A DNA stretch of 37,110 nucleotides from NCBI GenBank assembly GCA_001822675.1, contig MHRY01000005.1, forward strand, positions 1 to 37,110, given 5' to 3'. Positions 1 to 37,110 of the stretch are shown here, piece by piece (positions within the stretch are counted from its first letter, which is position 1; each line of letters begins with the position of its first letter). Both the position numbers and the translations under genes were made by a program. This stretch comes from Candidatus Taylorbacteria bacterium RIFCSPLOWO2_01_FULL_45_34b (GTDB lineage Bacteria; Patescibacteriota; Minisyncoccia; Phycocordibacterales; DSPV01). The notes under the pieces are model-generated. The model made no database searches, had not been told where the DNA came from, and saw only the letters and a list, made by a program, of their open reading frames with translations.

Positions 1-117
1 ATACTTGCTTTGCCCGAAGGGGGCAGTAGGAATGAGCTTGAAGAGGCTTTGGCCGGGCACGTTCTTCAAGAGACCGAAACTTGTCGGGCTTTACGGACGT
101 TAATTGCTGTCGGATAA
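1..117 (+). CDS. 3' end of a truncated CDS, product unknown
   Basis: Open frame from base 1 (ILALPEGGSRNELEEALAGHVLQETETCRALRTLIAVG*), stop just before the next gene. Confidence 0.4.
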   Translation: MLALPEGGSRNELEEALAGHVLQETETCRALRTLIAVG

Positions 118-120
118 AAT

Positions 121-339
121 ATGTATATAAAAGTTCACGTACAGGCTGGGGTAAAGGAAGAAAAATTCGAAAAAGTGGCGCCGGATTCTTTTGAAGTTGC
201 CGTCCGACAAAAAGCGGAAAGAGGTATGGCCAACGACCGTGTTTTGGAACTCGTGCGGGAGCATTTTGGGAGGAGCGTTGGGGCAATCAGAATCATAAGC
301 GGCCATCATTCACCGACCAAAATTATTTCGGTTGGGTAA
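121..339 (+). CDS. DUF167/YggU family protein
   Basis: 72 aa; MYIKVHVQAGVKEEKF...KAERGMANDRVLELVREHFG...SGHHSPTKII matches DUF167 pattern. Confidence 0.8.
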   Translation: MYIKVHVQAGVKEEKFEKVAPDSFEVAVRQKAERGMANDRVLELVREHFGRSVGAIRIISGHHSPTKIISVG

Positions 340-391
340 GAGTGTTTAAAGTGCGTTATAATAATGGGTATCCATAATACATATAGACACT

Positions 392-769
392 ATGAAAATA
401 AATACAAAAGCAACAAATATCACGCTTGAAGCTGACGTCCACGAGTATCTCGAGAAGAAGATTCAAAGTTTGAGCAAGTTTGTTAATTTGAATGATGATG
501 CGGTCATGATTGACGCGGAGCTTGGCAAAACGACGCGACATCATCAGGCCGGCGATATTTTTCGGGCCGAGATCAATCTTCACACGCCGGGTAAAAGTTA
601 TCGCGCTGTTTCTGAGGCGACCGAGCTTTACGCCGCCATTGATGACGTTAAAGACGAAATTTTGCGCGAACTTGAAACGCAGAAAAGAAAAAAACTCCAC
701 CTGCTTCGGCGCGGCGGCCAGAAGGTCAAGGATTTTATCAAAGGTTTTTATAAGTGGGGTAAAAAATAA
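392..769 (+). CDS. hpf: Ribosome hibernation promoting factor / RaiA-like
   Basis: 125 aa; N-terminal S30AE-like sequence, VHEYLEKKIQSLSKF...FRAEINLHTPGKSYRAVSEATELYAAIDDVKDEILREL. Confidence 0.85.
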   Translation: MKINTKATNITLEADVHEYLEKKIQSLSKFVNLNDDAVMIDAELGKTTRHHQAGDIFRAEINLHTPGKSYRAVSEATELYAAIDDVKDEILRELETQKRKKLHLLRRGGQKVKDFIKGFYKWGKK

Positions 770-780
770 GAAGAAGCCAG

Positions 781-1410
781 ATGATGTCGTGGTATAAACG
801 TCCATTTACTCTTGTTGTCGCACTCGCGATTGTACTGGTCGTTGGTTTTTTCTGGTATCTTGCGGGGAGAAACGAACGGCTTGGGGAGAATTTGCGAATA
901 GACAGTCCCGCGGCTTTGGGTAAAGTGTGGGGTGGGGCGGTGTTGTCGACTAATTATGGCGATATTGAAATCGTGTTCTTTTCTTCGGAGGCCACCAGCA
1001 CCATCGCGAATTTTATTACGTTGGCTTCGCGCGGTTTTTATGACGGTACGAAGTTTCACCGCGTCATTCCTGGTTTTATGATTCAAGGCGGCGACCCGCT
1101 GACTCGAGGAGAAGACAGTAGCGTCTACGGAAGCGGCGGGCCGGGTTATACATTCAAAGACGAAATTAACAATGAAAAGATGGTGCGGGGAGTTGTGGCG
1201 ATGGCCAACCGCGGGCCGGACACGAACGGCAGCCAATTTTTTATCATAACAGGAGCGGAGACGCCGTGGCTTCAGGGTAAGCATACTGTTTTTGCGAAAG
1301 TGGTGCGCGGTATGGATGTTGTTCAAAAAATCAGCCAAGTGAAGACATCGGGCGCACCGCGGGATTTACCGATTCAGCCTGTCATTGTTTCAAAAATCAC
1401 TCTAAAATAA
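781..1410 (+). CDS. Peptidyl-prolyl cis-trans isomerase (cyclophilin type), N-terminal membrane anchor
   Basis: FHRVIPGFMIQGGDP, MANRGPDTNGSQFFI, LQGKHTVFAKVVRGMDVV. Confidence 0.93.
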   Translation: MMSWYKRPFTLVVALAIVLVVGFFWYLAGRNERLGENLRIDSPAALGKVWGGAVLSTNYGDIEIVFFSSEATSTIANFITLASRGFYDGTKFHRVIPGFMIQGGDPLTRGEDSSVYGSGGPGYTFKDEINNEKMVRGVVAMANRGPDTNGSQFFIITGAETPWLQGKHTVFAKVVRGMDVVQKISQVKTSGAPRDLPIQPVIVSKITLK

Positions 1411-1469
1411 GACCCCGTTTTTTTTTGCGGGGCCAAAAGGCGAGCTTTCTTTTCTTTCGAGGTTTCTTT

Positions 1470-1547
1470 TCGAGGTCGAACCTCGCAGGGACATTTTTTG
1501 TTGTATAATTACAACACAAAAAATGAAGTGACGAGGTTCGACCTCGA
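1470..1547. repeat. 78-bp inverted repeat with palindromic ends (CGAGGTTCGACCTCG) around a TATAAT-like core; half-copy at 5848-5890
   Basis: 1470-1485 TCGAGGTCGAACCTCG is reverse complement of 1532-1547 CGAGGTTCGACCTCGA; inner arms CATTTTTTGTTGTA / TACAACACAAAAAATG. Confidence 0.8.
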
Positions 1548-1631
1548 AAATGGACAAAAAGCCAGACCTTTGGGGGTCTGGCTTTGGCGAGCGCAATCTT
1601 CATCAGGTTAGGCTTGCTTTTCTCTCGCCTC

Positions 1632-1910
1632 TGAAAGAACAACAAAAGGGTGAGGTTGAATTACTTTTTCGTTATCATTGCGAGTATCTCCTCGCCCCCT
1701 CTCATTTTTCGATGAGAAAATTTCTCCCACCCTGTTATTTGACAGGGTGGGGAACACAGGCTGAACATCATCTTCTTATCGCCATTAACAAGTCTGCCTG
1801 TGAAAACTGTGAAAAGGAGTTCTCACGCACTCTTCCGAAGTATGTGTGGGGCGAGGAACACATATTGATTTTTCAAATGACACCAGTTCGGTGTTCCGGT
1901 CACACTCTAT
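1632..1910 (+). ncRNA. Hairpin array 1 (putative structured ncRNA or ssDNA element)
   Basis: TGAAAGAACAAC box 1632-1643; GGGTGAGG(1648-1655)-34 nt-CCTCGCCC(1690-1697); hairpin 1726-1751; CACAGGC(1755-1761)-34 nt-GCCTGTG(1796-1802); GGAACAC(1855-1861)-29 nt-GTGTTCC(1891-1897). Confidence 0.55.
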
Positions 1911-1931
1911 AACGCTTCTCTTGTTTTAGCA

Positions 1932-1987
1932 AGAAAAAAACCACTCCATGCTTTCGCAGGGAATGGCTTGTATGATCGGTTTTTTTA
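1932..1987. terminator. Likely bidirectional intrinsic terminator between array 1 (+) and IS110-like gene (-)
   Basis: AAAAAAACCACTCC...GGAATGGCTTGTATGATCGGTTTTTTT; CCACTCC/GGAATGG stem with T-runs on both strands. Confidence 0.6.
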
Positions 1988-2052
1988 ATTCCTACTCAAT
2001 ATATGAGCTTGATTTCTCTGCCGATCACCAAAGAGTCAAATGATGCGACGAC

Positions 2053-3774
2053 CTAGGCCGCGAGCTGGCCGGATTTCCGCCCCCGTTCCGCTTCCATCTC
2101 GTCGATGTACTTCCACCATTCATTGAACATCCAGATCAGGAACTCGGTCCCGAGTCGCCACCCGGCTTTTTTGTGAATGTGGATGTCAGTATTAATCGAT
2201 TTCCCCGGCCGGTAGATGACTGATCCATCCGGGAGGGTTACGGTGTAGAAGCCGTTTGAGACATCCCACTTGCCTTTGTGGAGAGGAATCCGTTCCTCTG
2301 GAACGACCAGATTCTTTACCCACCTTCCTTTCCCGGCGGTTCCGTTCCCTGTTTCTTCACCGGGAGTTTCGTTACCATCATCTTTGTCGTTGTCACCTTC
2401 AGCCTTCATTTCAATTCTGGCTCCGGTGTAGGTGTGTGATTTTCCTTTCCCGAACACCACGGTGCACGATCCCTCTCTGCCGGCGGCCACTTCAGCGTCT
2501 GGAGTGTATTCTCGTTTGATGAGCGAGATTTTAGTGAAGCAGATGAGTTCTGGAAGCGGATTTGTCGCTCGCATCTGCGCTTTGATTGCCCGGAACCGCG
2601 ATCCCCATGGGGTGTCGGTTTGCAGTGCGAATTGATTGTTCACCAAAAGCCAGATGGCTTGTTTGATTTCCGGATTGCCCGGAGTGTTGCCGGGACCGCG
2701 GCGGAATCGCTGGATGGTTGGCCTCCCATTTTTACCTTTTACAGCCGCGTAGCCCGTGAATCGGAGGAAACTCCCCACTCGTTCTCGCGGGAATCGCCTC
2801 GGATCACGGACAGCGGACATAACTTTTCCGAAGCCACGCGGCCCGAATCCTTTGATGTCCGCGAAGAGTTTTTGGTACAGCGGATGCTGTTTAATAGTAT
2901 CCTCGAGCCTCCTCTGTTCGCGGGCTTCAGCTTCCTTCACGACTTTTACGCTTTGGTTGCCCATCTTCGCTTTTAGAACTTCCTCGGCCAAGCGAGCTCC
3001 AACATATTCGTTTGAGACGTATACGGCATGTTCTGCCACCGCTTCCGCTCTTTGCACCACCTTTTTTCTCTGTGTCATCGCCTGTTCTGTCAGGTCCCAA
3101 GAATGCATCACCTCCCAAGAGATGACATCAGTCTCGTACATTTGGTGGAACAGTGTTGGTTTATTCTTCCATATGTCGAGAAGCAACTCCGCGTCGTCTT
3201 CTTTGACCGCGTGTTTTTCGTCCCTTTGAACTTTTAGGTTTTTGGGGGCAGTTAAGAAAACTCGAGCTCCGACTTCTGTTGCCTTGTTGATGAGGGCGAT
3301 GACGAGACTAAAACCACTGCCCCCGAAGATTCCGATTAGAGTGTCTCCCGTTCTGACACCATCGAAGTCTTCCCCGACTTTGTTGGGGATGCCGACTAGT
3401 TTTTTCGTCTTGTTCGGCGCCCGACCTTTCGTCTCGATTTCGAGATCATTTTCTTTCCAACCGGCCGCGAGCGTGGATTCTAGAGTTTCCTCCACGACGT
3501 TTGGTTCCTTCGCTGTTGGTTTGTTTGGTTTCCGGAACCGGATGTGGTGTCTCTCGCGCGAGGAGAGATCTTCGCCGATCTGGGCGTCCCGCCAGATGGT
3601 TGGGAACTTGTGGTGGACAAAGTCCAATTCACCGTAGGCATCATCGGCTTTGAGGAGCCGGTTGCCTTCACCGTTTTGGATGGCGAAAACTGTTGGTCTC
3701 GCCTCGCCACTGCGCGTTTTTTTCCTTCTATGCTGGAACGCAATTAAGCGTCCAGCGGTTTTTTCTGTGCTCAT
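2053..3774 (-). CDS. Divergent IS110-family-like protein (Transposase_20/HhH C-terminal region), ~573 aa with extensions
   Basis: LFADIKGFGPRGFGKVMSAVRDPRRFPRERVGSFLRFTGYAAVKGKNGRPTIQRFRRGPGNTPGNPEIKQAIWLLVNNQF resembles the IS116/IS110/IS902 C-terminal domain; upstream GARVFLTAPKNLKVQ...KEDDAELLLDIW resembles the DEDD-domain K.D..DA..L block. Strong SD AAAGGTGG before ATG at 3774. Confidence 0.7.
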   Translation of the reverse strand: MSTEKTAGRLIAFQHRRKKTRSGEARPTVFAIQNGEGNRLLKADDAYGELDFVHHKFPTIWRDAQIGEDLSSRERHHIRFRKPNKPTAKEPNVVEETLESTLAAGWKENDLEIETKGRAPNKTKKLVGIPNKVGEDFDGVRTGDTLIGIFGGSGFSLVIALINKATEVGARVFLTAPKNLKVQRDEKHAVKEDDAELLLDIWKNKPTLFHQMYETDVISWEVMHSWDLTEQAMTQRKKVVQRAEAVAEHAVYVSNEYVGARLAEEVLKAKMGNQSVKVVKEAEAREQRRLEDTIKQHPLYQKLFADIKGFGPRGFGKVMSAVRDPRRFPRERVGSFLRFTGYAAVKGKNGRPTIQRFRRGPGNTPGNPEIKQAIWLLVNNQFALQTDTPWGSRFRAIKAQMRATNPLPELICFTKISLIKREYTPDAEVAAGREGSCTVVFGKGKSHTYTGARIEMKAEGDNDKDDGNETPGEETGNGTAGKGRWVKNLVVPEERIPLHKGKWDVSNGFYTVTLPDGSVIYRPGKSINTDIHIHKKAGWRLGTEFLIWMFNEWWKYIDEMEAERGRKSGQLAA

Positions 3775-3833
3775 TTCCACCTTTCCGTTTTGAGACCTCT
3801 ATGGGTCAGTTCGTTTTGGTTTACGGACAGGAG

Positions 3834-4376
3834 GCGGCTAGCACTCGCTAGTCGCATCATTTGTGGTGAATGCGGCTATGATTAACTTCATTTTGAATGT
3901 TACTATCTCCTCACATCACCACGTCTCTCCTGTCATCCGACAGGAGAAATTTTCAAAGAACAAATAAAGAACTAAACGTCTCACCTAGGGGTGAGACGGG
4001 GAGGGTGCACTCTACTTCTCAAGTAAGTTCAACCATCTCCCTCCTCACACGCCACAAGTCTTATGGAGTGTGAGGAAGGAGGGTGGAAAAAGTTTCACCT
4101 CGTGTGTGTTTCTTTTTCTTCCACCCTCTTATTCCGCGAAGATTTGATCTTCGCGGAAAAATATTACTAAAAAAAAGAACAGGGGCGTGGTATGAACCGC
4201 TTCAGGTGAGGAAACATTCCCCACGCCCCTCTCCCCATACACTCGAGGTTTTGACCTCCCGGTGGCTTTGGGGAAAGAAAATTTTTGTAGTTGCCTCGCG
4301 ACTATAAGATCGTGAGGCGACTCCTTGGTGTAGCAGGACTATCTGGTTCAAAACAGGGCAGTTTCTTCACACCAAG
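3834..4376. ncRNA. Hairpin array 2 (putative structured ncRNA or ssDNA element)
   Basis: Hairpins 3834-3855, 3926-3947, 3977-3998; box AAAGAACAA 3955-3963; GGGAGGG-33 nt-CCCTCCT (3999-4045); GAGGGTGGAA-30 nt-TTCCACCCTC (4079-4128); TTCCGCGAAGAT-TTG-ATCTTCGCGGAA (4132-4158); AGGGGCGTGG-30 nt-CCACGCCCCT (4181-4230); 4290-4321; CTTGGTGT-37 nt-ACACCAAG (4324-4376). Confidence 0.55.
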
Positions 4377-4408
4377 TCATCCAAAACCACTCTACAACAC
4401 GATATATA

Positions 4409-5260
4409 TTATTGCAAGGATTTCATAAATGATTGATAGGGCATCTCTTTTTTGCTCTCGGGCAGGACTTTTTCGATCACAAGAGTACCATTTTCGAAAC
4501 GAGCTTCTGTTATTTTCACCCGCACTTCAGTCCCGTTTTTTTCGGCAATAAAGTATGTGCCGATGGTTCCCTTGAAAGCGCGAATTTTTCGCCAATTAGT
4601 CTCGCCACTTTCCGAGAAATCGATTTTCCCGTCGGTTTTCCCTAATTTTTTCGTGTAGGTAGCCTCGGCTTCATTTTGTGGTATCGCTTTGGTTTTTCCG
4701 CTTAGCCAGTCTGGAATACTATCAGCAAGAATCCGCGCTCCTTCTTTAGCCAGTATATCCTCAAGTTCTTGCGCGTTTACAGTTTCCATCTCAACCAGCA
4801 CTTTTTCTTTTTTAATAATTGGGCCGTGATCCATTTTTTCATCCATCTTCATAATAGTAACGCCGGTTTCTTTTTCACCATTCAGAATCGCGCTTTGGAT
4901 CGGTGTTGGACCGCGGAATTTCGGTAGGAGCGACGGGTGGACATTGAGCGAGCCGTGTTTGGGAATATCCAAAATTTTTTTCGGAATTATTTTGCCATAC
5001 GAGGCGACAATGAAAAGATCAAGGGGTCTTTTTTTTAGTTCCTCTAAAAATTGGCCGTCGAGTGCGTCCGGCTGGAGCACCTCAATTTTTCGGATGTCTG
5101 CCCACTTTTTTATCGGCGGGGGAGTAACTTTAAGCCCCCTACCTTTTGGGCGATCTCTCCTAGTTACAATCAAAGAAGGCAGAACCTTTCTTCGCTCAAG
5201 TTCGTCAAGCACTCCAAGTGAAAAAGTTGATGTTCCAAAAAACGCGATAGTTGGTTTCAT
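4409..5260 (-). CDS. fmt: Methionyl-tRNA formyltransferase
   Basis: IAFFGTSTFSLGVLDEL, YGKIIPKKILDIPKHGSLNVHPSLLPKFRGPTPIQSAILNGEKETGVTIMKMDEKMDHGPII. Confidence 0.96.
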   Translation of the reverse strand: MKPTIAFFGTSTFSLGVLDELERRKVLPSLIVTRRDRPKGRGLKVTPPPIKKWADIRKIEVLQPDALDGQFLEELKKRPLDLFIVASYGKIIPKKILDIPKHGSLNVHPSLLPKFRGPTPIQSAILNGEKETGVTIMKMDEKMDHGPIIKKEKVLVEMETVNAQELEDILAKEGARILADSIPDWLSGKTKAIPQNEAEATYTKKLGKTDGKIDFSESGETNWRKIRAFKGTIGTYFIAEKNGTEVRVKITEARFENGTLVIEKVLPESKKEMPYQSFMKSLQ

Positions 5261-5261
5261 G

Positions 5262-5810
5262 TTATATAGCGGGCGTTAGATCATCGGGCAGCGACTCATG
5301 AAGATCTTCTGCTTTATCAATGAACAGAACGCCGTTAAGGTGGTCAATTTCGTGTTGGAAAATTTGCGCCAGAAGCCCGCTTGCGCCTCGAGTGAATTCT
5401 TTGCCGTGCTCATCCGTCGCTCGAACCGAGGTTTTAACAGCGCGCTTCACTTTCCCATAGAGCCATCTCACGCTCAAACAACCTTCTTCCATAAGCGTCT
5501 CTTTTTTTGAAAGTTTAGTAATAGTTGGGTTGATGAACACGCCGTCTGGTTCAGGAGGAGTTTCTGCGTCTTCTGTTTCTACTTTAATTTTATTTTTACC
5601 CCGTGCCAGAATTTTTCCCGATACGACAAAGATGCGAGAGGCGACGCCGATTTGCGGTGCGGCAATGGCAACCCCATCGTCTTGGCTTCCGAGAGCTTCT
5701 TTCATCTCCGCGATCACTTTTTGGATTTTAGGGGAAAGAATGTCTTTTTTTGAGACTTCTTTGGCCTTTTTGCGGAGAATGGGGTTAGTTTTTTGGACGA
5801 TTTCTCTCAT
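5262..5810 (-). CDS. def: Peptide deformylase
   Basis: Motifs GVAIAAPQIG, EEGCLSV, QHEIDHLNGVLFID. Confidence 0.97.
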   Translation of the reverse strand: MREIVQKTNPILRKKAKEVSKKDILSPKIQKVIAEMKEALGSQDDGVAIAAPQIGVASRIFVVSGKILARGKNKIKVETEDAETPPEPDGVFINPTITKLSKKETLMEEGCLSVRWLYGKVKRAVKTSVRATDEHGKEFTRGASGLLAQIFQHEIDHLNGVLFIDKAEDLHESLPDDLTPAI

Positions 5811-5847
5811 TGGTTCATTATAGGTTTATTGACTCATAATTTCAATT

Positions 5848-5890
5848 TATAATTACAACACAAAAATCAAGATGACGAGGTTCGACCTCG
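5848..5890 (+). repeat. Second (half) copy of the TATAATTACAACACAAAAA...TGACGAGGTTCGACCTCG repeat
   Basis: 19-nt and 18-nt exact matches to 1504-1522 and 1529-1546. Confidence 0.8.
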
Positions 5891-6070
5891 GCGGAAATTA
5901 CAAGTAAAAAAGGCCGTCCCTCGAAAACGGGGACGGCCAAGCAACTTGTCGGTTCTCTTTTCTAAAGACGTTTCTACTTCTGGCGTCGGTTTTGCCGCCG
6001 CTTTACATAGGGCGAGGACAAAAAGAAGGCAGATGAACAGGTACACGAGGATGAACAGAATGATGAACAT
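5867..6070 (-). CDS. Small membrane-peptide ORF; intrinsic terminator lies upstream of its stop codon (putative nonstop mRNA)
   Basis: MFIILFILVYLFICLLFVLALCKAAAKPTPEVETSLEKRTDKLLGRPRF...; promoter and GAAAGAAAG SD-like sequence upstream; terminator 5905-5938 inside the frame. Confidence 0.5.
   Translation of the reverse strand: MFIILFILVYLFICLLFVLALCKAAAKPTPEVETSLEKRTDKLLGRPRFRGTAFFTCNFRRGRTSSS
5905..5938 (-). terminator. Intrinsic terminator (minus strand)
   Basis: GGCCGTCCC CGTTTTCGA GGGACGGCC followed by TTTTTT on minus strand. Confidence 0.85.
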
Positions 6071-6087
6071 AACTTTCTTTCAAAAAG

Positions 6088-6116
6088 ATATTACTCATAT
6101 TAGGATTTTGTGTCAA
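6088..6116 (-). promoter_or_regulatory. Sigma70-type promoter for the small membrane ORF
   Basis: On minus strand TTGACA-N17-TAATAT (6116-6111 and 6093-6088). Confidence 0.75.
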
Positions 6117-6198
6117 TACACTTGTTTTACGCGGTCGCTGAAATTAAGTGCATTCTTAATGTAAGCTATAGTTCGTGAAGGTCAGACTTTTACAGATT

Positions 6199-6759
6199 TG
6201 AAAGAACAACGGGTGGGGTTCGTTCGTATTCATTATGTGGTTTTATTTCTCCCCACCCGTGCTTTGGTCTCGCGAACGAAACCAAAAAATGTTGGCGGCG
6301 GGGTGATAACGGTGGACATCAGTCAATCTTTTTTTTCTTCACCTCTGCCGCCAAGAGGACTGTGCGGGTGGACTTTTTCATTCAGTTGAACCCGGTTCTC
6401 TCCCGCACAAGAAAGTGTCCCCGCCCCGACGAAGTCGAGGGCGGGGAAGTGTGAGTAAAGGAACGCATCAAACGGTTTCCAATTTCTCTCACACAACAAA
6501 GAGTGGTGGGTTATGGGGTGCTTCAATTTTAACCGCCATTTTCTTCCACCACTTCCTCTTTTGAGGAAAATTCTATTGCCCCGTCCCGACTTTGTCGAGG
6601 ACGGGGCAGAAGAGGTTTCGGTAATTACGGTCATCATAGTTAATTGCCGGTATCCCCGAAACCGCCACTTCCATAATGGCACAAGTCAATCATTCCGTCA
6701 AAGTATTATGCCACACCTCAAAATGGCGAGGTTCAACCTCGCCATTTTGAGGTGTTTTT
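6199..6759 (+). ncRNA. Hairpin array 3 (putative structured ncRNA or ssDNA element), ends in terminator
   Basis: TGAAAGAACAAC box 6199-6210, then six stem-loops: ACGGGTGGGG-32-CCCCACCCGT (6209-6260); GGCGGC..GGTGA-32-TCACC..GCCGCC (6294-6352); TGTGCGGG-33-CCCGCACA (6361-6409); GTGTGAG-32-CTCACAC (6449-6494); AGTGGTGGG-34-TCCACCACT (6502-6553, closing G.T); GGTTTCGG-34-CCGAAACC (6614-6663). Confidence 0.65.
6714..6759 (+). terminator. Perfect 19-bp hairpin with T-run, plus strand
   Basis: CACCTCAAAATGGCGAGGT TCA ACCTCGCCATTTTGAGGTG TTTTTA. Confidence 0.85.
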
Positions 6760-8665
6760 ATAACAGGCTATCAGGGTCAACATGAATTTGATATTTTTGT
6801 GGCAGGGAACGGAAAATTGAAAGAAGTTCTGAATTTGGCCAATTAGTTTTATCCAAACGGAGCAGGCCGTTTAACACGAAAAGTCCTTTTATTTTTTCAA
6901 CAAAGGCAGGAAAAATTATGAGTTCACGCGGCGCCAGCATTTTTTTGAGTTTTTCCATTTCTTCACGAATCGTTTCTTTTTTGCCCGTCAGGCTAATTTT
7001 AATGAGAATCTTGAAAGGGGGATAACCGAGTATTTTTCGCGCCTCAATCTCACTTTCATAAAAAGGCGATAGATTGCCGTTTAGGGCTGATGTTAGAGAA
7101 ATCTCTTCGGGGTGTCTTGTTTGGATAAGGAAGGTTTCTTCGGCCAGAGCTTTCGTTTTAAGGGCAAGGCGAAGGACTTTTTCTCGAATACGGAAGTCCG
7201 GCAAGGAAAAGAGCGCGTCAACTGATCCGATAGCGGCCGCCATGACTTTTTCTTTGAGGTAGGGGAGAGCTATTTCGGTGCCAAGAAGAACACTGCCTGC
7301 TGTACTATAAAAATTTTGAACAATTTTTTCGGCTTCAGTTTCATTCTTGATTTTATCGCGATCGAAAACAGAAAGCGGAATATGCGGAAAGGCGTCTTTA
7401 AAATCTTCCGCGAGTCGATCAATGCCGACTCCAAGCGCGGTTAATTTCCAACTTCCACAGTGCAAGCATTTTTCTTTGGCAGTTCTTTTTTCTCCACAAC
7501 GGTGGCAGAGGAAAAAATTTTCACCCGGATTTTTTCCTTTGTGGAGCGTAGTTGGCGCGCTGCAATTTTTACAGAGCACAACCGTACCACAGTCCCCACA
7601 GACAGTGCTTCCCGAGAGGCCGCGTCTTGCCGATAGAATAAAAAGTCGCCCGTTTCGTTTTTGGATTGACTCTGTTAACGCTTTTAGCTCCAGGCTGATA
7701 GAAATAAAGCCTTTTTTGGATTCCGGTTTATATTTTTTCATGTCGACGATAGAGCTTTTTACTTTATCTCGGTTTCTTCCTCCTGACTCATTTTCCCGAA
7801 TTAGTTCGGCATTTTTTTGGCGGACGTATGTTTCGACCCGAAGCAGCTTGTCTGCAAAAATCAAACGGCTGCCATTTTTTTCGGCTAGACGTTCCGCAAA
7901 CGTGCGCGCGTCAAGATACGGTTTCTTTCGTGAGATATAGTTTCTGTCTCCTTCAGCCTCGATGATAATTGTCCCCATGTCCCGTCTTGGCATGCTCAAA
8001 AATGACTCTGTGCCGATTAAGACAATTGGGTGCGAGTTTTCTCTGGCAGAATCCCATTTTTTTAGAAGGTTTTTTTTGCTTGTTTTACTGTGGAGGGCGT
8101 AGGCATATTCCTCAATACCTTTCTCAAGAAGGTGTCCTATTTTAAGGACGTCTGCGTTGGTAGGACAGAGAATAAAGATTGATGTTTTTTTGGCGAATGC
8201 TTCCCGAATAATTTTTTTATATTCTGTCACGCGACTGTCCTCATCTCCCTCGAGCGTGAATTTTTCCGCTTCGCTTTCTTTTTTCTCCTTCCCCTTTTCA
8301 TTTCCTCGAGCAAGCATTTTTGTTTTTTGGAGATTTTCGAGGATTATTTTACTGCTCATTTCTTTAAGCACTGCTCCGGGTGTCGTCGCGAAATAGTCCG
8401 CCATATCTTTTGCGGTTTCAAAAAATTCGGACGTGAAAAAAGCAGGTGCGAGTAATTTACCCGCTTTTTGTAGTTTGAAGTTGGCTCTACGTAAATTTGA
8501 TTTAACCGAACGACCTTCTCTAATCTCCACAATAAGGGCGGGGGAGAGTGAACCGCGAATCGGCACTGAAATAAGCGTTCCCACTTTTGCTTCCGTTAGG
8601 GTAAAGTACGAAAGGGTTTCTTTGCCGATTCCCTTACGAAGCGGTATGACCTCTATAATATACAT
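6758..8665 (-). CDS. priA: PriA-like primosomal protein with degenerate helicase motifs
   Basis: Zn-binding block CGDCGTVVLCKNCSAPTTLHKG...FLCHRCGEKRTAKEKCLHCGS; HSKTSKKNLLKKWDSARE..IVLIGTESFLSMP aligns with PriA. Confidence 0.88.
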   Translation of the reverse strand: MYIIEVIPLRKGIGKETLSYFTLTEAKVGTLISVPIRGSLSPALIVEIREGRSVKSNLRRANFKLQKAGKLLAPAFFTSEFFETAKDMADYFATTPGAVLKEMSSKIILENLQKTKMLARGNEKGKEKKESEAEKFTLEGDEDSRVTEYKKIIREAFAKKTSIFILCPTNADVLKIGHLLEKGIEEYAYALHSKTSKKNLLKKWDSARENSHPIVLIGTESFLSMPRRDMGTIIIEAEGDRNYISRKKPYLDARTFAERLAEKNGSRLIFADKLLRVETYVRQKNAELIRENESGGRNRDKVKSSIVDMKKYKPESKKGFISISLELKALTESIQKRNGRLFILSARRGLSGSTVCGDCGTVVLCKNCSAPTTLHKGKNPGENFFLCHRCGEKRTAKEKCLHCGSWKLTALGVGIDRLAEDFKDAFPHIPLSVFDRDKIKNETEAEKIVQNFYSTAGSVLLGTEIALPYLKEKVMAAAIGSVDALFSLPDFRIREKVLRLALKTKALAEETFLIQTRHPEEISLTSALNGNLSPFYESEIEARKILGYPPFKILIKISLTGKKETIREEMEKLKKMLAPRELIIFPAFVEKIKGLFVLNGLLRLDKTNWPNSELLSIFRSLPQKYQIHVDPDSLL

Positions 8666-8676
8666 TGTAACTGTTT

Positions 8677-9537
8677 TTAAAGCGGTAGACGCATGAGGTT
8701 GGAAGCCGAGTCGGTGAGATAGAGCACGTCAATACCTTTTATGAATCGAATTTGCGCGCCTAGATATATTGGTTGAAAATTTTGGACGTCCCCGCCGGGT
8801 AATTCAACGGCGAAGAGACCCTCTCTCGAAGAGAACAAAAAGACATCATCTCTGTCATCAAAAAAGTCAATATTTTGGATGGGAGACGCGCTTTTAAAGA
8901 CAGAAATGACCCCGCAGATTTTTTCTGGACAGAAATATGTATTTTTTGGCAGGCCAGTACCTATCCATGCGGCTTGGATTTCTTGACCTGAAAGCCAGAG
9001 CGCCACGTTGCCTTTTTTTGACACTCGCAGATTTGGTATGTTTTGTTGGAGCCAGTCCGCGAGGGATTCGTTTTCTAATAGTTCGGAGACGTTCTTTTTC
9101 AAAGTCGGGGCAGTAGTGTTATTGATTTGAGATAGAACAGGGTCGTGTCTTGGATCGTTCGAAGTGATAAATTCACCAGAGACGGATTCTGGAATGGTAA
9201 ATGGTTGCAGTTCCACAGCTTCTTTTTCTATAATTGAAACAGTTTTTGTCCATGGCCAGTGTGCTGTTTTTGCCACTAAGACCGAATGCTCTCCGGGGAG
9301 GAGTCGCCTTGCGTAGCTACCGCCATTTTTGACGCCCATGTCTTTGCCATCTACAAAAACCCGCGCGCCTTCTGGAAGGTTTTGGATGATGAGTGAGCCG
9401 GTTTTTGTCGGAAGACCAGTTGGTCCAAGACGATAGCCTAAACTGAACAAAGCACTCGCACCTCCTAGAAGTATGGTGAGAATCGCTATTATAAGGTGGT
9501 TTTTTATTTTAGATTTTTGGATATTTGTTTTGCTCAT
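8677..9537 (-). CDS. PEGA domain-containing membrane-anchored protein
   Basis: TGSLIIQNLPEGARVFVDGKDMGVKNGGSYARRLLPGEHSVLVAK; N-terminal TM helix. Confidence 0.75.
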   Translation of the reverse strand: MSKTNIQKSKIKNHLIIAILTILLGGASALFSLGYRLGPTGLPTKTGSLIIQNLPEGARVFVDGKDMGVKNGGSYARRLLPGEHSVLVAKTAHWPWTKTVSIIEKEAVELQPFTIPESVSGEFITSNDPRHDPVLSQINNTTAPTLKKNVSELLENESLADWLQQNIPNLRVSKKGNVALWLSGQEIQAAWIGTGLPKNTYFCPEKICGVISVFKSASPIQNIDFFDDRDDVFLFSSREGLFAVELPGGDVQNFQPIYLGAQIRFIKGIDVLYLTDSASNLMRLPL

Positions 9538-9618
9538 CTGTCCATTTTTTCAGAAAAGGAAGCGGATGTAAACTTCCCTTCAGGGTTTTGGTATGTCGGG
9601 AGTTTTAAACAAATGAGA

Positions 9619-11136
9619 TTATTCTTTAAACACACTTATTTTGGCGCCGAGTTTTGAAAGACGGCTGGCCAAGTCTTCATAACCGCGGTTGATACTGTAG
9701 ACATTTCGAAGTATTGAAGTACCGGTCGCGCCAAGCATACCAACTAGGAGAATGGCCGCGGGTCGAAGCGCCGGCGGGCAGATAGCTTCAGTTGCTCTTA
9801 GTTTTGTCGGTCCATTCACATAAAAGCGGTGTGGATCGGCCAAAATGGTGTCAGCCCCGAGCTTCTCTAGGTCTTTATAATATATAGCGCGCTTTTCGTA
9901 GACCCAGTCGTGAATGAAAGTCTGACCCTCAGCGACTGTGCCGATGACCGCGAAAAAAGGCAGGTTGTCAATGTTGAGTCCGGGGTAGGGGCGGCTTTCA
10001 ATTTTTTCTTCGAGCGCTGTTAGTTTCGATGGAAAGGTTTTGATGTCAACGAGGTTTGTTTCGCCGTTTAGCGCTTTATACTTTTTCAAAATTTTATAGC
10101 GGAAGCCCATTTTCTCAAGTTTCAAAAGTTCGATTTCAAGAAAATCAATCGGACAGCGCTTAATAGTAATACTTGATTTAGTGACGATTGCCACGGAGAG
10201 AAAAAACATACTTTCAATCGGGTCTTCGCTGATAAAATAAGAAATCGACTGGTCAATTTTTTCTTTGCCGATGATGGTGAGGGTAGTGGTGCCAATTCCT
10301 TCGATTGAGACCCCGAGCGAACGCAGAAAAAAACAAAGATCCTGAACTTGATAATTCGCCGAGGCGAATTTAATAACTGTTTTCCCGGGAATTCGCGCCG
10401 CGGCCATAATGGCGTTTTCGGTGACGGTATCGCCTGATTCGTAAAGGACGACTTCATTCGGCACTAATTTTTTGTGAGAGACTTCGTAGTATGTTGATTT
10501 GGTCTCAATCGAAACTCCGAATTTTTCGAGCGCGAAAAAATGCGGTTTGACCGTCCGGCTCCCAAGTTTACAGCCACCAGCTTGGGGCAGGCGGAATTTT
10601 TTTAAATGGTGGATAAGCGGGCCAATCATCATAATGATGCTCCGCGTTTTTATGGCGGCTTCCTCATCTAGTTTAGAAAGGTCAATATGCTCTGGCGGTC
10701 TTATTTCGAGATCGTTTTCAAGCCACCGGATGGAGAAATCGATGCTTTTCATGACTTCAATAATGCGATGCACTTCCTCAATTTTCGGCGTATTTTTAAG
10801 GAGTGTTTTGCTCTGGTTTAGTATGGAAGCGCATAAGAGGGCTACGGCGGAATTTTTTGAAGATTTGGTCACGATAGTGCCATGGAGTTTGTGTCCGCCT
10901 TCAATTTTTAAGTTGAGTGATCCAGATGAAACGCTTACAATCGGACGATTGAGCGCCCGGCTTATCTTTTCGAGCATTTCGGTGCCGAGATTTTGTTCGC
11001 CTTTCTCGATTCGCGCTACGGCGCTTTGCGTGGTTTTAAGCGTTTTGGCCAAGTCGCTTTGCGTTAAGCCACCGCGCTCTCGGAGCTCACCGATAAGCTG
11101 GCCAATTTTGTTTAATTTTGAATCAACTTTTTCCAT
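9619..11136 (-). CDS. murA: UDP-N-acetylglucosamine 1-carboxyvinyltransferase (MurA) with N-terminal XRE-type HTH
   Basis: MurA motif LPQAGGCKLGSRTVKPHFFALEKFG with catalytic Cys; N-term IGQLIGELRERGGLTQSDLAKTLKTTQSAVARIEKGEQNLGTEMLEKISRALN. Confidence 0.9.
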   Translation of the reverse strand: MEKVDSKLNKIGQLIGELRERGGLTQSDLAKTLKTTQSAVARIEKGEQNLGTEMLEKISRALNRPIVSVSSGSLNLKIEGGHKLHGTIVTKSSKNSAVALLCASILNQSKTLLKNTPKIEEVHRIIEVMKSIDFSIRWLENDLEIRPPEHIDLSKLDEEAAIKTRSIIMMIGPLIHHLKKFRLPQAGGCKLGSRTVKPHFFALEKFGVSIETKSTYYEVSHKKLVPNEVVLYESGDTVTENAIMAAARIPGKTVIKFASANYQVQDLCFFLRSLGVSIEGIGTTTLTIIGKEKIDQSISYFISEDPIESMFFLSVAIVTKSSITIKRCPIDFLEIELLKLEKMGFRYKILKKYKALNGETNLVDIKTFPSKLTALEEKIESRPYPGLNIDNLPFFAVIGTVAEGQTFIHDWVYEKRAIYYKDLEKLGADTILADPHRFYVNGPTKLRATEAICPPALRPAAILLVGMLGATGTSILRNVYSINRGYEDLASRLSKLGAKISVFKE

Positions 11137-11190
11137 TAGGGAGATATTAATATGGTAGGGCAAAAGTATAGCATATAGGCTATGTTGTTG

Positions 11191-11239
11191 AAAAGCCCCA
11201 CAAATGAGATCTGTTAATGACAGGTCTGACTTGTGGGGC
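11191..11239 (-). terminator. Intrinsic terminator after small gene 11262-11474
   Basis: GCCCCACAA/TTGTGGGGC with inner AGATCTGT/ACAGGTCT, followed by TTTTC on minus strand. Confidence 0.6.
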
Positions 11240-11261
11240 AACCGTTTTGTGTGATGACATT

Positions 11262-11474
11262 TCACCAGATGCGTGTTTCGGGGTTGCCCGCTTTTGTTCG
11301 CCGGAGCCACTCACAGCGTGGGACTTCCTTTAGGAAACTTCGCCATTTGTTATAGCGGTTCCAGTCACGATCGAGTTCTTTTAATTGGATTAGAGACATA
11401 CCGTAGACAGGGCTTGCGATGTTAGGCAACCCTTCCCAGCGTGGAGGACTTCCTAGTCTTGGGATCATGATCAT
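11262..11474 (-). CDS. Small hypothetical protein (70 aa)
   Basis: SD-like GAAAGG upstream of ATG and terminator directly downstream on the same strand. Confidence 0.5.
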   Translation of the reverse strand: MIMIPRLGSPPRWEGLPNIASPVYGMSLIQLKELDRDWNRYNKWRSFLKEVPRCEWLRRTKAGNPETRIW

Positions 11475-11627
11475 ATGTTTAGCCTTTCAAATTCTGTTTT
11501 TACAATACTACGCTATATATTTTTTGCAAACTCCCCTCACCCAACACTTTATATCCCGATTCGATTTATCGAATCGAGGATCCTCGACATTGCGAAGCAA
11601 CTGTCGGGACTATATACTACTCCCCAC

Positions 11628-12641
11628 ATGGCTTTCTTTTCAAAAAGATTGGGGATTGATCTTGGCACTGCGAACACGCTAGTGTTTGTGCCGGATAAAG
11701 GGATTGTACTCAATGAGCCGTCAGTGGTGGCTGTTTCCGAAGGTGGCAGTCGAATATTGGCCGTTGGTATTGAAGCAAAAAGGATGGTTGGGAAAACTCC
11801 TGACAGCATTGTGGCATACAAGCCGATGAAGGACGGCGTTATTGCCGATTACAAAGTGACCGAAGCGATGCTTCGTTATTTCATAAACAAGGCGCTTGGC
11901 AGATGGAATATTTGGAAGCCCGACGTCATGATTTCCGTACCGGCCGGTGTGACTTCAACGGAGCGTCGCGCGGTCATTGAAGCCGCGCTTAAAGCCGGAG
12001 CGAAAAATGCTTACGTGGTTAAAGAGCCGATTTTAGCGGCAATTGGCGCGGGTATTCCCATTCACGAACCGGTTGGGCACATGGTTATTGATGTTGGTGG
12101 CGGTACGGCTGACGTCGCGGTTATTTCGCTTGGCGGGATTGTCAGTTCAACATCGGTTAAATGCGCGGGAAATCGCATCGATTATGCTATTACCGATTAC
12201 ATCAAAAAAACTTTTAACCTCGCGATTGGGGAGAAAATGGCTGAAGATATCAAAATCTCCATTGGCTCGGCAATTCCACTCGAAGAGGAATTGGTCATGA
12301 CGATTAAAGGCAGAGATTTTTTGACCGGACTACCACGAAGCGCGGAAATAAAAACAAACGAGATTGTGAAAGCGATTTCAAAAGAACTCCGAGAAATAAT
12401 TAAGGCCATCAAAGACGTTCTCCAAGAAACGCCGCCGGAACTGGCTTCCGATATTATTGACAAGGGAATCATCATGACCGGCGGCTCATCACTCCTTCGC
12501 AATTTTCCCGAGCTGGTTTTCCGGCGCACCGGTGTCAAGGCGACGCTTGCTAAAGACGCGCTTTATTGTGTGGCCAATGGCACAGGCGTGGCGCTTGAGC
12601 ATCTCGACACCTATAAAAAAAGTATTATTGCGAAACGCTAA
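11628..12641 (+). CDS. mreB: Rod shape-determining protein MreB (paralog 1)
   Basis: LGIDLGTANTLVFVPDKGIVLNEPSVVAV, VIDVGGGTADVAVISLGG, IIMTGGSSLLRNFPELV. Confidence 0.95.
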   Translation: MAFFSKRLGIDLGTANTLVFVPDKGIVLNEPSVVAVSEGGSRILAVGIEAKRMVGKTPDSIVAYKPMKDGVIADYKVTEAMLRYFINKALGRWNIWKPDVMISVPAGVTSTERRAVIEAALKAGAKNAYVVKEPILAAIGAGIPIHEPVGHMVIDVGGGTADVAVISLGGIVSSTSVKCAGNRIDYAITDYIKKTFNLAIGEKMAEDIKISIGSAIPLEEELVMTIKGRDFLTGLPRSAEIKTNEIVKAISKELREIIKAIKDVLQETPPELASDIIDKGIIMTGGSSLLRNFPELVFRRTGVKATLAKDALYCVANGTGVALEHLDTYKKSIIAKR

Positions 12642-12697
12642 GATAGCTTTGAGGAAGAGAGCTTCAAAAGCTGCCGAAGCTTTAAATAAAGAAGTAT

Positions 12698-12764
12698 TGA
12701 CTCCCGGGGCACCCGCCTGTACCGAAGCGGTACGTTTCGGGCGGGAGCCCGGCCCCCGGAGTCA
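12698..12764. repeat. Long GC-rich stem-loop between mreB1 and holB-like gene
   Basis: TGACTCC...GGAGTCA, CCCGCC/GGCGGG, apex GTACCG AAG CGGTAC. Confidence 0.7.
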
Positions 12765-12983
12765 CGCTCGAAGACTCGCTCTTTACCCCGAAGCTTTGCT
12801 ATGGGGTATTCTTTGAATTCTCCTCTCCGCTTTGAAATGAAAGTGCGGACACTTTCATTTCACTCGCTATGTTTGAAAATAAGAAAACCAAATTAAAAAA
12901 AGTCATCGTATACTTAACCTAAGCTATAGCAAACTTATTATTCCATTTAGTTTTTCTTTAATGGAGCGTGATATACTTTTTGC

Positions 12984-13664
12984 ATGTTTTCAAAAGACCA
13001 CTTACACCACGCTTATTTTCTAAAAGGTGATACCAAAGAAATTTCTGTTCGCGTCCGAAATTTTCTAGAGGCGGAGCTCAATGTTCAGAGCCATGGCAAC
13101 CCCGATTTTTGGCACGGCACGTTTGATACGTTTGGAATTAAAGAAAGCCGACTGCTTTTTGAAATGCAAAGCCGGCGATCACTTTCCGGCGGACGGAAAT
13201 TTTTCTTAATTTCCACGAATACCATAACGACCGAAGCGCAAAACGCTCTTCTTAAAGTTTTTGAAGAGCCAACCGAGAACACTCATTTTTTTCTGATTAT
13301 GCCTTCCGCTACACCATTGCTTCAAACCCTCCAGTCGCGACTTTCTTTTGTTTCACTTAAAAAAGATGGAACGGATCTTTCGAAAAATTCTTTCGCTGCG
13401 CTCGCTCGAGATTTCAAAAAGGCAGGAGTTGCCGAGCGTTTAAAAATTGCCAAGAAGCTAGCCGACGCGTACGCCGATGAGGAGTACACTAAAGCAGACA
13501 TTATTTCTTTTCTAAGTGAAGTCGAACGAGTTTCTTTTAAAGGGTGGAGTCGGGAACATATCAGCAGAAACAATATTCAAAGTGTTATTGACGCCAAAAA
13601 ATATCTCTCGCCGAGCGGGGCGTCAGTCAAGATGATCCTTGAAGGAGTGGCAGTCGGCTTATAA
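12984..13664 (+). CDS. holB: DNA polymerase III delta-prime-like protein
   Basis: LHHAYFLKGD...TITTEAQNALLKVFEEPTENTHFFLIMPSATPLLQTLQSRL. Confidence 0.75.
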   Translation: MFSKDHLHHAYFLKGDTKEISVRVRNFLEAELNVQSHGNPDFWHGTFDTFGIKESRLLFEMQSRRSLSGGRKFFLISTNTITTEAQNALLKVFEEPTENTHFFLIMPSATPLLQTLQSRLSFVSLKKDGTDLSKNSFAALARDFKKAGVAERLKIAKKLADAYADEEYTKADIISFLSEVERVSFKGWSREHISRNNIQSVIDAKKYLSPSGASVKMILEGVAVGL

Positions 13665-13712
13665 CACTAATTTTCACTTTACTTTTTCTCTTTTTGCGAT
13701 TACATTTAATGT

Positions 13713-14267
13713 ATGGCATACAACTTTTCGCATCTCAAAGAAAAAGCAAAAAATATTGAAGAGTGGCTGAAAAAGGAAATGAGCGGTATTCGGACAGGTA
13801 AAGCGATGCCGGCTATTTTAGATTCGGTTCAGGTCGATAGTTATGGTTCCAAAATGAAGATTACCGAGCTTGCGAGCGTTTCTGTCGAAGATTCAAAAAC
13901 CCTTCGCATTACGCCCTGGGACATGTCGCAGGTGAAGCATATTGAAAAAGCGATTGCCACCTCCACCTTAGGGCTTGGTGTTTCCGCGGACGAGCGGGGC
14001 GTGCGTGTTACCTTTCCGGAATTAACGAGCGAAAGGCGAGCGGCGCTTGTTAAAGTCGCTAAAGAAAAACTTGAAGAATCGCGGATGAGCCTCCGAACCC
14101 TTCGGGACGAGGTTTGGAAAGATATTCAAGCTAAAGAAAAAGCGGGCGGCATGGGCGAGGATGAAAAATTCCGCCTCAAGGATGAAATGCAGAAAATTGT
14201 CGATGGGGTAGGTAAGTCTTTGGAAGAAATGTTTGGAAGGAAGGAAAAAGAAGTGGTTGGACAATAA
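13713..14267 (+). CDS. frr: Ribosome recycling factor
   Basis: EMSGIRTGKAMPAILDSVQVDSYGSKMKITELASVSVEDSKTLRITPWD. Confidence 0.97.
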   Translation: MAYNFSHLKEKAKNIEEWLKKEMSGIRTGKAMPAILDSVQVDSYGSKMKITELASVSVEDSKTLRITPWDMSQVKHIEKAIATSTLGLGVSADERGVRVTFPELTSERRAALVKVAKEKLEESRMSLRTLRDEVWKDIQAKEKAGGMGEDEKFRLKDEMQKIVDGVGKSLEEMFGRKEKEVVGQ

Positions 14268-14366
14268 CCAATAACCAAGAGACAATAACCAAGGCAGAGG
14301 GGGAAGCTTAGAAATTAGTTTGAAGTCTTTTTGGTTATTGTTTCTTGGTGTTTGGAGTTTCACCGT

Positions 14367-15464
14367 ATGTCTATTATTTTATTCATCATCATTTTGGCGG
14401 TTTTGGTTTTTGTCCATGAACTTGGACATTTTCTTTTTGCCAAAAAAGCCGGTATTCGAGTTGATGAATTCGGCCTTGGTTTCCCGCCGCGGCTTTTTGG
14501 CAAGAAAGTGGGGGAGACGATCTATTCAATCAACGCAATTCCTTTTGGCGGTTTCGTTAAAATTTTTGGCGAAGATCCAAATGACGAATCAATAAACGGA
14601 CCGGATCGTGATCGGAGTTTTGTTCACAAAAAACGTCCTGTCCAAGCGGCGGTGCTTGTGGCCGGCGTGCTTTTCAATTTTTTGTTTGCGTTTGTCCTAA
14701 ATACGGTTGGTTTTGCTTCAGGTTTTCCCGTGGCAGTAGAAGGCTGGAGTGGCCAAGGCCAGCTCCAAAATATCCAGCTTCTCATCACGGACATTGTTCC
14801 CGAGTCTCCCGCTTCTTTTGCCGGACTTAAGAGCGGAGACGCACTCCAGTCTCTTAAAAGTGACAAGGATAAAATTGAAGGCGATTTGGAGGCGGAGGAG
14901 GTTCGGCAATTTATTAGAGATCACGCGAGTGTCCCGATTGCCGTTTCTGTTTCTCGCAAGGCAGAACTGTTCGAATTTTCTGTCGAAACAAAAATAATGC
15001 AAGGTGAACCAAACCCCATTATCGGCATTTCCATGGAAAAAGTCGCGTCTCTTCGTCTGCCGATTCACCTTGCGGTTTTGGAAGGTTTCAAGATGACGTA
15101 TTTTAGTGCGAAAAGCGTCTTATTCGGTTTCGGTGAGTTATTGAAACAGGCGTTTCATGGCGGAGTCTCTATCAGTCAATTGACGGGACCTGTTGGTATC
15201 GCGGGCATGGTCGGGAGCGCGCGCGATCTTGGTATTTCATACCTCCTTTCATTTACCGCTTTTCTTTCAATTAATCTCGCGGTTCTAAACCTCTTACCTT
15301 TTCCCGCGCTTGACGGCGGCCGGATTCTTTTTGTGGCCATTGAAGGAGTAACACGCAGGCGTTTGAATCAAAACATTACCAATACTTTAAACGCACTCGG
15401 CTTTATTTTGCTTCTCCTCCTTATGTTTTTTGTGACATATCAGGATATCGCGAAGCTGTTTTAA
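14367..15464 (+). CDS. rseP: Site-2 protease RseP-like (M50, PDZ)
   Basis: VFVHELGHFLFAKKAGIRVDEFGLGFPPRLF; LNLLPFPALDGGRILF. Confidence 0.93.
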   Translation: MSIILFIIILAVLVFVHELGHFLFAKKAGIRVDEFGLGFPPRLFGKKVGETIYSINAIPFGGFVKIFGEDPNDESINGPDRDRSFVHKKRPVQAAVLVAGVLFNFLFAFVLNTVGFASGFPVAVEGWSGQGQLQNIQLLITDIVPESPASFAGLKSGDALQSLKSDKDKIEGDLEAEEVRQFIRDHASVPIAVSVSRKAELFEFSVETKIMQGEPNPIIGISMEKVASLRLPIHLAVLEGFKMTYFSAKSVLFGFGELLKQAFHGGVSISQLTGPVGIAGMVGSARDLGISYLLSFTAFLSINLAVLNLLPFPALDGGRILFVAIEGVTRRRLNQNITNTLNALGFILLLLLMFFVTYQDIAKLF

Positions 15465-15501
15465 GGTTCAACCTCACCGGCTGCCGGTGAGGTTGAACCT
15501 T
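15463..15501. repeat. Perfect hairpin overlapping rseP stop
   Basis: AAGGTTCAACCTCACCGG CTG CCGGTGAGGTTGAACCTT. Confidence 0.9.
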
Positions 15502-15558
15502 TGTTGATTTACTTTATACCTTCATTGGGTGAGAAGAAAATGTATTCAGTAAAAAAAC

Positions 15559-15600
15559 AAATTACAAATAAGAAGCCGACCGGCTTCTTATTTGTAATTT
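15559..15600. repeat. Perfect 20-bp-arm palindrome at convergent junction
   Basis: AAATTACAAATAAGAAGCCG AC CGGCTTCTTATTTGTAATTT. Confidence 0.95.
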
Positions 15601-15628
15601 ACTTAAAATGGGAAAAAGCATAGGAAAG

Positions 15629-15661
15629 AAAAAAGCCGTCCCTCGAAAATCTCGGGACGGC
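15629..15661 (-). terminator. Intrinsic terminator for 15681-16043 gene
   Basis: GCCGTCCC GAGATTTTCGA GGGACGGC TTTTTT on minus strand; same module as 5905-5938. Confidence 0.85.
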
Positions 15662-15680
15662 TTCAATCGCTTTTCACGTT

Positions 15681-16043
15681 CTAGCGGTGTCTTTCCGCTG
15701 GGTCGATTGGTACAAACTCCACCTGCAAGATGTTAGTCACTATCGTTTTCCTGCCTCCCAAGATTCCTCCTTCTTTCGGGAGAATTTTGTAAGTGTAGCG
15801 GACTGCTACAAGCTGACCGTTCGTTAACGTCGCAGAATGTTTCCCCTCGATTTTCTCGCCAGTATTAAGCGACTCCGCAAGAACTTTTCCTCCCGGCACT
15901 TGCGTTCCGATGACAACAAAGTTGCTGGTGTCGTAAGCAGGAGAGGATTTGATTGTTATGGACCTCTTTACCAAAGAGCCACAGACGAAGAGGATGGAAA
16001 GGACAAATAGTACCGCAATAATTTTATTGAGATAATTTTTCAT
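15681..16043 (-). CDS. Small secreted/membrane-anchored hypothetical protein (120 aa)
   Basis: N-terminal hydrophobic segment IIAVLFVLSILFVCGSLV; terminator downstream; TTGACA element upstream. Confidence 0.65.
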   Translation of the reverse strand: MKNYLNKIIAVLFVLSILFVCGSLVKRSITIKSSPAYDTSNFVVIGTQVPGGKVLAESLNTGEKIEGKHSATLTNGQLVAVRYTYKILPKEGGILGGRKTIVTNILQVEFVPIDPAERHR

Positions 16044-16155
16044 ATCAGAATTTTGTTTTGTTGTTCGGACAGGATATCTGTTTGTAGACTATCACAAGAA
16101 ATTTCTTTGTCAACTATCGTGTTTCTCTTTATTTTCCTGTACAATTTCAGCACTT

Positions 16156-16416
16156 ATGCCGTTCGAACACCCTCATTTTAATAACGAAGGCGAGCATACT
16201 GTGTGGGTCAGGAAAGCTATGCAGATAAAGCTTGCTGAACGGCAGTACGGTGAGGAGGTTTCTTCCCACATGGTAGAGTGGATTGACGAGCATAGTGACG
16301 AATTTAAGAAACTTTTCGATCAACATATCGAAAAAGACCCCGCTTTTATTGAGCATTTTGAAAAAGATCCCGATACGGTCCTCGATCTGATTGAGCAAGA
16401 GATGAGTTCAAAATAG
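16156..16416 (+). CDS. Small acidic hypothetical protein (86 aa)
   Basis: ORF immediately upstream of proS, same strand; charged composition. Confidence 0.55.
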   Translation: MPFEHPHFNNEGEHTVWVRKAMQIKLAERQYGEEVSSHMVEWIDEHSDEFKKLFDQHIEKDPAFIEHFEKDPDTVLDLIEQEMSSK

Positions 16417-16429
16417 GTGTCATAATCTT

Positions 16430-17695
16430 ATGAAACAATCACAATTATTTACCAAAACCCGCAAAGAAGCGCCGAAAGATGAAGTTTCGAAAAATGCCGA
16501 ACTTCTCATCCGCGCCGGATTCATTCACAAAGAAATGGCCGGTGTCTATTCCTACTTACCACTCGGACTTCGGGTGCTCAAAAATATAGAGCGGATTATC
16601 CGCGAGGAGATGAACGCGCTCGGCGGTCAGGAAGTTCTTTTGACCACACTCCAAAATAAAGAAAGTTGGCAGAAAACCGGCCGCTTTGATGACGCGGTTA
16701 TCGATAATTGGTTTAAGACGAAACTTAAAAATGATACGGAACTTGGGCTTGCCAATACCCACGAAGAGCCGCTCTCGGCGCTTCTCACTAATTTTGCTAA
16801 ATCATTTCGAGACTTTCCGCTTTACATTTATCAGATTCAGACCAAATTTCGCAATGAGTCAAGGGCCAAAAGCGGCATCATGCGCGGACGCGAATTTTTG
16901 ATGAAAGATTTGTATTCTTTTTCTCGCGATCAAAAAGAACACGACGTGTTTTATGAAAAAGCAAAAAATGCGTACCACAAAATCTTTACCCGTGTTGGTC
17001 TTGGTGGACAAACCTATGAGACATTTGCGTCCGGCGGCAGTTTCGCCAAATATTCCCATGAATTTCAAACGGTAACGGACGCCGGCGAGGACATCATTTA
17101 CATTGATGAGAAAAAAAGAATAGCGGTCAACAAAGAAGTTCTTGCGCCGGAAGTTTTGAAAGAGCTCGGTTTGGAGAAGAAAGATCTTGTCGAAAAAAAA
17201 GCGGTGGAAGTCGGAAATATTTTCAGTTTAGGCACTCGTTTTTCCTTGCCACTTGGCCTTTTTTATACAGACGAAAAAGGCGAGAAGAAACCGGTTATTA
17301 TAGGTTCCTACGGCATTGGCCTCGGCCGTCTTATGGGTACGGTGGTTGAAGTACTTTCAGACGAAAAGGGAATTATCTGGCCGGAATCGATTGCGCCGTT
17401 TACCGTTCATCTTGTCTCGCTTTTAGGAGATAAGGTGGATGTGCGAACGTACGCGGATAATTTGTACCTGAAATTAGAAAAATCGGGTGTCTCCGTCTTA
17501 TATGACGATCGCGATCTTCGGCCCGGGGAAAAATTTGCCGACAGCGATCTTATCGGTATTCCAAATCGCGCCATTATAAGCGAGCGAGGCATGAAAGATG
17601 ACAAAATCGAATGGAAAAATCGGGAGACTGGCGATATCGAAATGATTGACGAAAAAGAATTTTTCAGGCGCGTGCCGCGAACCGTCCATGTTTGA
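16430..17695 (+). CDS. proS: Proline--tRNA ligase, compact form
   Basis: LFTKTRKEAPKDEVSKNAELLIRAGFI...GVYSYLPLGLRVLKNIERIIREEM, RAKSGIMRGREFLMKDLYSF, GSYGIGLGRLMGTV. Confidence 0.95.
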   Translation: MKQSQLFTKTRKEAPKDEVSKNAELLIRAGFIHKEMAGVYSYLPLGLRVLKNIERIIREEMNALGGQEVLLTTLQNKESWQKTGRFDDAVIDNWFKTKLKNDTELGLANTHEEPLSALLTNFAKSFRDFPLYIYQIQTKFRNESRAKSGIMRGREFLMKDLYSFSRDQKEHDVFYEKAKNAYHKIFTRVGLGGQTYETFASGGSFAKYSHEFQTVTDAGEDIIYIDEKKRIAVNKEVLAPEVLKELGLEKKDLVEKKAVEVGNIFSLGTRFSLPLGLFYTDEKGEKKPVIIGSYGIGLGRLMGTVVEVLSDEKGIIWPESIAPFTVHLVSLLGDKVDVRTYADNLYLKLEKSGVSVLYDDRDLRPGEKFADSDLIGIPNRAIISERGMKDDKIEWKNRETGDIEMIDEKEFFRRVPRTVHV

Positions 17696-18752
17696 CCGAT
17701 ACCTTCAAAATATATACCGCCTTATATCAAACGATATTGGTATTGACCTTGGTACGGCCAACACACTGGTGTACGTCAAAGGCCACGGCATTGTCATAAA
17801 CGAGCCGTCTGTTGTCGCGGTCAATCAAAAGACGGGGCAGGTGGTTGCAGTTGGGGTATCAGCCAAGGCCATGCTAGGCAGAACGCCCGGGCACATTTTG
17901 GCTGTGCGGCCAGTTGTCGACGGCGTCATCTCTGATTTTGAGGTAACGGAAGAGATGATGGCCTACCTTTTGAATAGTTCGCAAAAGCAAGCAAGGAAAT
18001 TTCTGGGACCGCGGGTGGTAGTCGGCGTGCCTTCGGGTGTGACCAATGTCGAAACGCGGGCAGTTCGGGACGTGACCAAAAACACCGGCGCGCGCGAGGT
18101 TCATATTGTGGAACAGCCGATGGCGGCGGCCATCGGCATCAGACTTCCGATTCATGAGCCGGTCGGAAGCATGATTATTGATATCGGCGGTGGCACCACT
18201 GACATCGCGGTTATTTCTTTAGGCGGTGTTGTCCAATCAAAAAATATCAAAGTTGCCGGCGACCGGTTTAATAACGACATTATTTCATACATGCGAAGCG
18301 AATTTAAAATTTTAATCGGAGAAAAAACCGCTGAAAATATCAAAATCGCGATCGGCGCGGTCATTCCCGTTTCGCCGGCGATGGAGGCGGTGGTGAAAGG
18401 GCGGGACTTGGTTAGCGGATTGCCCCGCGAAGTGGCGTTGACCGACACCGATGTCCGCGAAGCGCTCGCGCCTTCGATCGACATCTTGCTTGAATCAGTT
18501 CGCGAAGTACTTGAAATCACTCCGCCCGAAATTGTCTCCGACATCATGCACAGGGGCATCTATCTCGTCGGCGGCGGGGCGCTCCTTCGCGGTTTGGATG
18601 AGTTGCTTCGCGAATACATTCGCATTCCCATCCATATCGCCGAGGATCCTTTGACGGCGGTCGCGCGCGGTACCGGCATAATTTTAGAGCACTTCGATCT
18701 TTTTAAAGACGTGCTTATCAAAAACGAAGATGAATCTTCTCCGGACAGTTAG
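17688..18752 (+). CDS. mreB: Rod shape-determining protein MreB (paralog 2)
   Basis: IGIDLGTANTLVYVKGHGIVINEPSVVAVN, IIDIGGGTTDIAVISLGG, HRGIYLVGGGALLRGLDELL; followed by mreC/mreD. Confidence 0.96.
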   Translation: MFDRYLQNIYRLISNDIGIDLGTANTLVYVKGHGIVINEPSVVAVNQKTGQVVAVGVSAKAMLGRTPGHILAVRPVVDGVISDFEVTEEMMAYLLNSSQKQARKFLGPRVVVGVPSGVTNVETRAVRDVTKNTGAREVHIVEQPMAAAIGIRLPIHEPVGSMIIDIGGGTTDIAVISLGGVVQSKNIKVAGDRFNNDIISYMRSEFKILIGEKTAENIKIAIGAVIPVSPAMEAVVKGRDLVSGLPREVALTDTDVREALAPSIDILLESVREVLEITPPEIVSDIMHRGIYLVGGGALLRGLDELLREYIRIPIHIAEDPLTAVARGTGIILEHFDLFKDVLIKNEDESSPDS

Positions 18753-19593
18753 GCGGCCAAGAAGGGAAAAGAGTTTTCTTGGCACGGTACTCATCCTTGG
18801 CGTTTTAATCGCTGGTGTGCATTTTTTCTTTCCGTTTTTCTTCTCGAGCCTTCTTTCTTCGCTCCTCTTTCCTTTTTGGACTTTTCATAAAAATGCCAAT
18901 GAAACTTCGATGGGAGCTTTTTCACTTGAATCGCGGCAGTCTCTTATTTCTCGAGTCGAAGATCTTTCTTTTAAACTTGACCAAGTAAATCTCGATTTCC
19001 AAACGCTTCACTTGCTTGAGTTAGAAAACGAGGAGCTTAAGGCCGCGCTCGGTCGCAGTGGCAGGGAGAAAATTATTCTGGCCGCGATTCTCTCCCGCCC
19101 GCCTCGCTCGCCCTACGACACTTTAATTCTTGATCGGGGTTCTACCGATGGTGTTAAAAAAGGCGACATTGTTTCAATAGATAATCACTTTCTGGTTGGG
19201 GAAATCGTCGAGGTCGGAGGCTCTTTTTCGAAAGTGGAATTATTTTCTTCCCCGGGCAAAGAGACTGAAGTTCAAATCGGCAAAGATCATATTCAAACCA
19301 TTGTGTATGGTTTTGGTGCTGGTAATTTCAGGGCCAGACTGCCGCAAGACACCGCAATTGCGGTAGGGGACGTGGTTTCGATGACTTCTTTTGATATCGG
19401 TGTTTTGGGTTTTGTCGCGAAAATTGAAGGAACTTCTGCCGATGCCTTTCGAGTGCTGTATTTCCGAACCCCGTTCAATCTCTCACAAACGAGAATGGTT
19501 GAAATTGGCGCGCCTACTACCCCCTCTCTTATAGAAGCGGAAAGTTTGAAAGATGAAAGTCCTTTTCCAGAAGGAAACCCCGAATCACTATGA
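18730..19593 (+). CDS. mreC: Rod shape-determining protein MreC
   Basis: Position after mreB; LILDRGSTDGVKKGDIVSIDNHFLVGEIVEVGGSFSKVELFSSPGKETEV. Confidence 0.88.
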   Translation: MNLLRTVRRPRREKSFLGTVLILGVLIAGVHFFFPFFFSSLLSSLLFPFWTFHKNANETSMGAFSLESRQSLISRVEDLSFKLDQVNLDFQTLHLLELENEELKAALGRSGREKIILAAILSRPPRSPYDTLILDRGSTDGVKKGDIVSIDNHFLVGEIVEVGGSFSKVELFSSPGKETEVQIGKDHIQTIVYGFGAGNFRARLPQDTAIAVGDVVSMTSFDIGVLGFVAKIEGTSADAFRVLYFRTPFNLSQTRMVEIGAPTTPSLIEAESLKDESPFPEGNPESL

Positions 19594-19853
19594 TGAAGCG
19601 TGTTTTTGCCAACCTATTTCTTTTTTTGTCGGTTCTTGTTTTTCCGTGGTATGTTACTGTGTCCGCGCTAGTTATTTTTATTTTTTTGTTTCGAAATTTC
19701 TATGAAGCGGCTTTTTTCTCGTTTCTCTTAGATGTAGTATATAGCACGCCAGGTACGTACTTTTTAGGTGTTCCGTTTATTTTGACTCTAGCCAGTTTTG
19801 TTTTTCTTATCCTTGCTTCTTTTCTTAAAAGACATCTTTTATTGCGCGCATAA
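19590..19853 (+). CDS. mreD: MreD-like membrane protein
   Basis: 87 aa hydrophobic ORF in mreB-mreC-X-mrdA context. Confidence 0.6.
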   Translation: MMKRVFANLFLFLSVLVFPWYVTVSALVIFIFLFRNFYEAAFFSFLLDVVYSTPGTYFLGVPFILTLASFVFLILASFLKRHLLLRA

Positions 19854-19856
19854 TAT

Positions 19857-21563
19857 ATGTGGTCAGCGTTCAAACGTTTATTTAGAAAAAAAACTAAAGG
19901 CGGTGAGATCTATCCCGACGAGATTTTTTTAGACGCGCAGAATTTACCAGCATTCGACAAAAACCAGTTTGAGGGCCGTCTTGAAAAACCGATTTCGCGC
20001 CGCGCTATTGCCATGGTTGGGCTGGTCTTTCTCTCTGGCGCCGCGCTTTTTGGCGTCCGATCGTGGAATTTACAAGTCGTACACGGTAAAGCCTACGCAC
20101 TTCGAAGCGAACAAAATCGCTTGCGTCATATTCTCATCTTCGGGGAGCGGGGAGCGATTTATGATCGCCATGATGAGCTTCTTGTTTCAAATATTCCAAA
20201 CACTGATCCCGCGAACTTTTCAATCCGTTCATATCCCACCTCGGGTGGCTTCTCGCATCTTTTAGGCTACGTTGGCTATCCTTCCAAAGATTCGGCTGGT
20301 TTTTACTACACATCAAACATTGAAGGCGAGGAAGGTATTGAAAAGTTTTATAATGCCGCTCTCGCGGGTAAAAATGGCGTCGAACTTATCGAGATAAACG
20401 CGCTTGGCAAAATTGAGACAGAGAGTGTTATTTATCCGCCGCAAAATGGAGACAACCTCCATCTTTCCGTAGATAGGGAAGTGCAAGAAAAGCTATACGG
20501 AGAAATTGAAAGTTTGGCAAAGCAAGTTGGTTTCGAGGGCGGGGCTGGCGTTATTATAGATGTTGAGAGCGGTGAAATTTTGGCCATGACGAGTTATCCC
20601 GAATACGACTCGGGGGTTATTGCCGATGGTAGCGACGAGACTACTATTTCAAAATATCTCACTGACTCGAAAAAACCGTTTCTTGATCGCGCTGCGAGTG
20701 GCCTATACACACCCGGCTCCATTGTCAAACCATTTTTGGCAATGGGAGCGCTCGAAGAAGGCGTGATTGATCCGGAAACATCCATTTTAAGCACCGGTTC
20801 AATTTCCATTCCAAACCCATTCGATAAAACCAAACGTTCTGTCTTTACAGACTGGAAGGCGCATGGATATGTTGACATGCGTCAAGCACTCGCGGTTTCT
20901 TCGAACGTTTATTTTTATGAAGTCGGTGGGGGATTCGAAGGTCAAAAAGGATTGGGTATCGCCAACATTGAAAAATATATGCGGTTGTTTGGTTTCGGCG
21001 CAGAAATCCCGGGGCAGTTTTTTGGAGACAAAAAAGGAGTGCTTCCAAATCCGGAATGGAAGGCTCTCAATTTTGACGGCGAAGTCTGGCGGATTGGAGA
21101 CACCTACAACACTGCCATTGGCCAATACGGTGTCCAGGTAACACCGCTTCAAGCCGCCCGCGCTATTGCAGCAATCGCAAATGGCGGGAAACTTTTAAAT
21201 CCAAGTGTGCTTTTAGGTGGAAGTCCCGATGGCAGAATTAGCGAAGTTCTTCCTTTCACAGAGGGGTATTTCAAAGTGGTGCAAGAAGGCATGCGCGAAG
21301 CGGTGCTCTCCGGCACGGCCAAAGGTCTCGACATTCCCGAAGTTACGGTTGCCGCCAAAACAGGCACAGCCGAACTTGGCAGTTTGAAACAATACGTCAA
21401 TTCATGGGTCATTGGTTTTTTCCCGTACGAAAAGCCCCGCTACGCTTTTGCAGTGCTCATGGAAAAAGGCCCTCGCGACAATCTCTTGGGCGGCCTCTTT
21501 GTCATGCGCGGTATGCTGGATTGGATGAAGGTTAATGCCCCCGAGTATGTGACTAACCCTTGA
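19857..21563 (+). CDS. mrdA: Penicillin-binding protein 2 (elongasome)
   Basis: TM then NRLRHILIFGERGAIYDRHDELLVSN; ASGLYTPGSIVKPFLA (SxxK), SSN, AAKTGTAEL (KTG). Confidence 0.92.
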   Translation: MWSAFKRLFRKKTKGGEIYPDEIFLDAQNLPAFDKNQFEGRLEKPISRRAIAMVGLVFLSGAALFGVRSWNLQVVHGKAYALRSEQNRLRHILIFGERGAIYDRHDELLVSNIPNTDPANFSIRSYPTSGGFSHLLGYVGYPSKDSAGFYYTSNIEGEEGIEKFYNAALAGKNGVELIEINALGKIETESVIYPPQNGDNLHLSVDREVQEKLYGEIESLAKQVGFEGGAGVIIDVESGEILAMTSYPEYDSGVIADGSDETTISKYLTDSKKPFLDRAASGLYTPGSIVKPFLAMGALEEGVIDPETSILSTGSISIPNPFDKTKRSVFTDWKAHGYVDMRQALAVSSNVYFYEVGGGFEGQKGLGIANIEKYMRLFGFGAEIPGQFFGDKKGVLPNPEWKALNFDGEVWRIGDTYNTAIGQYGVQVTPLQAARAIAAIANGGKLLNPSVLLGGSPDGRISEVLPFTEGYFKVVQEGMREAVLSGTAKGLDIPEVTVAAKTGTAELGSLKQYVNSWVIGFFPYEKPRYAFAVLMEKGPRDNLLGGLFVMRGMLDWMKVNAPEYVTNP

Positions 21564-21652
21564 CATACTTAAATTATGATGCTATTCTCTTCGCAGGTTC
21601 TTTTTCAATCAAGTTAGATAACAGAAAACAAACATAACGAAAGGAAAAAGTC

Positions 21653-22362
21653 GTGAAGACCTATTTGGTTTTCGGTGCGGCCGGTTCGATTGGTAAAAAG
21701 GTGGTGTGTAAGTTACTCGCCGCCGGTCACAAGTGATCGCTTCAGTTCGGGAGCATCACCAGCGGGCTCAAGAGAAGTTGTCGCAGAAAGGAGCGTTTGT
21801 GGATGTGATTAAGGATGTTGCAGATCGAGAGAGAATGGAGGCATATAGCAATAATTTCTTTGATTATTTCCCGGGCAACTTCAACAAGCTCGATGGCGTC
21901 ATCTACGCGGTCGGACATTGTCCGCCAAATGGTTTCCCGGAAGCGGTCAAGTACCCGCTTTCGCAGTTACCGCTTGAAAGATATCTGAACGAGATCAACA
22001 TGCATCAGGTCGGCGTTCTCAACGTTTTCCAGTGCATGCTCAAAAATCTCAAGGATGGTGGCTGTTTCGTTTTCATCTCTTCGGCCATCACTCGTCTTAA
22101 AGGACAGTTTCCGCCATTCTTGCAAGCTCATCATTACGCAAGCGCAATCAGCGCCAAAGATTGGTTGGTGGAGGGGATGCGACACGATCCGATAACCACC
22201 AGACGCAGGATTAAGGTTCATCGTCTGGCCCCCGTGGCCGTGGACTCACCTTTCTTCGACGGAAGCCCGAGACCACCAGAGATAATTCCAATCAGTACCG
22301 TTGTCGATGAAATTGTCCTCGCGCTCGAAAGTGAGGAGATCGTCGACAAACAGATAACCTAA
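21653..22362 (+). pseudogene. NAD(P)-binding SDR-type protein split by a 1-nt frameshift
   Basis: GTG start 21653 gives VKTYLVFGAAGSIGKKVVCKLLAAGHK* (stop 21734-21736); next frame continues VIASVREHHQRAQEKL... to 22362; SD-like GAAAGG upstream. Confidence 0.75.
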
Positions 22363-22387
22363 ACGATTTCGCACTGTTTCATTATAC

Positions 22388-22421
22388 AAGGTCTTGAGTG
22401 TTGCCACTCAAGACCTTTTTT
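22388..22421 (+). terminator. Intrinsic terminator after SDR gene
   Basis: AAGGTCTTGAGTG TTGC CACTCAAGACCTT TTTT. Confidence 0.92.
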
Positions 22422-22555
22422 GTATTGGAGGCGAGGCCTCCAAGTAGGCCTCCAGTGCTAAACTAGGAATTGATTAGACAAGTGTGCCATACGACATCGC
22501 AAGTCGTTGCTTTTTATTTTCCCTCTTATTTTCTTCAAACCTCTAAGCGAGAATT

Positions 22556-22636
22556 TTCTTTTATAAAACATTGCGCAGGCGGGTAGCTTAGCATAGCAAT
22601 CCGCGAGCTCGCGGATATGCGTGTTTTATAAAAGAA
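22556..22636. repeat. Two-tier stem-loop upstream of greA
   Basis: Outer TTCTTTTATAAAACA / TGTTTTATAAAAGAA; inner perfect ATCCGCGAGCTCGCGGAT. Confidence 0.8.
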
Positions 22637-22718
22637 TAATTTGAGCGACCCCTTTACTTAAACTCCCATTTCAAGTACAATCTTGATACTTTTATACGTG
22701 CCCCACTATCATAATTCA

Positions 22719-23186
22719 ATGGTTGATCAAAAAGAGTATCTAACAAAAGAGCGATTTGAAGAGCTAAGCAAGGAGCTCGACCAATTAAAAAAAGTGAAAC
22801 GGCGAGAAGTCGCCGAGAGTCTTGAGTATGCCAAATCGCTCGGAGATTTGTCCGAAAATGCCGAATATCACGAAGCGCGCGACATGCAGGCCGAGATTGA
22901 AGATCGCATCGCCAAGATTGAAAATGTTTTAAAATCCGCGGAGATTGTTTCTGACACACATTCTGACAAAGTGACGGTTGGTTCGACCGTTGTCCTCCAA
23001 AGAGCGGGGGACAAGGGAGAGCAAACTTTCACCATCGTCGGCTCGGAAGAAATTGATGTGTCTTTAGGAAAAGTGTCCATTCATTCACCACTCGGAGACG
23101 CTATCGTGGGCAAAAAGAAAGGTGACACTTTTTCTTTCTCCACTCCCAAAGGCAAGGTTGAATATAAAATCACCGCCATCAAGTAG
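22719..23186 (+). CDS. greA: Transcription elongation factor GreA
   Basis: YLTKERFEELSKELDQLKKVKRREVAESLEYAKSLGDLSENAEYHEARDMQAEIEDRIAKIE. Confidence 0.96.
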   Translation: MVDQKEYLTKERFEELSKELDQLKKVKRREVAESLEYAKSLGDLSENAEYHEARDMQAEIEDRIAKIENVLKSAEIVSDTHSDKVTVGSTVVLQRAGDKGEQTFTIVGSEEIDVSLGKVSIHSPLGDAIVGKKKGDTFSFSTPKGKVEYKITAIK

Positions 23187-23239
23187 CTTCTTGTCCCCAC
23201 ACTTTTTACTTTACACTTTTCACTTTATACTTATTACGC

Positions 23240-24712
23240 ATGGCTTCACTCGAAGAATTAAGGCAAGTTAGGCTCCAAAAAATTGACGTGCTTAAAAAGC
23301 ACGGTATTGATCCGTATCCAATCAAAACCGCGAAGCAATACGAAAATACCGACGTCATACAGAAATTTGAGACGTTATCCAAAGAGAAAACACTGACACT
23401 CGCGGGGCGTGTCATGTCACTCCGGCCGCAAGGTGGACTGATTTTTCTTAATTTCAATGATGGCAGCGCCGTCTTTCAAGCTCTTCTTAAAAAAGGCGAT
23501 ACGCTGGAGAAAGATTTTGATTTGTTTTCCGAAACCGTTGACGTCGGAGATTTTGTGGAAGTCACCGGCTCGCTGTTTGAAACCAAACGCGGAGAAAAGA
23601 CGTTGCTTGTTTCAAGTTGGCGGATGCTTTCAAAAGCTATTTTACCTTTGCCTGAAAAATGGCATGGCCTTCAAGATGTTGAGGAGCGTTTCCGCAAACG
23701 ATACCTTGACCTTATTGCTTCGCCGGAAGTCAAACAGCGTTTTACGTTTCGTTCGCGTTTAATTACAGAATTGCGAGCCTCACTTGAGCGCGCCGGTTTT
23801 CTCGAAGTCGAAACTTCAATGCTTCAAACGCTTGCCGGCGGTACAAACGCGGAACCATTCAAAACGCACCACAACGCTCTCCAAATTGATTTGCATCTTC
23901 GCATTGCTCAAGAGCTTGATCTCAAAAAGTTGCTTATCGGCGGTTTCCCGAAAGTGTATGAAATCGGGCGTAATTTTCGGAATGAGGGAATTGATGTAAC
24001 TCACAACCCAGAATTTACGACTGTTGAGTGGTATCAAGCCTACAGCGACGCGTCGGGGCAGATGGCTTTTGTTGAAAAAATAATTAAAGGGTTGGTTGAG
24101 AAAATCGCTGGCGGCGCAAAAATTATTTACGGGGGGAATGAAGTTGATTTCTCCAAAAAGTTCAAAACCGCGACGTTTTATGAAATTTTGGAAAAGCACG
24201 CTTCGATTCACGACGCCGCGTCTTTGACACTGGATGCGCTAAAAAAGAAAGCCGCGGAACTTAAGATTAAAGTTGATGATTCTGACACTTTGGAAAAAGT
24301 GCTCGACACCATCTATAAAAGAATTTGCCGGCCATATCTAATTCAACCAACTTTCATTACCGATTTTCCGATCCACTACTTGCCACTGGCAAAAAAGAAG
24401 TCAGACGACCCAAAACTGGTTGACGCCTTTCAACTTGTCGCTGGTGGCATGGAATTAGTCAAAGCTTTCTCCGAGTTAAATGATCCGCTTGACCAGCGAG
24501 CACGTTTTGCCGAACAGGAGAAAAATCGTAAAGCGGGAGACAAAGAAGCCCAACCGAATGACGAAGCCTTTCTTGAAGCGCTTGAACATGGTATGCCACC
24601 CGCAGGTGGCGTTGGCATTGGTATTGATCGACTCACGATGCTTTTAAATGATCAAAAAAACATCCGCGAAGTTATTTTCTTCCCGACTCTTCGGCCGAAG
24701 GGGGACGCATAA
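23240..24712 (+). CDS. lysS: Lysine--tRNA ligase (class II)
   Basis: FRKRYLDLIASPEVKQRFTFRS, RNFRNEGIDVTHNPEFTTVEWYQAYSD, GMPPAGGVGIGIDRLTMLL. Confidence 0.97.
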   Translation: MASLEELRQVRLQKIDVLKKHGIDPYPIKTAKQYENTDVIQKFETLSKEKTLTLAGRVMSLRPQGGLIFLNFNDGSAVFQALLKKGDTLEKDFDLFSETVDVGDFVEVTGSLFETKRGEKTLLVSSWRMLSKAILPLPEKWHGLQDVEERFRKRYLDLIASPEVKQRFTFRSRLITELRASLERAGFLEVETSMLQTLAGGTNAEPFKTHHNALQIDLHLRIAQELDLKKLLIGGFPKVYEIGRNFRNEGIDVTHNPEFTTVEWYQAYSDASGQMAFVEKIIKGLVEKIAGGAKIIYGGNEVDFSKKFKTATFYEILEKHASIHDAASLTLDALKKKAAELKIKVDDSDTLEKVLDTIYKRICRPYLIQPTFITDFPIHYLPLAKKKSDDPKLVDAFQLVAGGMELVKAFSELNDPLDQRARFAEQEKNRKAGDKEAQPNDEAFLEALEHGMPPAGGVGIGIDRLTMLLNDQKNIREVIFFPTLRPKGDA

Positions 24713-24865
24713 AACACATAACATATAACATTCACACCTCCAGTTGACTTTAATGTTTGGTATGCGTGGTGGGGGTGGCTTTCAACCTTTTTTGCTATAG
24801 CGGGCGTCATTATTTTTCTTTGGGGGCTAAACGCAGATTAATATAGTGAGCCTCGGTTTCTCCAA

Positions 24866-24900
24866 AATCCTTTCAGAATAATGTTCTGAAGGGATTTTTT
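24866..24900 (+). terminator. Intrinsic terminator downstream of lysS
   Basis: AATCCTTTCAGAA / TTCTGAAGGGATT followed by TTTT. Confidence 0.85.
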
Positions 24901-24953
24901 CTTATTTCCACATTCCAAAATCCAGATTCCACCTAGAGCTGTGGATAACTTGT

Positions 24954-25006
24954 TTGACGGTGGGAGAGAGTGTTATACAATTATATGTAAGTGGGAAAGA
25001 GTGGGA
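24954..25006 (+). promoter_or_regulatory. dcw promoter with candidate MraZ operator repeats
   Basis: TTGACG(24954-24959)-N16-TACAAT(24976-24981); TGGGA at 24961, 24992 and 25002, the last two spaced N5. Confidence 0.6.
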
Positions 25007-25034
25007 CGAACAATTTCGAAGAAATTGTTCGTCC
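25004..25034. repeat. Perfect 14-bp hairpin in mraZ leader
   Basis: GGACGAACAATTTC GAA GAAATTGTTCGTCC. Confidence 0.9.
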
Positions 25035-25068
25035 GGCTAAATGTAATTTGGTTTGGGAAAACCTCTCA

Positions 25069-25253
25069 GAGCCTATGAGTAATCTAATGTCTAGGCCAAA
25101 CAGCAAAATTACGAGCGAAAATCACGAAGTTCGACGAGGCATATCCGAGATACGTCGAGGAGAAATGAGTGATTTGCAGCAGAAATTTTGGTGTTTGGGC
25201 AGACAAGTCTTGAGACCCCTTAATTATTTTACGGTTAGATTATGAATAGGCTC
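25069..25253 (+). mobile_element. MITE-like hairpin element, copy 1 (mraZ leader)
   Basis: Termini GAGCCTATGAGTAATCTAA / TTAGATTATGAATAGGCTC; interior homologous to copies at 26588 and 32167. Confidence 0.8.
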
Positions 25254-25261
25254 GCACAACT

Positions 25262-25696
25262 ATGTTAATTGGAGAGTATACGCATACGTTGGATGACAAA
25301 AATCGTCTCTCCATGCCGTCTCGCTTTCGGCAAGAAATGGGGAAGAAGGTTGTAGTCACACCGGGCCTCGATGGCTGTCTTTTCGTTTTTACATCTTCGC
25401 AGTGGAAAGCCATTGCCGAAAGACTTTCCGAATCATCAATGCTCCAATCAGACTCGCGGAGTTTCAATCGCTACATGTTTGCGGGTGCGGTTGAAACCGA
25501 CGTCGATTCTATCGGTCGCATTCTCATTCCAGATTTTTTGAAAGAGCGGGCGAGCTTGGGAAGCAAGGCGGTTGTGATTGGCGTCCAAGATCGTGTTGAG
25601 ATTTGGAATGAAAAAGCGTGGCTTGAATACAAGAAAGGAGTTGAGAAGCGTGCGGATTCATTGGCGGAGAAACTTGGGGGTATCGGGGTTTTATAA
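25262..25696 (+). CDS. mraZ: Transcriptional regulator MraZ
   Basis: MLIGEYTHTLDDKNRLSMPSRFRQEMGKKVVVTPGLDGCLFVF; DSIGRILIPDFLKERASLGSKAVVIG. Confidence 0.95.
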   Translation: MLIGEYTHTLDDKNRLSMPSRFRQEMGKKVVVTPGLDGCLFVFTSSQWKAIAERLSESSMLQSDSRSFNRYMFAGAVETDVDSIGRILIPDFLKERASLGSKAVVIGVQDRVEIWNEKAWLEYKKGVEKRADSLAEKLGGIGVL

Positions 25697-25700
25697 AACC

Positions 25701-26606
25701 ATGATCCACAAGAGTGTTCTTTTACAAGAAACAGTGGATGCGTTGCACTTCCAGTCAGGAGATATTCTTCTTGATTGCACCATAAACGGTGGCGGTCACT
25801 CTTCTTTCATCGCGAAAACTTTTGGAAAAACGATTAGGATCATCGGGCTTGATCTCGACGCTTCGGCACTTAAAAGAGCAGAAGCAAAACTTCAAGCCTT
25901 GGGCGCAGACTTTATCCTCCGGCAGTCCAGTTTCCGAAATCTTGATCTGGTTTTGAAGGAGTGCAAAGTCGAGAAAATACACAAAGTTCTTTTTGACCTC
26001 GGCCTCTCATCAAACCAACTGGAAGAATCGGGTAGGGGATTCAGCTTCAAAAAAGACGAATCCCTCGGTATGACTTTTTCCGAGACGCCAACTGAAGCCG
26101 AAATAACTGCCGACGAAATTGTGAATACCTGGGATGAAGAACACATCGCCGACATTATTTTCGGATACGGAGAAGAACAATTCGCCCGACGTATTGCAAA
26201 AAAAATAGTTTCGGAAAGAGTAGTTCGTCCGATTAAAACGACTTTTGAACTTACTGAGACCATTGGACGGGCATTACCGGAGTGGTACAAGCGAAGGAAA
26301 ATTCATTTTGCTACTAAAACATTCCAAGCCCTTCGCATCGCGGTCAACGACGAACTCAACGCTCTCAAAGACGGACTTGAGAAAGCATTCGATGTCCTTG
26401 CGCTCGAAGGTATTATGGCAGTCATCTCATTTCACAGTCTTGAAGATCGCATTGTGAAGCATTTCTTGAGAGCCAAAGTTGCCGAAGGTCTCGCCGAATT
26501 GCCATTTCGAAAACCGATTATCTCCGGCGAAAAAGAGTTGGCGGAAAATTCTCGCGCACGAAGCGCAAAACTCCGCGTCATCATTAAGAGTCTATCTGCT
26601 ATCTAA
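25701..26606 (+). CDS. rsmH: 16S rRNA (cytosine1402-N4)-methyltransferase
   Basis: MIHKSVLLQETVDALHF..GDILLDCTINGGGHS; KIHFATKTFQALRIAVNDEL; ISFHSLEDRIVKHF. Confidence 0.97.
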   Translation: MIHKSVLLQETVDALHFQSGDILLDCTINGGGHSSFIAKTFGKTIRIIGLDLDASALKRAEAKLQALGADFILRQSSFRNLDLVLKECKVEKIHKVLFDLGLSSNQLEESGRGFSFKKDESLGMTFSETPTEAEITADEIVNTWDEEHIADIIFGYGEEQFARRIAKKIVSERVVRPIKTTFELTETIGRALPEWYKRRKIHFATKTFQALRIAVNDELNALKDGLEKAFDVLALEGIMAVISFHSLEDRIVKHFLRAKVAEGLAELPFRKPIISGEKELAENSRARSAKLRVIIKSLSAI

Positions 26607-26770
26607 TCGTAAAAAATGAACAAAAAGAAAGCTTGACTGCCAAAACTCTCAAATTCCGGCTACAAATCACTCATTCCTCCTCGACGTATCTCGGATATGC
26701 CTCGTCAGACTTCGCGATTTTCGCTCGTAATTTGAGAGTTTTATCTAGGCATTAGATAACAGATAGGCTC
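26588..26770 (-). mobile_element. MITE-like hairpin element, copy 3 (reverse orientation), overlapping rsmH 3' end
   Basis: TIR GAGTCTATCTGCTATCTAAT / ATTAGATAACAGATAGGCTC; flanked by TAA on both sides; interior matches copy 1. Confidence 0.85.
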
Positions 26771-26813
26771 TAACAAAAATTAAAACTTTTCAAAATTAAA
26801 ATTTTTACGTTCC

Positions 26814-27140
26814 ATGTCCTTTTATAGAAACATCACAGAATCATATTATGCTCGCCGAGGCATTTTTGTAATACTTGCGTTCGTAGCGGTCTCTTTCCTC
26901 CTCACGTATTCATATTTCATCAACAAGGCCGTTCGAAACACCGTAATGCGCCAAAAAACCGCTGTAGAGTTGAACAGTATCTCTTCGTCTGTAGCCGAGC
27001 TTGAATCGCGCTTTATTGCTCTTAAACGAACGGTTACAACAGAAAAAGCAGAGGAGCTTGGCTTTAAGGAAGTGACAGACCTCGAATTTATTTCAAAGAA
27101 GTCTTTTGGCCACGCCTTGTCTCTTAACAATGAGATCTAA
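26814..27140 (+). CDS. ftsL: FtsL-like small bitopic division protein
   Basis: 108 aa, one TM then coiled-coil, between rsmH and ftsI. Confidence 0.6.
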   Translation: MSFYRNITESYYARRGIFVILAFVAVSFLLTYSYFINKAVRNTVMRQKTAVELNSISSSVAELESRFIALKRTVTTEKAEELGFKEVTDLEFISKKSFGHALSLNNEI

Positions 27141-28839
27141 TCCACCATTTCGCATTCGGCTCCTATCGTTTTTTATCCTTTGTTTCGCGCTAGTTTTAAT
27201 ATCTCGCCTTTATTTTCTCCAAATCGTCGAGGGCAAAAGTTATGGTGAGCGAGCTGATCGGCAGTATATTTCCCCCGAAGAGGGGCTTTTTGAACGCGGT
27301 TCGATATTTTTTACGACGAAAGACGGTAGCGTGGTAGCGGCGGCAACGGAGCGAAACGGTTTTTTGTTTTTTATAAATCCCAAAATTCTCGAAAATGTGG
27401 AAGGGGTTTACCAAAAGCTTTCGGCGATAATTACGTTTGAGCACGATTCATTTTTGGCCAAAGCCTCAAAAAAAGAAGACACTTATGAAGAAATTGCTCA
27501 CCGTCTTGGAGAGAAACAGGCGGATGCTATTAATGCTCTTAAAATCACGGGAGTTAGTTTAGCGAAAGAAAAATGGCGGTTTTATCCTGGTGAGAAGTTG
27601 GCTTCAACCGTCATCGGCCTCGTGGCTTACAAGGAAGACAGTTTCGGTGGTCGCTACGGGCTTGAAAAATATTACGACGATGTTTTAGCCCGCGACGGCA
27701 AAGTAACCTATACTAATTTTTTCGCGGATATTTTTTCTGGTGTCAAAAAAGTTCTTTTCAAAACATCGGAGTTACAGGGCGATCTCGTGCTTACCATTGA
27801 ACCGACCGTGCAGGATTTCCTCGAGACCAAGCTCGCGGAGGTGCATAAAAAATGGGGAGGTTCACCGACCGGTGGCATCATCATGGATCCTAAAACAGGC
27901 GAGATTCTCGCCATGGCGGTCAATCCTGACTTCAACCCAAACTCTTTCTCCGAAGAAGAAAATGTTAGCGTGTTCAACAACCCGCTCATCCAAAGCAGTT
28001 ACGAAATGGGTTCGATTATAAAACCGATTACCATGGCGGCCGGTCTGGACGCTGGGGCGATTGTACCCGAGACAACTTACGAAGATTTGGGTTTTCTAGT
28101 GTTAAATGGTAGTCGAATTGCCAACTTTGACGGCAAAGGGCGCGGAATTGTTTCTATGCAGGAAGTTTTGAATCAGTCGCTTAACACTGGCGCGGCATAT
28201 GTTGCACTTAAAATGGGCAAGGAAAAATTTCCAGACTACATGGAGGAGTTTGGCTTGGGTGAAGAAACGGGCATTGATCTTCCCGGCGAAGTCCAAGGTC
28301 ATATTGAAAATTTGAAAAGCAACCGAGAGATCGAACAGGCGACTGCCTCTTTCGGACAGGGTATTGCCATGAGTCCGATTATCACCATCCGGGCGCTCTC
28401 CGCCCTTTCAAACGGCGGTATTTTACCCTCGCCGCACGTGGTTAAGAGGATCAACTACGACATCGGCATTTCAAAAGATATGAGCTACAACCCGGGCAAG
28501 CAGGTCATCAAGCCGGAAACTTCGGAGACTATAACCCGCATGCTCGTTGAAGTGGTAGACAAAGCGCTCTTAAACGGCACACTTAAGATGAAAAATTACA
28601 GCGTGGCGGCCAAAACCGGTACCGCTCAAATCGCCAAAGAAGGTGGCGGCGGTTACTACGACGACCGCTACCTCCACTCGTTTTTTGGCTATTTACCAGC
28701 CTACAATCCTTCCTTTATTATCTTTCTCTACACCGTCAATCCAATCGGCGTGCGCTACGCGTCGGAAACGCTAAGCCATCCTTTCAACGACATCTCGAAG
28801 TTTTTGATAAATTATTACGAAATCCCGCCCGATCGCTAA
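27130..28839 (+). CDS. ftsI: Penicillin-binding protein 3 / FtsI-like transpeptidase
   Basis: SSYEMGSIIKPITMAAGL (SxxK), SLN, VAAKTGTAQI (KTG); 11-nt overlap with ftsL. Confidence 0.9.
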   Translation: MRSNPPFRIRLLSFFILCFALVLISRLYFLQIVEGKSYGERADRQYISPEEGLFERGSIFFTTKDGSVVAAATERNGFLFFINPKILENVEGVYQKLSAIITFEHDSFLAKASKKEDTYEEIAHRLGEKQADAINALKITGVSLAKEKWRFYPGEKLASTVIGLVAYKEDSFGGRYGLEKYYDDVLARDGKVTYTNFFADIFSGVKKVLFKTSELQGDLVLTIEPTVQDFLETKLAEVHKKWGGSPTGGIIMDPKTGEILAMAVNPDFNPNSFSEEENVSVFNNPLIQSSYEMGSIIKPITMAAGLDAGAIVPETTYEDLGFLVLNGSRIANFDGKGRGIVSMQEVLNQSLNTGAAYVALKMGKEKFPDYMEEFGLGEETGIDLPGEVQGHIENLKSNREIEQATASFGQGIAMSPIITIRALSALSNGGILPSPHVVKRINYDIGISKDMSYNPGKQVIKPETSETITRMLVEVVDKALLNGTLKMKNYSVAAKTGTAQIAKEGGGGYYDDRYLHSFFGYLPAYNPSFIIFLYTVNPIGVRYASETLSHPFNDISKFLINYYEIPPDR

Positions 28840-28844
28840 AACTC

Positions 28845-30149
28845 ATGACCAAATCATTTTTTAAAAAAACAATTGCCGCTATTTTGGAGCTTGAAGCCAA
28901 ACTTCTACTTTGGAAGTACCATCCGCGCATTGTGGCGGTTACGGGGAGTGTCGGCAAAACATCCACCAAAGACGCGCTCCATACCATTTTTTCCGCCTTC
29001 TTTTTTGTCCGCAAAAGCCAAAAAAGTTTTAACAGCGAGCTCGGCGTGCCACTCACTATTCTTGGTTTTGGAAACGGCTGGAATAATCCCCTCCTGTGGG
29101 CTGGAACGATTCTCCGTGGTCTTATCATGTTCATTCTGCCACATGAGTATCCGAAGTGGCTTATCCTTGAAGTCGGCGCCGACCGACCGGGTGATATCAA
29201 AAGAATTTCAAAATGGCTTTTCTCCGACGTTGTCGTCATCACCCGATTGTCCAAAGTGCCGGTTCACGTCGAGTTTTTCGCTTCTCCCGAAAAAGTGGTT
29301 GAAGAAAAAGCCTCACTTATAAAAACACTTCGCGAAGGTGGCACCCTTGTTTTGAACGCGGATGATGACGACGTCAATTCCCTCCAGAGTTTGTATCGAG
29401 GTGGAAGTATCACTTTTGGTTTTGCCAAAGAGAGCGCCTTTCGAGCCTCGCATTACAAAATACTGTATGCTCCGGAAAAAGAAGGGGGCAGCCCGCTCGG
29501 CATTACTTTCAAAGTCGAGCACGAAAACAACTGCTTTCCCGTATCGGTCAAAGGGGTGATTGGCAAACAACATGTCTATCCGGCGCTTGCCGCTTTGACG
29601 GCTGGTTTTTCGCGCGGTCTCAATATGATCAAAATGATTGAAGCATATGAGACACACGCACCCGCTTCCGGCCGCATGCGGCTCATCATGGGTATCAAAA
29701 ACACAACTATCATTGACGATACCTACAACGCTTCACCAGTGGCGCTTTTTGAGGCGCTCGAATCGCTTCAAGAAATTAAAAGTCATGGCCGGAAAATCGC
29801 GGTGCTTGGGGATATGCTCGAGCTCGGCAAATATTCAATTCCCGAGCACAAAGAAGCGGGGAATAAAGCTGCCGGAGTAGCCAATTTTTTAGTGACCGTT
29901 GGCATCCGCGCGCGTGATATCGCAGAAGGGGCTCTTCAAAATGGCATGGACGAAGAAAAGATTATCCAATTTGAGTACTCAAAAGACGCTGGAGTGTATC
30001 TCCAAAACATACTCCAAGTTGGCGATACCGTTTTAGTCAAAGGCTCTCAAGGGATGCGGATGGAGCGGGTAGTCGAGGAAATCATGGCCAATCCAGATCA
30101 AGCCAGCGAACTTCTAGTTCGGCAGGAGAGGGAGTGGAAGAGGAGGTAA
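28845..30149 (+). CDS. murF: UDP-N-acetylmuramoyl-tripeptide--D-alanyl-D-alanine ligase-like (Mur ligase)
   Basis: VAVTGSVGKTSTKDALHTI, NSELGVPLTI, IIDDTYNASPVALFEAL. Confidence 0.9.
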   Translation: MTKSFFKKTIAAILELEAKLLLWKYHPRIVAVTGSVGKTSTKDALHTIFSAFFFVRKSQKSFNSELGVPLTILGFGNGWNNPLLWAGTILRGLIMFILPHEYPKWLILEVGADRPGDIKRISKWLFSDVVVITRLSKVPVHVEFFASPEKVVEEKASLIKTLREGGTLVLNADDDDVNSLQSLYRGGSITFGFAKESAFRASHYKILYAPEKEGGSPLGITFKVEHENNCFPVSVKGVIGKQHVYPALAALTAGFSRGLNMIKMIEAYETHAPASGRMRLIMGIKNTTIIDDTYNASPVALFEALESLQEIKSHGRKIAVLGDMLELGKYSIPEHKEAGNKAAGVANFLVTVGIRARDIAEGALQNGMDEEKIIQFEYSKDAGVYLQNILQVGDTVLVKGSQGMRMERVVEEIMANPDQASELLVRQEREWKRR

Positions 30150-30229
30150 CGAGAGAGCTTTCCTTGAGAGGAAATTTATTGTAAGCTTTTTGAAGCTTCG
30201 GAAGCTGTCTTGCCTGAAGCTAATCTAAA

Positions 30230-30301
30230 GGCCCTATCGTCTAACAGTTAGGACAGTGCCCTTTCAAGGCGCAAATTCGGGTGCGATTCCCGATAGGGTC
30301 A
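30230..30301 (+). tRNA. tRNA-Glu (anticodon TTC), no encoded CCA
   Basis: Cloverleaf by eye: GGCCCTA/TAGGGTC, D arm GTCT..GGAC, GTGCC CTTTCAA GGCGC, TCGGG TGCGATT CCCGA. Confidence 0.93.
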
Positions 30302-30350
30302 TGCCATAGCAAAAACACTGGACTGCTCCAGTGTTTTTGCTATGGCATGA
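30299..30350. repeat. Perfect 24-bp-arm palindrome overlapping the tRNA-Glu 3' end
   Basis: TCATGCCATAGCAAAAACACTGGA CTGC TCCAGTGTTTTTGCTATGGCATGA. Confidence 0.95.
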
Positions 30351-30591
30351 GGCCACAGGTATATTTTTTGTACCAACAAAAAATACCGAGGCGGGGTCGC
30401 GAGTACTTAGGCTTTTGTTGGCTTTTGCGACAAAAGACTTAGTAACTTGTGACACAAAAAATAATCTGGCCTGCTCCAGTCTTTTTGTTATGGCACGAAG
30501 CTGCAGGCATGTTTTTTCGGCAGAAAAAACAGACGAGACGTGGTCAGAAAACTTTGCGAGTGGCTATGAGTAAAATATTTGTGACACAAAA
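30318..30591 (+). repeat. Two diverged tandem repeat units (30318-30461, 30466-30591) downstream of tRNA-Glu
   Basis: Both start CTGG[A/C]CTGCTCCAGT[G/C]TTTTTG[C/T]TATGGCA[T/C]GA and end TTGTGACACAAAA. Confidence 0.75.
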
Positions 30592-30759
30592 CACACGCGT
30601 GTCTTTTTCAGTATAGAAAAATGTGCGAGAAGACTGGGGCTTATTACTTCTCACCGCGATCTGAAATATGGTAGTGGGTTTTTTATGGAAAAAATTTACC
30701 TAATAGATACACCGTTGTCTATGTTTTTTGTGGGTGCTACAGCACTTTTTTCGTTGAGT

Positions 30760-30803
30760 GTAATTACAAATTAACTTCCGACCGGAAGTTAATTTGTAAT
30801 TAC
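30760..30803. repeat. Perfect 21-bp-arm palindrome
   Basis: GTAATTACAAATTAACTTCCG AC CGGAAGTTAATTTGTAATTAC; sibling of 15559-15600. Confidence 0.95.
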
Positions 30804-30860
30804 TTTCGTTTGGATTTTTGAGGTTTGTAATGAAACTAGAGAATAAACATTCTCGATGTC

Positions 30861-30886
30861 TTCTCTTACGATATATCGTAAGAGAA
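30861..30886. repeat. Perfect 26-bp palindrome
   Basis: TTCTCTTACGATATATCGTAAGAGAA. Confidence 0.95.
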
Positions 30887-30954
30887 GGGATTGAAAGAAT
30901 TTCTTAGGTGCAGTCTAAACTTTTTTATTTACCATGATTATTTAAAAACAAAAA

Positions 30955-30984
30955 CCGCCGCTTCCAATTTAAGGAGAGCGGCGG
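30955..30984 (-). terminator. Intrinsic terminator overlapping the 3' end of 30969-31337
   Basis: CCGCCGC...GCGGCGG followed by TTTTTGTTTTT on minus strand. Confidence 0.8.
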
Positions 30985-31337
30985 CGAAGGTGGGCAACAA
31001 GCCCGGAGACTCTGGCTGAAAGCCAGTGTGCAAAGGCCCGAAGGGTGGGGTAGATCTGGGGGGCAATGATGCGCACTTGTCTCCAAAACCATCGCCCAAA
31101 TCGGGTGGCGTATGGCCGAAGCCACCGGAAGAAAAGGACGAGCAAGTGCTGGCTCTCTCGAAGCAGGTAGACCACCAAGGGGATTACTACAACAGTCAGT
31201 GTCCACTTAATGATCTTGCGGGCAAGTTTTCCGGCCCACCTGACGTAGCGGTTGAGACCTTTTGGTCCTGAAATGAGGAAAACGATTCCTCCGATGGCGA
31301 TAAAGATCGCCAGTAAATTTACAAAAAGCTCTTTCAC
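30969..31337 (-). CDS. Small basic membrane protein, hypothetical (122 aa)
   Basis: Two hydrophobic segments, own terminator. Confidence 0.6.
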   Translation of the reverse strand: MKELFVNLLAIFIAIGGIVFLISGPKGLNRYVRWAGKLARKIIKWTLTVVVIPLVVYLLRESQHLLVLFFRWLRPYATRFGRWFWRQVRIIAPQIYPTLRAFAHWLSARVSGLVAHLRRRSP

Positions 31338-31542
31338 GGTACGGTTTCCTCTGTGCGAAAGAGTAGCATATAAATACTATACTGTCAAGTTTCCGTGCAA
31401 AAAGCAAGCCATTTCTCTCTTGTTTCGGTTCAGGTAATTTTCTTCAAGAAGTATATAATAATTCTATATAATACTATGTAGACCAAGAAAATAATTATGC
31501 TTGTCGGCGGGTGGTTTTGGAAGCAGATTACGAAAAATCCTG

Positions 31543-32166
31543 ATGTTTAAAAATAGAAGAGAGGCGGGTCAAAAGCTCGCCAAAAAACTTGAGGTGTATC
31601 GGGGGGCAAAGGCGATCGTGATCGCGCTCCCACGAGGCGGAGTTGTTGTGGGTTATGAGGTTGCCCGAGCACTCTCCCTTCCTTTTGATATCATCGTTGT
31701 TAGAAAAATTGGGCATCCCACCAATCCGGAATACGCGATTGGAGCGGTTGATGAAATCGGCACTACCATTTTAAATGAGGATGAGACAGCGACCGTGGAC
31801 ACAGAGTGGCTTCGTGAAGAAATCGCGCGGGAGCAAAAAGAAGCGAAACGCCGAAGTCTTCTTTATCGTAAAGGCAGAAAATCTCCCAATCTTTCTGGTA
31901 AAATTATTATCATTGTTGACGATGGTATCGCGACTGGTCTCACAATGCGGCTGGCGGTGCGTTCCGTGAAAGCTCAAAAGCCCGAGAAAATAATCGTGGC
32001 CGTACCAGTCGCGTCTGCAGAATCTCTGCGGGTGGAGAAAGATGAGGGAGCCCATGAGATCGTGGTTCTCGAACCTCCCGAGGAGTTCGTGGGCGCTGTC
32101 GGCGCGCATTACCTCCGGTTTGAGCAAGTCGAGGATGAGGAAGTGATCCGTCTTTTACATCCCTAA
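31543..32166 (+). CDS. Phosphoribosyltransferase family protein
   Basis: ALPRGGVVVGYEVARAL; IIIVDDGIATGLTMRLAVRSVKAQKPEKIIVAVPVA. Confidence 0.88.
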   Translation: MFKNRREAGQKLAKKLEVYRGAKAIVIALPRGGVVVGYEVARALSLPFDIIVVRKIGHPTNPEYAIGAVDEIGTTILNEDETATVDTEWLREEIAREQKEAKRRSLLYRKGRKSPNLSGKIIIIVDDGIATGLTMRLAVRSVKAQKPEKIIVAVPVASAESLRVEKDEGAHEIVVLEPPEEFVGAVGAHYLRFEQVEDEEVIRLLHP

Positions 32167-32349
32167 GAGCCTGTTCATAATCTAATGCCTAGATGAAATG
32201 TCCAAAATTCGTTGCGAAAATTGCGGATTTTGAGGAAGCATATCGAGATACGCTGACGAAAAAGACGCAATTTGTAGCAGAATTTTGAACATTTCAGCAG
32301 GCAAGTGATATCTTGAGCCGGATTGTACGGTTAGATTATGAACAGGCTC
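32167..32349 (+). mobile_element. MITE-like hairpin element, copy 2
   Basis: Perfect TIR GAGCCTGTTCATAATCTAA / TTAGATTATGAACAGGCTC; TAA on both sides (32164-32166, 32350-32352). Confidence 0.9.
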
Positions 32350-32369
32350 TAAGAAGTCTGTTTGAAAAA

Positions 32370-32406
32370 ACAAGCCATTCCTTCTTGCGAGGGAATGGCT
32401 TGTATG
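32370..32406 (-). terminator. Intrinsic terminator for 61-aa gene
   Basis: AAGCCATTCC CTCGCAAGAA GGAATGGCTT GTTTTTT on minus strand. Confidence 0.85.
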
Positions 32407-32414
32407 CTGGCTCG

Positions 32415-32600
32415 CTAGGCGGCCGGTGCCTCTTGCTTCAAGCGGACTGGCTCGAGAAGTGATAGGTTGAGATCCGAACCTGACGGGTTGTCTTTGGGCA
32501 CGAACCCTTCACTCCACCGAACCATCGGCCTGATGTCACTGTAGAACTCCACTTGCTTACACCCTTCACTTGAAGGGTGTCCAGAAATAGTGGTTTCCAT
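32415..32600 (-). CDS. Small hypothetical protein (61 aa)
   Basis: METTISGHPSSEGCKQVEFYSDIRPMVRWSEGFVPKDNPSGSDLNLSLLEPVRLKQEAPAA; terminator right after stop. Confidence 0.5.
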   Translation of the reverse strand: METTISGHPSSEGCKQVEFYSDIRPMVRWSEGFVPKDNPSGSDLNLSLLEPVRLKQEAPAA

Positions 32601-32658
32601 ATCGAACTACACTTTACGCCTGATTTAAAAAAGATGCCAGTCATGGTAGATTATTTTT

Positions 32659-33189
32659 GTGGATAAGAAATCAAAAATACTGCCAGCGGATTTTTTCAAT
32701 CGCGATACCCTAAAAGTGGCGCGAGACTTGCTTGGAAAGTTTCTTGTGCGAAAAATCGGTCGACGCGTTCTCTCCGACGTGATTACTGAAGTTGAGGCGT
32801 ACGATGGATTTGATGATAGGGCTTCCCATTCGCACCGAGGGATGACAAAGCGAAACGAGCCGATGTTTGGCGAGGCCGGAATTTTTTATGTTTATTTTAC
32901 CTATGGCATGCACTTTATGCTCAACATTGTGACGGGAGAAAAAGACTATCCTGCCGCGGTGCTTATTCGTGGACTGCAACATGTTTCCGGCCCCGCGCGC
33001 CTGACCAAAAAATTTCGGATTGATAAAAAATTAAATGGCCTACCTGTATCAAAGAAAAGTGGCCTTTGGGTTGAGGATAGGGGAGTTGTCGTCTCTAAAA
33101 AACAAATAAAACAAACGCCGCGAATCGGAGTTTTATATGCTGGGCCTGTTTGGGCCAAAAAGCCCTATCGATTTGTTTTTGAAAGTTAA
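32659..33189 (+). CDS. mpg: 3-methyladenine DNA glycosylase (Mpg/AAG family)
   Basis: LPADFFNRDTLKVARDLLGKFLVRKI; ITEVEAYDGFDDRASHSHRGMTKRNEPMFGEAGIFYVYFTYGMHFMLNIVTG; GTG start. Confidence 0.95.
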   Translation: MDKKSKILPADFFNRDTLKVARDLLGKFLVRKIGRRVLSDVITEVEAYDGFDDRASHSHRGMTKRNEPMFGEAGIFYVYFTYGMHFMLNIVTGEKDYPAAVLIRGLQHVSGPARLTKKFRIDKKLNGLPVSKKSGLWVEDRGVVVSKKQIKQTPRIGVLYAGPVWAKKPYRFVFES

Positions 33190-33251
33190 GAGTTTTGTTC
33201 ACAATCTTCCCGCCTGATTTTTCCGCCCGCCAGAAAATTTCTTACCCGTCA

Positions 33252-33299
33252 TTTCATGTTACACAACTCAAGCGTACGCTTGAGTTGTGTAACATGAAA
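33252..33299. repeat. Perfect 48-bp palindrome at convergent junction
   Basis: TTTCATGTTACACAACTCAAGCGTACGCTTGAGTTGTGTAACATGAAA. Confidence 0.97.
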
Positions 33300-33353
33300 C
33301 AATACCTAATATCCATATCTTCTGCCTCGGTTGCCGCGAGATGTTCCGAAGCT

Positions 33354-33554
33354 CTAATAATTTCCTTTTTCCCCACGCTTTTCCGAGACTTCTTCCTGTT
33401 TCCTCTCCCACTCACGCCGGTGATCAAGAGGAATCTCTTGCTTTGTTTTTATTTTTGGTTTTAAGTTGTCTTTTTCTTTTCTCACGACCTCTTCCGCTGT
33501 CTTTTCACCTTCGACAACCGCGTGCATCTCTTTGAACCACTCTTCTGATTTCAT
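33354..33554 (-). CDS. Small charged hypothetical protein (66 aa)
   Basis: ORF downstream of yqeY on same strand, Lys/Glu rich. Confidence 0.4.
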   Translation of the reverse strand: MKSEEWFKEMHAVVEGEKTAEEVVRKEKDNLKPKIKTKQEIPLDHRREWERKQEEVSEKRGEKGNY

Positions 33555-33569
33555 GTTTTTATTATAGAA

Positions 33570-34034
33570 TTACGAAAATAAACTCTCAACAACTGCTTTC
33601 ACGTCTCCTCCGTTTGCTTTGCCTTTCAATTCTTTCATGACTGCACCAACAAGTTGTCCCATTTTTGCTTTATCGGTTACACCAAGTCTGGTTTTAACCT
33701 CCTCTGCCACTTTTTTAATTTCTTCTTTGGGCATACTCATTGGTAGGTACGTTTCAAGAATCATTAGTTCCGCCGTTTCGTCGACGACTAAATCTTCTCG
33801 CCCGCCCGCTTTGAATTGTTCGATTGAATCTTTATGTTGTTTGACCGAGCGTTTGATAACCGAAAGCGCTTCTTCATCCGTGGCTTCCTCTTGAGGTTTT
33901 CGGCCTCGAGCAACCAGTTCGTTTGTAAAACCAGCAAGGAGGCTTCGAAGCACGCTAAGCCGCACAGTTTCCTTTTTAAGTAGCGCTTCTTTCATCTGGC
34001 TTTTTATTTGTTGCTGTAGTGACATAGTACGCAC
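33570..34034 (-). CDS. yqeY: GatB/YqeY domain-containing protein
   Basis: KSQMKEALLKKETVRLSVLRSLLAGFTNELVARGRK...DETAELMILETYLPMSM...GQLVGAVMKELKGKANGGDV. Confidence 0.9.
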   Translation of the reverse strand: MRTMSLQQQIKSQMKEALLKKETVRLSVLRSLLAGFTNELVARGRKPQEEATDEEALSVIKRSVKQHKDSIEQFKAGGREDLVVDETAELMILETYLPMSMPKEEIKKVAEEVKTRLGVTDKAKMGQLVGAVMKELKGKANGGDVKAVVESLFS

Positions 34035-34065
34035 GTTTTATGTATATATTTTATACTATCACACT

Positions 34066-35190
34066 TTGAAAGCCGTTGGTATAATGATTTCCATGTCAAA
34101 CCTCTTGATTGTTATTGTATTTGTCGGCATCGTTTCCGTCATTTTCTTGAATGTTTTTTTCTGGCTCCGACATTATTCCGGGCGTAAAAAACCAGAAGAA
34201 GAAAGCACAGTTGGCTTTAAGTTGCTTTTGGATCAGATGAATCAACTGACTCATACCGTCGATCGGAAAATGGGCGAGACGAGCAAAATGGTGCATGATT
34301 CGGTTACGACCCAGTTTAGCGAATCGCAGAAACTTATTAAGAATATCAACGAGGAGGTGACCAACCGTTTGATGGAGGTGACCAAGCGCCTAACTGAATC
34401 AACCGAGGCGAGTAAGCAGGTGTTTACGATTGCCGACCAACTACAATCATTGCAAGATATTTTAAAAAATCCAAAACAGCGCGGGGTGCTGGGCGAGTAT
34501 TATCTTGAAGCCCTTCTTAAGAATGTCTTGCCGCCCGAGAGTTATAAAATGCAGTATGCCTTTCAAGATGGAATGATTGTTGATGCGGCGGTGTTTGTGA
34601 AGGATAAAATCATTCCGATTGATTCGAAGTTTTCGCTCGAAAATTACAATCGGCTTATGGTTGAACGAAATGGAGCGGAGAAAGAGCGGCTCGAAAAGTT
34701 ATTCGTAAACGATTTGAAACTGCGTATTCAAGAGACTGCAAAATACATCCGTCCGGCCGCCGGAACTATGGATTTTGCTTTCATGTTTATTCCGCATGAA
34801 GCTATTTATTATGATCTGTTGGTCAATCGAGTGGGGGCTATTACGGACGACACCGAAAATTTGATTCAGCGCGCCGCCGGAAAGTATCGGGTCATTATTG
34901 TGTCGCCGACTTCCTTTTTGGCCTACTTACAGACTGTGCTTCAAGGATTAAACGCGCTTCGAATCGAGGAAACAGCGAAGGATATTGTGAAGCGGGTAGG
35001 GGAGCTTGGTAAACATTTGAAAACGTACGAAGACTACCACGATAAAATGGGTAACAGTTTGGCCACGGTTTTCAATCACTACAACGCTTCAGGCAAGGAA
35101 TTTAAAAAGATTGATAAAGACATTTTCCGCATTACCGGCGCCGCGCCCGGGCTTGAGGCTGTGGCGCTTGAGAAGCCTGATATTGAATGA
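34066..35190 (+). CDS. rmuC: DNA recombination protein RmuC (true start may be 34084 or 34093)
   Basis: QLQSLQDILKNPKQRGVLGEYYLEALLKNVLPPESYKMQYAF..IDSKFSLENYNRL. Confidence 0.93.
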   Translation: MKAVGIMISMSNLLIVIVFVGIVSVIFLNVFFWLRHYSGRKKPEEESTVGFKLLLDQMNQLTHTVDRKMGETSKMVHDSVTTQFSESQKLIKNINEEVTNRLMEVTKRLTESTEASKQVFTIADQLQSLQDILKNPKQRGVLGEYYLEALLKNVLPPESYKMQYAFQDGMIVDAAVFVKDKIIPIDSKFSLENYNRLMVERNGAEKERLEKLFVNDLKLRIQETAKYIRPAAGTMDFAFMFIPHEAIYYDLLVNRVGAITDDTENLIQRAAGKYRVIIVSPTSFLAYLQTVLQGLNALRIEETAKDIVKRVGELGKHLKTYEDYHDKMGNSLATVFNHYNASGKEFKKIDKDIFRITGAAPGLEAVALEKPDIE

Positions 35191-35768
35191 GAGACTCTTT
35201 TGATAAAATTCTCCTTGTTGCTGAAGTAAAAACTTGTTCGCCTTTTGGGTACAAAGCGGACAAGTCATGGGAGGAACAATTCGAACTCGCAAATAGGATT
35301 GGAGATATTATTTCGATTCATACCCACGAAGCGTGGGGCGGTTCATTTGAGGATATCAGCCGTGCCCGCAGGTTGACGAAAAAACCAATTTTAGCCAAAG
35401 GCATTCACGAAACGGATGAAGAGATTATCAAAGCTATTCGATTGGGTGCCACCTACGCTTTGGTCGTTGGTCGCGTGCCACGCCTCAATCCAAATTTTGT
35501 CAGAGAACATTGTTGGATTGAACCCCTTTCGATCGATCAAATTCAAGATGTCCCGGAGGACCTCAGATTAGTGTGGAACTCTCGAGATCTTCAGACTGGA
35601 GGTCTTAAAAAGCACACGATCATGGATGTGAAAAGATTATGGAGTGGATGGCTCTGTATGGCGAGTAATCTCAAGACTCCGGAAGATGTCATAAACACTC
35701 CAGTTGCCATTGATGCAGTGCTTATTGGTACATATCTGGCTAATTTCAAACACAATCGGGGTTTTTAG
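35187..35768 (+). CDS. Indole-3-glycerol phosphate synthase-like TIM-barrel protein
   Basis: ILLVAEVKTCSPFGYKA...ISIHTHEAWGGSFEDISRARRLTKKPILAKGIHETDEEIIKAIRLGATYALVVG. Confidence 0.75.
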   Translation: MRDSFDKILLVAEVKTCSPFGYKADKSWEEQFELANRIGDIISIHTHEAWGGSFEDISRARRLTKKPILAKGIHETDEEIIKAIRLGATYALVVGRVPRLNPNFVREHCWIEPLSIDQIQDVPEDLRLVWNSRDLQTGGLKKHTIMDVKRLWSGWLCMASNLKTPEDVINTPVAIDAVLIGTYLANFKHNRGF

Positions 35769-35860
35769 AAGAAATTTACGAAGGCGCTTTGATTAAAAAA
35801 TGGTCGGGCGCTTTTTTCTTGCTTTTTTGAGAAAGATATGTAAAATGGCAGAATCTATGG

Positions 35861-35940
35861 ATCCCGTTGGAAGCTTTCTTGCGGGGGCTTAGTAATTTTA
35901 TGAATCAGACTCAAAATAACACCATGGCTTCTAACGGGAT
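35861..35940 (+). promoter_or_regulatory. Putative rplU leader stem sequestering the start codon
   Basis: ATCCCGTTGGAAGC (35861-35874) pairs with GCTTCTAACGGGAT (35927-35940), one G.U; ATG at 35939. Confidence 0.55.
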
Positions 35941-36256
35941 GGAATTTGCCGTAATACAAACAGGAGGCAAGCAGTACAAAGTCTCGGTGGGGGAAAGCCT
36001 TACCATCGAAAAGATACTCGGTTCCTTCAAGGTGGGCGACAAAATCACTTTCGATAAAGTGCTTCTTGTTGATAACGGCAAAGACACCACTATCGGCACC
36101 CCTTATATTTCTGGCGCAAAAGTTGAAGCCACGCTCTCGGAAATCGGCCGCGCCGCGAAGGTTCTTGTGGTCAAATACAAACAAAAAAGCCGCTACCTAA
36201 AACGGAACGGTCATCGCCAACCTTTCTTCAAGGTTAAGATTGATTCTCTTAAATAA
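35939..36256 (+). CDS. rplU: 50S ribosomal protein L21
   Basis: MEFAVIQTGGKQYKVSVGESLTIEKI...KYKQKSRYLKRNGHRQPFFKVKI. Confidence 0.95.
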   Translation: MEFAVIQTGGKQYKVSVGESLTIEKILGSFKVGDKITFDKVLLVDNGKDTTIGTPYISGAKVEATLSEIGRAAKVLVVKYKQKSRYLKRNGHRQPFFKVKIDSLK

Positions 36257-36265
36257 ATAAAAAAT

Positions 36266-36299
36266 ATGCCCCGCTCCGACTTTGTCGAGAGCGGGGCAT
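36266..36299. repeat. GC-rich hairpin of the CGAC-TTT-GTCGA family (others at 6419-6446, 6578-6607)
   Basis: ATGCCCCGCTCCGAC TTT GTCG A GAGCGGGGCAT. Confidence 0.85.
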
Positions 36300-36310
36300 T
36301 TACTACGAAG

Positions 36311-36889
36311 CTACTTCTTCTCCACTTCCCGACGGATAAACTTTCTGGTCGGGACGATCTCATCAATGAGCCCGAACTCGAGAGCTTCCTCGGCCGTCAT
36401 GTTTCGATCTTTTTCACATTCACACCGGATTACCTCAATTGTTTTCCCCGTTCGTTCGGCGAGGATTTTGTATAGGTAATTTTGATTCACCTCCGTCTTC
36501 GCTAGGATATCCATTCTCTTTGTCTCATCCCGCATGTCGTCGAGTTTTACTTGTCTTTGGGAGACATGATGAATGAGAATTTTTGAATGGGGGAGGCACA
36601 TCCGGACATCGCAACCCTGAAGGATAATCGCCGCCATGCTTCGGGCAAAGCCGATCACGATTCCTTCAACTGTGTTTCGGTAGCACGCAACGCCGTCGTA
36701 AATGTGGAGGCCGATATCAACATCGCCACCAGATGAAGTAATGAGTATTTTAATCGGTGGAGTTCCGGCGGCGGCAAGTTCCGTCAATGCGTTTCGTACG
36801 TAGTCGGCTGTTTCTTCGTCTATAGTTCCTCTGATGTCGAGGATGTGTTTCTGAAGTAGACGTGTCTGTTGGTCAGATAGGTGTCGCAT
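36311..36889 (-). CDS. clpP: ClpP-family serine protease
   Basis: GIVIGFARSMAAIILQGCDVRMCLPHSKILIHHVSQ (Ser, His), MTAEEALEFGLIDEIV. Confidence 0.9.
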   Translation of the reverse strand: MRHLSDQQTRLLQKHILDIRGTIDEETADYVRNALTELAAAGTPPIKILITSSGGDVDIGLHIYDGVACYRNTVEGIVIGFARSMAAIILQGCDVRMCLPHSKILIHHVSQRQVKLDDMRDETKRMDILAKTEVNQNYLYKILAERTGKTIEVIRCECEKDRNMTAEEALEFGLIDEIVPTRKFIRREVEKK

Positions 36890-36972
36890 AATTTTTTCGG
36901 TCTGTTTTGTTGTTCCCGTTTATTTTCTAAAGCTAAGTTAGCACGTTTAATTATATGTGTCAATATATACTC

Positions 36973-37000
36973 TTGACAAAATACTATATATGTGTATAAT
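36973..37000 (+). promoter_or_regulatory. Strong sigma70-type promoter
   Basis: TTGACA (36973-36978)-N16-TATAAT (36995-37000). Confidence 0.85.
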
Positions 37001-37045
37001 CTGTGTCAGATTGTAGACCGACGGAACCCCCTCAATCCGAACACC

Positions 37046-37076
37046 CTGATCAATTGGAATCAGAGGTGTTTTTTCT
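37046..37076 (+). terminator. Terminator/attenuator-like hairpin ~45-70 nt after the promoter
   Basis: ACACC C TGAT CAATTGGA ATCA GA GGTGT TTTTT. Confidence 0.65.
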
Positions 37077-37110
37077 TTTTCTTGCTTTGTCTAGAACTTC
37101 TAAAGGGGTT

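Follow-up and report, generated by a model that had tools for sequence, protein, structure and literature searches.

The 37,110-nt window analyzed here, contig C5 of a 777-kb draft genome in 50 contigs, very probably carries a stem-loop TIGR-Tas system, in which hairpin guides and a Tas dimer would bind, unwind and bend foreign DNA without cutting it, while array blocks are copied and their spacers replaced. The preliminary description of this DNA had called the arrays a candidate undescribed system; however, they are known in kind and match the stem-loop TIGR arrays presented in the main text of Faure et al. 2025 (PMC12045711). The systems presented there include a CPR clade, associated with stem arrays, in which the RuvC domain is inactive and the Nop domain carries large insertions, and the predicted features of the window Tas protein agree with this clade. 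The evidence consists of protein homology, unit architecture and strand, spacer turnover, array dispersal and the absence of a self-target.

Stem-loop arrays and their units

Three gene-free stretches of the window contain serial hairpins, all read on the minus strand. Array A (1648–1897), downstream of the tas gene, has units at 1855–1897, 1755–1802 and 1648–1697. Array B (3863–4376), upstream of tas, has units at 4324–4376, 4181–4230, 4077–4130 and 3998–4046, as well as an imperfect unit at 3863–3922, which was read by eye from the sequence and brings the window total to 14. Both arrays were delimited by stems and box positions. Array C (6209–6663) was additionally delimited by ordered stems common to five other arrays, and its six units are located at 6614–6663, 6502–6553, 6449–6494, 6361–6409, 6292–6354 and 6209–6260. 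Short plain hairpins lie between some units of array C. A scan revealed a likely promoter of this array at 6673–6701 on the minus strand (TTGACG, 17 nt, TGC-CATTAT), and the promoter-like sequence CTTGTGCCATTATGG precedes both array C and an array on contig C1. Two putative terminator hairpins can be read on the minus strand: one after tas at 1935–1977 (CCATTCCCTGC GAAA GCATGGAGTGG TTTTTTT) and the other after array A at 1553–1585 (GCCAGACCCCCAAAGGTCTGGCTTTTT), with an inverted repeat at 1558–1585 followed by a T-run on the minus strand.

Stems of ≥7 bp that enclose loops of 28–38 nt number three in array A, five in B and seven in C, as against 0.12, 0.52 and 0.58 in 200 dinucleotide shuffles, the control that the preliminary description had asked for. 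All three arrays thus exceed their controls. RNA fold z-scores are −14.1 (plus strand) and −13.1 (minus strand) for array C, −10.4 for B and −4.5 for A. The arm sequences vary from unit to unit with complementarity kept. On these points the preliminary description holds: its array coordinates and loop lengths match, and its view that the units form an RNA recognition array of repeated modules, whose structure is under selection and which is distinct from CRISPR, attC and REP, is upheld. An Rfam search of the window returned only a tRNA and no family matching the arrays. The constant repeat between spacers that would define CRISPR is absent, the arms varying among units.

On the minus strand, each unit consists of a stem, box C (AGA), spacer A of ~11 nt, a linker, box C′ (TGA), spacer B of ~11 nt, a lone A and the closing stem; the spacer boundaries in the branch of the window are those that we infer. 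This composition of the loop (AGA + ~11 + linker + TGA + ~11 + A) explains its near-constant length. The architecture fits 13 of 13 window units on the minus strand and three of 13 on the opposite strand. All 13 units have GA within the first four nucleotides of the loop (3.1 in loop shuffles, three on the opposite strand), and all have GA 10–13 nt before the 3′ arm (4.0 and three, respectively). Since the box positions were first spotted in the window data, the nearest relative and the larger family serve as the independent test. In the nearest relative, box C and box C′ are each found at these fixed places in 7/7 units. Thus, the minus (tas-sense) strand is the predicted RNA strand. The TCT/TCC before the C-rich arm and the CATCA/CTTCA at loop positions 11–15, reported earlier as loop motifs, are real on the plus strand, but this strand is the non-transcribed one; they are the complements of box C (AGA/GGA) and box C′ (TGATG/TGAAG), respectively.

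In 65 related CPR loci, units were searched for in a strict form (NN-GA-9-T-NN-loop-NN-GA-9-T-NN) that demands complementarity of both box pairs. There are 284 such units on the tas-sense strand, one on the antisense strand and two in shuffled sequence. The inner box pair covaries: when the inner pair was not made a condition of the count, pairing was still seen in 92 of the 116 units whose box C′ is not AC, compared with 59 expected after re-dealing. The paired boxes of the relatives correspond to the box C/D pairs of TIGR guides. Like the stem-loop TIGR arrays in the main text of PMC12045711, those of the window have two spacers (8–12 nt in that paper) flanked by box C/D-like motifs, stems that are palindromic and variable, a variable linker and several sub-arrays. 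Unlike most stem-loop relatives (ACGA...TGT), the window has diverged boxes, AGA/TGA with a lone A.

The hairpins might be suspected to be ordinary terminators, REP/MITE-like palindromes or stems arising by chance in sequence of skewed composition, given that short plain hairpins, some of them terminator-like, are mixed into the arrays. The excess of stems over the shuffles, the box motifs at fixed positions and the 284:1 strand bias in relatives make the probability of this explanation practically negligible.

The Tas protein and its locus

The tas gene (2056–3774, minus strand; a GTG start at 3780 is also possible) lies between arrays A and B and encodes 573 aa; it is the single tas gene of the genome. 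The preliminary description mentioned neither this gene nor the dispersed array copies elsewhere in the genome. The structural model suggests an N-terminal RuvC-like domain, a coiled coil, a Nop/Transposase_20 region and a large beta-rich insertion at ~405–527. No Pfam family was found above the cut-off for the window protein. A phmmer search of the PDB with this protein matched 9mty_A (E 1.3e-4), a structure of TIGR-TasR with tigRNA and target DNA, and the profile of 11 homologues gave 9mty_A as the best match (E 1.9e-23), with the IS621 transposase at E 1e-4. In the Foldseek search with the AlphaFold2 model (pLDDT 88.8), 9mty likewise ranked first, followed by IS621/ISCro4 and TasH. The NCBIfam model TIGR_Tas_endo matches 11 of 11 homologues; with 74.3 bits (E 1.3e-20), the window protein does not reach the cut-off of 100 and is therefore a divergent member. 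The missed cut-off is a threshold for naming, not a feature of the biology. Judging by sequence and model together, the tas product belongs to the TIGR-Tas family.

In the first RuvC strand (IGIRHR), R or Q occupies the place of the D of active enzymes in 34 aligned homologues, and the GGSG strand in these homologues has no E. Columns 14 and ~149 are without D/E in 34/34 homologues, and D194 of the DDA motif is kept. Two of the four acids of the DEDD catalytic tetrad of IS110 are thus absent. The profile alignment to IS110 starts after the first strand, so the loss of the first D is assigned from the motif and the model.

The similarity to the IS110-type fold, together with the dispersal of arrays described below, could suggest a bridge-RNA mobile element of the IS110 type, with the loops as target and donor loops and the arrays as recombination substrates. 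However, the closest match is TasR rather than IS621, the tetrad is incomplete, tas is single-copy, and the window has many single-hairpin units instead of one two-loop RNA, which makes such an element highly improbable. The fold and the Transposase_20 region are nevertheless common to both; unlike IS110/IS621, the window has many guides per protein. Bridge RNA, attC and REP/MITE were dropped as candidates on the grounds of the shuffle controls, the fixed box motifs, the incomplete tetrad and the many separate hairpins.

Among known systems, the Nop-domain Tas protein adjoining hairpin arrays in a CPR host resembles stem-loop TIGR-Tas as given in the main text of PMC12045711; the differences are the protein score under the NCBIfam cut-off, the arrays located far from tas and the third window array across the def–fmt genes. 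Tandem spacers, C/D box pairing and the Nop fold are in common with dual-repeat TIGR-Tas (TaTasR, 9mty), but the window lacks the constant edge and loop repeats, and its protein is longer, with a C-terminal beta-rich insertion and without two catalytic acids in RuvC.

Array C is located between def and priA, and the B–tas–A segment between fmt and the PPIase gene. Four genomes of the same family have the priA–def–fmt block without the system; their priA–def gaps are 21–181 nt, and in the one genome where both fmt and the PPIase gene were seen, the gap between them is 32 nt. The nearest Tas relative, 57% identical, is encoded in the same neighborhood on the other side of def–fmt. Tas homologues were found in 13 of 297 genomes of the order. 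A single-protein search of genome and viral contigs revealed no close Tas relative; the family profile search revealed the 65 CPR loci and no viral locus. The relatives and named carriers of the tas family are CPR bacteria.

Dispersed arrays and spacer turnover

A scan of the genome for stems and boxes revealed clusters on contigs C1, C45 and C48, and extension by BLAST gave at least six dispersed arrays including array C; five of these are located far from tas. The orphan-array units were identified by eye in the alignment. The six arrays have in common ordered stems, linkers, the linker heptamer GTTCTTT and terminators, and they differ in spacers. In 50 same-frame unit pairs, the arms are 90 and 85% identical and the spacers 39 and 32%; in different-frame pairs, these values are 52 and 45% for the arms and 32% for the spacers. 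A BLAST search of the genome with array B alone found only array B itself. No such dispersed arrays were found in 97 relatives, and no arrays away from the tas locus in G015, G074, G069 and G201. Array copies that lie far from tas and have the same stems in the same order but different spacers are apparently a new observation.

A similar pattern can be noted in relatives. In the nearest relative, a 518-nt block is present on both sides of tas, and one of its units has kept stem and boxes with wholly different spacers. Among 97 homologous unit pairs from 19 loci, identity is 93 and 87% for the inner stems, 92–95% for the boxes, 76% for the loops and 30 and 31% for the spacers, with 26% expected at random. 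A stricter-register count gives a spacer identity of 46–55%, which is explained by the preference of the BLAST alignment for matches. Homologous units of relatives that keep the scaffold with near-random spacers are apparently also new. Neither the dispersed orphan arrays nor copies with a kept scaffold and replaced spacers are described in the main text of Faure et al. (PMC12045711) or in the other papers found.

Targets, function and origin of the guides

The target geometry, spacer A + 0–2 nt + reverse complement of spacer B, was derived from an 8-nt 3′ overhang and the C-5 rule. A search of the 777-kb genome with 36 units in the published geometry revealed no match beyond re-paired controls; this absence of a self-target is apparently new. 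For 12 units against the complete G015 genome, counts in both geometries were equal to those of re-paired spacers. Five units had no match to IMG/VR at the level of exact 20-mers. Against the rRNA region of the genome, the mean complementary run of spacers was 7.35, compared with 7.29 for shuffled spacers. Foreign DNA is the likeliest target by elimination.

These results bear on two other uses of the guides. Tas with dual-spacer guides might bind host promoters and repress them under RNA guidance, as nuclease-dead TnpB/Cas regulators do; the inactive nuclease residues and the chromosomal arrays with their own predicted promoters would suit such a role. The lack of self-targets is evidence against a regulator of the host's own genes, in the case of both the 36 units and the 12 units in G015, and the spacers change much more rapidly than the scaffold; a chromosome regulator is, therefore, unlikely. 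Alternatively, the box C/D-like motifs and the Nop domain could indicate snoRNA-like guides for the modification of rRNA or tRNA, and the main text of Faure et al. (PMC12045711) suggests the CPR clade as a possible intermediate. A guide of box C/D type with two spacers is indeed found, along with a Nop domain, in archaeal and eukaryotic box C/D snoRNPs; the window differs in its stem-loop arrays, and its spacers are neither conserved nor more complementary to rRNA than shuffled ones. With no fibrillarin-type partner gene seen adjoining tas, RNA modification is very unlikely.

The most likely function is RNA-guided binding of DNA without cutting, with foreign DNA as a guess at the target. By analogy with the literature, transcripts of the arrays from the minus strand would be cleaved within the linkers to give hairpin guide RNAs, each carrying two spacers of ~11 nt flanked by box C/D-like motifs and bound by a Tas dimer. 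Within a single adjoining DNA target, each of the two spacers would pair with a different strand. Most likely, the complex binds, unwinds and bends this DNA without cutting it, because two of the four acidic residues usual in a RuvC-like domain are missing. The outcome may be the silencing or blocking of foreign elements.

In this reading, array blocks are duplicated inside the locus and, in the genome of the window, also elsewhere, after which the spacers are replaced in the kept scaffold. The spacer turnover could be caused either by selection after duplication or by active replacement. We tentatively propose, as a possible though not the favored course, that guides are gained by replacement in place. 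Whole multi-unit blocks would be duplicated, both nearby and at orphan sites, and spacer A, spacer B or both would be exchanged by a dedicated mechanism that may act on the hairpin or on its RNA, with stems and boxes unchanged. The competing explanation is ordinary mutation or recombination, with strong selection favoring altered spacers. Like CRISPR arrays, these are guide arrays with variable spacers; unlike them, they have no constant repeat, and the copying involves whole blocks of several units with distinct scaffolds, inside which the spacers are replaced. If replacement in place is true, it would represent guide acquisition unlike CRISPR adaptation. The origin, expansion and natural targets of TIGR arrays are named as open questions in the main text of Faure et al. 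2025 (PMC12045711). The copied blocks provide before-and-after comparisons, which narrow the models of guide acquisition and give loci for testing them.

Orphan arrays and spacer exchange

The stem order of array C (region 6160-6712 of the window) recurs with different spacers in orphan arrays, which lie far from tas on contigs C1, C45, and C48 of the same genome. Five such arrays are located in stretches of own-genome contigs, at L042:3561-4190 (+), L086:200-760 (-), and L089:1270-2030 (+), 6560-7300 (+), and 11500-12110 (-). The C1 and C48 arrays have one unit in common, which is nearly unchanged; within the set formed by array C and the orphan arrays, one spacer A recurs with a different spacer B. 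In the related locus L029, the array block is present twice, flanking tas at 7804-8314 and 10277-10788; the stems of the two blocks are identical, and the spacers inside them are exchanged. Two units of the related locus L164 (the L038 locus) have a common stem, loop, and spacer A (ATGGAAATC) and differ in spacer B.

Additional features of the window and its genome

A 44-nt repeat containing a CGAGGTTCGACCTCG-type palindrome has two copies near the arrays (1504-1546 and 5848-5890, 93% identical). On the plus strand, a T-run comes after a perfect hairpin of 20-21 bp (6713-6755) at the end of priA, although no gene on that strand lies before the hairpin. Elsewhere in the draft genome, the 16S rRNA match at G000:C14:28825-31320 stretches over ~2.5 kb, and this span suggests an insertion or intron.

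Linker motif

The GTTCTTT heptamer occurs in the linkers of the window arrays five times on the tas-sense strand and never on the antisense strand. In related loci, the GTTCTT hexamer was found in unit flanks on the sense strand in 26 of 50 loci and on the other strand in five. Possibly, GTTCTTT/GTTCTT in the linkers is a processing signal.
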